The translations under genes were made by a program, and so were the position numbers. The notes below the pieces were generated by a model. That model had not been told where the DNA came from. It saw nothing but the letters and a program-made list of their open reading frames with translations, and ran no database searches. From Plasmodiophora brassicae (lineage: Eukaryota; Endomyxa; Phytomyxea; Plasmodiophorida; Plasmodiophoridae), in assembly GCA_039704465.1 (NCBI GenBank), contig JASFAU010000018.1, positions 186,001 to 250,000 of the forward strand: a stretch of DNA of 64,000 nt, written 5' to 3'. Shown here piece by piece: positions 1-64,000 of this stretch. Each line of letters begins with the position of its first letter. The stretch's first letter is position 1.

Positions 1-901
1 TGCCGTCAGCGCTCCAGGCCAGCGAAATGCACTGGATCGGGACGGCCTTCTTCGACGGGTTGCCAGACGTGGACTTGGACTGGAACGTCGGGCGCAGCTC
101 GTCGATCATGATCTTCGACTCGAGGTCCCAGATCCTGATGGTGGACGCCGTCGCCGCACACAGCCAGTAACGGTTCGGGGAGAACGCCAGGTCGTGGATG
201 ATGTCACCGGCCTCCAGCGAGGACAGGTGGCGACCTTCGTTCAGGTCCCACAGCATGGCCGTACCGTCCTTGCCACCGGACGCGCACAGCGACCCGTCGG
301 GCGAGACCGTGACCGTGTTGACGTAGCCGCGGTGGCCGATCAGGTTCGTGCGAAGCTTGCAGGTCGTCAGGTTCCAGACCTTGACGAGCTTGTCCCAGCC
401 GGCGGACACAATCAGCGGGTTCTGGACGTTCGGCGAGAAGCGGACGCAGGAGACCCACTCGGTGTGGCCTTCCTCCGTGATGCGGTACTTGCACTGGCCG
501 AGCGTGTTCCACAGGTTGATGGACTTGTCGCGGGAGCCGGACACGATCTGGCGGTTGTCAGCGGAGAAGGCCACCGACAGAACATCCTTGTCGTGGCCGA
601 CGAAACGGCGCGTCGTCTGGCCGGTCGCCAGGTCCCAGAGACGGAGCGTGCCGTCCCAGGAACCAGACAGGGCGAACTGGCCGTCGGAGCTGATCGCAAT
701 GTCTTCGACAAAGTGCGAGTGGCCCTTGAGACGGCGCAGCGGCACGCCGTACGACTCGTCATCGCGGGTCAGCTTCCAGACGATGACAGACTTGTCGCGC
801 GACGCCGACAGGATCATGTCTGGCGCCTCGAGCGTCGTCGCGATCGACGTCACCCAGCCATCGTGGCCACGAAGCTCTCCACGCAGCGACAGTTCCGACA
901 T
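1..901 (-). CDS. RACK1: RACK1, WD40 scaffold of the small ribosomal subunit (3' end beyond window)
   Basis: The reverse strand reads without interruption from an ATG at 899-901 to the window edge, about 300 residues. The start [17 protein letters not shown] and blades containing [49 protein letters not shown] and [12 protein letters not shown] are the classic seven-bladed RACK1 propeller. Only the last fifteen to twenty residues are missing. RACK1 sits on the head of the 40S subunit and docks kinases and quality-control factors. No intron is seen, unlike most neighbours, which fits a short, highly expressed gene. The upstream gene on the same strand ends only about 130 bp before this start. 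Confidence 0.96.
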
Positions 902-1030
902 GATGTTCGACCAGTATGGCTACCCCGGTGCGTCCCCGACAACGCCGGCCGCGGACTCCGTGGCTGCACGCCTATATGAGCGGCGCCCTAATACCAGCAT
1001 GCCCCTGACGTCATGGCCCCACATGTATTG

Positions 1031-2393
1031 TTATGATAACTTGGCAGAGCCAAACTTGGGGTTCTGAGACGGGTACAGTCGGCGCTTGCCATACATGCCG
1101 GGCGGCGGCGGAATGGAGGCGGCGCGCACGGGAGGCGGTGGTACTGAAAGATGCCGGTTGGCGTCCTCGTGGCTGACACGATGAGTTGTGTCTACTGCAT
1201 CGGCGATGTCACCTTGTGGTGCTGCGGGTCGCTGTCAGCGTACCGAACCACGGTAGATCCAGACGCATAACTGACCTCGTGGTCTTGCCCACGCAATCCT
1301 GACGGGGACACTTTTGATGACACATTTCTTCCACAGTTTGGCAACGGCAGCGTCGGCAGCGCTGCGATCCATGAATTCGACAAAAGCGACGTTTTTCGAT
1401 GGTATGGCACGAACGCTGGCAACGTGCCCGTAGGTGGAGAAGAACGCTACCAGGTCGTCCTCGCTGATAGTGTTATCGTTACCACCCACGAAAATCGTGG
1501 TGATCGTTTGATTGGCAGGCGGGATTGGTGGCGCCTCACCAGACCGGTCCGGAGGAGCATTCTCCGCACGGAACCGTTCCATGAGCTCATCCTGCGTCGT
1601 CTGATCTGATAGCGGAGCATGATGAAGGTAAGGACAGCTGGAACCACGTGTGCAGATCCCTTTCAAATAGTCCTGTAGCGATGAGAACGGTCCGTCAAAC
1701 GCGGCATGGAGTGCTATGCAACGATCGAACAAGATACCTTGCAAATGTTCTGCAAGTTCCGCTTCTTGTAGAATGGTTTCCTGGATTCTATCCTGTCCAG
1801 GATAGAGGCAGGATTCGCCTTGCCGTACGGTAACGCCAGTACCTGATCCTGAACGTGATCGCCAGCGCCCATGATCCGTTTTTCGTGTTGCTCGAACATG
1901 AACCTGGAGGTCGGTTAGCGCCCGACCAGAGAGGCCAATAATCATGTACATACTCCCGGTTCGCATGGCTTGTCGGTACGCGCATAATCTCATCAGGCTC
2001 AAGGACAGCATCTCGTATCTGCGACGGCAACTTGAATTCCAGGTCTAGCATACACGTAGAGCATATGTTCTTGATTTTAGCGCACTGCAAGCGAGAGGGT
2101 AAGCTACCGCATGCAGTCGCACCGACCCTAAACGAGATCCTACAAGCTGGCAGCACTCTGTCTGCTTCAGGTGGCCATCAGCAGCGGCCCTCCATTTAAA
2201 CACATCATAGGGGCGATTGCAGACTTTGCACGCCTCGCCGAACGGGTCCTTCGTCTACACCAGGCACCGATTAGGAACCAGAGCACAACCGTCCGCCGTC
2301 CACTATTGCCACCATTCTGATGAACTTGTTGCTGCCCAGGCAGGAATCGCACAGGATGGGGAACGTGTCGGCGACATCCGTCGACCGCGACAT
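1031..2393 (-). CDS. RBM22: RBM22/Cwc2-type spliceosomal RNA-binding protein
   Basis: Six exons (2393-2313, 2254-2144, 2084-1954, 1903-1738, 1672-1276, 1221-1031) join into one 358-residue frame. In order: the N-terminal zinc region with PILCDSCLG, CKVCNRPYDVFKW and CQLCAKIKNICSTC; a CCCH finger (ICTRGSSCPYLHH); an RRM with TIFVGG and NVAFVEF; and a Pro-rich tail with PPPPGMYGKRR. This is the full order of human RBM22 and yeast Cwc2. These proteins contact U6 snRNA and the intron in the activated spliceosome. Introns are 50-65 nt; one donor is GTATGT and branch-like CTAAT/CTAAC motifs are visible. The start MSRSTDVADTFPILC was chosen because it leaves the usual short leader before the first zinc motif. 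Confidence 0.93.
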
Positions 2394-2880
2394 GGTCACC
2401 GACTGTCACGGAGTCCGCAGCAATCAACCGCCGACGAGTGGCTGCCCAATGTCCATTCTCCAGCCGACACGGTCCCCGTACTGCGACCTGCCTTGCGACG
2501 TACCGCCCCCAGAGCTATACAATGCCATCGTCGATATAGCAACTGACCGTAGGAGCCGTCAGAAAGTGCCGTGTCAGAGGCCCTTCGTACCGGGCGTCGC
2601 ATATACCAGTGAAACATGGTGCATAGCAGAGCCGAGAGTTGCAATGCCGTCGAGCAGGTACCAAAGCAGTTTCCTGAGGGCGTGTCCGTGACGGCGACTG
2701 TCGTCGGTCTGGGTCCCGATTTGGATCATCGTGAGTGGGCGCGCCAGTGAGGCGTTCCCCGCAGCGCCCGTGGCGGCGTGGCCCCGTATAAGTCGTAACG
2801 CCGACGGGCCGCGTCAGTGCGCTGCTGCTCACTTGTCATTTTGCCTCGACCTTCGGCGGGTGGAGAGGGGGGCATCGATC
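2394..2880. promoter_or_regulatory. Shared upstream region between RBM22 and the carboxypeptidase
   Basis: This 487-bp gap separates two divergently transcribed genes, so it must hold both promoters. A TATA-like stretch (CCCGTATAAG) near 2783-2792 lies about 90 bp before the carboxypeptidase ATG. I see no ORF with homology and no repeat. Calling it a promoter is inference from gene orientation. Confidence 0.4.
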
Positions 2881-4570
2881 ATGACGGCGCCCGTTACCAT
2901 GTTCGTTGGAGCAGCTGTCGTTGCTGGGGTTCTGGCCGGGCTGTGCTCGGCGGGCTCGTGGGGTCCTGAGCGGGTCCAGCAGCACACCGGGTACGTGACG
3001 GTCAATACGCAGTCGGACAACGGTTCGTCGTCGTTCGTTGCCGTACCCGTCCGTGCCTGTGTGCCGCTGACGGCCGTGCAGGTGGGCACATTTTCTACTG
3101 GATGTTCGAGTCGCGCGCGGATCCGACGAATGACCCGTTGATACTCTGGATGACGGGTGGCCCGGGATGCTCTTCCGAGCTGGCGGTGTTCTACGAGCAG
3201 GGACCGGTAATCGATTCTCCATCGGTCGGCACGTGCGCACGCTCACTCGCCCTGGCGCAGTATCGCCTGGACGCGAACGGGACGGTGTCGATTAACCCGC
3301 ACTCCTGGAATGGCGTTGCGAACGTCCTGTTCGTCGATCAGCCCGCCGGGACAGGCTTCTCGTACTGCGACAATGACGACGATTACGTTGTCAGCGAAGC
3401 GCAAGTGGTACGATCCCGATGGTTGCTCTTACTGCCAGCGCGTGCTGACTGACGGTGCTCAGGGCGAGGACATGTTCGAGTTCCTGCAAGGCTTCTTCGA
3501 TCGTTACCCGCAGTATGCCAAACTGCCGCTGTTCGTCACTGGAGAGAGGTCAGTGCGTCACGTTCGTGCTGTCGGGCGGTAGCCCTCACTTGTTCCCAGT
3601 TACGCTGGGCATTACGTCCCTGCCGTTGCCAACCGTATCTTCAATGGGAACAAGGCGGCGGAAGGTCGCCATGTCAACCTGGCGGGTGCGGCCATCGGCA
3701 ACGGAATGGTGAACGCCAAGATCCAGTATCTCGAGTACGTGACGTTCGTGAAGAAGAACCACATGATTAAGAGCAAGTCGAAACTTGCTCGCGTTGAGCG
3801 GGAGACCTCTCTCTGCAAGTACTTCATGGACCACGGGTTGCCTGGTGCCACTGCTGTCTGCAACAGCATTATCGTCTCCATCCAGCAGTACGCTGGCAAC
3901 TTCAACGTCTACGACATCCGAGAGGAGTGCAGTCATGGCTCGCTCTGCTACGATTTCTCGGCTCTGGACGACCTGATGGGCGATCCGAAGGTCCAGGACG
4001 CTCTCGACGTGTCGCCGCTGTCGACGTGGTCGGAATGCTCTACGAAGGTGTACCAGCACCTTTCCTCGGACTGGTTCTTGGAGTGCGACCACATGCTCGT
4101 GCCGTTGCTCGAATCCAAGATCCCGGTCCTGGTCTATTCCGGCACGAAAGACTTCATCTGCAACTACGTAGGCATTTGCATTACGACAGCCGTTGTAAAG
4201 GCGGCCACTGATTTAACGGGGATCGGTTTGGCAGATCGGCGGGATGGCGTGGGTTTGCGCCTTGAAGTGGTCCCGTCAAGAAGACTACAACCGGAAACAG
4301 TTCCAGGACTGGAACGTGTTCGGCAAGAAAGCGGGGGAATTCAAAACTGCTGGACCGTTGACATTCCTGAAAGTGTTCGATGCGGGGCACATGGTACGTC
4401 CCGCGCCACATTCGTACGTACCTGCCGAAGATTGCTCAAACGATCTGTCCCAGGTCCCAATGAACCAGCCGGGCAACTCTCTCGCCATGATCAGCTCGTT
4501 TATTTCAGGAGCGTCCTACGGTGGGCCTCACTCGCTTCTGACGAACTCCGAGCCGGTGGCCGTCGAGTGA
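2881..4570 (+). CDS. Serine carboxypeptidase (family S10), secreted or lysosomal
   Basis: Seven exons (2881-3022, 3082-3206, 3261-3404, 3463-3548, 3600-4167, 4235-4393, 4454-4570) give 446 residues in frame. A hydrophobic signal peptide (VGAAVVAGVLAGL) is followed by S10 hallmarks: ILWMTGGPGCSS (oxyanion region), VLFVDQPAGTGFSY, the nucleophile motif GESYAGHYVPAVA, the Asp region VLVYSGTKDFICN, and the His motif DAGHMVPMNQP. All three catalytic regions are intact. The family removes C-terminal residues from peptides in acidic compartments. Several introns interrupt codons inside catalytic motifs: the Ser of GESYAGH is split by the intron at 3549-3599. Confidence 0.95.
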
Positions 4571-4607
4571 GCTTTCCGACATCTCTAACGGCAGACATAC
4601 ACGGACG

Positions 4608-5333
4608 ATGGCTCTTTCCGTCGACGTCCTCTGGATCGGAACTGTGTCCCTGTTTGGCATTGCCTGTCGCCATATGACGTATGCTCAGTTGCTTCGCGGG
4701 TAGCTTGGTTGCCGGCTTGAGCCGGAGCGCTTCGGCAACCGGAACGGGACGCAGTTCCTGTTTGACCTGTCACACCCGGGGGGGTCAGGTCATATCGTTT
4801 CGGGCGTTGGTGGCCCGACGTCCAACGGGTCTCCCCGACTGCCGACGCAGTTGCCATTGACCCGTCCAGGGCTGGGCAACAGGCTCGATGCGTTCCCGGT
4901 TCCGTCATATCCGAAAACCGTTGGTCGTCGACAAGCACGCCCCGAACATCTACCCGTAACACTGGACTGAATGCCTGTCGTAGATCGCGGCACCGGCGAA
5001 CCAAGCCTTCGACCCACCTTGCGTGTCATGGCCTCCGTGATGACGGGGGCGGAGTGCATTCGAATGTGCCGCCCTCTGGACGACTTCGTCATGGTGGACA
5101 ACTACTTTAGCGGCGGGATGGATCGGTTTCCCGATGGCGAAGCCGGCGAGCCGGACCTTCCCGGGCTGAACGCGGTCGCCGAACGCGGCGAGATCCCGTG
5201 CGACGAAAACGGCGATGACGTGTACCCGCCCGAACCGGAACGCGAGGACCACTTCCCTGAGGAGGGCAAACCGCCCAACACCGGAGAGTACCCTGTCGTG
5301 GCCCGACCCGAACAGCAGCAGATTGCTCGATGA
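4608..5333 (+). CDS. Uncharacterised small gene, N-terminal membrane segment, exon structure unresolved
   Basis: An ATG at 4608 opens with a hydrophobic stretch (VLWIGTVSLFGIACRHM). The frame then meets a stop that a putative intron starting near 4696 could remove. A second open segment (about 4980-5333) is acidic and Pro-rich near its end (PPEPEREDHFPEEGKPPN) and stops 80 bp before the convergent kinase gene. I cannot join the parts with confidence and recognise no family. The ATG lies only 38 bp after the carboxypeptidase stop, so the first part could also be that gene's 3' UTR. Confidence 0.3.
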
Positions 5334-5413
5334 CGACGAAATAAAACACCGCTATATGTATCGTTCACCAGGTGGCAGCGGCGTGCTGGAAACGGTTAAT
5401 TTAATCTGGGGGG

Positions 5414-6855
5414 TTACTGGCCATCAGCGGTACGGAAGAACGGGTGCTTGAGCGCCTCGTGGGCCGTTAGACGCTCGCCCGGTTCGTACCTGAGCATCTT
5501 CCGGATGAGGTCGGACAGCTGGGCGTCGCCAACGATCTTCTCCAGGGCGGGGTACGCGCCGACGTGATCGATGCTGCCCTGGCCAGAGGCACAATCCGGC
5601 CAGCGCAGCTTGCCGGTTGACAGGCTCAACAGTTCGTTGGCGTCGCATTCGGACGAACGACGATGCCGCCTGCGAGAATGCCTGGAGCCGCTCTCAGAGC
5701 TCCTGGATGTGGACGCCGATCTTCGATAAGGCGCCAGGGCCCGTTCGGCCATCGATAAAGGCAGCGACCCGCCCAGGACGCGCTCCATGAGTGCGAGATG
5801 CTCCAGGTCGTCGTGCGTGTTGAACAGCAGATCGCCTGTTACGAGCTCCGCGAATATGCATCCGAGCGACCAGATGTCTGACGGGTAGGACCAAGGCAGG
5901 CCGAGGATGACCTCTGGCGCCCGGTACTGACGCGTTGCCACTGTTCGCGCATGCCGTTCATGTTCGAACGTTGCCCCGCCAAAGTCGATCACGCGGATGT
6001 CGGTCGAGACGGGCACTCGCACCATGGACGTCCCGTCGGGCTCCAGCGTGTAATCGCTGGAGCAGAGCAGAATATTCTCCGGCTGGGAAACGCAACACAC
6101 ACCCCCGAATCAGACACGGGTAGCGAACGACAGGGCGGCGCATCAAATGACCTTGAGATCGGTATGGCACAGTTTGATGCTGTGGCAGAAGCCAATGGCT
6201 TGCAGGAGCTGCCGGGCGAACGACCGGACATGGGCGATTGCAAACCCGCGGTGCTCGTTGCGCTTCATGAACGTGTACAGGTCCCTGCCCAGGTACTCGA
6301 ACACGAGGAACATGTGCTGGCGGTGATGGTGCCGGGTCGAGAACCACGACAGGAGGCGCACGCACAGGCTGGTCCGGTGCACATCGGCGTCCGCGATTTT
6401 CTGCAGGATCTCGACCTCGATGCCGGCCGCATCGAGGTACCGATCCACAGAGCGGACGGCCTTGACCGCGACCCGTCGCCTGTCGCGCTTGTGGTCGATG
6501 CATTCTAGGACGGTCCCGAACGTGCCCTGCCCGGCGACACGAACGATCTCAACTGGCAGCGGACGTATCGCGAATCAGATACGGGTGAACAGAGCAACCA
6601 TCTCGACCGATTGGACAGACATCGCCCGTCAATGCGCTCCCCTTTCCGGAAATCAATCATGCCCTTCCTGTCGTCATCGTCGCCGCCCGACGGCGACCGC
6701 GACCGACGCCGCCGATGGCGTCGGTCGCGGTGGTGCTCCCGCCTGAGGCTGCCCTGCCGGTAACAGTCATCGTCGTACGCATCCCGGTACCGCTGCCGCC
6801 CGCCGCTCCAGTACGCCGCGTCCCGACGCGAACCCATCCCGCGACCGGCGCGCAC
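5414..6855 (-). CDS. LAMMER/CLK-family dual-specificity kinase
   Basis: Three exons (6855-6621, 6552-6152, 6082-5414) give 434 residues. An Arg/Ser-rich N-terminus (RRRRSRSPSGG) precedes a complete kinase domain: glycine loop GQGTFGTVLECID, lysine VAVKAV, catalytic loop HTDLKPENILL, DFGGATFEHE, and APEVILGLPWSYPSDIWS. The family signature is EHLALMERVLG, close to the canonical EHLAMMERILG. CLK kinases phosphorylate SR splicing factors in the nucleus. An unusual Ser/Arg-rich insert (about residues 330-360) lies between the LAMMER box and the C-terminal lobe end (HEALKHPFFRTADGQ). A 68-nt intron precedes the glycine loop and a 69-nt intron splits HTDLK from PENILL. Confidence 0.95.
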
Positions 6856-7257
6856 AATTGCGCTGTGGACTACCCACCGACAGTCGACACTGACCAGCGG
6901 CAGCAGTCCGACTCAGCGCGGACGGGCCACGCGCGCCCAAAAACACACACGAAAAGTACCTTACCGCGCAAGCTGATATTTTTGGGATCGTCGGGTCCGA
7001 GTCGGACGACGTGACGACCACCACACCGGCACGTGTCATGCGCAATTCGGCAGCCAGGCAGGGCCTGGACGCGGAACGCGCGCCGCCTGTCGACGTGCAG
7101 GTCCGGGTGCGGGAAACGGTCCGTACAGGTTGATGGAGGGGTGTCGAAACCCGGGCCCGTCTGCCAATACGCCAGGGCGGGTACGGTCGACTGCCGGGGG
7201 TGGTGGTCGGTGGTCCCGTCCGATATTTGATGACCCTTATAGCGTACGGTGATAGCG
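6856..7257. promoter_or_regulatory. Divergent upstream region between the kinase and the membrane protein gene
   Basis: About 400 bp between divergent start codons. It must include both promoters. I see no conserved coding sequence and no repeat, only a GC-rich stretch with TTATAGCG just before the downstream ATG. Confidence 0.3.
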
Positions 7258-8770
7258 ATGACAACGCCCCGGCATTACCAGCTGTTCTCGCTGAACCGCA
7301 CGGCCGACTTCCACCAGTTTGACAAGCGACCCGCAGCGCACCAATTGGGCGTCGTCGTCGGCTTCGTGGTCGCATCCGGGGCATTGAGCCTGTCCGTCAT
7401 CGTCGTCCCACTTGCTGCGTCGCACACCGATACTTTCATTGCCAACATGCCCTATCTGCTCGTGTCCAAGCCTGTCACGTGCGCCATCATTGGCTTGTGG
7501 ACCATGTCGGCGATCTCAACCTTCACGAAGCTGCCGGCTTCCTGGCGACGCACGCTGCCCATCATGTTCCTGTTCGCCACCGTCGCCCTATTGTTCAACG
7601 TCGCCACGTTCTACATGGGGTTCTTCCCTGTACCGTTCTCGACCGTTTTCCTCGCCGGCTGCCTCATGCCTGTTGCCTTGCCCGCCATGTATTTCATCAT
7701 CCCTGAGCAGTGGCGGCGTGAGGACCCCGTCTTCCGTATCCACGTCAAGATAACATTAGTGAATCTTGCCATTGCTGCCAGCTTGTAAGAGCGACATGAC
7801 CCGTTTGTTTGATCCTCGCCGTTAATGACGTCGGTGAAGCTTCTTCGTATACGTGGCGTTCCGTCTGCTGTTCATCTTCCTACGTTTCAACGTCGCCCTG
7901 CAGTCCTGCTCGACGATCCTTCTACAACTGATCAGGTACACCTGGTTGCAAATTAACGCCCGCCTCAGTCATGTAGGATGTACACTGACTAGTGTGGTGG
8001 GCATCTCTAACGTCGCGCTCGCATAGATTACGCAGCCTGATGCGGGTGCGATCGGCTCCTGGCCGTGTTTCTACATGCATGCCGTGTTCGTGAGCGCCTG
8101 CCTGGACGAGAGCACGACGATGACGGTGATGGTCTGCGTAATCGCCAGCGATATCGTCGTTGCCGTTTACCATGTTACGTCGCTGAGTATGGAGTTCGCC
8201 GGGATCGTCGCGAAAGTCAAGAGGACGGGCAGCGCGAGGTTACGCCGCGTGACGGCATCGCTCAGCCAGATTGCCAACGGCAGCAAAGCGGTGTCCAAGA
8301 ACGAGGCATCGGGCAGAGGCGACGGTGACGACAACAATGATGCTGTTGTCGTCTCGTCTGACCACCAGTTTACTGCCCACGAGTTCAGGCGCGCCCGACT
8401 ACAGGCCTGCGAGATGATGGTGCTGCAGGAACTGGCCAAGTTCAGCGCCGCCATTCACTTCATGGCATTCCTGTCGTTCGGGTATCTGGCGTACAATCGG
8501 ACCGGGTTCTGGGTCATCGACACGATGACTACGGAAGATTTCGAGGCAACGTCTGTTGCGCTGGCCGTTACGGTCGGCGCCGAGACCGTTCTCGCCATCT
8601 TCGTCTGGCTCTTCGTTAAGCGCGCTTTCCATGTCGATCTGCTGCACCTAGTCCATTTCTCGATCACGCGTCATTTCTTGTACATGACGACCGCCGTAGG
8701 CGCCTGGTTCATCAACCTGATCTTCGTCGCCTACCTAAAGGACGACGGGTTCAACCTTTGGTCCGACTGA
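7258..8770 (+). CDS. Polytopic membrane protein of unknown family
   Basis: Three exons (7258-7784, 7840-7972, 8027-8770) join to 467 residues. I count about nine hydrophobic spans, including VGFVVASGALSLSVIVV, LFATVALLFNVATFYMGF, ASFFFVYVAFRLLFIFL, VFVSACLDESTTMTVMV, FSAAIHFMAFLSFGYLAY and TAVGAWFINLIFVAYL. A hydrophilic loop rich in Asp, Asn and Ser (residues about 300-340) lies before the last three spans. No transporter or receptor signature is recognisable. Both introns are 54-55 nt with typical branch motifs (GTTAATG, CTCTAAC). The gene is followed by a long gene-poor stretch. Confidence 0.75.
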
Positions 8771-10175
8771 TGCTTTCCAGCATTGAGGTGCATTGTGGAA
8801 GCAGGGCAGCAACATATACAACATGTATTCTGTATATTTACAATGGTCCATAACTGTACGGTACACGATGGCAACGCAGGGGACTGTTACATGGCAGTCA
8901 ACACGAGGCCACTGGACGTCTGGGCGGCGCAGCGTGGTGCACGACAGAGAAAACCCCCATCCATGCTGCCGCGTCGATCGCAGACGCAAAATGCCACATG
9001 CTAATTAAAACCATGTGTTTGTTGTTGCACCCGCATGAAGAAACCGAATGGTGAGGTTGGCCCCGAGCCCCCGATCGATCCCAAATAAAGGTGCGCGCAA
9101 TGGTTAATACACTACTGGACATTCACGGCTGGCTTCGCGACGCTTGCAGCCGAATGTTCACCCGGGAATGCCCATGCAGTACCTACAGACACAAGCACAG
9201 TAAGCACAGGTCAAGGGCCAGCCGTAATGTAGATGCGAATTGTAACGAAATTCAGGGACGCAAAGGGGGGTTTCCAGGCCCCCTGAGCAAATAACGGTCT
9301 ATCGTGCACAGAATGCTACGAGTAGCTGGTTGAGAATCATCACGAACGAATCGTTACAACAGCAACTTGAAACGCGGACTCACCATTGCTGATAGCGTTG
9401 TGAAGCCGTCGGACTCCGCAATCCGCCAGCAACGCCGTGGCGGTGCTCCGCGCTCCAGCCTGCCCTAACATTGGCGTCGACGGCGGAGTCCAGCGCAAAA
9501 ATAGCGACGCGCACTTATTTCGAGGCAGCGGGCGTCCGCAACGCCGTGGCAGACTTGTACTGTCTATCACGTCTGTGTGTGGATTATGCTCTGACTCTGT
9601 TGCCGTTCAGTATGGTTAACGACGACATTATCTATGACAGTGACGACGTGGAGATGCTCGTCAGCTCTGGCTCGTTCAGTCTTGGAGCTTGAGTAATTGC
9701 GTTATGCAATTCAAGTATTTCCCACTACCACATGACCATTGGAGTACGATCGATGGAGATCGTGCTGGGGTCGCTCATCCAGGCCAACGTCCACACGAAG
9801 ATTCGTGCCTCGACGACGCGTTATGCCGCCTGCGTTTGAGCACATCCGAAACGATGTCTGCGACCAATTTTGTGTTGGCGACAACGGCACGGTGCATGAT
9901 ATGGCAGCCACGACGAAGGTGCCATCCGTCCTCCAGATGATGTATTTTAGAGATCCCTAAGAGCCCGCTTAGGTGTAGGTTTACAGTAGGTACAATACAA
10001 CGGGTGGAGATGCAGTCATCTGGCCCAGCACGTCCACTCATGAGGCTCGAGTAATCCCGATCCGCAATGCCCGATCCGATGAACGCGTATAGCCGTAGGC
10101 TTCAGACACCAATCGCCGCCCGATCGTCCGCATTGTACCGGACGGTCCAGTCAAGTCTTCAGCGTGAAAGTGACC
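8771..10175. other. Gene-poor stretch, 1.4 kb
   Basis: No convincing gene in either strand. Composition is more AT-rich than the flanks. Short open segments, for example around 9471-9692 and 9739-9960, have weak third-position bias and no recognisable motif. They could be 5' exons of the next gene, but no consistent splice plan emerges. Confidence 0.4.
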
Positions 10176-10637
10176 ATGCGGCCCGGGTGCATGCAGCCTG
10201 CTGTTTCGATGCTCGACTCTCGAAAGGTGTCTTTGATGGAGATCCATCCAGATTATACGGCGCACGACATCAATTGGCTGCAGTGGGCGGCGTGGATCGA
10301 GTCGCAACCCCTCCACCTGCGCGATGAGAAGGCGAAGCAGGCACCCCCGCCACATCTGGCGCACTTCTTCAAGATGACCCCATTTGATGCTGGTGCCGTT
10401 CTGAACAAGTTGAAGACGAGTACGAATGTGAACCGTAATATGGTGGAGCGCCTTCAGTTCGAAGTAGGTGTTGCGAAGCAGTCGGCCGAGACCATGCGAT
10501 CGGCAATCCAGCTACATATCGCTCAGCTCGAAAGGCTTGGTGAAATAGCCGACACCGCTGGAAGCGTAATCGCGTCGTTTGGAGACGCCATCAGTCCTGC
10601 TGAAAGCGAATTCGGCCGGTCTCGGAAGCGCAAGTGA
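10176..10637 (+). CDS. Uncharacterised protein with basic, NLS-like C-terminus
   Basis: A single open frame encodes about 153 residues. The centre contains DINWLQWAAWIESQP and PPPHLAHFFKMTPFDAG, followed by a probable amphipathic helix (about residues 95-130). It ends in FGRSRKRK, which looks like a nuclear localisation signal. The composition is protein-like rather than random, with Trp-containing segments, but I recognise no family. A later ATG at 10236 (MEIHPDYTAHD) may be the true start, and upstream exons are possible. Confidence 0.45.
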   Translation: MRPGCMQPAVSMLDSRKVSLMEIHPDYTAHDINWLQWAAWIESQPLHLRDEKAKQAPPPHLAHFFKMTPFDAGAVLNKLKTSTNVNRNMVERLQFEVGVAKQSAETMRSAIQLHIAQLERLGEIADTAGSVIASFGDAISPAESEFGRSRKRK

Positions 10638-10944
10638 CTAACCAGTTCGATGTCGACCACAACAACGGCAACGAAGCAGATGAAGGACGTCGAACATCGA
10701 GACGCCAAATCTTCTGACATGATGTCATGATAAACGGAAGTCGTGATGCATTGGGGCTGCTTGAAAGTGAACACAAACGCATTTGTGTACAGTTATATTT
10801 CGAACTGTTTAACTCAGCGTAATATACTAATGTGGCAACGAACTCACAGATCACATCACCGGAACGAAGTTATCGTCGACCATCTACTCGCGTAGTGTCT
10901 GCAATTGGTACAATGAAGCCGCCAGGTAGCCCATACTCGTGTGG

Positions 10945-10975
10945 CCAGAAAGTGTACACTAGTGTACACTTCTGG
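10945..10975. repeat. Near-perfect 31-bp palindrome with a perfect 22-bp core
   Basis: The perfect core covers 10950-10971 and is built from AGTGTACACT followed directly by itself; that decamer is itself a palindrome. The flanking CCAGAA and TTCTGG extend the symmetry with a single-base offset. It lies in the AT-richer gene-poor interval, about 300 bp beyond the small gene. Nothing here says whether it is a binding site or a transposon end. Confidence 0.7.
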
Positions 10976-11488
10976 TCAAGTTCATGTCAGATGTATCGAT
11001 GTGTATCAAAATGCGTCACGAATGCGTGTCGAATGCCACACATTCCTGGGTTAGAGCGCACTTTTCGTCACTTCGGCTCACATATGTGCGGAAGTGCCAC
11101 AACATGCACTTTTCATCACTTCAGTCAGGAATTGGCACATTTCAAGCACATGGGCAGCACGCGACGCCATGAATTGAATGTTGTTGGAGTTACTTTGAAG
11201 GGCGTATGCGGAATTAACAACTACCGGTTTCCCAATGAGAGGTATCTGACTAATTAATAAACTATCTCGAAATCAACCAATTCATGTAATGTACTTCCAA
11301 ATGTACAGTTTCAAGCAGCCCCATTATTTCAAGACAAACGGATGTTGTGTATTCAAAAACCGGTAACACAACACGACATCGTCTATTATGCCATGAGGGT
11401 TGTAGACCAAATCCGTCACACCAGGACCGGACCGCCCAACTACGCCACGAGAGCACGTTCTGTCCAAACGTGGGAAATGAACATCAAG

Positions 11489-12049
11489 TCAGAATACATG
11501 CGCCAGCGAACTCACTATAGCGCCAAAATTAAAAGCACTCATGTCGCTGTGCATACCAATGCCAGGGTCACATACGCCATCACAGACATAACCGTGCTTC
11601 TTGAAAAAGGCTTTCGAAGAGATGCTGCTGAATTCGATCATAACGTCATTGACGACAGTGACGAGGTCAGTGCCGGCACTCTCTTCATAAGCTTCGCGGA
11701 GTCGCCTCTTGATCATGGCAACAATGTAGACCGGACCGTCCAACGTTCACAATAAGGAACTCGATCGGATTGAAGATAGTTAGCAATCTCCGGGTCGTGC
11801 CCCGTCCAGAATCCAGACTGACATGCACCCTGGGTATGTGCAGGTATCACGATGTTTCAAGGCGAACTGCCGACAACAATCGAAGAAAGTTGAACGGTGG
11901 GACGTCCCTGCTGTCGAGTACACATCAATAAGGCCATGGACGCTCGCGAACGCAAGCACTGATTGCCTGGGAGTTCGAGGAGGAATTGCCCACTGCGGTA
12001 GCTGAAGCTGATCGGTAGTAGCAGTCCGAGTGGAACGGTCAGATGGCAC
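11489..12049 (-). pseudogene. Decayed DDE transposase (Tc1/mariner/IS630 type)
   Basis: The reverse strand carries fragments in order of a DDE-superfamily transposase C-terminal half. A catalytic-Asp-like strand SVWILDGAR near 11800 follows a segment with HGLIDVYSTAGTSHRSTFFD. An FNPIEF match to the conserved NPIE motif lies near 11770, and a helix with IKRRLREAYEES follows. The pieces lie in different frames with in-frame stops, so the gene is dead. I found no inverted terminal repeats. Assignment rests on motif order only. Confidence 0.5.
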
Positions 12050-12621
12050 TCAGAAGGTGTAATTTGTGCGAGGAACAAGCGTGCGAGGTCATCCGGAGGA
12101 GGCACCGGGGTCCGAGGGGCCTGCGTGCCGCACGATCCTCAAGACGGATTGGTTCGAGGAGACCAATGCGTGCCAGAGGAGGACCAAGAGAGCTGGGACG
12201 ACCCGCTAAAGGGTCCCCGGGAATTTAGGCGAGCCAGGTCGCAGACGAAATGGTTGCCGAAACGGTTCGATGAAAGGTTTCATGCGGCCAGCGGGCAAGG
12301 GGCAATGACGGGCTTAGGGTGCGTCCGTCGTCGGCAAGGGCACCTGTCGCGGCACGCGTCGCTCTATCGGCGGCCGGCGCTGTCCCGGGGTGCCCGGTGG
12401 CAGGCGCGTGCCCAGTGCCCCACTCCGGCGTGCAGGTTCTCCGGGGTGGACCAGTGCGCGCGCGCAGCCCGCCCCATGAAGTCGAACAGGGGGAGGGGTC
12501 GGGTCGACGTGCGTAACGGCCACGCACCACCACTCGCCGTGCGACACTTTTGTCGTCAATCCGGCGGGGTCGTGCGCGTCCCCGTGATCCCTTCGTCGCC
12601 CGTCCCGTTCCGTTCGCCACC

Positions 12622-14091
12622 ATGGCCGTCGGCGTGCGGCGCAGCGCGCGACGCGTCCCGCTGGCCCCCGGCGTCGACGACGACGACAACGATGATACGG
12701 ACTCGGCGATCGTTGTCAAGCGCGACGCGGCAGCGCGCAAGCGCCGGCGCGTCTCGTTCGCCGACGACGACGACGACAACGCCAGCGACGACGACGACAA
12801 CGCCAGCGACGACGACGACGATGCGTCGTCCGACAGCTCAGCCGATGAAAACGAAAACGACAACGAAACGTCGACGGGCGATGTCGTGCAGCAGCAGCAG
12901 CCGCCCGAGGTCGACGGCGACGTCCTGGCCGTGGCCGATGCGGGTCGCGACGTCCTCGCCGAGGCCACCGTCCTATCGTCGGCGACGATCGACGAGATGC
13001 AATCGGCGATCATGGCGCGGGCCGTCCACGACATTAGCGAACGGGCGCTCTACGAGGTTCGGCAGGCGCGCGCCCCACAGGCGCCCGCCGTCCACTGCTG
13101 GTGCTGCAACGGTGTCGCTGAACCGCCTGCGACGCCGCTTCCTGCCGGGAGGTCCCTGCCTCTGTTCGTTGTGTCCGCGTCCCCCGAATGGCTGCTGCCG
13201 GCCATGTACTGCTCGAACGTGGCCTGCAGCGGGAGGAACCTCGGGTGCGATGCGACGCCCAGGTACGGCGAGGGCATGACGATGGAGAACGCGGGCGTCC
13301 TGATCGCGCTGCACTACCGAGGGCGATGGCTCCCGCTGGACGCGTTCCTGAAGCGGGGCGGCACCGGCGACGCCATCACCGAGGTCAACTCCGGCCTGAC
13401 CATCGACCGGATCGGGCTCGCCGTCCTGTTCCGGGTCATGAAGCCGTACGACGACTTCGTGGAGGAGGTCACCGTCGCAGCGACGAAGAAGGCTGCTGCC
13501 GACGACCGCGACGACGACGACGACGACGAGAACGTGAACGACGAGAACGCTGCGGCTGCCGCATGCATCGACAAGGTCGAGGAGGACACGAGACGACCGA
13601 TGCCGGTGGAGGACCTCGACGGCAGCGCCCGTCTCGTCTGGGTCGACGATCGCGCCGTCGGCTTCAGCACGTACTCGGTGCGCATGGACAGGCAGTACGG
13701 CGTGTTCGCCGTCCTGACCGGCATCTACGTCCGGCGCGAGCATCGTCGTCACGGGCACGGGCGCGCTCTCGTCCGCGACTTCTTCAGGCAAGTCGGCCCG
13801 AGCATCAGCCGGGATCGGGTCATGGCCGTGCAGGCGCCGCTGACCAGGCTGATGCTGGCCGTCATGATCAGCGCGCTGAGCCTGGAGGAACTGTCCCGGA
13901 TCAAGGTCGTCCGCCCGCACCTGCCCATGCAGCTGGCCGTCAGCGTCAAGAACTGGGTCAGCCTGAACAAGGGCCTGCCGCCCATAACCCGGCACCTGTT
14001 CGCGTCGCAGAAGGGTGCCGCCGGCCAGCAACAGCAGCAGCAGCAGCAAACGCCTCTGCAGGTGATCAGCGCCGCCGGCGACACGCGCTAG
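12622..14091 (+). CDS. FAM169-like acetyltransferase-fold protein with acidic low-complexity N-terminus
   Basis: One intronless frame of 489 residues starts in an excellent context (CCACCATGG). Residues about 15-90 are basic (KRRRVSF) and then very acidic, made of GAC-rich trinucleotide runs. A central domain contains a cysteine cluster (CWCCNGV) and a folded region with VLIALHYRGRWLPLDAF. Near residues 330-400 a GNAT-like core appears: VWVDDRAVGFSTYSV, then TGIYVRREHRRHGHGRALV, where the R-x-x-G-x-G-like turn would hold acetyl-CoA. This order resembles the FAM169 proteins of animals, whose function is poorly known. A polyglutamine run precedes the C-terminus. Gene prediction is strong; family and activity are inference. 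Confidence 0.7.
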   Translation: MAVGVRRSARRVPLAPGVDDDDNDDTDSAIVVKRDAAARKRRRVSFADDDDDNASDDDDNASDDDDDASSDSSADENENDNETSTGDVVQQQQPPEVDGDVLAVADAGRDVLAEATVLSSATIDEMQSAIMARAVHDISERALYEVRQARAPQAPAVHCWCCNGVAEPPATPLPAGRSLPLFVVSASPEWLLPAMYCSNVACSGRNLGCDATPRYGEGMTMENAGVLIALHYRGRWLPLDAFLKRGGTGDAITEVNSGLTIDRIGLAVLFRVMKPYDDFVEEVTVAATKKAAADDRDDDDDDENVNDENAAAAACIDKVEEDTRRPMPVEDLDGSARLVWVDDRAVGFSTYSVRMDRQYGVFAVLTGIYVRREHRRHGHGRALVRDFFRQVGPSISRDRVMAVQAPLTRLMLAVMISALSLEELSRIKVVRPHLPMQLAVSVKNWVSLNKGLPPITRHLFASQKGAAGQQQQQQQQTPLQVISAAGDTR

Positions 14092-14407
14092 ACGCGTTGC
14101 CTTGTAATCGTAATTGTAATGCATGCACTGGGTTTCCGTGCGGTGTCGTTATCCGTCTTGTGTCCGCCTGTGCAACCGGGTATCGTCGTCGACCTGCCGT
14201 GCTAGATATGGCCGAGCCACCGTCGCCGGCGCGTGACGTACTTCGCCACGTTCGGGTACCAACGTCGGACGAGGTGAAACCGTCGCCTGCACGTTCTGAT
14301 CGGCCTCATAGCGTCGCCCCCGGGTTCGGCACGTGCTCGTGTGACCTGATCGATCAGGCACTACATTGTCGGGGACGTCTCGTAGCGTTCGTCGATGGCA
14401 TGCGGTG

Positions 14408-15118
14408 TTACCCAAGCTTCGGTGTATACAGGTACCATGCCGGTGCTATGGTGCTGATGTCAACGTCATCGCGGTTGTCGTCTCCCCGGGCCAGGTTCGG
14501 ATGAATCAGGTGGCAGGTTTCTGACGCGTGCTGTAGCCCCAGTATGAAGTACCTCGCTATGGTTGAAAAGAAACGGTGCGCAGCGTCCTGCTCAGCTGGG
14601 CCGAATCGCGCGCCGAACTTCTTTCTCGTGGCGTACATCAGCGCTTTGCCCATGGGCTCCACCAGGCTCGGTCTAATCCCTCTGCGAGCATGCAGGTGCC
14701 CAAGCAGGACCACCTTCTCGACGATGCTGATCTGGATGGACACATCTCTACTTTGTTGCGGCCTCTTCGACAGTGCCGTCAGCATCCTGTCGAACATGCG
14801 ATCTGGTCGCACCCATTCAGATGAGCGCGCGCGCGGGCACCATTGCCGACGCGATTGCTGACCGAGTCTGTCCAGTTTGTCCGAAGTCCCAGTAAATAGG
14901 TGGTCGAACTCCAGCGGGTGGGTGACGGCGAACCTGGCGTACATATCGTGGGCAATACCATGCTGCGTCGCCTGCCCGTAGATCGGCTCCAGTAGGTCTA
15001 TATCGCTAGCGGACGCCAGCGCACCATGGCGCGCGTCATCATCGTGCAGGTCGATCACAATCTGGAACGCATCGGCGGCCGCTGCCGCATCCGCATCATC
15101 GTCGGCACGCGAACCCAT
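14408..15118 (-). CDS. Single-domain globin-like haemoprotein
   Basis: The reverse strand encodes about 236 residues from ATG 15118. The domain runs from IYGQATQHGIAHDMYARFAVTHP through LGHLHARRGIRPSLVEPMGKALM to FSTIARYFILGL. This matches globin helices A/B and E-H. HARRGI corresponds to the F-helix region that supplies the proximal histidine. An in-frame 60-nt segment with GT-AG ends and a branch-like CTGAAT (about 14820-14880) is probably an intron, since it breaks the domain with low-complexity residues. The N-terminus has an Asp/Ala-rich leader. No signal peptide is seen, so it is probably cytosolic. Oxygen or NO chemistry is likely but unproven. Confidence 0.65.
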   Translation of the reverse strand: MGSRADDDADAAAAADAFQIVIDLHDDDARHGALASASDIDLLEPIYGQATQHGIAHDMYARFAVTHPLEFDHLFTGTSDKLDRLGQQSRRQWCPRARSSEWVRPDRMFDRMLTALSKRPQQSRDVSIQISIVEKVVLLGHLHARRGIRPSLVEPMGKALMYATRKKFGARFGPAEQDAAHRFFSTIARYFILGLQHASETCHLIHPNLARGDDNRDDVDISTIAPAWYLYTPKLG

Positions 15119-15525
15119 CACGCGTTTGCCACGCGCGCTGCCGCCGTTCGGCTCGCCGTCGGCCGGGCCGCAGTTCGCACAGTTTGGCTCCGACGCGCTG
15201 CGCCCGGATGAACCGCCAGCAAAACCGCGCGCACGATGCAGTTCACGCGGACGCAAGAAAATTGTCTGCAGTGAACCCAAGTGGCTCCGGCTCGGCGGTC
15301 GGCACAGGAATGTCCGTACAGTAGGTACTGCCACCGACGGAGCACATCGGGCCACGCAAGAGCCAAATCACGCGTCCGCCGAAACAGGCCCTGTCTGCCC
15401 CCGCGCTGTCCGCCAACAACACTCACCTGTCGTTATTCGCTTTATAACCTTCCTCATCAGAGACGACGAAACCGCGCGAAGAGCTGCAAGCAACGTTCAT
15501 CTCGTGAGGGTTGGGGAATGGGGGA

Positions 15526-16455
15526 ATGACAATAGCGACAGGGTGGCCCGGACGCCGGGTCCCGCACGTGGTCCTGGGACGATCAGCAGATCTGGCAATG
15601 GACGTCGCCATCAACCTGATCGAGGTCGGCGGCGCCGGCGTCGGGTCGCCGCGCGCCGCATCGCATGGGCCGGCGATCGATATCTCCACCGAGGCGCGCC
15701 TCCCGCTGGAGAGCGAGGTCCGGCGGGCGCGCATTGGACAACCCGCCTGTGTCTGACACGGCCGGCAGGAGCGATCCCGTGTGGAGTACATGCTGCAGAT
15801 GAGTATGCAGAGCTCGCCGAGGCGTGCTCGGATCAGCGACATCGTGGCGGTCAGCAACCCGCACCTGAACCTGCGGTTCCAGAAGCGGACCCGCGGCCTG
15901 GACGTCGTCGAGTGCTGGGTCGATGCGTCCATGCTGGACGGCCAGAACACGTTGGGCGGCGTCATCAACAAAGGGTTCGTCGTTGGCCAGAAGGGCCTCG
16001 TGTTCACGTACGGCGCCGTCGACGTTCCTCGTGGCACCGAGGGCAACACCCATCATCAGCTGATCCTGTGCCATGTCGGCGTCGGCGTGTCCATGTGCAT
16101 GGAGGCATCCGCCATCCAGGGCAGGATTGATCTGGGCGAGGAGGTCGTCGTCCCCGACGGGTACGACAGCATCTTCATCCACAACGGGCCCATCAACCCC
16201 GACCTGGCTGACGACAATGGTATACGGAAACCGGTCACATACCAGCAGCAGCAGAGGGGACTGATACGAAGCGCAGAGGCGGACCGGGCCAGGAAGACGA
16301 CGGTGTCGTCGGTGGCGGGCATGACGCAGCAGCGGTTCCTCGTTCGCGACCCGGATCTGGTCCTGCCCGTCTACGTGCTGACCTGCGAGGTGAAAGCGTT
16401 CGACCAGCGAAATAAGGTCGGACGCTGCGATGTGGTACGGGGTCAGGCGCGATAA
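15526..16455 (+). CDS. ADP-ribosyltransferase (PARP-like) fold protein, boundaries uncertain
   Basis: After a probable intron (donor near 15718, acceptor CGGCAG near 15769), a continuous region contains GGVINKGFVVGQKGLVFTYG, QLILCHVGVGVS, VVVPDGYDSIFIHN and RDPDLVLPVYVLTCEV. The order of a GF...FTYG segment, a buried strand with a CxVxxG-like core, PxGYDS and a final LPxYVL strand is that of diverged PARP catalytic domains. The usual His-Gly start of the NAD site is not seen (VECWVDASML instead), so activity is doubtful. A second, in-frame intron (57 nt) probably interrupts the GYDS loop. The stop TAA shares its last base with the ATG of the next gene, so the two may be one gene. Confidence 0.5.
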
Positions 16456-18239
16456 TGGTCGTGATATCGCAGGCGGAGGTGTGCAACTCCTGTGAAACCG
16501 CCCCGGCCGTCGTGTTCTGCCATGCGGATAACGCCAGGTATGTGGGTCTCGTACGACAAATGCGGCCGGCGTCGCTCACCGGTGTGGCATGCACAGCCTG
16601 TGCGAACGTTGTGATCGGGCAGTTCATTCGACCAACAAAGTGGTCAGCAAACATCGACGGGTCCCAATCTCTGAGGTACCTCGGATCGGCGCGGGGCAAC
16701 CTCCTCGTTAACGTTTGGTGGTGGTGGTGGTGCAGAAACCAGTGACCGACTTTGGCACCTGTGTCTACCATCCAGACAACACCATCGCATACTACTGCCA
16801 CCTCTGCCAGGTACCCAGTCGCCGTTCCCATTCGGCGGGTTTGGGGACCTCATCGGCAAACAGGTCCCTGTCTGTATCCACTGCAAAATGATTGGCAGCC
16901 ATTCAGCTGGCGATGCGAGCACCCATAAGCTCACTGCAATCCGGGAGGCGTACGACCTGGCTCTGATGGCATCGCGCAAGAGCGACCCGTTCCTGGCTGA
17001 GCGCAGGGTCAGTGTCGAGTGCCTTCGTTTGCGAGGTACGTGGTTGCTGAGGCGACAGCAGATGCACATTATGCGAGACCTGGACGGCCTCGACAAGAAG
17101 CTAATGTCGCTCAACCTCAACACGAAGGAGGTCGAAGCCGAGATTCTTCGGAAGATGGAGCAAGCCCTGGCGGACCTGAAGAAGTGTGCTCAGGCCAAGG
17201 TTCCTCTGCGAATGAGTCGTCGACACGGGCGAACTGATCCTTGCTCTAGGTCAGCGTCGTCCTGGCAGAGGAAGTGGACCTGAAACGTCAGCTGTTCCGT
17301 ATCAGTTGGCTTGAGGAATTCCTGACGCTCCAGCAACGGTCGCTCGGCCCGGTACGTTATAGTGCCCCGCGCTGCCTGGCCAAATGGTTTCGTAACGTCC
17401 CGCGATGTCAGGTCGAATTCCTGGAGGCCTGGTCCCGTCACGTCAAGTACAGGACGGAGTTGCATACGCCCCCTTCACACAGCGTATGTCTTGGGGAGCA
17501 ATGTCCACATGTTGACGGGGCAATGACAGCCATCGTCTAGGGCGTTCGGCGGAGCCGGACCGTTCGCCCCGACATCATCGTTCAGGGCGCGCTGACCGTG
17601 TCGTCCATGAAGAAGGACGATTCGATGATGGGCAGCATCGTGGCCACTGAGGAGGACGATCGCGAGAACGCTGCGTTTGCCCAGCAGGCGGAGACGTACG
17701 ACGATGACGAGGTTCTGCGCAGCGAGAAGTCGTTGCGATCGGAACTGCTTCGCGATCTGGACCAGCCGCGCGCCGTCGAACCTGCCCGGGCGCCCAGCCC
17801 AGCGAATTCGGTGTCGTCCGTCTACTCGGTGGCGCAGAGCCTGGCCCATTCCGTGTCCAGCGGTGTGGCGGCCCCTGGTGGCCGGTCGCTGAAGGTCCAC
17901 ACGGGGCGCGACCTCATGTGTCCCCACTGACTGACATGCCAGACGGTGCAGGAGCTGATCGCCGTCTACGAAGCCGGGCACCAGCAGCAGGCGCAGCACC
18001 CGTACTCGTCGCAGGTCGAAGGGCATCGCAGCAGCGTCGAGCGTCGCAGCTCGCACGCGTACAGGTCGCCCGACCAGATCATCGCCGAGCGCATGCGAAC
18101 GCCTTCCCGAACGCAAGTCCACCGGCGCGATGCCTCGCCGGCACCGTCCAACGCGTCGTCGTCCATGAGCAAGGTGTCGGCCAGTAAAGGCTGGGCCGAC
18201 GCCTGGCACGTGAAGCTGGGGAGCGGGCAGCGACCGTAA
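16455..18239 (+). CDS. Two-B-box zinc-finger protein with coiled coil
   Basis: Nine exons (16455-16537, 16597-16675, 16736-16810, 16864-17007, 17059-17199, 17250-17351, 17412-17483, 17541-17894, 17952-18239) give 445 residues in one frame. The first B-box reads CNSCETAPAVVFCHADNA then LCERCDRAVHS and KHRRVPI. A second, VYHPDNTIAYYCHLC then CIHCKMIGSH, follows directly. A predicted coiled coil (about residues 130-200, DLDGLDKKLMSL and EAEILRKMEQAL) comes next. The C-terminal half is Ser-rich and disordered (SPANSVSSVYSVAQS). There is no RING, so a TRIM-type ubiquitin ligase role is not supported; such proteins usually act as scaffolds. The stop lies 39 bp from the convergent cyclophilin stop. 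Confidence 0.85.
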
Positions 18240-18278
18240 GCTTCGGCAGCGGGCACGCGATGGCATATGGTTTCGTTA

Positions 18279-18845
18279 TTACATTTGGCCGCATTGCGAG
18301 ACGACGACGGGGACGGTGGGCTGGTTGCTCTTGCCGGTCGGCACGTTCTCGATCTTGCGGACGGTCAGGAACCCGTCGATGACCTTGCCGAAGACGACGT
18401 GCTTGTTGTCCAGCCAGGGGCTCGGTTGCGTTAGGATGAAGAACTGGCAGCCGTTCGAGTTCGGGCCGCTGTTCGCCATCGACAGCAGGAACGGGGAATC
18501 GTGCCGCCCGCCGAACGACTCGTCGGCGAACTTGTCGCCGTAGATCGACGTGCAGCCGGACCCGTCGCCGGCCACGAAATCGCCGCCCTGGATCATGAAA
18601 TCCTTGATGATCCGATGGAACGGGCAGCCTTTGTACCCCTGGGGCACACCGGTTCGCTTGAACTCGCCCGTGCAGAACTGCCGGAAATTCTCGCACGTGC
18701 GCGGCACCTGGTTGGCGTACAGCTCCATGACGATGCGCCCGGCCTCGTGCGACCCGATCGTGATGTCGAAGAACACGACCGGGTTCTCCTCCGATGTCAG
18801 GTTCTCGTACCGGGACCGTAGCGTGGCCGAGACGGCGGTCGACAT
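18279..18845 (-). CDS. PPIH: Cyclophilin H, spliceosomal peptidyl-prolyl isomerase
   Basis: A single exon encodes 188 residues, close to the 177 of human [51 protein letters not shown] and [16 protein letters not shown] keep the isomerase active site (the HR of FHRII, QGGDF, NGCQFF). The end [11 protein letters not shown] closely matches PPIH rather than cyclophilin A. PPIH binds PRP4/PRP3 in the U4/U6.U5 tri-snRNP. The frame stays open upstream to 19085, but that extension is Arg/Pro-rich and not conserved, so [11 protein letters not shown] was chosen. An upstream 5' UTR intron is possible. Confidence 0.93.
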
Positions 18846-19072
18846 GGCGATCACGCGCGCCGACGGGCTTGGTCTGCAGCTCCACCACGGACTGCGTAAA
18901 CGCACCGGCGCGCGATGGCAACCACCTGGATGACGATGAACGTACGTCGCGTGATCCGGTCGAACGCGTGCCTGCCCAGCAGGCGGTGGTCCGGGTCGCG
19001 AGGTCGACCACCTCCTAAATGCACGTTTCCGCTGCTCGACCGCGTATTCGGTGGTTTGCTCACTGGCGTAAT

Positions 19073-19536
19073 GCTTAGATTGCACGGTGTGGTACGTGGT
19101 TCTGGATCACAGATTGACACCGTTCGATCCGCGCGCTCGTCCCGTCGGGCTCGTCCTGGACGAGAACGATGATGTTGATACGCTGAGAAGGGAGGTACGA
19201 TCGCGGTGCCAGCATCTGAAGAAGTTTCTTGTCGACAACCTGCGATGCGCTCCAAAGAGCATGCCGGATGTCTCGTTAAAGAAATCGGTGAAGGTGCATA
19301 CGCTGGAGACGTCGTCGGATTCGCCGTTGCTGGTGATCGCACCGCGGGCCCGGCGACCCGGGTTCCAGGGCGTTATCGACCAGTTCGCGCTGGATGAAGA
19401 TGAGATCATGACGGCGGTTCGGACCGATGGGGCCACCACCGGCAAGTCATGGCTGGACGAAGTCGATTGCGCCCTGAGCGACAGGAAGGAACGGGAAGAG
19501 GCCATACGGCGTGAACCCGACCCCGGCTGGTTTTGA
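19073..19536 (+). CDS. Crinkler-header-like protein, copy 1 (5' exon not found)
   Basis: An open frame begins after a likely acceptor (CTTAG near 19076) and has no ATG of its own, so a 5' exon is missing from this model. [12 protein letters not shown] opens a compact domain with [32 protein letters not shown] and SPLLVIAPR. This pattern of strands around a helix ending in a hydrophobic strand before Pro-Arg resembles the ubiquitin-like header of Crinkler (CRN) proteins. It is clearly a paralogue of the gene at 19954-20676. The C-terminal part (about 60 residues, acidic) is unlike the copy. The family call is tentative. Confidence 0.4.
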
Positions 19537-19758
19537 AACTATCATGAACCTAAAGTATCCACAGACGCATCAGCGAACTGGCTCAGCCAGCGCGCAACTG
19601 CAACGAGAAACTGGCTACAATGTGAGAACGGACCCGGATGGGTCGGGTTTGAGGGGCAGACCCCGATTCGGGGCTCGACACGTCCTCAAGTCGGTCATCA
19701 CGCGAACGTTCGCCCTCTGAAGAGGGGCGGTTCGCCCCCAGTGACGATGACGATACTA

Positions 19759-19830
19759 GCCACAATGGCGCAGTGGCAGCGCACCCGCTTTGTAAGCGGT
19801 AGGCCGCGTGTTCAATCCACGCTTGTGGTA
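19759..19830 (+). tRNA. tRNA-Thr (anticodon TGT)
   Basis: Seventy-two bases fold into a full cloverleaf. The acceptor stem is GCCACAA with TTGTGGT (first pair G-U). The D stem is GCGC/GCGC. The anticodon loop TTTGTAA places TGT at positions 34-36, and the T arm is GCGTG-TTCAATC-CACGC. The first anticodon-stem pair is a C-U mismatch. Both internal pol III boxes are present (TGGCGCAGTGG, GTTCAATCC) and a TTTTT terminator follows at about 19842. There is no intron. It lies between the two Crinkler-header-like genes on the same strand. Confidence 0.93.
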
Positions 19831-19841
19831 CTCGGGGGACA

Positions 19842-19847
19842 TTTTTG
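19842..19847 (+). terminator. Pol III terminator of the tRNA-Thr gene
   Basis: A run of five T residues begins about a dozen bases after the tRNA discriminator base, the usual stop signal for RNA polymerase III. Confidence 0.6.
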
Positions 19848-19953
19848 GCGTGCCGGTGCAAATCCGCGTCGACGTGGTCGACCACGCTGCATCTTTTTTT
19901 GGTGAAGCGCGCGCCCCCCTCCCTCCTCTGTCCGACTGCCGTCCGACGACGTC

Positions 19954-20676
19954 ATGCAGCGCACCGTGGGCGACGTCTGTCGCTGCGTTGGGATCGGCCC
20001 CATCCCGCGTGCGGCGGGGTCGGCGGCGCTGCAGGCGCGGGTCTGGCGCGGTGGCGTACGATCCGCCGTCCGTCTGATCCCGGTCGAGGGTCCGCATGCA
20101 ACGGTGACGCGGGCAGCGCGGTGCTGACTCGGGTTGTTGTGGGCAGAGCGGACGTACTGGTATGTCGTTGTCAACCATAACCGGGAACCGTTGGCGGGCG
20201 ACGCCGCCGAACCGGAGTCGGTCAAGTTCAAGGTCGACCAGGTCGTGCGGGACTTCCGGCAGCACGTCTACGAGCGGTCGGCGGAGCTGCAGAGGTTCGA
20301 CGTCGAGCACATCCGATGCTGCACGTCGAAGCGGCTGGACGTCAACCTGAAGATGAAGCTCCTGCTCAGCCAGGTGCACTCGAAGCAGGCGTCGCCGATC
20401 CTGGTGATTACACCGCGACCGCGGACGGCGATCGATTACAAACCGACGCATCGGAAGACGGCGCAGCGCCCGGGGCCCGACCTCAGCTTCAGGACGGGCA
20501 TCGACCAGTACGCCATCTGCCCTGGGTACCATCGCGGGTCCTGGATCGACAAGTTCTTCGAAGCCGCCGAGAACATCACGAACCAGAAGGAGTGCAAGGA
20601 AGCTGCCGCTAGGCTCCTCAAGGACCCGAGCCTATTCCAGCCTGGGCCTGGCGGGAGGCGCAACGGCTCTCACTAA
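19954..20676 (+). CDS. Crinkler-header-like protein, copy 2
   Basis: Two exons (19954-20089 and 20147-20676, a 57-nt intron with branch GCTGAC) give 221 residues. The conserved block starts TYWYVVVNHNREPL and continues through VKFKVDQVVRDFRQHV, FDVEHIRCC, LDVNLKMKLLL and SPILVITPRPR. It aligns with copy 1 along about 90 residues. The rest contains FRTGIDQYAICPGYHRGSW and a charged helix with NQKECKEAAARLL. If the Crinkler resemblance holds, this is the ubiquitin-like header without a recognisable toxin or nuclease C-terminus. The first exon is less certain than the second. Confidence 0.45.
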
Positions 20677-20928
20677 AGGTTCGCTTGCAGCGCGTCGATG
20701 GCCGTGCAACCTATTGCCAGGGGCTGACAAACGCCAATAGCTAGCCTGGTGGCCCTGCGAGGCTGGCAATAAGGGTCCTCCGTGCCTCGGAGACGTGTGA
20801 ACATGCGGTGGTACCGAGTGGATCAGGGGGCTGGTCGGTCAGCACCCGCGCGACGCGGCCCCTGACGGTTTCAGATCGCGCGTGTGACAGCAAGCGGATT
20901 GTAGTTGGCGCTGACCAGCGCGACGACG

Positions 20929-23900
20929 ATGGGGGACGAGGACGCCCTGGGCGCCATGGAGGCCGACATCGTCCCGGTCTTCCTGCCGGAGAAGAGCCTG
21001 GTCAAGTACGGCATGAAGCTGTCCGAAGACGTTGGCCACTCGGTGCGGGATGCCCAGCACGTCTCCGAGACAGCCTGCAACACTTACGGCCGATGGTTCA
21101 GGTTGCCAAACACTACTTTGACACAAAGGCCATCCAGGAGGAATGCACCGCCCTGGGGTTCATGTGCGACTTCCACGCCGTTCGCGATCGGGTGCACACC
21201 TGGACGCAACCATCCATACTTGTTATCAAGGACGACAACGGTCTAGGAGGGCGCACGGCGCCCCAATCGTTCCGTCGATCTGAACGCTTGCCTCAGGGCA
21301 GTACGGCGAGAATTACTTCTGGGCCGCGTCCGAGGCGCTCGTTAAGCATTTCGACCCGACAGGGTCAGGGTCGGCTGGCGGAGATACGGGCGAGCCACAG
21401 GAGAGCGAGGCAGAGCGTCTGGCCCGCGTAGAGCGTGAAGAGCAGGAGCGCCTGGCCGAAATCAAACTACTTACGTACGTCGAGCCCGACTTTCGGCCGC
21501 GACCTTGGAACAGCCTCGGCAGCGACGCCGAGATCGACTCGCAGTGGGTCGAAGGCAGGTCCGGTGGGCATCGTGTTGGCCCTGGTGTGCAGCGGATGAC
21601 GGTGTGAGCGGCGGCGGTACAGCCGGAAGCGGGCGCCGATCGCCTTCCAGTTCCTGAAGGCGCGCAAGAACTTTGGCGGCAAGTACCAGTTCGACAACTT
21701 CGACGAGAAGGACAAGCAAGTGATCTCCTGCAACCGCCAGATCGACAAGACGTACGACCTGCGTAAGACCTGCCTGGACGGCGCGTTCCAGTCGGCTGAG
21801 CAGACGCGGGACGCGGCAGTCCAGGTCCGCCTGCCGCGCAGTCCTATATGACGCGCGCCCTAATATTCCCCCCGGCAACAGGCGTCCAACTTCCGAATGG
21901 TGAACAGCACGACGCTGTACAGTGCCGTGGAGATGAGCGACGCGGATCGGGCGCAGGCGATGGAGAGTGGCGACCTGCTTCGGGTCGTGAAGACCGCCCG
22001 CCCGCTCATCCAGATGGCCATCGAGCAGAACCTCACCGTGGACATTTTCGGCGACGACCTCGACATCGGCGGCGACGGCGAGCTGCCGCTGGGGCAGAAA
22101 TCGGAACACGTCAAGTCGGTCGGCGCGACGCTCTCCGTCCGTACCGTCCATGCTCATCGCTGGCAGGTTCTTCAACACGTTCGTCGACCTGACGTACTCG
22201 AAGAACAGGCGAATAACGGCCATTGACTGGGACCCGCAACGACCTGGATCGGTGGCCGTCAGTTGCGCCCTAAGCGGATCGGAAGACGAGGTTCGTTCCT
22301 CGTCTCAACGGACGCCATCGTCTGAGATGCTCTCGCCACAGCGCGTCGATATGGCGGGGAGGCCCCAGCCGAGCGCTGTCCTCGTCTGGAACTTCAACGA
22401 CCTCATCCACCCGGAGATGATTCTGGAGGCGCCCGACGAGGTCTTCGTGTTCCGGTTCAACCCGAAGTCGCCGAACATCGTGGTCGGCGGCCTGGCCAAC
22501 GGCCAGGTTGTCCTGTGGAACACGAACAACAGGCGCGTGGTCGCCAGGAGCAACGATCCGCAACGCGACCTGGACCTGGACAATGGCGATCACGTCGGCG
22601 CGCAGCAGATCGCCCATATCGACCCGCACCTGCTGTCGTACACCGAGCGGTCGCACAGTCGCCCCGTCCAGGACCTGCAATGGCTACCGGCCGGGTTCGA
22701 GGTCCAGAAACGCGGCGACCTCAAGACGAACGGCAGCGAACCGTACCCGGTTCAGTTCGCGTCTCTGGCCGGGGACGACCACCTCCTGTTCTGGGACGTT
22801 CGCGGCGACGTCACCGCCCAGGACCAGCACGATAACGACGTAACCGCTGGGCCACGCGTTGACCGTCGATCGGGTGTAACTGGGCGTTGTAGGGCGACTT
22901 CCGCTGGACGCCCGTGTTCACGCTGGACCTGAACGGGTTCGCCCCCACCTGCATGCACCTGGCGGTGGACGCGCGCAACTCGGCCGTCTTCGTCAACGAG
23001 AACGGCGCCATCGCCCTAGGGTCCTGGCTGCCCAAGAAGGACGCCGCCCTCGACGTACGCCAACCCGTTTAATCGCCTGTGGAACGCATCCGGGCTGAAC
23101 GGCGGCCGCGTCAACAGGACATCCCACCGGGCGTGGAGGCGTCCAACACGAACGTGGCCGTGTCGGCGATTTTCGACGCCCATTCGCTGTCGTGCCATAC
23201 GTTGCAGGTCGGGCGGCCGTTTGCACATACACGTTATGTTCGTTGCCATGAAGCGATGCGGTGCAGGTGTCGCCGGATTTCCCCGACCTGATCCTGGCGG
23301 TGGGGGACTGGACGTTCACCGTGTTCCGGATCGTGGACGCCACGAAGCAGTTGCAGAGGATCTTCCATTCCGGGTGCGCCTCCGACTACCTGACCGGGGC
23401 GGTCTGGTGCCCGAACAGGCCGGGCGTCGTGATCACGACCAAGGCGAACGGGTCGCTGGACATCTGGGACCTGTGCGACCAGTCGCATAAGCCGGCGGCG
23501 CCCGAGATGATGATCTCGTCCACCGAGATCTCCTACGCCCAGTTCCGCCCGGTTCGCTATAGGCACGTCCGCGATTCCCTCCCCCGTACCGTCGGTTCGT
23601 CGTTGCTGATCGCGCGCTGTCGCAGCGGGCCGGCGGGGAACCAGCTTCCGATCCCCTACCTGGCTGTTGGCGATAGCGGCGGCAACCTACACATCGTCCA
23701 GTTGCCGTCGAACTTCACCACGAAGCTCTCGAACGAGGTCCAGATCATGCGCACGTTCTACGAGAGGGAGAGCGCCCGGTTCCTGTACTTCAAACAGGTC
23801 CCGCCCCGTCCTTCATCGTCGCTCTATCGGTTACTGATCGGTACTGGGCACAGCTGCATGGCACAACGGGTGGCACCATGGCCGGCTCGGACAGGAAAGA

Positions 23901-24100
23901 ACCCGCTAAGGTTGTGCCCGGTCATCCCCGTCTGTGCCAGACGTGGAGCCCGACTGATCCCGGTATCTGCACAGGATGCCTCGGGCGAGGGCGTCGCCCC
24001 CGTCCGGTCGGCCGGTGAAGCCGCCGACGACGACGCCGCTGAGAAGGCGTACCAGGAGATGCTGAAGGCGTTCAAGGCGAAACTTGGCGTTGCACAGTGA
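20929..24100 (+). CDS. DNAI3: Axonemal dynein intermediate chain DNAI3 (WDR63, inner arm I1)
   Basis: From MGDEDALGAMEAD onward, exon segments follow animal WDR63 in order: IVPVFLPEKSLVKYG, CDFHAVRDRVHTW, the acidic/Glu-rich region, then WD repeats with ITAIDWDPQRPG, LVWNFNDLIHPEM, EVFVFRFNPKSPNIVVGG, LANGQVVLWNT, DDHLLFWDVR, DWTFTVFRIVD, WCPNRPGVVITT and GSLDIWDLCDQ. The C-terminus keeps an FYERESARFLYF helix and an acidic tail ending KAFKAKLGVAQ. About eight short introns are needed; clear ones are near 21244-21298, 21840-21883 and 23217-23260. DNAI3 binds the base of inner arm dynein f in motile cilia. Exact exon edges in the middle are not all resolved. Confidence 0.85.
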
Positions 24101-24332
24101 CACATGGGGTCTATACAGCAGAGGTTTCCGCCAGCCTCGCCAGTCGCCCCCAGGCGGGCGCGAGTTCGTTTGTATTCGGCAGGGAAGCAGTAGACAGCTG
24201 ACGTGAACCAGCAGGCGCCCGGCACCCATATGGAACGCTGGGTGCCACGTGCCAGGACGGCGCGTGGCAGCAGCACCTTTGGCGGCACGCGCGCCCCTCT
24301 CACAGCGGTACTCGTTTCGTTGTAAAGACACA

Positions 24333-25691
24333 ATGCAACCCATCGTCTGGATCGTCGTCGGGGTCGTCTGCGTTTGGCACGCTGGGGCCGATATCGCCCC
24401 GATCTATTGCAATCGTATGGCGCCCGCCGCCGCTCCCCCGTTGCGTCACCAGCGCCTGACCTCAGCTGGCAGACCCGGGCAACACCGACTGGTCGCAATG
24501 CCTGTTTGATGGGCCGACCTGCAACTGGGCGACCGATTTCTCCAACTGGTACGCTCCATGACGCCGCGTAGGCAACGCCACACACACGACTGACTCGACG
24601 CGGTTGCAAGGGAGAACGAGCACATCAGCCTGCAGGAGTACAATACGAACCCGGTCCCGGGGCCGTCGTCCCAGTTTATCGTCGAGGGCGGGACGCCCTT
24701 CTTGAACGAGGCCGGCGAGCTGATCATGCAGGTCGTGCCGGGCGACGGCCCCGGGAAGATCGGCAGCGGGACGATCGTGTCGACGTCGCGGGCGTTCCTC
24801 TACGGGACGTTCTCGGCGCGGTTCACGTCGACGGGCGTCCCGACCTGCGTCACGTCGTTCATCAGCGTGTCGACGGCGCTGGACGAGATCGACCTGGAGA
24901 TCACGGGCGCCGACCCGACCAACGTCGGCGCCAACTGGTACTTCAAGGGCACGCAGATGCTGGACGCCAACGGGCACAACATCAACGGGTACACGATGCG
25001 GACGCCGGACGACAACTCGAAGCACTTCCACACGTACACGCTCGACTGGAACGCCGAACGCATCACCTGGGGTCGGCTCCTGGCAGATCACCCTGGTGCC
25101 GCTGTGGACTGAGCGATTCCCTGCACAGCCATCGACGGCGTCGTCCAGCACACGTCGACGGCGGCGAGTGCAGCGGCCGCTGGCGAGGACTTCCCATCGA
25201 CTCCCTCGCGCATCTCGTTTGGAGCCTGGGAGACGTCCCTGGAGAGCACGTGGGCTGGGTCGGCACCGAATGGCGTAAGCCTGCCTTCGGTCTGTCAGCC
25301 GTGTCGTCGTCCTGACTGTTGCTGCTCCAGATCTACCCGACCTACGCGACGTCTCGATGGGTGTCGATGAACGTGTCGTGGTAACCGACCCAGAGCAGCA
25401 GATGGGCTCGATCAGCAACTGACTTGCTGTCGACTCAGTGCGGCCAGGAATGGCCCGCCAGCGGTCGTCTCGAAGCCACCACCGCCGACGCCTGCACCGA
25501 CACCAGCGCCGGTCGTCATCGACGGTGGTCGGCACGCGCCGGCGACGCCATCGCCGACCACGTCGGTCGGGAACGTGCAGAACCCTAGGCCGACAACGCC
25601 GCCAGCAACCATAAGCGCCTTCAGGGAGAAGCCCAGCATGGCGGTCGCCGCCCTTCTAACGGCAACGCTCACCATGTTCTTCGCCCTGTAG
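24333..25691 (+). CDS. GH16 glycosidase/transglycosylase with GPI-anchor signal
   Basis: Six exons (24333-24414, 24473-24548, 24611-25071, 25129-25274, 25331-25380, 25439-25691) join to 355 residues in frame. A signal peptide (MQPIVWIVVGVVCVW) precedes a GH16 domain. SGTIVSTSRAFLYGTFSAR and the catalytic DEIDLEITG are followed by WAIDGVVQHT, RISFGAW and WAGSAPNG. The two Glu and the Asp of the ExDxE core are intact. A Pro/Thr-rich stalk (PPPPTPAPTPAP) and a hydrophobic end (MAVAALLTATLTMFFAL) form a classic GPI attachment signal. Enzymes of this shape remodel cell-surface beta-glucan or link chitin to glucan, as in fungal CRH proteins. The exact substrate is not readable from the sequence. 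Confidence 0.9.
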
Positions 25692-26029
25692 CGCCTGCCA
25701 CCCAGTTCAAGCACTCACGATAAACGAGAGAAGGTCACTGGCGTTACATATCGCCCAAGGAATAGGCTCATGGGCAACGTGGACGCTTTGTTCTGGCCAT
25801 CGCGAGTGGCGCGCGCGTTCCATCCGTTCCGGTTGCTCCTGGCACCGCCCATAGGCGCCATGTCCGGGTCGGCGAGGGGTCCCCGTAGTATATGTCCGTT
25901 TGGTTTCGTTCATTTCGGCTCCTCGAGACCCAAACCAGACCGAACCGCGCCGACGCGCGTTCTCCGTTATCGGTGTTTGCAAGTCGCAACCCGCTTCACT
26001 GCGTATGCAACGGATTGTGACGCGTCGTG

Positions 26030-26778
26030 ATGGCGTACCGGTCGTGGGGCAATATCCAGCCGGCGCACTACTTCATCTTCTCGAGCCTGCTGGCGCTCAC
26101 CGTCCTCCTGCTGTACGCCGCTCAGCGTAAACGTGCGCTGACCGTGGCCCGGTTGCGCGCCGAGATCCCTCGCGAGGCAATGCCCCTGGCCAGGACTGAT
26201 ATGCCACGGGTACAGCAACGCCCCAGGCAACTCACACATTTTCTAATGCGCTACGCTGCTTTGCAGAGAATGTACCAAGCGATGGTTAACGAGCTTGTTC
26301 GTGAGCACCGCATCAAAGCGTCATTGGTCCCTGAATCGTAGAAATCGCGCGTACGTATCCGATATCAGGGTGGGGGCCTGACACTAATTGGAAGGCCCGG
26401 AGAGGGGGATAACGGCTGGGGCCGAAGCGCACCCGACGGGCCCAATCTGGAGGGCGTGCACTTCAAGACATCAATCGCGAAATCGTACTTGGTCCTGGAA
26501 GAGGCCGCATCAGTGCCGAGGCCCGGTACCCGGCATCGCGATTTCCGCAGCGTTCGTGATTTCATGGCGTTCGTATTCACGCGCATGGTTATCGGGCTGT
26601 GTGGCTGATGATCATCTGCAGATACCTGCAGACTGAGTTCCCGGGCATTGCAGACGACCTGGCACAGGACTACATCGAGCAATACGAGAGAGCGCGCTTC
26701 TCCCCGTATCCGTTCGACGTCAACGATTATAATCGGTTCATGGCCACATTCCTCGAGATCGTTGAACGAATACAATAG
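26030..26778 (+). CDS. C1orf43/NICE-3 homologue, single-pass membrane protein
   Basis: An N-terminal membrane span (FIFSSLLALTVLLLYAA) is followed by RRMYQAMVNELVREH, then VPRPGTRHRDFRSVRDFMAF and finally YIEQYERARFSPYPFDVNDYNRFM. These match human C1orf43 in order (YLYRMKALDAI, FRSYLLDL, YETARYGTGVFGQNEYLRYQ). At least three introns are implied: near 26211-26267, another between about 26330 and 26450, and one ending near 26633. The middle one cannot be placed exactly. C1orf43 has been linked to the Golgi and to phagocytosis in human cells; its molecular role is open. The protein here is shorter at the C-terminus. Confidence 0.65.
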
Positions 26779-28405
26779 CGTCAGGCGTACGTAGCATCAA
26801 CGCTGATTCTATCGCGTTCCCCTCGCTGTAGTCCGCAGTGCAGGTCCAGACAGAGAGAGAGAGGGTGCAGACAGTATAAATGGCTGCAGAGAATTGACGA
26901 CGTAAGGGCATCAGGGGATGGTCTCATTATCTGGACGAATTGGTCACGGACACCGAAACTTCACTATCGTCAGGCCGGCATCCCCGCGCAGAACGCGATC
27001 ATACTGCCGACGTTACTTGGCGCTTCTCAATTCATTATTTGTAAATAGACTCGAGCTAGACGGCGGCAACGATACGCCAGGTATATAAACCATGGAAGAC
27101 ACTTCTGAGAGACCAACTTGCGCAGTCAGCGTCGACATATTGGTACCGGTATGTACCGCGAATGTTCAACGGCAGGGTGGGTTTGATTCCCACTTGGATT
27201 GGGCCTCGGACGGACGTGTTCATTCCCGCAACTGGGCGACAAGTTCTGATCGAGGACCTCGAATTGCGTGCACACCAGTACAACCTGGAAACCTTACAAT
27301 CCAATCGAATCCATGAAGCGGAATCCGATTCGGTCGTTCGTGATTGAATAGCACACGTCTGGTGTCCGGTGTAATTATCGATTGGACGGCGGCGGGTATT
27401 GGGCGTGCACCTGGACGCATCGAATAGTGACGTGCGCGACCTTGACTCAGCGCACCCCAATAAGATGAACCGTCCGCCCCAACTGCAAATGCCCTTTTCC
27501 GAAACGGGCCAACCGCACTTCATCGTTGCTGCTCGCACCTGAGGCGGCAATGTAGCGCCCATCCGAGCCGTCCATCAACAGACGGCGACCTCGAATTAGC
27601 CGAGCCGCTGTCCTCTGACGGTTACGTTCATACAACACCGAATGTGCCGTATCTCATTCCGAATTGCGAAGCCAAATGGTGTTTGGCCTGTTCAGTACTC
27701 GGGAGGGGGACCACCGGGGAACCGCATGGTGATGTAACCTTTTTGGCCCACCTCTGATGACCGGCGCCGCCGGTGCGGTTGTCTTCCATCAGCAGCAGTT
27801 CACCACCAGGACGACCTGCTGGGCGGGTCGGTTTATCGGCTGCATTCGCAACCTACGTGGCGATGCGACACGCTGTTCGCGTCTGGCGTGCAGCAGGGTC
27901 GGCATCGTCGGTGGCCGGCAAAGCGGTTGACAATGGGGCGGGCTTGACGTCGCCGTTGCCCTTCAAGTAGCGGCAGTTTCCGACGACACGGCGCCCTCTG
28001 TCGTCGCTCACCCGACGTGAGTTCGATGCCCTGCGATTCAAAGCGGATGGCGAGTTCACGAAGGAGAGTCGAAGATTTGCTGAAGGTATCGGGTGCTGCA
28101 TCGTCCACGCTGCACGGCTGTTGCCTGGCGATACCCACCCAGTTATGCTTGAGATCTTCTCCTGCTGGATACGAGCCCTGGGAACCCGCACAGCGGTATT
28201 CTGTCACGCGGTGATACCCTCCTTGTGAACTTCCTCGTCAAAGCCATCGGTATATCGTGACCATGCCATCATCTCCGATGCTAACAAGTTGGGAACGCGC
28301 TGCGTATCTGCATAATGACGCGACCTACCTCACGATGCCTTTCTCTCACATTGATCGGCCATTGTCGCGTTTGCCAACAGTTCCAACACGTATTGAAGTT
28401 GTTTA
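26779..28405. other. Gene-poor interval with TATA-like motifs and scattered open segments
   Basis: The interval begins with a GA microsatellite (about 26848-26863) and two TATA-like motifs, AGTATAAATG (about 26873) and GTATATAAAC (about 27078). An open segment ending near 27347 (VGLIPTWIGPRTDVFIP, EDLELRAHQYNL) and another around 28010-28227 (EIFSCWIRALGTRTAVF) look protein-like, but neither has a clear start or splice plan. They may be remains of transposable elements like the hAT relic just downstream. Confidence 0.4.
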
Positions 28406-28406
28406 G

Positions 28407-28860
28407 TTAGGCTTTGCTGGTAGGATCCTCTCCGAGAGGAACGTCTTCAGCGGTATCCCTCCAAAATCGTATGACGAGGTCGACGCATTCTATTCGCAAG
28501 CCGTTGGGGATTTGCCTGACCTGGATCTGGTCACTTGGTGGTATGTACGCAGGGACCAGTATCCGCCAAGATGTCCATTGACAAGCGGTATTGGTATGGA
28601 ACCTGGTCCCTGCGTACATACCACCAAGTGACCAGATCCAGGTCAGGCAAATCCCCAACGGCTTGCGAATAGAATGCGTCGACCTCGTCATACGCATTCT
28701 GAGGTGTAGAAGCGCCTCCGGCACTGCTCATCATGCTCCAGAGGCTGTCGGACGACGTAGATGTACTGGATTCCCGAGGGACACCGGTGAAGCCATACCA
28801 CTCGGAGAGAATCCTAACAGCAAGGCCTCATTAAACAGCTTCGCTTACTTGCGTATGGAC
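28407..28860. mobile_element. hAT transposase relic arranged as an inverted repeat
   Basis: Two copies of a hAT transposase C-terminal fragment lie head to head. The reverse-strand copy reads RILSEWYGFTGVPRE, a Ser-rich linker, then YDEVDAFYSQAVGDLPDLD, VTWWYVRRDQ and YRLSMDILAD. That is the hATC dimerisation pattern (acidic helix, WW, then LSxMAxDIL). The forward-strand copy lacks the Ser-rich linker and ends at VRRDQ. The arms are identical over 28468-28559 and 28603-28694; the outer parts (about 28407-28460 and 28770-28830) are similar but diverged. Both copies keep a short intron-like acceptor (CTGTTAG or CTGGTAG) before RILSE. Neither is a complete gene. Confidence 0.6.
28468..28694. repeat. 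92-bp perfect inverted repeat with 43-nt spacer
   Basis: Positions 28468-28559 are the exact reverse complement of 28603-28694, leaving a 43-nt loop. As RNA or single strand this would form a long hairpin. It is the conserved core of the hAT relic. Perfect identity inside otherwise diverged copies suggests recent duplication or arm-to-arm gene conversion. Confidence 0.9.
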
Positions 28861-29523
28861 GACGTCTTCGACACATCTAGCGAATCAATCGGCTTCGGGA
28901 GTCGCTGGACTTGCATCGCCATCACCTTCTGCATTGCGCCGGCCCATGTCAGCTGGTGCAGAGCCTGGAGTAGGGAGTCGGCGGCGGCAGGCGCGGGATA
29001 TCGTGACTGGTACGTCGACACTCCACGACCAGGCGGTGACGCTCGCGGCGTACCGGGGCACCGACGGCCCACAGCTCGTTGCTGCAGGTGACGACCGGGC
29101 ACCGGCGTGTGACCTTCCCGATGTTACTGTTCCGATTCGCGAGCGCCCTCTTCGCAACAAACGGCAACAAGTCAATGTTCCGATCCGATGGCAACCAGCG
29201 TATCCGACGGGACACACGCCGCGAACTCCTCGACCTTGAACAGACGAGTCGCGCGCAGCGTCGTCGCCCGACGCGGGGCCGTCGGTGGGATGCCGTCAGC
29301 GCGCAGCATCAGGACGTAATCGCCGATGCTGCGGTTACCGAACGTCATGGCCCATTGGCGACTTCAGCAGTGAGTCCATGGCGAATGGGACGCGCCCCTT
29401 GCACGGGCGTCGTCGTCCCAGTCGATCACATCGTCCGCGTCGTTCCACGGCTGGAGCAGGGAAGTCCGTGGCGGACACCGCAGCGGACTCGGGCAGCGTG
29501 CTGGGTCACGTTCTCAAACGACC
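28861..29523. other. Interval between the hAT relic and RRP15
   Basis: The reverse strand shows open, GC3-rich segments: one reading MTFGNRSIGDYVLMLRADG and VEEFAACVPSDTLVAIG (about 29350-29180) and one reading ALHQLTWAGAMQ then RLPKPIDSLDVSKTSS (about 28985-28850), which leads into the hAT copy. They may be exons of a gene that has absorbed transposase sequence, or parts of the element. I could not join them in one frame. Confidence 0.3.
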
Positions 29524-30178
29524 ATGAGCAAAGTTCAGACGGCTCCCTCTACCGAGGTATCATCAGCGCCATCCGCATTCGGCAATGCGTTGTCGGGCCT
29601 GCTGAGCAGGAGGTCGGACGCCTGCGAGCATGACGTCGCCGTGCGGAAATCGCTGCCCACGGTCGATAAGGAACTCCGCGCCAAACGAAAGGAGCGCAAA
29701 CTCAAGAAGCTCCTTCGCCTGAAAGAGCATGCGCCCGTCACCGACTACGAGGCGGACGGTGCGCTGGAACGGATTCTTATTCGGACAGCAACGAAAGGAG
29801 GTAATCGCCAGTGTTGTTTGTGCGTAACCTGCGACGCTAATTGTCAATATTCGTGCAGTGGTTACTTTATTTAACGCCGTCACAGCGCAACAGAAGCTGA
29901 TGCAAGATAGGAAACCTGCCGCTCTAGCCACATCGAAAGTAGCGGCCGCGGATAAGGTTTCCAAAGCGAAGTTCTTTGACATGCTAAAATCCGGCCGCAC
30001 GAAATCGACGGCACCTGCAGACGACGCCGACAAGCAATGGTCAGTCCTGAGCGACGGGTACATGATGGACGCCAAGGCGAAGGACTGGCGCGCTGCTGAC
30101 ATGTCCGACGATGGACAGGAGATTGAACAGGAATACGAAGTCACCGTCGAGGACGACGAAGCAGACGAATGGGAATAA
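29524..30178 (+). CDS. RRP15: RRP15-like ribosomal RNA processing protein
   Basis: Two exons (29524-29800, 29859-30178, 58-nt intron with branch CGCTAAT) give 198 residues. A basic helical N-terminus (DKELRAKRKERKLKKLL) leads to the family core ALERILIRTATKGVVTLFNAV, where the intron splits the first Val of GVV. Then follow KVSKAKFFDMLKS and a very acidic end (DDEADEWE). RRP15 acts in early 60S pre-ribosome maturation in the nucleolus. Length is shorter than in animals but normal for the conserved part. Confidence 0.88.
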
Positions 30179-30738
30179 ATTAGTACCGACTCGTTTTGCA
30201 TTGGTCGACGGTTCGAGGACGTTCCCGTGCGCGTCACCGGTCACGCGGTCGACCGGTTTGCACGCACCAGCAACGACCTGTTATCTGTGGTATCAGTTAA
30301 CACATGGCTTGCGAGCGATTTCAGACAAGGTATCACCTACTCGTGGAGTTGACGTAGGCGTGGGTCACGCGCGCTGGACAGCTGAGGATGCAACCCGACG
30401 GTGGCAGGCGTGATGATCCCCTCGACCGACGGCAGCGGTCAATTCACGACGAGCGCCACCTAGCAGAGTCGATCGCAGCGTATGCAATATTCGGCTTTGC
30501 TGGACTCTGGATCTTGGGGTCGCAAGACCTGTCCGAAGGGTTACCCAACGACGACGGCAACGCGTGTGCTGGGTCAGAATCCGGGTAACGTCGTCACTGT
30601 CGCGGACAAAATGCGTCGCAAACGGTTCCCGAGGCCGCCGGCGCCGACCCGGCGCGGCCCTGTGTCAGTCACTGTCGACGCAAAACGCTATTTTTGCGTA
30701 GTGGCCGACGACTTGGAACGTGTTTCGTTGTCGTCGCC
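30179..30738. other. 560-bp interval before the rhomboid gene
   Basis: It must hold the rhomboid promoter. A short open segment (about 30388-30588) reads SIAAYAIFGFAGLWILGS, which looks like a membrane span, but it has no clear start context or homology. No repeat or RNA gene is seen. Confidence 0.3.
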
Positions 30739-31717
30739 ATGGTAGTTCGTGGCCTGGCCGACCTAGAGGACCAGAGCGATGGTGGGCGCAGCAGCGGCAT
30801 GGGCGGCGCCCGCGCAGTGCCGTCGGGGGGCGTCGCCCCGATGGCCTTGCCGGTGCTGCCGTCGATCAAGGAGATCATGTTCCCGCAGGCGCGCTGGCGC
30901 TCGTTCATCGGCGTGATGTCGACCATCGATGTCGTCATGTTCCTCATCACGTTGATCGTTGGTGCGACGCGCGACGGAGCGTTCGTCAAGGCGAACAGCA
31001 TGGCTGGCCCGAGCTCCCAGACCCTGTTGGCGATGGGTGCCATCGAGAAGCTGAAACTGATCAAGCACTACGAGGTCTGGCGGTTGTTCTCGGCCGTAGT
31101 TCTTCACGCTGGCCTGCTCCACATTGGCCTGAACCTTGTCTTCCAATGCAACATCGGCTTCGTGTACGAAGCGCTCTGGGGAACGTCGCGTATGGCCGTG
31201 ATCTACTGGGTCTCCGGCGTCGGCGCCAGTTTGACGTCGGCGACGTTGGGGGAAGCCATCAGCGTGGGCGCCAGTGGTGCGCTGATGGGTCTCCTGGGCG
31301 CAATCATATCCTACATCGTCTTCAACTGGAACGAATTGCCTGACGCTCCCCAGGTTAGTGGCATCGGGTGGTCTCGCTTGCTGCGTCGTAATGTGATGCG
31401 CTCCCCGATCGTAGAGGCTCTGCAATATCATCATCCTGTTGGTACTCAATTTCGGGCTGGGGCTAACGAGCACCGGGATTGATAACTACGCGCACCTGGG
31501 TACGTTGCCCTCCATCGATCGGTCTGGCATTGGCGATTCTGACGTGGACCATCATGCAGGTGGCCTTGTCTATGGGTTGCTGATTGGTGGCGGCCTCGTG
31601 AAGAAGTACACGTACTCGGCCAAGGAGAACACGGCCCGGAAAGTGCTGACGGGCCTCACCATTGTCTTGTTCGTTGTCGAGCTGGCTGTTGTCTTTACGA
31701 CGGGCGGCGCTCCGTAA
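30739..31717 (+). CDS. Rhomboid intramembrane serine protease
   Basis: Three exons (30739-31353, 31415-31499, 31560-31717) give 285 residues. Core motifs are present in order: WRLFSAVVLHAGLLHIGLN (WR and the HxGxxHxxxN motif), the nucleophile GASGALMGLLGA, and the catalytic histidine in NYAHLGGLVYGLLIG, whose two glycines are joined across the third intron boundary. About seven hydrophobic spans fit a secretory-type rhomboid. The N-terminal 45 residues are soluble and Gly/Ser-rich. Such proteases cleave membrane-anchored substrates inside the bilayer. The gene ends 61 bp from the convergent J-domain gene, and an AATAAA-like signal lies at about 31736. Confidence 0.95.
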
Positions 31718-31778
31718 GCTATTATATCCGGCTGTAAATAAACATAGGGGTTGGTCCTTCGACGAATGGTATAGTTAG

Positions 31779-33400
31779 TCAGCCTGTTCGGCCGGTGCGG
31801 TCGTAGTTGGCTCGTTTCACTGGGTCCCGAAGGACTTGGTAGGCGGCGACGATCTTCGTGAAGCGCCTCCCTGCCTCCGCCTGATCGGACTCGTTGGCGT
31901 GAACATCGGGATGGTACTTCAGTGCTTGCGCACGGAACGCTCGGGATATGTCAGCCAGGCTGGCATCTCGCTTGACGCCAATCAAGTCGTACAGGTCGGA
32001 CGCCTGCCTGGAGACGTGCGGCGGCGGCCGATACCGCTCCTGGTATCGTTGTTCCCTTCGATCCCACTGTGTACGCGATTCGCTGTCCCACTCTTCCTCG
32101 AAGTCAGCGGAGTATGTACTGTGCATCCGATGGTCAGCAACGGGCGACATGAACGCCAGGTACCACACCTTTCTGTTTGCTGTTCCTGAAGGCGCTGTGC
32201 TTCGCGACGCTGCGCGACGAACCCAGGTAGGAACTTGCACGCCAAGCCGATAAACGCTGACGGGATGGCGACACACGCCACGTACAGGGGCAGGTTTAGC
32301 GACGCTTCGAGGCTGTGCAGGATCAGGGTCACTGGGAACGCAACCGCCAGGGCGACCTTAACCGCCGAGAACTGAGGTAACCCGAAGATGTTGCCGTTGA
32401 ACCCGTTGATGACGACCTATACGGGAACCCGCTCAGACAATCACCACCAGCCCACCGCGTTGCGTCATACAGTGAAATCGCTTCCCAAGTGGCTGTAATC
32501 AAAGACGTACGCTGGAAAGTAGACCCGCCTCCAGGTGTGTGTCACCCGAACATCAACGGTGACATTACGGCAGGCAGCGGCCCCCGTTGCACGAAGCAGT
32601 TCCCGCTCGGCCATGCGCTGCTCGACCGCCTTCACGTGTCGCAATACACGAACGAGGGCGCGCGATCGGTCCATACTGAACGGCTCCATTTCCTGCCCGT
32701 AGACCGTCGATGGGCTGAGCGGCTTTACCGCCGACAGCGGGACCTACGTAGGTGGGCCCAGCGGCCGTTGATCAACAGAACTGTGTTGCACTGTTCGAAC
32801 CAGCCGACCTTGAGGATCTGGGCGTTGGCACGTTTGAGCGAGAACCCGGCGTAGATTTGCATTTCGGGCAAATCGCTCGAGTAGTGGCTGCGAATCGGTT
32901 TGCGAAGGCGGGCGCTTGAGAAGGAGATCTTTGTGCCGTCCGGTGATCGGCGGCCAATGTCCTGAGGGGCCACGAATGGGTACCGACGGTGACGTAGTCT
33001 ACGTTGAACGTACGCCTTCGACGGTGGTCTCCGTCTGGACGTCGTACGCCCAGTACGGCGTGAACACGGCGCGGCACCCACGAACGTTCGCCGCGCTTCG
33101 CACCTCCTCAGGCGCCAGCCACATGTTCTGGAAGAAGTCGTGAAACACGCGGCGGGCGTCATCGGTCGACAACCTATGTAGGTAGGCGCGCGTCAATCGT
33201 CCCGTTTCGCCAGTGGCCCCGCGCGACGGTCGAACCGGAACGGGACCAGCGAGAACGACGACGACGTCGAGCGAGACGCGAATCGGCGGACGGCGACCCG
33301 GGCGCACATCCATCCGGCGTACGCGCCCGTCGTCGCCGTCCGCCACATCATTCCCGATGGAATCATCCCGACAGCGCCGTGCGGGCTGCACACCCGGCCA
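31779..33400 (-). CDS. Membrane protein with C-terminal J domain (5' end uncertain)
   Basis: Reverse-strand exons line up as one protein. A segment with FFQNMWLAPEEVRSAANV and FTPYWAYDVQTETTVEG is followed by QIYAGFSLKRANAQILKVGWFEQ, YFPAYVFDYSHLG, GFNGNIFGLPQFSAVKV, two membrane spans (ALAVAFPVTLILHSL, YVACVAIPSAFIGLACKFL), a charged linker and a J domain. The J domain has DLYDLIGVKRDASLADIS, the HPD motif in LKYHPDVHANE, and LRDPVKRANYD. Probable introns lie near 32103-32153 and 32951-33005. PYW and PAYVFDY repeats resemble a family of membrane proteins whose strand motifs are often paired with zinc ribbons. The J domain should recruit Hsp70 to a membrane. The start codon is not identified. 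Confidence 0.6.
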
Positions 33401-33648
33401 CTGCCACCGGGGGGCGACTGCAGCTATTTGTGGCGTGACCGGTGTACGGCACAAAAAACAAACCGCGGAAGGACGTTCAGGAGCACATCATGAGCAACAC
33501 GCGCGCTCTAACGACAACACCTCCGTATCTCCTGGTTGACACAGAAGAGGGAAGCGACTTTGGACTCTGCACAGAAATGCAGGCGACGGGGAACGCGCGC
33601 CCAGGGTTGTATTCGCGGGAGTCGTCCAGGACCGGGTGCAACCGGAAC

Positions 33649-36348
33649 TCATCGCAGGCGAAGGCTTGGCTTGGTCTTCACGGCGAAGAAGAAGGCGCCG
33701 ATGAGGAAGAACCCGACGCCGATGACGGCCGATGCGAAACAGTTCCAGGCGATCGAGTAGTCCTCCAGGCCGTACGTCGTCAGGACGGAGTCCCCTGTGG
33801 CGAAGCACTGGCCATTGGGCGGGCAGCGGAACTTCAGGTCCCTGAACTCGTTCTGCGAGATGGACGAGTACGCGTAGCGGATCGTGGAGAAGTACTTGAG
33901 CCAGCTCAGCGCCGGGGTGATCGACGACACGTTGATGAGCATGCCGCCGAACAACAGCATGATCATGATGAACAGTGGGCCTGTATACACGCGCGCGCGT
34001 TCAGTTCCGCCGACGGCAACCGGCTACGCACGTGGCGATCCGTACCGACGATCTGCCCGACGAACGGGTTCGGCACGATCGACCCGATCATGATGCCCCT
34101 GGGGTGGCGTTCACTTCAGGCTCTGACGCGTCTAGCGAGAGCGCGGCCGGTGCTTACAGAACGTTGGAGACGGACGAGTGCAGGGACACGCAGCCGACGA
34201 ATATGAAGAACTGGGAGGCCGAGTTCCGGAGCCCAATCGGCCAGTAGACGACGGCGGTCAGGTAGACACAGGAGATGATCGGCAGGAAACCGCCCGTGAT
34301 CACCCGCGCCAGGAACGCCGATCCCGCCCGGTACGTCCCAGCAGACCGCTCGCGACGAATCAGCGCCCTGCACTGGCGTTAGACGCTACGTCTGGAACAC
34401 GCGAGCACCACCAGCAACGTACTTCGAGACGGGCAGAACGCCAATGATGGGCATCACAACGCCGAACCTACCAATTGAATCGGTCAGATGCGTGATGATG
34501 GCCCATCGGCGGCAACCGTTCCCACGTTTGGTTGATCGTGATCATGAACCTGCAGGGCGGGTCGGTTAACACACACGCGTGACAGCAACAGCATGACGTC
34601 GCTTAAACGTACAGGAATCCGATACGGTTCTGGACGCCGGCCGAATCCAGCGTCACTTGCCAGAACAGGGCGCCGAACTGTCGACAGCGACATATAAGCA
34701 GGGAGGGTTTGGCAGGGGGAGCACACGGGACCCACGATGATGATGAGGATGGTGGCCTGCCCCATAGAGGCGCCGATGTTGGCCGGGTTGCGCAGCAGGT
34801 CCTTGAACCCGCGGTCGAGCAGAATGAGGAATTCCACGACGAACGAGTTGCTCCAGTCGGTCTGTGCGGTCCAGGTCTCGCACGCCTTGGGGGCCTCCTC
34901 GAGCTTCAGCGCCGGCTGCCCACCTTCTCGGGGCATCGATTCCCATTTGTCCTGCAGCGCCTTGATGCGGGCGGCCGACTCCTCCTTCAGCTTGTCCGAC
35001 CGGAAATCCAGCGTCATCGTGTCCAGGAAGAAGTCGGACGGGTTCGTCTGCGGCGGGCACTTGATGCCCAGCGATGCGAAATGCTGCACGCCGGCGTCGA
35101 CGCTGCCCACGAAGATGCATTTGCCGCCGGCCAGCAGGATGATCGAGTCGAACAGTTCCAGGATCTCAGAGCGCCTGCACACGGATGCCTTAGATTCGCC
35201 TAACAAGGTCTAGCGCGTCGACGTACGGCTGGTGGATCGTGCACAGCACGGTCTTGTTCCCGGCAACAGCCACCTTCTTGACCACGTCCATAACGGTGCA
35301 GGCAGTGAACGCGTCCAACCCCGACGTTGGCTGAGCACGAACGATCCTGAGTGGCACAGCGACGATGCACGGCGCGGTACGACCTCGTCGAGGAACAGCA
35401 ACGACGGGTCGGTGACGAGCTCAATCCCAATCGAGACACGCTTCCGTTCGCCGCCGGAGATGCCCCGCGCCGTATCGACACTGCCGATCCAGGAGTCGGC
35501 TGGAATGGAAACGCCATGGCTCAGTAGACCGATGAGGACGTTGAGCTGGGCATTCATACCGCATTTCTTCAGGCCCAGCTGCTCGATGATCTTCTCGACG
35601 CGATTCGCCTTGTCCTCCTTGCTGACGGACGATGGCAACCGCAGCATCGCCGCGTACATGAGCGTCTCGCGAACCGACAGATTGTGCAGCATCAGGTCGT
35701 CCTGCTCGACGAACGCCACCGTTTTCTTCCAAGTCGACTCCGTCCGCGGGTCCCCGTTGACGAGGATGCTGCCCGACAGCTGTACGCGCTTGCAGTCAGC
35801 AGCGCTCCAGACAGGCACGCCCGTCCTGATCGTATACATTTCCAACGTCGATTCGCCCAGCGAGAACGTTCAGCAGCGTGGTCTTGCCGGCGCCCGAGCT
35901 CTATGCAATGGGCGGGTCAGACAGGGCGGGACACGAACAGCGCCCGCAGGCGGCGTACCCCCATGATGGCGCACAGCTGCCCAGGTTTGGCTTCGCCGGA
36001 GACGCCTTTCAGCAGCGCCCGCTCTTCAGTCTTCTTGCCGACCTTCACCGGAATGCTGTACTGGACGTTGTCCCAGGTCAAGTGCACCCTCCGGGACGGG
36101 CTCTTGGGCGGCTCAACGGCGGCAACGTCGACGCGAACGTCCTGCGATTCCATCCCGCTATCGAGGGTCGTCGAAGAGCGCTGACCGGTTGGTGCCTTTG
36201 CGACGACAGTACCACGCTGAACGGTCGGCCCGCTGTCTCGTTGTGGTCCACGGGCCAGGGTGCCCGACACCCTGGGACCGGTTGTTCCAGAAGTCTGGCG
36301 ACGGTCGGAAGCACTGACGCGGCGTCGACCTGTGCTGCTCAGCTGCAT
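33649..36348 (-). CDS. ABCG-family half transporter
   Basis: Twelve exons join to 689 residues in one frame: 36348-35959, 35900-35838, 35788-35560, 35499-35384, 35330-35227, 35174-34736, 34677-34613, 34549-34526, 34467-34423, 34367-34158, 34098-34046, 33980-33649. The nucleotide-binding domain comes first, as in ABCG: Walker A GSSGAGKTTLLNVLAG, EQDDLMLHNLSVRET, signature RGISGGERKRVSIG, Walker B SLLFLDEPTSGLDA and the switch histidine CTIHQP. Six membrane spans follow, with RRERSAGTYRAGSAFLA, GSIVPNPFVG and MLLFGGMLINVSSI. A Cys-bearing loop precedes the last span. One exon is only 24 nt long. Members export lipids or small hydrophobic compounds as dimers; the substrate cannot be predicted. 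Confidence 0.95.
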
Positions 36349-36411
36349 GCAGTAGTAAGCTCAAATTCGGGCAGCCCGCAAGGCTGCATAACGCCCGACA
36401 GGGGTAGACGA

Positions 36412-37471
36412 TTACGCCGACGCTGGCGCATTGCATGTATCATTCGACAGGATCCTGGACATCGTGGCATGTCTTTGGAGGCGGACCTCGTCGACAAACG
36501 CGTCGATCCGGGCTCGACCTTCTGCATCGCCGGTCGCAGGTGCGGCGCGGGTCGCAGATGAGCGCGGCGGCATCCGCGTCAGGGCGATCTGGTACTCGAA
36601 CAGGACGCGCAGGAACCACCAGATGGAGAGTTCCGGCCACATGATCGGGAAGAACGACAGGCAGGACGACCGGACTTGCCATAGCATGAAATCACTCAGC
36701 CTGATCACCGCCGATGAGCACGAGAACGAATGCAGGAGTTGGACAGGCATGCCTACCTCGTTTCCCCCGACGTACGAAGAAGCAGACCGGGCGGCGAGCA
36801 ATCCTCAAACAACGTGCATCGTCTGAACAGCTCCTCGTCGACATCACTGTAGCTCAAACGAAATCAACAGGGGACGGATGGGTCATCCGATCATGCTTAC
36901 CTGGGTTCGAGCTTGTTGGCAGATATGCCCTTGTGGATGATGCCTCCGACAGCGGCCATTTCCGCTTCCGACGAATACCCGAAACACAGGTTCAGAATCG
37001 GGCCGCGATTTCCTCTTGACAGGACGACGGCACGAGCCATCAAGACCTGCAGTGACGGCGGGAACTTGGATATGTCGCCGAGCACGCGAACGCACACATC
37101 GTACTTGTCTAATGCGTCCCTGGACGCACATGCAGCATCAGACAGGGCCAACAGTTTGAGAGCAGCACGAGGAACCCTTGAAACAGTTGGCGGAACTTTT
37201 GCTCGCACAGGTCAAATAAACCGGCAACTTCAGACGCGGGCCGGCTGAAGTTGTCAATGCTGAACGCGAACGCGGACACGACGCGGACGCCGACCTCGTA
37301 GCACCACTCCAGGACCGACTCGAGCGTGCACGTCCCTTGCTCGTGTCCGGCGGTCGGTGCCTGCGCGTGACGCCGCGCGTACCGCCGGTTGCCGTCCATG
37401 ATGAACGCGACGTGCTCCGGGATGCTGCCCTGCCTCGCCATCCGCAGCAGCCATCGTTCCCACGTCCTCAT
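36412..37471 (-). CDS. cis-prenyltransferase (dehydrodolichyl diphosphate synthase)
   Basis: Four exons (37471-37176, 37119-36901, 36846-36757, 36700-36412) give 297 residues. Motifs of the UPPS/Rer2/DHDDS family appear in order: [16 protein letters not shown] (catalytic Asp), [61 protein letters not shown], and [17 protein letters not shown]. The enzyme makes the polyprenyl chain of dolichol at the ER, needed for N-glycans and GPI anchors; PIG-U lies nearby. The RTSGETR motif is split by an intron. The C-terminal 80 residues after YQ are extra and low in conservation. Confidence 0.94.
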
Positions 37472-37560
37472 CGACGGACACCCACACCACCAACCCGATA
37501 GCGCTCTGATCCAAAAATACTACGCGCAGGACGCGTCACCGGCGTCACTTGTGACAGTCG

Positions 37561-37634
37561 CCTGCGACTGCAATGTACAGCCCGGCCTGCGACTGCAATG
37601 TGCTGCCCGCCTGCGACTGCAACGTCCCGGCCCG
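37561..37634. repeat. Three tandem copies of a ~25-bp unit
   Basis: Units start at 37561, 37586 and 37610, each beginning CCTGCGACTGCAA and diverging at the end. A partial GCGACTGCAA recurs at about 37661. The array lies about 90 bp upstream of the cis-prenyltransferase start, so it sits in the upstream region between that gene and a possible small gene. Confidence 0.75.
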
Positions 37635-37730
37635 AGTGGCCAGTGCAAAGCGTTACACTGCGCGACTGCAACCCATGGGCAAAGGGTGCTGATAAGGGAC
37701 GGGGCTGCGTCCAGACGGGATCGGGGGTGG

Positions 37731-37913
37731 ATGGGGCTCACGGTGCACCAGCTGGAGAAGGTGCAGCAGGCGTGGCTGACCGAACGGGAGATGCTGCTGG
37801 ACGGGTGGGCGCGCGATCGTAAGGAGTTGCAGTGCCTGCGAAGGATGCTTGAGCTCGAACGGGACGCGTACACGGTAACGGCGAATGCTGCCCATCGCGG
37901 GCTGTCGTGCTGA
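37731..37913 (+). CDS. Possible 60-residue helical protein
   Basis: An ATG-started frame reads LEKVQQAWLTEREMLLDGW and RRMLELERDAYTV. The third-position GC and the regular heptad-like pattern argue that it is coding, probably a short coiled coil. It has no known homologue to my knowledge and could be an exon of a larger transcript. Its promoter would overlap the 25-bp repeats. Confidence 0.4.
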   Translation: MGLTVHQLEKVQQAWLTEREMLLDGWARDRKELQCLRRMLELERDAYTVTANAAHRGLSC

Positions 37914-38132
37914 CTGCTACGAATATATAGCGGTTGCTCGTTAACCTGGCGAAACCTTTCCCGTCGCTGTCTGCGACGCCTTCTGTGGAGGTTGCAGAGA
38001 CACCATCGCAGCCGCCAGTCACGTCATCTACTGCTGACGGCTCATGATCCTTCCAAGAATAAATGCTCAACACGAAGCTGACGACTGGGAGGCGCCTCGG
38101 GATGATTCGAATGTATTTGGAGGAGTAGATCA

Positions 38133-38437
38133 TCAGGCGGCCTTCGCGAGTACGCCGATCTTGAATTTGGCCATGGCGATTTTCGCTTCCTGGGGGTGCC
38201 CGACTTTGTCGAATGCAGCAGTGGCATCGGTGCCCTACAATGGCGACAGCATCAGATGCAAGAACGGGCAGCGACCCAGTCCACTGCGACCGAATGCTTC
38301 TCGAGAATGGATTTCCCTCCCGGGTGGCTGTTCTTGAAGGCCTTCACATCGTAGACAGAGCCGCCGATGGCGATCCAGTTGTCGCCTTTGTGGTTTTTCA
38401 CCTCGTCAATCGTGATGGGTTTCGCTGGGTCACTCAT
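38133..38437 (-). CDS. Cytochrome b5
   Basis: Two exons (38437-38291, 38234-38133) give 82 residues. The heme-binding core is complete: WIAIGGSVYDVKAFKNSHPGG carries the first axial histidine and FDKVGHPQEA the second. The protein ends soon after (IGVLAKAA) with no membrane tail, so it is a soluble form, or its anchor is lost. Cytochrome b5 passes electrons to desaturases and other oxidases. The frame is open upstream to 38494; MSDPAKPITIDEV was chosen as start because it gives the usual short leader. Confidence 0.93.
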
Positions 38438-38568
38438 TGTTGTGCTGATGGCGCGTGCCAATGCCACTGGCGATATCCGCTCCGGCAGATTCATGCTGCA
38501 GATGGCGTCGTCTAACGATATTAACGCTCAATGGGCGTCATACAGGATACGTATGTCTGCAATGATGT

Positions 38569-40284
38569 TTATCGGGCGACAGGGGCCTTGGACTGGTCAG
38601 CACCATCATGCTCTGTTGGAGGCGGTGAAGGATCGGCAAGGGTATAGAGTGTCCTGACGGCAGAGACTGCCTCTATCACGAGGAAGCCATTGCAGAAGCC
38701 CCAGACGAGAGTCTGGTTGTAGTAGAAGTTCGCGTTTCCAGACCCAGCGTGAATCCACAGGAACCAGGTCATATGTCCCAGCGTACAGGAGATCAACAAT
38801 CCAACGTATACCGGGATGATAGGACGCATCTCTGGCACAGCCGAATAAGAAACAGCGAAGACCACGTTTGCGTTATGACCCACTCTTCAGAATGGCCCAT
38901 TGCGTAAGCAACAGTGGATACGATATGCCATAGTCGCCTAAAACCGGGTACGACTGGAACAGGTTCGCAAGCTGGGCGCACACGAAACCGAGGAATAGTG
39001 GATTGTGCCAGAACCGGACAGTCAGCGGAATAAGGTACACAAGGACCTGAACATGACACGTTAGCACCGGAAGACGTACGTCAACGGGCACGCATACGTG
39101 GGCGTGGAAGCACACCAGGAAGAACGTTCGGAATCGATTGAAGATCTCCGTCTCGAAGTACCAGAAAACGCCAATGTTTGGCGATAAATCCATGACGGCG
39201 AAGACGTACTTGTAGCTATGAGAAATCCATTCCCAAGATCTTCTAGAGCAGTCAGCATCAGCTGCGAAATACCTGGTGAAGAACGTACCCATATACAGCG
39301 GTTGAGAGTACGACCAACACGGGGTACCAGAGAAGGGCACTGATTATACATGTCAGAATTCGCGGGTTCACCGCAAACCGTGGCAGGTCTGGAATCCGAT
39401 CAGCATCATGATCAGTAGATATTGCCGTTGTTGGCATAGGCTGTACTACGCTGCCGAAGTGCAAGAGCAGTACACCGGGGATGATCAGGAAAGCACTGTG
39501 AAGCTCCAAGTACGTGGCAGCCGCTATGCAGAACCCCAGCAGGGTCGGTCTTCCTGCCGCTGGCATGAGCATCGCATAACGCGCGAGGTGGAACGAACTG
39601 TCCAGCGAACCTCTGAACGCCAGGTAAATGCTCATGACAGCAAACAGGTGCGTCAGCAACGACGTTGACATCGCGGCGCACGACAGGACGGTCAGTGGGT
39701 TGAATAAATATCTAGACGACAGGTATGTCAGCACGCAGCATGCACGAGCCAGACGAACATGCCATTCATACACAAGCAACACCACGTACTCCATGCCGCT
39801 GGAAGAGTTCATGTTCTCCGCACGATTCGGCACCCTTCGGTGAGCCCCCAGGTCAACGTCCTGTAATGTGGAGTCGTACCACTACTTACTTGATGGTTAG
39901 CGGGAAATTGAACGTGTTGTTCATTCTTGCGATCTCGTGGAACAGAACGGCAATTATCACGTCGATAGCGATGAAGACGCCGGGCACGAGGGCGCGAAGC
40001 CCGATGGATTCAAGCGCCGAGAATAATTCGAACACCAGCGGCGGCTGATGGAACACGTCGCCATCGTATATCGATAGGTGACGCGCATTCAGATACAGCG
40101 CCTCCTGCACTGGTAACGCGCTGCCTCAGCCTGCCGTGACCGTGTCCCACAGTCGCCCCGCCATACCTCTCCTGTAGCTGGTTGTCGGACCGACCAGCTC
40201 GACGGCGTTCGACAGCATCTCAGCCGACCCGGCCGCCATGAGCGCGGCACGGAGCGCCGCCCCAAGCACCAGCTCGGTGATCAT
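38569..40284 (-). CDS. PIGU: PIG-U, GPI transamidase subunit
   Basis: Reverse-strand exons follow human PIG-U throughout. They run MITELVLGAALRAAL, YLNARHLSIYDGDVFHQPPLVFELF, RYLFNPLTVLSCAAMSTS, TYLELHSAFLIIPGVLLL, DLSPNIGVFWYFETEIF, PLTVRFWHNPLF, FQSYPVLGDYGISYPLLL, then PVYVGLLISCTLGHMTWFLWIHAGSGNANF. The first exon is 40284-40167 and the second starts at 40109; at least five introns are needed, not all placed. The protein has about nine spans and helps the ER complex that attaches GPI anchors; the GH16 enzyme in this window carries such a signal. Its C-terminus has a short Pro-rich tail. Confidence 0.9.
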
Positions 40285-40434
40285 GTCGACAATGACAAGT
40301 GACAGGGCCCGAACCAAAACGACCGTGGCCTGTCACCTGTGCGACCGTTTTGCGTCGGTAGCAATTGGGACGGAAGGCAACAACCAGCGTTGCTGCCACG
40401 CTCCTGGCCGCACACGAACCTGCCGGGTATTATG

Positions 40435-40779
40435 TTATGGGAGTTTATGGTGCGGATGTCCGCTTTCGGAAGGGTGTTGGATGGAACTCACCGTGCGGTA
40501 CACGAACCCTGCGGCATCGTTTGCCGGTTCCGACTTCACTACCGTGACCTGGTTGCTCCTCTTCAGTTCTTCCAGTAGGTACTTGAGCATGCGTCCCGAT
40601 GCGATGCGCGCCAGCGGCCCGGTCGGGTCCGCCACCTTCTCGTACGCCACGATCTCCCACAGGCGCCTGTACGGGAGCGGGCCGCGCTTCGCGATCACGT
40701 CGTACAGCGCCCGGCACACCATCTCCACTCGCCCGCCCGTCGCCTCAGTCGCCAGCGCCCGCCTCACAACGCGGAACAT
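40435..40779 (-). CDS. Small predicted mitochondrial protein, paralogue A
   Basis: The 114-residue frame starts MFRVVRRALATEATGG, an Arg-rich, acid-free leader typical of mitochondrial import. The core reads CRALYDVIAKRGPLPYRRLWEIV, then LARIASGRMLKYLLEELKR and FVYRTV, a helix-helix-strand order like a winged helix. It shares the pattern ALYxVxA..P....L..IV, IASG.xLK and FVY with the protein at 42468-42896. I do not know the family; a mitoribosomal or RNA-binding role is a guess. The frame stays open upstream through a 33-bp minisatellite. Confidence 0.6.
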   Translation of the reverse strand: MFRVVRRALATEATGGRVEMVCRALYDVIAKRGPLPYRRLWEIVAYEKVADPTGPLARIASGRMLKYLLEELKRSNQVTVVKSEPANDAAGFVYRTVSSIQHPSESGHPHHKLP

Positions 40780-40809
40780 GATCGCCACGGATTTACAACT
40801 CACCGAGTC

Positions 40810-40971
40810 GACTGCGGAACGAGAACTGCAAACCGCTGGGCTGACTGCAGTTCGAGAACTGCACACCGCTGGGCCGACTGCAGAACGAGAACTGCAAACC
40901 GCTGGGCTGACTGCGGTACGAGAACTGCACACCGCTGGGCCGACTGCGGGACGAGAGCTGCAAACTGCTGG
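40810..40971. repeat. 33-bp minisatellite, almost five units, alternating A-B-A-B-A
   Basis: Units start at 40810, 40843, 40876, 40909 and 40942, each beginning GACTGC. Odd units carry CAAACCGCTGGGCT-like ends and even units CACACCGCTGGGCC, so the true repeat period is 66 bp. The array begins 30 bp upstream of the start of the mitochondrial-type gene on the reverse strand. Read in that direction it is open and in frame, encoding an 11-residue repeat (AVCSSRTAVSP/AVCSSRSAVGP). Confidence 0.9.
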
Positions 40972-41068
40972 CGGCGGAACGATAACTGCGAACCCCTGAG
41001 CAGGCTGCGGAACGAGCGCTGCGCTCGTGACTTTATGATTACGTATTATACTGGCCCATCGAGCGGGA

Positions 41069-42040
41069 TTACGGGATTTCATGGGTGACGTTCTTCGGAT
41101 GATGGATTGCGGGCGGATGGCATTGGTGGCAGCGGCAAGGGTCACGTGCACCATGCCGACGACGACGCTTGGCAATGCAGGCGGCCGCGATGGCGCCGGA
41201 CAGGAACAGCAGGAACACGATGCACCCGGATAGGAGGACGACTTGTTCGACGGTGGTCATGTTGCCGAGTGGTTGAAACGTTCTACTGTGGGACGTGTCC
41301 TCGTCGTCGACGGGCGGTACGCTATCCGCTACCTTGATCTCCGCCGTCTTCATCGGGGGCCGATCTGACTCCCCGAGCGCATGAGGTTCGATCTTGGAAC
41401 TCGCGAGATGCGCAGCGCAGCGGTCGAGTCGAGGCGGCGTCCACCTGTCGGTGGCGATCGTTGTTATCGCTGTCCGTCGAACGTCACCGCTTGCAGTGCC
41501 GTCGATTTGCTTCAAACTGTGCAGCTGGTCCCAGGCCGACGCCGGGAACAACCAGCACGCGGAAGTCGCGGTCCCCTCCGCCTCGTACGATATCTCCTGT
41601 GACAGGACGCAGTCAGGCAGTACCTTGCCTGACGCGCAGACGTCGGCGCATGTCACGGTGCCCTCCAGGTCGACGAAGACCGAGGACGGTGCCGGTGCCG
41701 ACATCTTCAGTACAAACGCGTCGTATTCGACACGTTCGGGTAACGCGATGTTTGCAGACGCGCGAATACGCGCAGAGATGGTTTCCGTTCCAGGGGTCAC
41801 CTCGATGCCAGGTAGCAGGCAGACCGGCGCACCGATAAACCGGCAACTGCACGAGTCGGTCGGGTCGACGTAGAACCCGTTGCAGCTGGGCGATGCTGTG
41901 CATGCCGATTCGCAGGTCTCGCCAGGTGCAACGGGATGGCAGACAGCCCACGATGCCGGGACGCGCATATCCACATACTGGCCCAGAGCGCTGGCGGTGC
42001 AGGCTACCAACAGCAGGATAGCGTAAACGCAGTTGCTCAT
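41069..42040 (-). CDS. Type I membrane glycoprotein-like protein, uncharacterised
   Basis: An uninterrupted frame encodes 323 residues. A signal peptide (CVYAILLLVACTASALG) is followed by a Cys-rich module (CESACTASPSCNGFYV, SCSCRFIGAPVC) resembling an apple/PAN-type fold. A second Cys region has CADVCASGKVLPDC. A single membrane span (VVLLSGCIVFLLFLSGAIAAA) lies near residues 270-290, then a basic tail (KRRRRHG) with CRCHQCH. The layout predicts a surface receptor or adhesin. No known family is certain. An intron may hide in the poorly conserved middle. Confidence 0.65.
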   Translation of the reverse strand: MSNCVYAILLLVACTASALGQYVDMRVPASWAVCHPVAPGETCESACTASPSCNGFYVDPTDSCSCRFIGAPVCLLPGIEVTPGTETISARIRASANIALPERVEYDAFVLKMSAPAPSSVFVDLEGTVTCADVCASGKVLPDCVLSQEISYEAEGTATSACWLFPASAWDQLHSLKQIDGTASGDVRRTAITTIATDRWTPPRLDRCAAHLASSKIEPHALGESDRPPMKTAEIKVADSVPPVDDEDTSHSRTFQPLGNMTTVEQVVLLSGCIVFLLFLSGAIAAACIAKRRRRHGARDPCRCHQCHPPAIHHPKNVTHEIP

Positions 42041-42467
42041 GTTGTCGTTCTCCAGCTGAAAGCTACTATGGCTAAACCACCGGGGACGCCTGCCGCTCAA
42101 ATACCGTTGGTCGCATCCGCCTAGAACAAACGAGACTGGGTGGCCCCTCTCTCGAGAACAGTCGCTGACTGGGCGCCACCCGGCATACGAACAGATAAAT
42201 ATCATTCATCCAGCATCGGCCGGGAATACCAGTCTCGGCTGGCGGCGTACGCAGGCGCACAATCCAGAACGCAGCATTGATATCAAGCAGCTCCGTATCT
42301 TCAGCTCTCCCACAAAACACGTAGTCGCACTGAAATGCACCGTTACATGCCGGGTACCCGGCGTGCTGCACACTGCAATGCAGTTCTGCAGTGACGCCGA
42401 GTCGAGGACGCAGTCGACGGGGTGAGCGCGCGCGGGTGACCATTTTGGAAGTGGATCGCGGGGAGTC

Positions 42468-42896
42468 ATGTTGAGGCGTTGCGCGCGATGGGCGCGGTCC
42501 ATCTTCACGGATGCGGCGACGGTCGACGCCGAGTCGGTGTCGGTGCCGAAGTTGGGAACGGCCAAGGAGCGGCGTGCGGCGCGGTATGCGAACCGGCCGG
42601 AGTCGACGAGTCATGCGCTGTACAAGGTCGTGGCTGCCAGTGCGCCTATCACGTTCGGCGACCTGCGATCGATCGTGAACAAGGCCAACGAGGAGGACCC
42701 CGGGACGCCACTGATGAAGATTGCCAGCGGGAAGAAGCTGAAGCTGTTCATTGATGTTCTGAAGCGCCAGCACAAGGTCTGGACATTACGGCCGGCCCCA
42801 ACCCCTGAATGCAAACATCCGCGGTTCGTATATCACACCGGCAAAGGCCTTCACAAGCCAGTCCCGAAGCAGACCGCACAGGGCGCCGACTCGTGA
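42468..42896 (+). CDS. Small predicted mitochondrial protein, paralogue B
   Basis: One exon encodes 142 residues. The leader MLRRCARWARSIF is Arg-rich and suits mitochondrial import. The core SHALYKVVAASAPITFGDLRSIV, LMKIASGKKLKLFIDVLKR and RFVYHTGKG matches paralogue A on the opposite strand 1.7 kb away. Both probably descend from an inverted local duplication. Function is unknown. Confidence 0.6.
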   Translation: MLRRCARWARSIFTDAATVDAESVSVPKLGTAKERRAARYANRPESTSHALYKVVAASAPITFGDLRSIVNKANEEDPGTPLMKIASGKKLKLFIDVLKRQHKVWTLRPAPTPECKHPRFVYHTGKGLHKPVPKQTAQGADS

Positions 42897-43274
42897 ATGT
42901 AGGTCGATGAGCATCTATCACATTTGCGCGCTGACGGTTTCTGTTGCAGCCTGCTATAAACTACAATAGACGAAATGAAAGAACTACAGCGTTTCGATAA
43001 CTGATCTGCTGCAACCGGCCTTTTCCAGGAACGCTTTGGTTGTGCGGGTATATCCCAATGGAACAGGAATATGAGTTGCAGTCCGACGACTGTCGCTGAC
43101 GAATGTATTATGCTGCACGATCCGCAGACAATACTTATTGTACCGCATGGCACATGCTGTAAGTATTAACATAAAACAACCTAATGGCAACTTCGCTAAA
43201 CAGCGTTTCCGCTCATCAGGCCGAATTAGAACGCCGTCATACTAACCGCTTCAATCGCCGAGCGCCTGCCGCTG
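42897..43274. other. AT-richer spacer after paralogue B
   Basis: About 380 bp between two convergent stop codons. I see no open frame with homology and no repeat. It should contain both 3' ends. Confidence 0.4.
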
Positions 43275-46200
43275 TCACCAGTAGTCGTTGCAAGAGCATC
43301 GGCCATTGCAGAACCGGTGGTGACGATTCGTGTCCCGGATGAAGATCTCGCGCTTGTACAGTACCGATACGGCCTTGGCGATTTCATGGCACTCGAAACA
43401 GATTCGATGATTCTTGGACATCACGTGGATGGGGCCGCCAGGCGGCAGCACCATGAGCGCGTACGTGATCACCAGCTTGTCAACGTGGATCGATGCAGGC
43501 CGGTCAACGTCTTCTGCCCGCTCCAACCAATGTCCAGACGCCGTCAGGCTCCGCATCAGACGCCGATACGTTTCCAGCAGATCCGGGTCGGTCATCGGTC
43601 CGTTTCTCGTATCATCGGAGCTGAAATGAATCGTTCGATCAGGGAGCATGAGCGATGCTGTTTCGCCCTGTGGCTTCTTCGCAAGACCCTGGACCCTCAT
43701 CTCCTCCCGAAGACGTTCCGCGTCTGAGTGACGGCGCACAGACGCGTAGATGCTGGAAAGGATGACATAGGCGCCTGCGAGATGCGACGATGCGTTGGGC
43801 AACGACTGAATGCGGGAAAAGACACGCTCCGCACGAACGACGTCGTTATGCTTGCGGCACGCGCTGAGGACGGTCGTCCACGTAACTTGGTCGGCTTGCG
43901 CGGACGACAGGGCAAGGTGCTCTGCTTGGTCCAGGTTGCCCGCCCGCCCATACAGATTGATCATGCAGTTCGTGTGGCGTGCATCGAAAGGTACGCGCCA
44001 CACCTGTTCGAATTCGGCGGCGATCGCGTTCGCGTCGTCGAGGGAACCTGTATGGCTGCAGGCCGTTAGCAGGGACAGCAACGTGATCGCGTCCGGCGTG
44101 ATCCCCGTCGCCTTCAGTCGCTCAAATGTGGATAACGCGTCCGGGAGCATGCCATGCCACCCGTACGTCGTAATCATGGAGTTGAACGTGACAAGAATGG
44201 GAGCTGCCTTCAACGACAGGAACAGGTGTTCTGCGCCGTCGATATGTCCACAATGCCCATACGACGATATGAGGCTGTTTGCAACGCCGATGTCATCTAG
44301 CAGGGCGTTCTCGCTGGCGAGTCGATGCAGGTCCTGGATGCTGGACAGCTCTGAGCAGCGACCGTACGCGGTGACGAAGGCATTGAAGACAGCCCTGTTG
44401 TGAAGGAGCGCGTGCTCGGTGACGTATTGCTGCAATTTGCGCAGGAAAGCGGTCTGTGCATTGCGGCCACAGGCAGAGATCAAGCAGCACAGGACCGGAG
44501 GACCCACGTCGATCCCTCGACCAGCCATCTCATCGAACATGTTCATGGCGTCTGGTATACGATCCGCCTTGGCGAATAACGATAGGACATTGTTGTAGAT
44601 TTCAAGGGTGACCTCCAGATCCGGCATGGCCTTGACCTCTTCGAATGTCGCAATCGCACTGTCAAGCATGTCGTTGTTCGCGTACGCGGCAATCAGGGCG
44701 TTAAACGTCGATGCACGCTGGTGAGGCGTGCTGCGAAGGACGTCATGCGCCTCGACGGGGCGCCCGCAATGCCCATAGGCGGCAATGAACGCGCTGACCA
44801 CGAATTCGTACCGCACGAGGCCGTTGGAGATCGCTGACTCATGAAGCGTTTGGATCGTCTTCAAATCCCGACACTGACCATAAGACGCGACCAGTGCCGG
44901 GAATACGTTGTCGTTCGAGAGCAGCGCGTTCTCCTCCGCGTACTGGTGAAGCGTCTTTAAAGGCCCCAGCGCGTTACACCCGGCAACAAGGCAAGCGAGC
45001 ACACGTGAGCCAATCTTCAGGCCCCGTGCCGATAGTTCGTCGAGCAATATGAGCGCTGTGGGGACGAGGTTCGCCTTTGCGTATACCGATAGGACGTTGT
45101 TGTAGACCTCAATGTTGCACTCGAGGCCAGCCTGGCGCAGGTCTTCGAATACGCATATGGCGCTGGAGAACATGCCGTTGTTGCTGTACGCAGAGATCAT
45201 GGTGTTGTACGTGGAAACACGAGGCGCTTTGACCGTGCAGAACAGGGCGTGCGCCTCTTCCGGGCGCTGACAGTGCCCGTAGGCTGAAATGAACGCGTTG
45301 ACGACAAATTCATCCTGCAGCAGCCGCGTCGACGATCCGCTTGTCCACGCGAAACGATGCAGCAGCTTAATGGAGGGCAAATCGCAACACTGCCCATAGG
45401 CGGCAACGAACGATGTGAACACGATCTTCCTCGCCAGGAGCACATTGCGTTCTGCGTACTCAGCGAGCATGTTCACCCTCTGCTTGTCCGCGCGGCGACC
45501 GCAGGTAGTGACCAGAATCGCAAGTACAGGCTCGTCGACGTTCATGTTGAGGGCAACCATTTCTCGGAACACGGCCATGGCCTCGTCAAGCTGATCCGCC
45601 TTTGCGTAGACGGACAGCATGTTCGTGTATATCTCGATGGTGAGCGGAAGGCGACTTGTTCTCAGGTCGTCAATCGCCTGTATCGCCTTCGCATGCTGCC
45701 CATTCTTCGCGTACGCAGCGATCAGCGCGTTGAAGTTCGAAACGTTCGGCGTCGTCGCCGCACGAAGAACACGCCGCGCCTCGTCGGGCCTGTTACAATG
45801 CCCGAACGCGGCAACGAACGCATTGACGGCGAACTCATCGTCAAGCAGTGGCGTGCCTCGACAGCCCTTAAACAGCGCCTGCAGAGCGTCGAATGATGCA
45901 GACCTGCCACACGCCGCAATCAGGGTCGTCAGATCGGGGGCAAACACAGGAATGCTGCGTTCCATCATCGACTGAAACACGGTCACCGCCTGGTCAATGC
46001 ATGAGGACTTCGTCAGAGCGCTGAACACAACCGCGTAAACGTGATTGGATGGGGGCACGCCGATCGTGTCGAGCAGAGAAAGCGCGTCGATCGCCGCATC
46101 GAATCGCGCTTGAGACAGCAGCGCCTTGATAAGGTTCGCGTAGAGCTGGTGTTGCTGATAGGGAGGGACGCGCTTGGAACGAACCAATTCGAGAAGGCGT

Positions 46201-46844
46201 TCGGCGGTGTCAGCGCCTTGCGCGCTCTGCGCTTCGGCGCAGCTGGCCGCCAATATCGACATGAGCATTTCGCTGAACTGCACAAAGTGGTCCAGAACGT
46301 CGGTCAAGAGAGGCAACGCCGATTCCGGGCGCTTAGCCAGCCGGCACAAACTGGCCAGACTGCAAATGACGTTGTGGGACCGGGGTCCACGAAGCCGCTG
46401 GTAGACGTCGAGAGCCTCGTCGAGTAGCGGCGGGTTTCCCGCCTTACACGCACCGAGAAACGTGCAGAACAGGCCGTCGTTCGTACTGACGGACACGCCT
46501 GTGAACGCGGCGGTCCGCACGACGTGCGGCGCCTTCGACGGGAGCGATCGCTGGCAGAACTGGAGCGCGCGCCGGAAGAACGGCTCGCGTGGTCGTAGTC
46601 CACTGCCGAGCACATGGCGGAATATGGCCCATCCGCGACCGGGATCGACCTCCTGCGACAGCAGGCGGACGGCAACGGGGATCGACGGATTCTGCCAGAA
46701 GTCGTCCAGTGCGCTGGGCGTCAGCGCCGCCCCGCCATCGACGACGCGATCGGCTGGCAGGGCAGGCGCCGCCTGACCAAAACGCCGACCCCGACGATAT
46801 CGCACATGGACGACGACGTTGACTGCATGAACCCGACGGTACAT
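43275..46844 (-). CDS. DYW-type pentatricopeptide repeat protein (organellar RNA editing type)
   Basis: A single intronless frame of 1,189 residues. The leader MYRRVHAVNVVVHVRYRRG is Arg-rich and suited to mitochondrial import. More than twenty PPR motifs follow (repeated AYGHCGRP, YNNVLSVYAKA, FNALIAAYA), organised in P, L and S types as in plants. E-type motifs (LLTACSHTGSLDDA, NLYGRAGNLDQAE, TTVLSACRKHNDVV) lead to a DYW domain. It holds PPGGPIHV, CFECHE, DTNRHHRF and ends CSCNDYW at the very stop. In plants this domain is the cytidine deaminase of C-to-U editing. Here the HxE site reads HVDK, with Asp in place of the catalytic Glu. The frame is open further upstream to 46898. Confidence 0.95.
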   Translation of the reverse strand: MYRRVHAVNVVVHVRYRRGRRFGQAAPALPADRVVDGGAALTPSALDDFWQNPSIPVAVRLLSQEVDPGRGWAIFRHVLGSGLRPREPFFRRALQFCQRSLPSKAPHVVRTAAFTGVSVSTNDGLFCTFLGACKAGNPPLLDEALDVYQRLRGPRSHNVICSLASLCRLAKRPESALPLLTDVLDHFVQFSEMLMSILAASCAEAQSAQGADTAERLLELVRSKRVPPYQQHQLYANLIKALLSQARFDAAIDALSLLDTIGVPPSNHVYAVVFSALTKSSCIDQAVTVFQSMMERSIPVFAPDLTTLIAACGRSASFDALQALFKGCRGTPLLDDEFAVNAFVAAFGHCNRPDEARRVLRAATTPNVSNFNALIAAYAKNGQHAKAIQAIDDLRTSRLPLTIEIYTNMLSVYAKADQLDEAMAVFREMVALNMNVDEPVLAILVTTCGRRADKQRVNMLAEYAERNVLLARKIVFTSFVAAYGQCCDLPSIKLLHRFAWTSGSSTRLLQDEFVVNAFISAYGHCQRPEEAHALFCTVKAPRVSTYNTMISAYSNNGMFSSAICVFEDLRQAGLECNIEVYNNVLSVYAKANLVPTALILLDELSARGLKIGSRVLACLVAGCNALGPLKTLHQYAEENALLSNDNVFPALVASYGQCRDLKTIQTLHESAISNGLVRYEFVVSAFIAAYGHCGRPVEAHDVLRSTPHQRASTFNALIAAYANNDMLDSAIATFEEVKAMPDLEVTLEIYNNVLSLFAKADRIPDAMNMFDEMAGRGIDVGPPVLCCLISACGRNAQTAFLRKLQQYVTEHALLHNRAVFNAFVTAYGRCSELSSIQDLHRLASENALLDDIGVANSLISSYGHCGHIDGAEHLFLSLKAAPILVTFNSMITTYGWHGMLPDALSTFERLKATGITPDAITLLSLLTACSHTGSLDDANAIAAEFEQVWRVPFDARHTNCMINLYGRAGNLDQAEHLALSSAQADQVTWTTVLSACRKHNDVVRAERVFSRIQSLPNASSHLAGAYVILSSIYASVRRHSDAERLREEMRVQGLAKKPQGETASLMLPDRTIHFSSDDTRNGPMTDPDLLETYRRLMRSLTASGHWLERAEDVDRPASIHVDKLVITYALMVLPPGGPIHVMSKNHRICFECHEIAKAVSVLYKREIFIRDTNRHHRFCNGRCSCNDYW

Positions 46845-47462
46845 TACATGCTGGGCCCCGCAGGCCGCAGTGGGAGCTGCAGTCCGCCGGGGCGCCACTT
46901 CGTTTCGTTGTCAAAAAAGCGCGCCCAGGCGTCCAGCGTGCGCCATTGCAGCCGACGAATGGCATTGCAGCCGAACAAACGGTATTGTAATTACAAGCAC
47001 ACATCAAGAAGCAGCAACTTATGTTCCGAAGGATTTGTCAGGGGAACGAAACTCGTTCTATCACCAGGTCAGACTGACATCACCAGCTGGCAATCGGACT
47101 CTTTTGATGCAACGAGCAAACATGTACTCCTTTAGCTGCAAATCGTGGCGCCACGTTCAGCATTAATGTGAGTTGTAAAATACATTCATTCTCGTCGTTT
47201 ATTATATGTCTGACATCCTTATTTCTCAAAGATTTTCCTTGAAATGGCCGTTTCCGGGTAGCCCCATTGGACGCAATTGTCGTTTCCGGGTAGCCGCCCG
47301 CTGTCGCGCACAAACGAATGCGCGGGATGCGCGACTCTGGACGAAGTGCGTCAGTGCCCCCGCGACGTCGTTTTAGAATTGTCCGTACCGTCCCGTAGCC
47401 CTAGGCCGCGGTCGCCGAACTGCGAAGTTCGCCCCCTGGTCACTGCTGCAGTGCTGCTTCCA
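46845..47462. other. Upstream region between the PPR gene and the first Zn2Cys6 gene
   Basis: About 620 bp between divergent genes. It is AT-rich in its centre and contains a direct repeat, CGTTTCCGGGTAGCC, at about 47249 and 47280. The repeat is a candidate regulatory element only by position. Confidence 0.4.
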
Positions 47463-48697
47463 ATGGCAGAGGGCGGTAAGCGCCTGCTGACCTCGTGTGC
47501 GCTGTGCGCACGCGTACATGCCAAGTGTGACGGCGGGCGACCATGCGCCAGATGTATCCGTCTGCTGGAGCGCGAATGCCGCGATCAGGACCCGGTCACC
47601 AAGCCGAAGAGGGCAGGTCGGGCTTCGCGGGTCTCCCACGCTTGCTCGTCGTGCGTTCTGGGTAAGGTGCGGTGTCAACAAGAGCGCCCATGCGAACGTT
47701 GCTGCCGGCTCGGCAAGGCATATGATTGCGTACGCGAAGTCGAAGTCGTTCCTGAAACGATCCGCTGTCTAGCCAAGGTCACGCCCATCTCCACTGTCGT
47801 CGAGTTCCCCGACCAGATCCGCATGTACCTCGTGAACGGCCATCGGTATTGCGATCCAACCCTGGTCCGGCGTCTGACTGATGCGGGAAGGTGTGTTCTC
47901 ACGCCGCACACGCCCTGATGTCGTGTGACATTGACGGAAACGTGTAGGATGCGGTACCTGCACGCAGTTCGATCAATTGTAACCGAAGACATGGCGCAAA
48001 TCGTTGCACGCGAAATGGCTCCTGGCGTCGTCTACCCTGTCCTGTCTCCACCGGTCGACCTGCGCGACGAGCCTGACGAGTTTCCCAAGTCAATGCTAAA
48101 GGGAGGGGTACCCTCGCTCGTTGTCTCTGTTATTACCGGTGACGCTTTAAGCTGTCCATGTGCGGTACTCCGTCTGACTCGTGTTTCGTGCAGAGAGTTG
48201 CAGGAAGTTCAAAGTCGTTTCAACGAACGGGGCTGCCACTAAGCTCTTCGGCTACACCAGCGCTGACTTCAACCAGTGCAACAAAATGCTTTCCAACTTG
48301 CCCATCGGGACAGTCTTGCCTCAAATGTGGATGTATGTGAATGGATGAGGCGCGCTGTGTGATTGGCGTTGTACGAATCAGGTCTGCATTGTAGGATCAC
48401 ACACCCATTGTACTGGCCCGTCTTTGCGTACACGGTGGCCTATACTATCCTCGCTGGTAGAAACAACATGTACTTCCCGCGCCTGTACGTCAATGGTCCA
48501 CGACACGATGATCCGCATATCTGATGAATGTTAGGGGCATACTGTGCAAGGACGGCAGCTGTAGGATCACCCAAGCTCATTGCCTGGTGGAAAATCTCCC
48601 CAGGCCGCGATCTCCTGCCGCGTCGAACAGCTATGTCTCGATGCGTCTGACATTCGTCTTCGAGGACGTCGCGCATGCAGGTGGAGCACATCTCTAG
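47463..48697 (+). CDS. Twin-Zn2Cys6 regulator with PAS-like domain, copy 1
   Basis: The protein opens with two binuclear zinc clusters in tandem: CALCARVHAKC...CARC...C (from residue 10) and CSSCVLGKVRC...CERC...C (from about residue 56). A conserved block with IRMYLVNGHRYCDPTLV and MAPGVVYPVLSPPVDL follows, then a PAS-like segment AATKLFGYTSADFN, then ITHPLYWPVF and GILCKDGSCRITQAHC. Four short introns are needed, near 47891-47946, 48140-48191, 48325-48389 and 48488-48535. Zn2Cys6 plus PAS is the layout of fungal gluconeogenesis regulators such as Ert1/AcuK, which have one cluster. The first cluster is read without an intron, unlike in copy 2. Confidence 0.75.
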
Positions 48698-48975
48698 GGC
48701 GTGCTTTTGCATCGCCAACAACCGTCACTTGGGCAAACTACCTACATAGAATTCATCACTTGTCATTGTCTCACAGTATCTGGTTCCTTCTTGTGTTTGG
48801 CATTCCAAAGCAACGTCGCACGATTGGTAGCGGGAACGGCAAAACTCCACCGCCGTAAAGCTGCACCGTCTTTTTGGTGGCTGCAAGTCCGCAACAGCTG
48901 GACTGCGTCACGACTCGCGAGTCGCGACTGGCACACCGAACATCGCGCGCGTCAACTGGATCGCGGCGTTTTCGA
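48698..48975. other. Spacer between the tandem Zn2Cys6 genes
   Basis: 278 bp that must hold the promoter of copy 2. No gene or repeat is seen. Confidence 0.4.
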
Positions 48976-50282
48976 ATGGTCGCCGAGGTCGGCAAGCGCC
49001 TGACGTCATGTGCGCTCTGTAGGATAGGTGCTGTGCTGCGGTTGCGTATGCCAGTGCTGAGGGCCAGCGTCTAGGTGCTCGTGTCCATGCGAGGTGTGAC
49101 GGTGGGCGACCCTGCGGCCGATGCGCCCGCCTGCGGGAGCGCGAGTGCCATGATCAGGATCCGGCCTCCAGGCCGAAGAGGATCGGGAAGATATCACGGA
49201 TTGCAGGTGCGTGTTCCCAGTGTGTTCGAGGTAAAGCTCGATGCCAGCGGGAGCGCCCGTGCGCGCGTTGTTGCCGACTCGGCAAGGCCTACGATTGCGT
49301 ACGCGAAGTTGAACCGGAACCCTCCAGCTGTCTCATCGAGATAACCCCAATTTCGTACGCCATCGAGGTGCCTAATGAGATTCGGATGTACACCTTGAAC
49401 GGGCATCGGTATTGCAACCCGACCCTGATTCAGCGCCTGACCGATGTGGAACGGTTGACACGTTTGTCTCGCTCCCCGTTATGCGTGTGGACACTGACGT
49501 CGCCCTCGTGCAGGCAGCGGTACTGCATGTCGATTCGAAGGTTGCTAACTGATGACCTGATTCAAGTTGTTGAACGAGAGTTGGCTCCTGGGGTCGTCTA
49601 TCCGTTATTGTCACCGCCAGTCTACGTGGGCGATGAGCCTCCTGAGTTCCCGTTGTCGCTGCTGACCGACGGGACACCGTCGTTGGTTATCTCTGTCGTT
49701 ACCGGTGTGGTTTTGTGCATGCGTGCTGTAGGTCTACATTCTGACCCGTTGCAGGCAAACGCACCTGCTTTAAAGCCATGTCGATTAACGACGCTGCCAC
49801 AAAGCTGTTCGGTTATACCAGCGCTGATTTCAACCGGTGCAACAAGATGTTGTGCACGTTGACGGACAAATTTGTCCTGTCCCAGATATGGATGTATGCG
49901 TACTGCCATGGTTTGTACCTACTGTACGTCGCTTACACCAGTGGTAGGATTACGCACCCGTCGTATTGGCCCACCCTTGCCTGTATTGTGACGCATTGTC
50001 TGCTGCTGAATCACAACACCATGTACTTCCCGCAGTGGTACGTTCGTCCGTGTTCGCGCCGCCCGTCCGCATATAACATGCCATCTTCGTAGGGGCATAT
50101 TGTGCAAGGACGGCAGCTGCCGAACGACTCAGGCGCACTGTCTCATCCAGTGTCTTCCCAGGCCACGATCTTGCGCCGCATCGGACAGCTACGTCTCCAT
50201 GCGCTTCATATTCGTCTTCAGGGAACTTCCCGCCGAGCCTCGTGCCTACAGCCGGCATATGCTCCCAGCGCCATCCTCCTGA
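48976..50282 (+). CDS. Twin-Zn2Cys6 regulator with PAS-like domain, copy 2
   Basis: A tandem paralogue of the previous gene. MVAEVGKRLTSCALC is followed by a 56-nt intron (49019-49074) and then ARVHARCDGGRPCGRC; the second cluster is CSQCVRGKARC...CARCC. The block IRMYTLNGHRYCNPTLI, LAPGVVYPLLSPP, the PAS-like AATKLFGYTSADFN, ITHPSYWPTL and GILCKDGSCRTTQAHC all match copy 1. Four later introns sit at the same places and phases as in copy 1. The product is probably a nuclear DNA-binding regulator. The C-terminus (VSMRFIFVFRELP) is slightly longer than in copy 1. Confidence 0.77.
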
Positions 50283-50496
50283 TACGGCGTCCGCGCCGTT
50301 GCCACTAGCCCAAATTTAATAGCGACGTTTAAAAGTCTGCACGCCATCTGGAAGTTGTCAACGTCACAGTGGTATACCACCGCCCCGTCCCGTCGATACG
50401 GTACCGCTGCTGTTGCCGTACAGTCACGGGGTTGCGGCCTGCGGGACCCCGCGACGCATCGCGCGCGTCATACTTCGATTGGGGTCGTCGTATTAG

Positions 50497-51045
50497 ATGG
50501 CGCGTCGATCGGGAGGCGGTGGGTCGATGCGACCTCGGGCCCGGGCTGTGCCGAGGCCGGCGGCGCCGGCGCGTCCCAAAGCGCCCGTGCCGGCGGTTCG
50601 TCAGTCGGCGCCGGCCCCGGTCGCCGCGATGCAGCCGCAGGGGCAGCACGGCGTCGCCGGGGGCCTGATGTCCACCGTGGCGTCCGGCATGGCGTTCGGC
50701 ACCGGATCCGCGATCGCGCATCGGGCCGTCGATTCGATCATGGGCGGACGCGAATCCCACGCGCCTCAGGAGGCGCCTGCCGCATCCGCCGCCGCCGCCG
50801 CTGACCCGGTGCCGATGGCCACCGAGTACTCCTCGGGCAACGCCTGCGCTGTTGACCTGAAAGCGTTCCGCGACGTAAGTTCGAGCGCGATCCGCTCACG
50901 TGTATGTATGTAACTGGTCCCGTAGTGCATGGCGGCGAACCAGAACAGCGTGTCCAGCTGCAAGTACTACTTTGACATGCTTCAGCAGTGCCAGATGCGC
51001 TCGTCCGGCATGTCGGAGCCCGTGTTCACCTACGGCGATGACTGA
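50497..51045 (+). CDS. CHCHD2/CHCHD10-like twin CX9C mitochondrial protein
   Basis: Two exons (50497-50874, 50926-51045) give 165 residues. An Ala/Pro/Arg-rich N-terminus leads to a glycine-rich hydrophobic helix (GGLMSTVASGMAFGTGSAI). A coiled-coil-helix domain follows with two exact CX9C motifs: CAVDLKAFRDC and CKYYFDMLQQC. The second Cys of the first motif is the first codon of exon 2. This order is that of human CHCHD2/CHCHD10 and yeast Mix17. They act in the intermembrane space and depend on Mia40 for folding. Their exact job, in cristae and respiration, is still debated. Confidence 0.92.
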
Positions 51046-51144
51046 GGAATCTGTGGGCGTTTCGCTTCCCTGTACGACTAAATACACATCCGCCGCCCAT
51101 GTCGATCGACACTGTACGCGAGCGCGCGCGCCCTTGTCCAATAG

Positions 51145-51894
51145 TTAATCATTGTCGGGTCGCGGCAGATGCATGTCGTCGTTGCCAGGCGTCCGTCGTC
51201 GTCTGCTTTGCCACCATCTGACCTGGACGGATACGTCGTCAGGCGGCGAAGTGCTGCGCCCGGTCGGCCTCGCGTCGTACGTGGCCGGCCCGCAACGGGA
51301 AGGGCACAGGTTTGGCCAGACGAGGACCCTGTTACCGCCAGTGAGTCCTAACGTCGAGAATGCGTCGTCGCAGGTCGCCAGCGCCGCTGTGGCGCCCGAT
51401 AAAGAGTTCGGGCGAGCATCGGTCCAAGGGCGGCGGATCTGTTCGCCGATCCAGGCGGCAACATCGCCACCAAGCGCTGTTGTGGCGATTGGCAAGCGCC
51501 GCCCGTTCTCAGGATACGAGCTCTCGGAGCAGTGCCCTGGCATAGCGGTGCAAAGGGCTGTGCCTGTGCCGCCATGTCTTTGGCAGGTACAACGGCCGAA
51601 GCGCCCCATGTCTGTGATGACGTTCCCCCGCAACGAGGAGGTCGTGTCCCCTCGGCTGACGCGAACCCGGTTCCGGGTCCAGTCAGCGAGTCGGCAGGGG
51701 GTTCCAAGGAAGCACACCGTGTCACGAGTGCCAGGGGGACCGTGCCTTGCGCCGGCAGTGAAGACGAAAAGCCTCGTCGATCGGTTCGTTGAGCAGTTAA
51801 TGACGCCGAACATGATCCTCGGGTTGCCGTCGCCGGCCCAGCCCGCTCCCAAGCACACGACGCTACACCGACGAGGACACAGCCGCTGATACAC
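51145..51894 (-). CDS. Uncharacterised ORF, possibly Cys-rich secreted protein
   Basis: Three overlapping frames are open here, but the reverse frame ending at 51145 has the strong C/G third-position bias of real genes in this window. It also has sensible Trp residues (LADWTRNRVRV, AAWIGEQIRRPW). It is rich in Cys (CTCQRHGG, CLGAGWAG) and Gly. No signal peptide is visible at its first ATG and splice sites were not found, so both ends are uncertain. I recognise no family. Confidence 0.35.
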   Translation of the reverse strand: MYQRLCPRRCSVVCLGAGWAGDGNPRIMFGVINCSTNRSTRLFVFTAGARHGPPGTRDTVCFLGTPCRLADWTRNRVRVSRGDTTSSLRGNVITDMGRFGRCTCQRHGGTGTALCTAMPGHCSESSYPENGRRLPIATTALGGDVAAWIGEQIRRPWTDARPNSLSGATAALATCDDAFSTLGLTGGNRVLVWPNLCPSRCGPATYDARPTGRSTSPPDDVSVQVRWWQSRRRRTPGNDDMHLPRPDND

Positions 51895-51924
51895 AGTGTG
51901 TTGGCCATTGCGGCTGGTAAGCGT

Positions 51925-53063
51925 TTACTGTTGTGCGCTAGCGAACGGGCTAGGATCTGCCGGCGTGACTTTGCCACAGACTTCGTCCAGCGCATCGTTC
52001 GACACGCCGACCGACTTCAGCGCTCTGTACACGTCGAGCAGTACCGTTGGGGAGAACCTGTCGGAGCAGGCGACAACCCTGTTCGCAATAGCATCGAACA
52101 GCTCCTTCTTGCCGGGCGAGACAATGACGAACGCCCGGGTGACATCGCGAAGGTCGAGCGTGCCGTACATGGGCAACTGACGCAGCGCCTGCGCTGATCA
52201 TGAGCGGGAGCGGGTCGAGAATGCGACACAAGCACGGTTACCTGTTGCGCCAGGTGGTCGAACAAGGATGTCAGATCAGGGCAGCGGTCTTTGGCACGGG
52301 CGAACGACATGGACAGCTGGCCAACACATCGCGAGTCGTAACTGAACGCGCGCAGCTTGACGTGGTTCGACATGACGGTGAAGAAATCGACGTCACCGCG
52401 TCCGGTTCGGACGACCGCATGCAGGCAAGGCGACAGCTGGTCGCCGTTCATGTGCGGTAATTGCCTGTCGGGAGCACACACGGTCAGTGAGGCGACGACA
52501 CGAAGGCAGGATCGTGCACCGCACAGTTGGAAACATTTCAGGGCATTGTTCCAGATGTCGTCGTCGGTGACGCCGACGGTCGCCATCCCAGGCAGGGCGC
52601 GACACAGCGTTGGCGCTCGCAATTTCGGCTGCACGAACAGGTGGCGAGCGATCTGCGTGCATAACCCAGGGGGTTTCTCCCACAGCGACCAGTCGCCGAT
52701 GGAGCGGATCAGCGAGCTCAACGACGGCGTCATGAACTTGAGCATGTTGCGGTCGACGAGGTCAACCACCATGTTCCGAAACCCGTCGTCGTGCGCGTCG
52801 CCGAGCAGATGATGCAGCTGCCCAACCCGGTACACGATCATGGAGACGTTCCTCGGCGTCATCAGCCTCGAGTCGAGGCCGTCCGCCTCGACCTCGCGAC
52901 GGACCGTCTCGTGCAGGGCGGCGACGGACGGCGCGTGCTCCAGGCTCTTGGCGAACTTCCTGTTCGCCACATAGTCCAGCGCCTGCTCGTCCTGGCCCTG
53001 CAGGCGCTCCTGGCGCGCCCGCCGGGAGCGCGTCGAGAACGCGCGCACAACCCGCCTCCACAT
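51925..53063 (-). CDS. Probable mitochondrial helical-repeat RNA-binding protein
   Basis: Two exons (53063-52242, 52176-51925, 65-nt intron) give 357 residues. The leader MWRRVVRAFSTRSRRARQ is a textbook mitochondrial presequence. The rest is a chain of short helix pairs (LIRSIGDWSLWE, LCRALPGMATVGV, LRDVTRAFVIVSPGKKELFDAIANR, LLDVYRALKSVGV) like FASTK or heptatricopeptide proteins that bind organellar RNA. There is no clear RAP domain at the end. Targeting is convincing; RNA binding is inferred from repeat style. Confidence 0.6.
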
Positions 53064-53478
53064 GAGCAACTGCCGCGCCCACGCAGTACCCGTCACGACG
53101 CACGAACCCCCCACCGCCGCCACCACCACCAGGGGTCCCGGGCCCCCTCCCCCGCTGTCAATAGAGCAACACGACAATGTTTCAGTTGCCGGTCTCGGGA
53201 CAAGCGCATGCGATAGGTACGCTGGAGGAAGACGGGACAGGTATCCGCGCGTGTCTGCTGGGCTTCTGAGCGCTGCGGCGCCCTCCTGAACAGTGGGCGC
53301 GCGCGGGTGGCGTCTGTCTGCGCAGAGTGCGCCACGACGATCCTCCCGCGGCGGCGCCAGGCACCTATTTCGGACAGCGATTCACCCGTGCCATCGGTGC
53401 CATTGCCTTGGCTGCCGGCGGGGGCGGCGGCGGCGACGTTGGACCGACCCAGTGGCGCTGGCGCGCGTCATTCTGCAA

Positions 53479-54871
53479 ATGTCGATGCCGACGACGTATG
53501 CCGTTTGCGTCTGTCTTGCCTTGGTCGGCGCACACGCTGGAAACGACCCGTTTCCCGGCGCGGAACTCGAGGACGGGCCGCCCCCTCCATCCTACCAGAC
53601 GCTGACCAACGACTTTCCGTCGTCGGCCTATGCAGAAGTTCCAGCGGGGCCCACTGGCAAGACATGGCCGGCCCGTCAGGACAAGCGTCGTTGTCGGTTG
53701 CGATGCCGTCTCCCGACCTGGCAGGTTCGGTTTCCAACTGTCTCCGGTGAGGTCGCCCTGTCGCTTGGTGCGTTCGTCTTCTTTGTCGGCGTCCTGATCG
53801 GCACGGCCTACGGGTACGTCCAGTACACCGCTCACCCCCTCGACCATCCTGGCCTGAAAGGCCACTCAGTGGCCAACGGGTTCTACATCTTCTTCATGCT
53901 GCTCGTCAGCCTGACAGCAGGAGGTATCCCATCGCTTGCGTTGCTCTACCTCGTACGTGACGCCCGCCGCGCGTACGTATCACCTGGCGTCACTGTTTAC
54001 CAACACGTCTAAATTCTATCGCCCACGTAGGGTCACGCATGTGCTCACCTGGATCACCATCCTGGCCATCATGACGGCGACGATTGGTGGGCCGTACATC
54101 GCCACCCGGGTCGTACAAGATTATGACTGGAAGATGGCATGCGGGAGCAAGTCGTTGTCCCTGCTGACCGACGATTCCGGGCGCTGGTGGATCGCCAATG
54201 CCGAAATCGGTCACACGACTGTTCAGGACGCTGCTGACGGCTCTGGAACGACGCTCACGTTCCAGGGTACCAACGTCCCGGCGTCAGTGGCCGCCAACCC
54301 GATCACATCCGTCAACATCGCCCTTGATCGCATGGGTAACGGCGTCGTTACGGGAGCGTGCTCCAACGGCAACCTGCCCTGTGATTTGGCGTCCGGGTCG
54401 ATCACTGTGCGTGCCAAGAAACAGCTGACCGGTGCCAATGTCAAGGGTTCATCTGCATCAGCATCATCGACGGCGTTCGCGTCGAACGATGGCGACTGGG
54501 GGAACAACCCGTTCGCGTTGGATGCAACGGGGGACAGCCGTGCTGTGTACACGGTGGCTCAGCCGGCGGGCCCCGGTGTTCGCGTCTGCAGCGACAGCAA
54601 CCAGCTGGCGTTCCTGACGGCGGCGCTGGTCAAGTCGTTCCAAGGGCGGGTGGCCGGCTGTGGCTCCTGCTACGACCACTGCCTGGATTGCTGCACTGAG
54701 GACTGCTACCCGGTGACGACGTATTCGACGGTGTGCTCGGGGTCGGGAACGTCCCGCACGTGCAGCCAGCAGGCAACGACAACGATCCAGTGCCATTGTG
54801 TCGGGTGCTCCATGCAGACCTGCATCGGCACCTGCTCCGGTCGTTGCGTTGGCGTTGGGCCGCCCACTTAA
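53479..54871 (+). CDS. Membrane protein with Cys-rich C-terminal domain, uncharacterised
   Basis: Two exons (53479-53972, 54031-54871) give 444 residues. A signal peptide (TYAVCVCLALVGAHAG) precedes a Pro-rich luminal stretch. Three membrane spans follow: ALSLGAFVFFVGVLIGTA, GFYIFFMLLVSLTAGG and VLTWITILAIMTATIGG. A Ser/Thr/Gly-rich domain of about 200 residues comes next, and then a dense Cys module (CGSCYDHCLDCCTEDC, CHCVGCSMQTC). The conserved-looking Cys pattern suggests a disulfide-bonded or metal-binding knot on the non-cytosolic side. I recognise no family. The receptor gene starts 217 bp downstream. Confidence 0.65.
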
Positions 54872-55088
54872 CCTCCCACCTGTCGGGTTGAACCCTGTCT
54901 GCCGCCATAAAAGGTCCCTGGTTGTCGGTGGCGTTCGCGAGCGTCGTCGTCCGAATGCCGGGTTCTACCCGTCCCAGCTTGCCATTGTACCTATTCGACT
55001 GGTATACCAGTCGACCGCGTACGGTCGATTGTAAGCGCGTATGGACGGCAAGTGAGTGCTTTAACGGCGGCGGCGTTCCCTTCAGCCC

Positions 55089-58000
55089 ATGCGTCCCCTG
55101 TTCTGGGACGTCGCTGTCGTCGTGACCGCCCTTGCCGGGCTGGCGACTGGATCCGCCCCAGGCAGCGTGTCGACGTACGCCGGCGTCTGCGGGACCAGCG
55201 GGTATCGGGACGGGACGGCGACGAGCGCCACGTTCAGTACGCCGACGGGGCACGCGCTCGACTCCAAGGGCAACCTGTTCGTGGCCGACTCCGGCAACCA
55301 CCGGATCCGGAAGGTTGCCCCGAACGGAACCGTGTCCACGTTCGCCGGTTCGGGCAGCGCCGCGTTCGCCGATGGGCCCGGCACGTCGGCCAGCTTCAAC
55401 GCCCCCGCACAGCTCGTCGTCGACGCCAGCGACAACGTCTACGTCATCGATGTGAACAATCACGCCATTCGCAAGATATCGCCGTCGGGCAGCGTCACAA
55501 CGCTCGGTGAGTGCGTTCGTTTCCGCGACGTTCAACAACGCGGGCTGACGCGGCGACGGTATCGCTTCGCAGCCGGCCACGGTGGCACCTCGGGGTACCT
55601 GGACGCGAACGGCCCCCTCGCCTACTTCAACCGGCCGTCGGGCGCGTGCATCGACGCCAACGGCAACGTGTATGTCGCCGACCAGGGCAACAATCGCGTC
55701 CGGAGGATCACGCCGAGCGGCGTCGTGACGACCGTGGCGGGCAGCGGCGCTGCGACCGGGAACGACGGGCCGGGCACGGTCGCGTCGTTTGACCGCCCGG
55801 TCGGCATCGCGGTTGGCTCGAACGGGACGGTCCTGTACGTCGCCGAGAGCAACAGGCATCGTCTGCGCATGATCCGGCTCGTCAACACGACGTCGACCGT
55901 TGTGACGACGATGGCGGGGGCGTCGTCGGCGTCCGGGTTCCTGGACGGCCCCCCGATGCAGGCCTGGTTCAGCTACCCGTCGGCGCTGGCGACCGACCCT
56001 GCTGGCAACCTGTTCGTCGCCGATTGGGGCAACGCCCGCGTGCGGGTGCTCCAGGCGTCCGCGTCGTGGTACGTGTCCACCTGGATCGGGACGGCACCCG
56101 GGTACCGGGACGGGGCGCCCACGTCGTCGATGCTGAACGGGCCCGCTGGTCTCACGCTGAACGGGTCCGACGCCGTCTACGTCGCCGATAGCAAGTACGC
56201 CGCGATGACGTACGCCCGCGTCCCACGGCCGCTTGCTGACGTGTGTCGTCGCAGCAACCATTGCATTCGCAAGGTGCAGGTCGTGACCGATCGGGCAGTG
56301 GCGCCCGGGCCCGTCAGCACGTTGGCCGGGACGCTCGCGGTGTCCACCTTCCAAGACGGGGCGCCCGCAACGGCGACGTTCAACTCGCCGATGGGTCTGG
56401 CCCTCGACGCGTCCGGCAACGTGTTCGTCGCCGACGCGGGCAACGGGCGCATACGCAGGATCGCGCCCGGCGGCAACGTCACGACGTGGGCGGGCAACGG
56501 CACCGCCGCCTGCGCCGACGGGAGCGGCACGCGCGCCGCCTTCAACCTGCCGGGTCAGCTGGTCGTCGACGCCGGCGGCAACCTGTACGTCGTGGATCGG
56601 TACTGTCATGCGGTCAGGAAGATCGCGCCGTCGGGAGCCGTCTCGACGGTGGCGGGCGCCCTGGGCGTCGCCGGGTACGCCGACGGCCCGTCCGCCCTGT
56701 TGAACCAGCCGTTCGCCGCCTGCATCGACACGATCGGGAACCTGTACGTCGCCGAGCTCGGCAATCATCGCATCCGCAAGGTGACGCCGGCGGGCGTCGT
56801 GACCACGGTAGGAGCGCGGTCGACGCGGTCGTCGTCGCGACCTGCTCATGGCCCCGCGTCCGCCACAGGTCGCTGGCAGCGGTCAGGCCGCGTTCGCCGA
56901 CGGCACCGGCAACGCGGCCAGCTTCAACGCGCCGGCCGGCCTGGCCTGCGCGCCCAACGGCGACCTGTACGTGGCCGACCGCAACAACCATCGGATCCGC
57001 CGGGTGTCCCCGTCGGGCGACGTGACGACGCTCGCGGGCAGCGGCGCCGCCGGCGGCTTCCTCGACGGGCACCCGACCAGCGCCCAGTTCAACCTGCCGA
57101 CGGCCGTGGCGGTCGACGCCGACGGCAACCTGTTCGTGTCCGACGAGGGCAACTTCCGGATCCGCCTGCTGCTGGCGCCGACGTGGTACGTCGTCACGTT
57201 CGTCGGGGACGGGTCCGCGACGTTCCAGGACGGCGCGCCGACGTCCGCGACGGTCAACGGCGCCCTCGGCCTCGTCGTCAACGGCACGACGAACCTGCTG
57301 TTCGCCGACCAATGGTAACGCTGCCCCCTGTTTGCATTGGCGAGGTTGCCTCCCCTCCCTTCCAACGCGCGTCCGTCAGGAACCATCGCGTTCGGGCCGT
57401 CCAGCTGGTGCATGGGGGGCTTGCGCCCGCGCCTGGCGTCCAGTCGACGCCCGCCAGCATGCGCTGGTCGCCGTACACGTCGGGCACGGTCTCGACCTAC
57501 GCCGGGGCGTGCACGTCGCCGGGGTACGGCGACGGGCCCGCGATCGGGACCGCCCGGTTCGACTCGCCGCGCGGTCTGGCCCTGGACGCGCGCGGCAACC
57601 TGTACGTGGCCGACTCGGGCAACCACCGGATCCGGAAGGTGGCCCCGGACGGCACCGTGTCCACGTTCGCCGGGAGCGGGTCGCCCGCGTTCGCCGACGG
57701 GCCGGGGCCGTCGGCGAGCTTCAACGGCCCGACCCAGGTCGTTGTCGACGCCGACGACAACGTCTACGTGGTCGATCGGCACAACCACGCGATCAGGAAG
57801 GTGTCGCCGACGGGGCGGGTCACCACGCTCGCTGGGAGCGGCGGCCAGTCGGGCTACGTCGACGCGGCCGGCCCGCTGGCCGCCTTCAGCGAGCCGTATG
57901 GCGCGTGCGTCGACACCGCCGACGGGAGCCTGTACGTCACCGAGTTCGGCAATCATCGCGTGCGCAAGGTGACCGCGGCGGGCGTCGTCACCACCGTCGC

Positions 58001-61000
58001 CGGCAGCGGCACGGCCGGGTACGCGGACGGCGACGGGACCGCCGCCCAGTTCAGCAACCCGACCGGGATCGGCCTGGACGCGGCCGGCACGACGCTCTAC
58101 GTCGCCGACCAGGGCAACCGCCGCGTGCGGACGATCTCGACGTTGTCGGGCGCGGTGCGGACGATCGCGGGGAACGGCGTCCAGGGCACCCTGGATGGGC
58201 CCGCCCTGCAGGCCCAGCTCGACCTGCCCGAACTGGTCGCCGTCGACACCCTCGGCAACGTGTACGTCACGGGCAACACGACCGTCCGCGTCCTGCAGGC
58301 GTCCGCCTCGTGGTACGTGACGACCTGGGCGGGCACGTGGACGCCCGGGTACGCGGACGGCGCGCCGATGTCGTCCATGTGGAACCGACCCGCTGGCCTG
58401 GCGCTGAACGGGACCGGCAGCGTCCTCGTCAGCGATTACGGGTACGCCCGACCGTCACGTGTGCCGACCTGCCGTCGTCTGACGCCCCCGTGCCCCGAAG
58501 CAACCACTGCATCCGGAAGGTGGCGATCAGCGCCGTCGCGTCGTCGGCGTTCGAGCCCGGCCCGATCACGACGTACGCGGGGACGGGTGTCGCATCGTAC
58601 GCGGACGGGATCGCCGCCGAAGCGGCGTTCAACGCGCCCAGGGGCGTCGTGGGCGATTCGCGCGGCAACCTGTACGTGGCCGACTCGTTCAACCAGCGGA
58701 TCCGGAAGATCGCCCCGGACGGCGCCGTGTCGACCTGGGCGGGCGGCGACGCGGCCGGGTTCGCCGACGGCCAGGGCGCGGCCGCCCGGTTCAACAACCC
58801 CGCCCAGCTCGTCGTCGACGCCGACGACAACGTCTACGTCATGGACTGGTACAACCACGCCGTCCGGAAGATCAGCCCGGCGGGGCGCGTCACGACGTTC
58901 GCCGGCCTCGGCGGCGCGTCCGGCTACCGGGACGGGACGGGCGCGGGCGCCCTGTTCGACCAGCCGTACGCCGCCTGCATCGACGCCAGCGGGAACATCT
59001 ACGTCGCCGAGTGGGGCAACCACCGCATCCGGAAGGTGACGCCCGCCGGCGTCGTCACCACGGTTCGTTGGGGGAACGACGGCGCCGCCGCCTGCCCCAT
59101 CACCTCACGCCCCGTTGTCGTCAGGTTGCCGGGAGCGGGAACGCGTCGTTCGCGGACGGGGCCGGCACGGCCGCCAGCTTCAACACGCCCGGTGGCGTTG
59201 CGGTCGGCCCCGGCGGCGACCTGTTCGTCGCCGACCAGTACAACCATCGGATCCGGCGGGTCACGCCGACGGGCCAGGTGACCACGATCGCCGGCGTCGG
59301 GACGGGCGCCGGCGGGTTCGCCGACGGCCCGGCGGCCACCGCCGCCTTCAACCTGCCGACCAACGTGGCCGTCGACCAGCGCGGCAACCTGTTCGTGTGC
59401 GACCGGGCCAACAACCGCATCCGAATGCTGCAGGCGCCGTCGTGGTACGTGACGACGTGGGCCGGGCGCGGGAGCCCCGCCTTCCAGGACGGGGCGCCGA
59501 CGTCCGCCGGCATGAACGAACCGCTGGGCCTGTTCCTGAACGGCTCCACCCTGTTCTTCTCCGACCAATAGTACGATACGCGCGCGCGCGCGTGCGAACG
59601 TGCTGGCCGCGGTCGCTGACGTGTGTCCCCTGGGGCAGCAACCATCGGGTCCGGCGAATGGAGATGCTTCGGGCGCCGGCGCCGTCGTCAACGTCAGCAC
59701 GGCGGGCGCCGATCACATCCCGGCCAGTGGTGGTGCGGGCGTCGGCGCGCTCGCCCAGCCCATCCCGACGGCGCCCGCCGCCGCCGCCGCCGCCGCTCGC
59801 CGTCTCGGTTCGGGCGCAGGACGTGCTGGACCCGTCGCAGGCGTTCACGTTGTACGGGTCCGTCTCGGGCGTGCCGGCGCCCTGGTCGTCGTTCCAGTCG
59901 CAGTGGCGCTGCGACCAGCTCGACGTCGACGCCAGCGCCGACGTCCCGCCCGCCGACACGCTGACCCTGCGCCTGTCGCCGAACGTCCTGGCGCCTGGCA
60001 CCACCTACCGGATCGCGTTGACCGTAACGGTCAACGGCGTCGTCGGCAACGGGACCTTCGCGCTCGTCGTACCGTCTGCGCCGACCGGCGGGCGCCTATC
60101 CGTCTCGTGCAACGACGTCAGGCCGGTCGCCCTTGCGTCAACGTTCACGCTGACGTCCTGGGGCTGGACGACGACGACGACGAGCGCGCTCTTCTACTCG
60201 TTCACGTATCGGGACGCGTCGGGCGGGGCCGAGTACGCGCTGGCGACCGTGTCGTCGGCGGTCGCCGGCGCCCAGGTCCGCCTGCCCGCTGGCGACCCCG
60301 CCCGCAACGACACGCTCGTCGTGCTGGTCCGCGCCGGGATCGTCGGCACGCGGATCGTATCGGCCGCCGTCCCCGTCGTCGTCCAGGTGCACGCGCCGCC
60401 CGCGTCGCTGACGGTGGCCGCCATCGCCAACCTGTCGGCGACCGTCACCAACCCCGGCGAGGTCGTCACGCTCGTGCAGACGGGCGCGCTGCTGCTGCTC
60501 TCGGCGGCCAGCGACGACGTCGACGTCGACGCCGCGCGACACGACCTCGTCGCCCTGCTGACGAAGGCGAACGCCGCCGCCAACGGGACCGTGCCGCCGG
60601 ACCAGGTCGCCCAGGCGCTGTCGTCGTTGGCAACGGGGCGGGCGCTGTCGGCGAACACGTCGCGGTCGGTCGTCGACCTCGGCCTGGACCTCGTCCAGGC
60701 CGAGGGCCTGTCGCAGGGCGGCCTGGCGCACCTGGCGCAGGCGGCGTCGGCGTCGGCGACGGCGGCGCCCTCGTCCGCCCACGCCCTCGTCGACCGGATC
60801 GGGGCGGCGCAGCTGGACGCCCAGATCGCCTGCCAGCGCCCGTCGTCGATCGCGACGGCGGCCTTCACGACCCAGGTCTGGGTCGTCGACGACGGGCGGC
60901 GACGCCGCCCCTGCCCGACGGGGCCGGTCACGCTGCCCCAGCTGTCGACGATGCGGTTGTTGCCGCCGGGTGCCGGGCCCATGGCCAGCATCGGCCTGCA

Positions 61001-62621
61001 ACGAACGAACTGGTCGTCGTCGACGGGCGGCGTCGGCGGCGGCAACGACCCGCGGCTCATCAGTCCCGTCGTCACCGTCAACGCGTTCGTCGTCAACGAA
61101 CCCGGCGCCGCACCTGTGCCGCACACGGTGGCGAACCTGTCGGAGCCGATCCTGGTCGACATGGCCCTCCTGGTGGGGGACAACGCGACCGCGGCGCTGG
61201 GGGCGTGCGAACCGGCGGTCGTGCGGCGCCCGGTCTGCGTCACGTTCGACGTGGCGCGCGGCAACTGGACGACGGCCGGGTGCGCGACGGTGGGCGGCGC
61301 GAACGGCACCGTGACGTGCGCGTGCACGCACCTGACCGACTTCGCCCTGATGCTGTACATGGAGCGTCGCCCGCCCACGTCGCCGTGCACCGCCTACCAC
61401 GACGTCGTCCTTGACGACGCCACCGTCCATCGACGGTTCATCGTGGCGTACGCCGCGTTCCTGCTGATCGCGATGGAGCTCGCCAGGCGCACGCGACGCT
61501 TCGTCGTCAAGGTGCACGCGCGTCGGGCCGTGTACGCCTGCCTGGGCATGGCGACGTCGATCTGCGCCGTCCGGTTCGCCGCGTCCTGCGTCATTGTGTC
61601 GGGGGCGCCGCCCGCCCCGATCTGGGCGTACGCGCTCTGGGGCGTCGTCCCTGTCGTCGTCCAGTTCCACCTGCTCACCTTCTTCATCATCTTCATCTGG
61701 TCGTTCGGCGACCGCATCCGGCGCATGTCGACGGCGCCCGCCTCGGCCCTGCTGGCCGGGTTCCACTACCCGTACTTCATCGGGAACGCCCTGCTGGTGC
61801 TGGCCGTCCCCACGCTGCTGGTCGCGGGCATCGCCATCCCCGCCCGGGCCGTCACCCTGTTCGACGCCGCGTCCCTGCTCGTCGCTGGCGTGTGCCTCGT
61901 CTGCAGCGTCAGCTTCCTGATCGTCGCCAGGCAGCTGTTCGCGATCCTGTCGGAGGCGGCCGCGTCGATGCGGGACACGCACCCGGACCAGGCGCGCGCC
62001 TACCTGTCGGTCGGGCGCTTCGTGACCGGCGTCTGCACCGCGTTCTGCATCGTGCTCATGATGCAGTGCGCGCTGTGGACGTTCTCGGTCGTGTTCCCGG
62101 GCCAGTACCTGGCCGGGTACCTCGTCTACTACAGCGCGTTCCTGGCCTGCGACCTGCTGAACATCGCCCTGGTCTTCCTGTTCTGCTCCAACACGGTCAG
62201 CAAGGCGAAGGCCTCCGTCAGCCAGCAGACGTCGTCGGCGTCGGCGAAACACTTCCGCCTTGGGATGTGGAAGCCGGGACGGCAGCCGGATCGTGGCCTG
62301 CAGATGCCGGTGCACGCGACGTCGCCTTCCCTGGCGACGTCCTCGACCGATGTGTTCGGCGATCGCACGCGGATGGCGAACGGGACGTCGCTGAACGAGG
62401 ACATCCTGGAGAGCGTCTGGCAGCTGGCCGTCCGGATGATGATGATGACGATCGCCGCTGCCGACCTGCACCAGACGATGGGCAGCAGGCCGGAGTCGGT
62501 CGAGGACGGCCACCTGGCCAGCCAGTTCGCCACCACGCTCAGCCGAGCGGAGCGCCGACACCCGGCCAGCTATGCCTCGAATCAAGGCCGGCCTGCGCCC
62601 AGTCAGCCCGACCGCCCTTGA
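55089..62621 (+). CDS. NHL(x24)-REJ-GPS-7TM surface receptor, 2,363 residues
   Basis: Seven introns (55507-55572, 56195-56254, 56808-56868, 57315-57379, 58442-58500, 59063-59124, 59571-59638) leave one exact frame. After a signal peptide come 24 NHL repeats of the form VSTFAGSG...DGxG...F..P..L.VD..GN.YVAD..NHRIRKV. They fall into four sets of six. A Pro-rich linker leads to a REJ-like region (LAPGTTYRIALTVTVNG, TGGRLSVSC, TFTLTSWGW). A GAIN-like helical part follows, and a GPS-type site CACTHLTDFALML. Seven spans come next (FIVAYAAFLLIAME to YYSAFLACDLLNIALVFLF), then a Ser-rich cytoplasmic tail of about 135 residues. The 7TM pattern recalls the TOM1/THH1 family more than animal adhesion GPCRs. 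The protein probably senses an extracellular ligand and may self-cleave. Confidence 0.92.
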
Positions 62622-62762
62622 TGTCGTCACAATACAAGATAACGATGTTCGTCATTGGGGCGGGTCGGGGTGACGCGCACACAGGTTGGCCCAGGTATAA
62701 TACACACCTCTGAGGGCGCCCGGTCCGGCCCGGACTGTGCGGCGAGGCGAAACGCGCGCGCG

Positions 62763-63248
62763 ATGACCGTCGTGCTCTGCTTGGTGTCGGCGGGCCTGTC
62801 GAGTACGGGGTCGGTCCTGGCCAAGCTGGCGTTCAGCCCAGCGGGCCAGTCGGCAGCGTCCGCTCTGCTGTGCCCGTCCGACCCTGCGTCGTCGTCGTCG
62901 TGCGTCCAGGTCGGTGTCGCCCACCGCCTGGCACCGACCGGCGGCTCACGTGTGTGTGTGTGTGTCGCAATGCAGACGGTTCAGTGGGCCTACACCGTCC
63001 TGCTGGTCGCGTCCATGCTCGCCTGCAACGTCCTTGGCATATCGTTCCTGGTGAAGAGCATGAACGCGCTGGGGACCACGGCGGCAACCACCGTCATATC
63101 GTCGCTCCAGTTCTTCCTGTCGGGCCTGTACGGGCGGGTCCTGTTCGGCGAGCTCGTCTCGCCACTGTGGACGGCCGGTATCGTCATCACCCTGGTCGGC
63201 GTCGCCTTGATTACGCGCGCGACCACCGCGAAGGACAAAGTACAATAG
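62763..63248 (+). CDS. TMEM42: TMEM42-like small membrane protein (EamA/DMT fold)
   Basis: Two exons (62763-62909, 62976-63248) give 139 residues. Hydrophobic spans LCLVSAGLSSTGSVLAKLAF, YTVLLVASMLACNVLGI, TTAATTVISSLQFFLSGLYG and PLWTAGIVITLVGVALI match half of a drug/metabolite transporter, as in human TMEM42. FLVKSMNALGTTAATTV and LFGELVSPLW are the best conserved blocks. The 66-nt intron contains a TG microsatellite just before its acceptor. Such half-size proteins probably dimerise; the substrate is unknown. Confidence 0.8.
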   Translation: MTVVLCLVSAGLSSTGSVLAKLAFSPAGQSAASALLCPSDPASSSSCVQVGVAHRLAPTGGSRVCVCVAMQTVQWAYTVLLVASMLACNVLGISFLVKSMNALGTTAATTVISSLQFFLSGLYGRVLFGELVSPLWTAGIVITLVGVALITRATTAKDKVQ

Positions 63249-63289
63249 CGCGCTGCAACCACGAACGCATCGCTGTATTATGCATGCAT

Positions 63290-64000
63290 TCACATGATAC
63301 ACAGCAGGCCGGCGATGATCGTGGTCGCGATAGTGAACGTTGGAGCGACGGTGCCCGACGACGTGTTCCGCGACCGTTCCCGTTTGCCGCCACCATCCGT
63401 TATCCTCTTCGACGGGTGCTCCTTGTAGAACTCCTCCATTTCCTCGTCGGATGGGCCCTTGAGCAGACGCTTCATGGCGGCACCGAATGCACGGCCGGCC
63501 GCGACGGTCTCCGGCGCGTGCGGCTCCAGCGCCTCGCCGGCCTCCTTCGCAACGACGCCAAGCGCCTTGTTGACGTGGCCGCCAACCTGTCGGTACACGG
63601 GCGCTGCCACGAAAGCGTGAACCTGATCTTTCGCGATGCGGTCGACGTACCCGCCAACGTGGTGCTTGACGATGTTCGGCCCAGGTACGACCTTGGCCGC
63701 ATAATCGGCGGCCATCACCTCCTGGTACTTCTTGTAGATGCCCCCCGCAATCGGGACCTTCGGCACGGCGTAGTCGACAGCGATCTGGCCGAGACGCTCG
63801 TCGACCGTGTGGCGGTTGCCCCACAGGTACGCCATGAACAACCGGCCGACGACCCACTTGTTCGCCACCGCTTCCGTCACGTACTTGGCGACGGAGTGCA
63901 CGCCCATGGACGCGATCCCACCGGCCTGGTCGCCGGCGATCTCTTCGACCGCGGGCTTCAACCCGTTGACGAACCGATTCAGACCGCCAGGTCCGTCCGT
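63290..64000 (-). CDS. Uncharacterised protein with C-terminal membrane anchor (5' end beyond window)
   Basis: The reverse strand is open from the window edge to a stop at 63290, at least 237 residues. It contains GVHSVAKYVTEAVANKW, AYLWGNRHTVDERLGQIAVDY and a helical region with IYKKYQEVMAADYAA. It ends with a charged linker and a terminal hydrophobic segment (FTIATTIIAGLLCIM), which fits a tail anchor or a GPI signal. I recognise no family. It converges with the TMEM42-like gene, the stops being about 40 bp apart. Confidence 0.6.
   Translation of the reverse strand, partial: TDGPGGLNRFVNGLKPAVEEIAGDQAGGIASMGVHSVAKYVTEAVANKWVVGRLFMAYLWGNRHTVDERLGQIAVDYAVPKVPIAGGIYKKYQEVMAADYAAKVVPGPNIVKHHVGGYVDRIAKDQVHAFVAAPVYRQVGGHVNKALGVVAKEAGEALEPHAPETVAAGRAFGAAMKRLLKGPSDEEMEEFYKEHPSKRITDGGGKRERSRNTSSGTVAPTFTIATTIIAGLLCIM

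What the first reader, a model, noticed from the sequence alone, without database searches (positions are those of the whole stretch)
55089..62621. Four-propeller NHL / REJ / GPS / seven-span receptor
The exact spliced frame is 2,363 codons. It combines 24 NHL repeats, a REJ-like region, a GPS-type proteolysis site (CACTHLTDF) and seven spans. NHL proteins, REJ/GPS in polycystins and GPS/7TM in adhesion GPCRs are each known, but this order with a TOM1/THH1-like 7TM pattern is, to my knowledge, not described. The extracellular part would be a rod of four six-bladed propellers above a self-cleaving stalk.
Basis: partly seen in the sequence, partly recalled or inferred. Interest (0 to 1): 0.9.

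Follow-up and report, generated by a model that had tools for sequence, protein, structure and literature searches.

The report
Four-propeller self-cleaving seven-span receptor gene
A protist gene appears to encode a very large cell-surface receptor that carries four propeller domains on a self-cleaving stalk above a seven-span membrane part, a layout like animal adhesion receptors but with a membrane part that matched no known family here.

Summary
Eight exons joined by seven GT-AG introns give 2,363 codons without a stop, with GC3 87-98% per exon. The protein has a signal-like start, 24 NHL blades as 4 x 6, a partial REJ match (E 5e-10), a GPS (E 2e-9) and seven helices in low-confidence models. 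A paralog on another contig repeats four propellers, the linking intron, GPS and 7TM, which argues for one gene; its REJ region aligns but does not pass Pfam. About a dozen genes here share the core under different N-termini. The GPS and the strand after it align with adhesion GPCRs (E 8.5e-9). The 7TM matches no family: no 7tm_2; TOM1/THH1 sub-threshold and misaligned. The TOM1 label is not supported. Best reading: an adhesion-GPCR-like receptor with an orphan 7TM, in an unnamed protist without detected cadherin, integrin-beta or 7tm_2. A 2025 survey places the GAIN-7TM fusion in stem holozoans (PMC12716839), so a second origin is possible but unproven. No transcript data; 7TM fold unresolved.

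The parts
55089..62621 (+). whole coding region, 8 exons, 2,363 codons plus stop
   Evidence: splice reading; GC3 87-98% in each exon
55089..55151 (+). signal-peptide-like hydrophobic start (aa 1-21)
   Evidence: read by eye, placed; no signal-peptide program was run
55507..55572 (+). intron 1, phase 1, 66 nt (in frame, no stop)
56195..56254 (+). intron 2, phase 2, 60 nt, in blade 6 of propeller 1 (in frame, no stop)
56808..56868 (+). intron 3, phase 0, 61 nt, at the start of blade 4 of propeller 2
57315..57379 (+). intron 4, phase 2, 65 nt, in blade 6 of propeller 2
58442..58500 (+). intron 5, phase 2, 59 nt, in blade 6 of propeller 3
59063..59124 (+). intron 6, phase 0, 62 nt, at the start of blade 4 of propeller 4
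59571..59638 (+). intron 7, phase 2, 68 nt, in blade 6 of propeller 4; joins the propellers to the REJ-GPS-7TM exon
   Evidence: matching intron in the C20 paralog read
55167..56312 (+). NHL propeller 1 (aa 27-366, 6 blades)
56313..57488 (+). NHL propeller 2 (aa 367-716, 6 blades and linker)
57489..58564 (+). NHL propeller 3 (aa 717-1055, 6 blades)
58565..59669 (+). NHL propeller 4 (aa 1056-1380, 6 blades; last strand lies on the last exon)
59955..60413 (+). REJ match (PF02010 positions 270-420 of 452)
60414..61229 (+). presumed rest of the GAIN region, between REJ and GPS, alignable in 9 paralogous rows
   Evidence: its end part is matched to adhesion GPCRs; the rest is inferred from position
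61230..61349 (+). GPS motif match (PF01825)
   Evidence: aligned with ADGRD1 and ADGRF1
61332..61337 (+). predicted cleavage point HL|T (between aa 1935 and 1936); tethered-agonist-like strand TDFALMLYM follows
   Evidence: cleavage itself inferred
61383..62228 (+). seven transmembrane helices (helices of the low-confidence model)
   Evidence: searches (pLDDT 44.9; pLDDT 55.0), hydropathy (six found)
62394..62423 (+). cytoplasmic tail motif NEDILESVWQ, alignable with variation in the paralogs

Best explanation
One gene encodes a secreted-then-anchored receptor: signal peptide, four six-bladed NHL propellers, a partial REJ domain, a GAIN domain with an intact GPS, seven spans and a cytoplasmic tail. 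It most likely works like an adhesion GPCR. Shown by sequence: the domains, their order, an intact HL|T site with its Cys/Trp frame, and a tethered-agonist-like strand. Inferred: the GAIN domain cleaves itself in the secretory pathway; the propellers bind a surface or secreted ligand (protein or glycan); force or binding displaces the N-terminal fragment; the freed strand TDFALMLYM docks into the seven-span bundle; the bundle signals inside, probably to heterotrimeric G proteins. It belongs to a local family of about a dozen GAIN-7TM genes, this one included, in which the outer part is exchanged while the core is kept.
For: Spliced frame and codon bias. 24 blades, 4 x 6; propellers 1-3 63.5% and 2-4 62.7% identical against 53.0-57.6% for the four other pairs, so a double propeller was probably duplicated. 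A second gene on C20 with four propellers (59-72% identity in its best-matching stretches) and the same phase-2 intron before its stalk-GPS-7TM exon. Intron 7 sits inside blade 24, so a gene end there would leave the last propeller open. NHL, REJ and GPS in Pfam. PDB profile match of the GAIN/GPS part to ADGRD1 8.5e-9, ADGRF1 5.3e-8 and further adhesion GPCRs. 9 of 9 aligned rows, the window's included, keep CxCTHLTDFA and the upstream Cys and Trp. About 20 or more G-alpha loci in the genome, grouped by eye from 82 exon matches. dN below dS in 6 of 6 paralog pairs computed.
Confidence: 0.65

Rival explanations
1. A polycystin-1-like or REJ protein: REJ plus GPS plus membrane spans that act with a channel partner or in fertilisation or cilium sensing, not a GPCR. 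The propellers replace the usual ectodomain.
For: REJ plus GPS is the polycystin pairing (recalled). A brown-algal protein with REJ, GPS and 6-7 predicted spans is read as such (PMC4700764, passages). The only other database relative, P0002, has REJ 1.6e-18 and a sub-threshold GPS and aligns over the REJ and following part. The same genome has a gene with a full-length REJ and a GPS (L034) and another REJ-GPS place on C3.
Against: Pfam finds no PLAT or polycystin channel domain in the last exon at E up to 1, though none was found in L034 or L035 either. The strand after the cut (TDFALMLYM) follows the adhesion-GPCR pattern seen (TNFAILM, TSFSILM).
Confidence: 0.2
2. Two adjacent genes: a secreted four-propeller protein that ends at the in-frame TAG at 59569-59571, and a REJ-GPS-7TM receptor that starts near 59658 (MEML).
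For: Reading through intron 7 meets TAG at once; the database copy P0001 of the C-terminal part starts at MEML, though that start may only reflect an intron-unaware gene call. Relatives with the core and no propeller in the frame exist.
Against: The TAG follows from a tyrosine codon split before GT. The last exon carries the closing strand of blade 24. The C20 paralog keeps the same intron, phase and join. The gap is 68 nt. By eye the REJ part alone lacks a signal peptide.
Confidence: 0.1
3. A true member of the animal-type adhesion GPCR family (class B2) whose 7TM has diverged beyond Pfam detection.
Against: None of the 10 members of A2 lists 7tm_2 in Pfam at E up to 10, although HMMER's filters drop most matches above 0.1; the 7TM profile finds no PDB chain at E up to 10; no 7tm_2 in the genome (control empty).
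Confidence: 0.25
4. The 7TM belongs to the plant TOM1/THH1 group or the protist RSF group said to resemble it.
For: Weak PF06454 match, E 0.015. RSF receptors, weakly linked to TOM1, occur in amoebozoans, ancyromonads and others (PMC12716839, section read).
Against: 1 of 10 members, sub-threshold, out of register; the RSF motif NxLQxxMNxL is in 0 of 10 members; RSF proteins are described as having no other domain.
Confidence: 0.1

Closest known systems
Adhesion GPCRs (ADGRD1, ADGRF1, latrophilins)
   Same: Modular ectodomain, GAIN with CxCxHL|T, agonist-like strand after the cut, probable seven spans; GAIN/GPS matched at E 8.5e-9
   Different: 7TM gives no 7tm_2 match; a partial REJ precedes GAIN; four NHL propellers; no HRM match in the last exon
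Polycystin-1 / REJ proteins, including brown-algal Esi0130_0068 (PMC4700764)
   Same: REJ followed by GPS at the membrane; 6-7 predicted spans in the algal protein
   Different: Only the C-terminal part of REJ matches; no PLAT or channel domain found; four propellers
NHL proteins: a teneurin-like protein (9ifo), SOQ1, NHLRC2, TRIM71
   Same: Same NHL sequence type; E 5.4e-64 to 9ifo, 2.5e-34 to SOQ1
   Different: None of these is known to me as a receptor with GPS and seven spans (recalled); here four propellers in a row
TOM1/THH1/TOM3 and RSF 7TM proteins
   Same: Seven spans; one weak Pfam match
   Different: Match sub-threshold and out of register; RSF described without other domains, RSF motif absent

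Membership tests
Adhesion GPCR | GAIN domain with GPS and cleavable HL|T/S | tested here: met
   PF01825 2.3e-9; PDB profile match to ADGR GAIN/GPS; GAIN fold and cleavage themselves not shown
Adhesion GPCR | tethered-agonist strand after the cut | tested here: met
   TDFALMLYM in register with TNFAILM (ADGRD1) and TSFSILM (ADGRF1); activity not tested
Adhesion GPCR | 7tm_2 (class B) seven-span domain | tested here: not met
   by sequence: no 7tm_2 among the matches of 10 members; by structure inconclusive
Adhesion GPCR | G-protein coupling | not testable with these tools
   many G-alpha loci exist, coupling unknown
Polycystin-1 / REJ family | REJ plus GPS | tested here: met
   REJ only positions 270-420 of 452; the C20 paralog fails the REJ model
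Polycystin-1 / REJ family | PLAT domain and channel-type spans after the GPS | tested here: not met
   no such Pfam match in the last exon at E up to 1
TOM1/THH1/TOM3 | PF06454 above cut-off | tested here: not met
   15.2 bits against 25, 1 of 10 members, out of register
RSF receptors | NxLQxxMNxL motif between TM6 and TM7 (PMC12716839) | tested here: not met
   0 of 10 members of A2
NHL repeat proteins | NHL repeats in sets of six forming propellers | tested here: met
   PF01436 in all seven propeller exons, 4 x 6 blades; fold not modelled

The most novel reading that the evidence does not exclude
A second, independent invention of the adhesion GPCR: a non-holozoan protist fused a self-cleaving GAIN domain and its tethered agonist to a seven-span domain unrelated to class B, then diversified it into about a dozen receptors with exchangeable parts (four NHL propellers, TTRRP stalks, LRR-like repeats, a C-terminal SH3).
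Probability: 0.35. Interest if true: 0.85.

Novelty: new variant of a known kind. Interest (0 to 1): 0.62.

Why it matters
A 2025 survey places the GAIN-7TM fusion in stem holozoans and reports no extra extracellular domains in non-holozoan adhesion GPCRs (PMC12716839). A rich GAIN-7TM family with an unmatched 7TM outside that group would show that a tethered agonist can be joined to a different seven-span bundle. That would make the question 'what does a 7TM need to be driven by a tethered peptide?' testable by comparison, and would give a protist system for ectodomain exchange.

Tried and rejected
TOM1/THH1 membership: rejected. RSF motif: absent in 10 of 10. 7tm_2 anywhere in the genome: none, but the control was empty. 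Teneurin TTR domain in the genome: none. Homologues in 5.8 billion proteins, three searches: the spliced protein, region 1480-2250 (none); the nine-row alignment A1 (own copy P0001 and REJ-GPS protein P0002; its search words came from the first 500 residues); the ten-row GAIN-7TM alignment A3 (none). About 8,000 candidates were scored each time and eukaryote coverage of the collection is unknown to me, so absence elsewhere is not shown. Structure of GAIN-7TM and of 7TM alone: low confidence; no Foldseek match below 0.001; VIA-align mixed GPCRs with BAR domains. A propeller alignment A4 was made but not folded, since the second job went to the 7TM. RNA folding around intron 7 showed nothing (z 1.33).

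Organism: Mantamonas sphyraenae rejected on contig statistics; Prasinoderma coloniale on GC (69.8% in the paper, 61.7% in this window). Two genes that I read as EFL from recall (no profile named them), no cadherin, integrin-beta or chlorophyll-binding match (the integrin control rang nowhere, and a six-frame search can miss exon-split genes). Literature: ten searches, listings seen; a 2014 GPCR evolution paper (10.1093/gbe/evu038) was not held. Of a 2026 adhesion-GPCR review (PMC13197933) I saw passages only.

Rows left out: alignment A1 holds 9 and A2/A3 10 of 15 GPS-bearing genes seen (14 plus L017, whose GPS is below the Pfam cut-off). Left out of A2: L016/L037 and L036 (frame cut), L033 (no span in frame), L034 (motif pattern did not match it) and L035 (other spans). 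L017 is left out of A1 too. dN/dS was computed for 6 chosen pairs.

Full report
Observation. Eight exons between 55089 and 62621, joined by seven GT-AG introns of 59-68 nt, give 2,363 codons and a stop. GC at third positions is 87-98% in every exon against 54-59% at second positions, while the introns are 64-74% GC. Introns 1 and 2 are in frame and free of stops, so their removal is inferred from the repeat register; the other five would shift the frame, and introns 4 and 7 also carry a stop.

Propellers. Blade starts fall mostly every 53-60 residues in four sets of six, and NHL matches appear in all seven propeller exons. Propellers 1 and 3 (63.5%) and 2 and 4 (62.7%) are closer than the four other pairs (53.0-57.6%). 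Propellers 2 and 4 share both of their intron positions, and all four have the phase-2 intron in blade 6. The array therefore probably grew by duplication of a double propeller. The closest solved relatives include a teneurin-like protein (5.4e-64), SOQ1 (2.5e-34) and NHLRC2 (2.2e-27), i.e. an ordinary NHL type.

Core. The last exon holds the closing strand of blade 24, a short proline-rich stalk, a match to the C-terminal part of REJ, a GPS, the membrane part and a tail. A profile of nine rows matches the GAIN/GPS part of solved adhesion GPCRs, best ADGRD1 at 8.5e-9. 9 of 9 rows keep the Cys and Trp frame and CxCTHLTDFA. After the predicted cut comes TDFALMLYM, in register with TNFAILM of ADGRD1.

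One gene or two. A second gene, about C20:595476-605093, has four propellers, the same phase-2 intron inside its last blade, then a long TTRRP stalk, a region alignable with the REJ part, a GPS and the 7TM. Its REJ region does not pass the Pfam model; in the genome scan the REJ model passes at the places of 8 of the 9 rows of A1, not L011, so the REJ label is marginal in this family. The conserved join in two copies that differ by 28-41% in their best-matching propeller stretches is the best evidence for one gene. The in-frame TAG met when intron 7 is read through exists in both and follows from splitting a tyrosine codon before GT.

Family. The genome (25.3 Mb, 21 contigs; the window is C18:186001-250000) gives 10 places for the GPS-7TM query, one the window's own, and 14 GPS matches, again one the window's own. 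Outer parts differ: TTRRP stalk (L009, L011, L032), LRR-like repeats (L036, below cut-off), nothing named in frame for L012 and L014 outside the core, and one has an SH3 domain at its cytoplasmic end (L017). Only the window and the C20 gene have both propellers and the 7TM among the places found. A propeller gene on C14 ends in a single span instead. Three members lie within 25 kb on C16 and two within 11 kb on C20, which suggests tandem growth. In the tree the two NHL members are not sisters, but the window's branch is long and the tree warns of that, so either the propellers are ancestral and lost, or they moved.

The seven-span part. No Pfam family passes; PF06454 is weak, in one member of ten and out of register. 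No PDB chain matches by sequence. Single-sequence models have seven helices but low confidence, and structure matches are mixed. A deeper alignment would be needed: structure prediction lists which sequences it takes, and loci from the genome search are not on that list, so I gave it window sequence only.

Context. The survey of Garcia De Las Bayonas and King (PMC12716839; outline, passages and sections 11 and 22 seen) holds that GAIN and 7TM were first combined in stem holozoans and that extra extracellular domains are absent from ichthyosporean, corallochytrean and non-holozoan adhesion GPCRs. This genome shows no cadherin, integrin-beta, 7tm_2 or chlorophyll-binding match (the controls for 7tm_2 and integrin rang nowhere, so those two are weak) and has two genes that I read as EFL. 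It is thus probably not a choanoflagellate or filasterean, which have such genes (recalled), but its lineage is not established. REJ plus GPS plus 6-7 spans has a precedent in brown algae (PMC4700764, passages). No paper with NHL plus GPS plus 7TM in one protein appeared in the listings; that is an open-licence library only.

Mechanism. Shown: domains, order, intact cleavage motif, agonist-like strand, a conserved core. Inferred: self-cleavage, ligand or force sensing by the propellers, docking of the freed strand, G-protein output. The DR[IM]..[ML]ST stretch after the third span (7 of 10 members) and the ILE..W-like tail motif are candidate partner sites.

Verdict. A real and unusual receptor, new variant of a known kind; the TOM1 label should be dropped, and the chance of an independent origin of an adhesion-type receptor kept open.

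Noticed in passing
window 43278-46910 (-): A 1,211-aa PPR protein with E motif and DYW deaminase domain (PPR 1.2e-74, DYW 1.7e-20), which resembles plant-type organelle RNA-editing factors.
   Followed up: partly
L042 and L043 (C2:571055, C10:398918): Two genes read, from recall of the family, as elongation-factor-like (EFL); no ordinary EF-1alpha among the four of 32 GTPase places that were read.
   Followed up: partly
L017 (C8:1182378): A GPS-7TM relative with an SH3 domain at its cytoplasmic end (SH3_1 7.3e-8).
   Followed up: partly
L009, L011, L032: Very long TTRRPT repeat stalks (extensin-like matches) before the GPS-7TM core; in L009 the repeat DNA is open in several frames.
   Followed up: no
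C14:416390-418389 (-), L046: Two NHL propellers followed by a Pro-rich linker and a single span: the same kind of ectodomain on a one-pass protein.
   Followed up: partly
L034 (C4:783500-793400): A 1,972-aa frame with a full-length REJ (6.1e-49), GPS and a weak EGF match, no PLAT or channel model at E up to 1.
   Followed up: partly
G000, many contigs: About 20 or more G-alpha loci, grouped by eye from 82 matches, in a 25 Mb genome.
   Followed up: no
window 27620-27740 and 19759-19830: 5S rRNA and a tRNA gene.
   Followed up: no
window 56001-62000: GC rises to 72-73% over this gene against 61.7% for the window as a whole.
   Followed up: no
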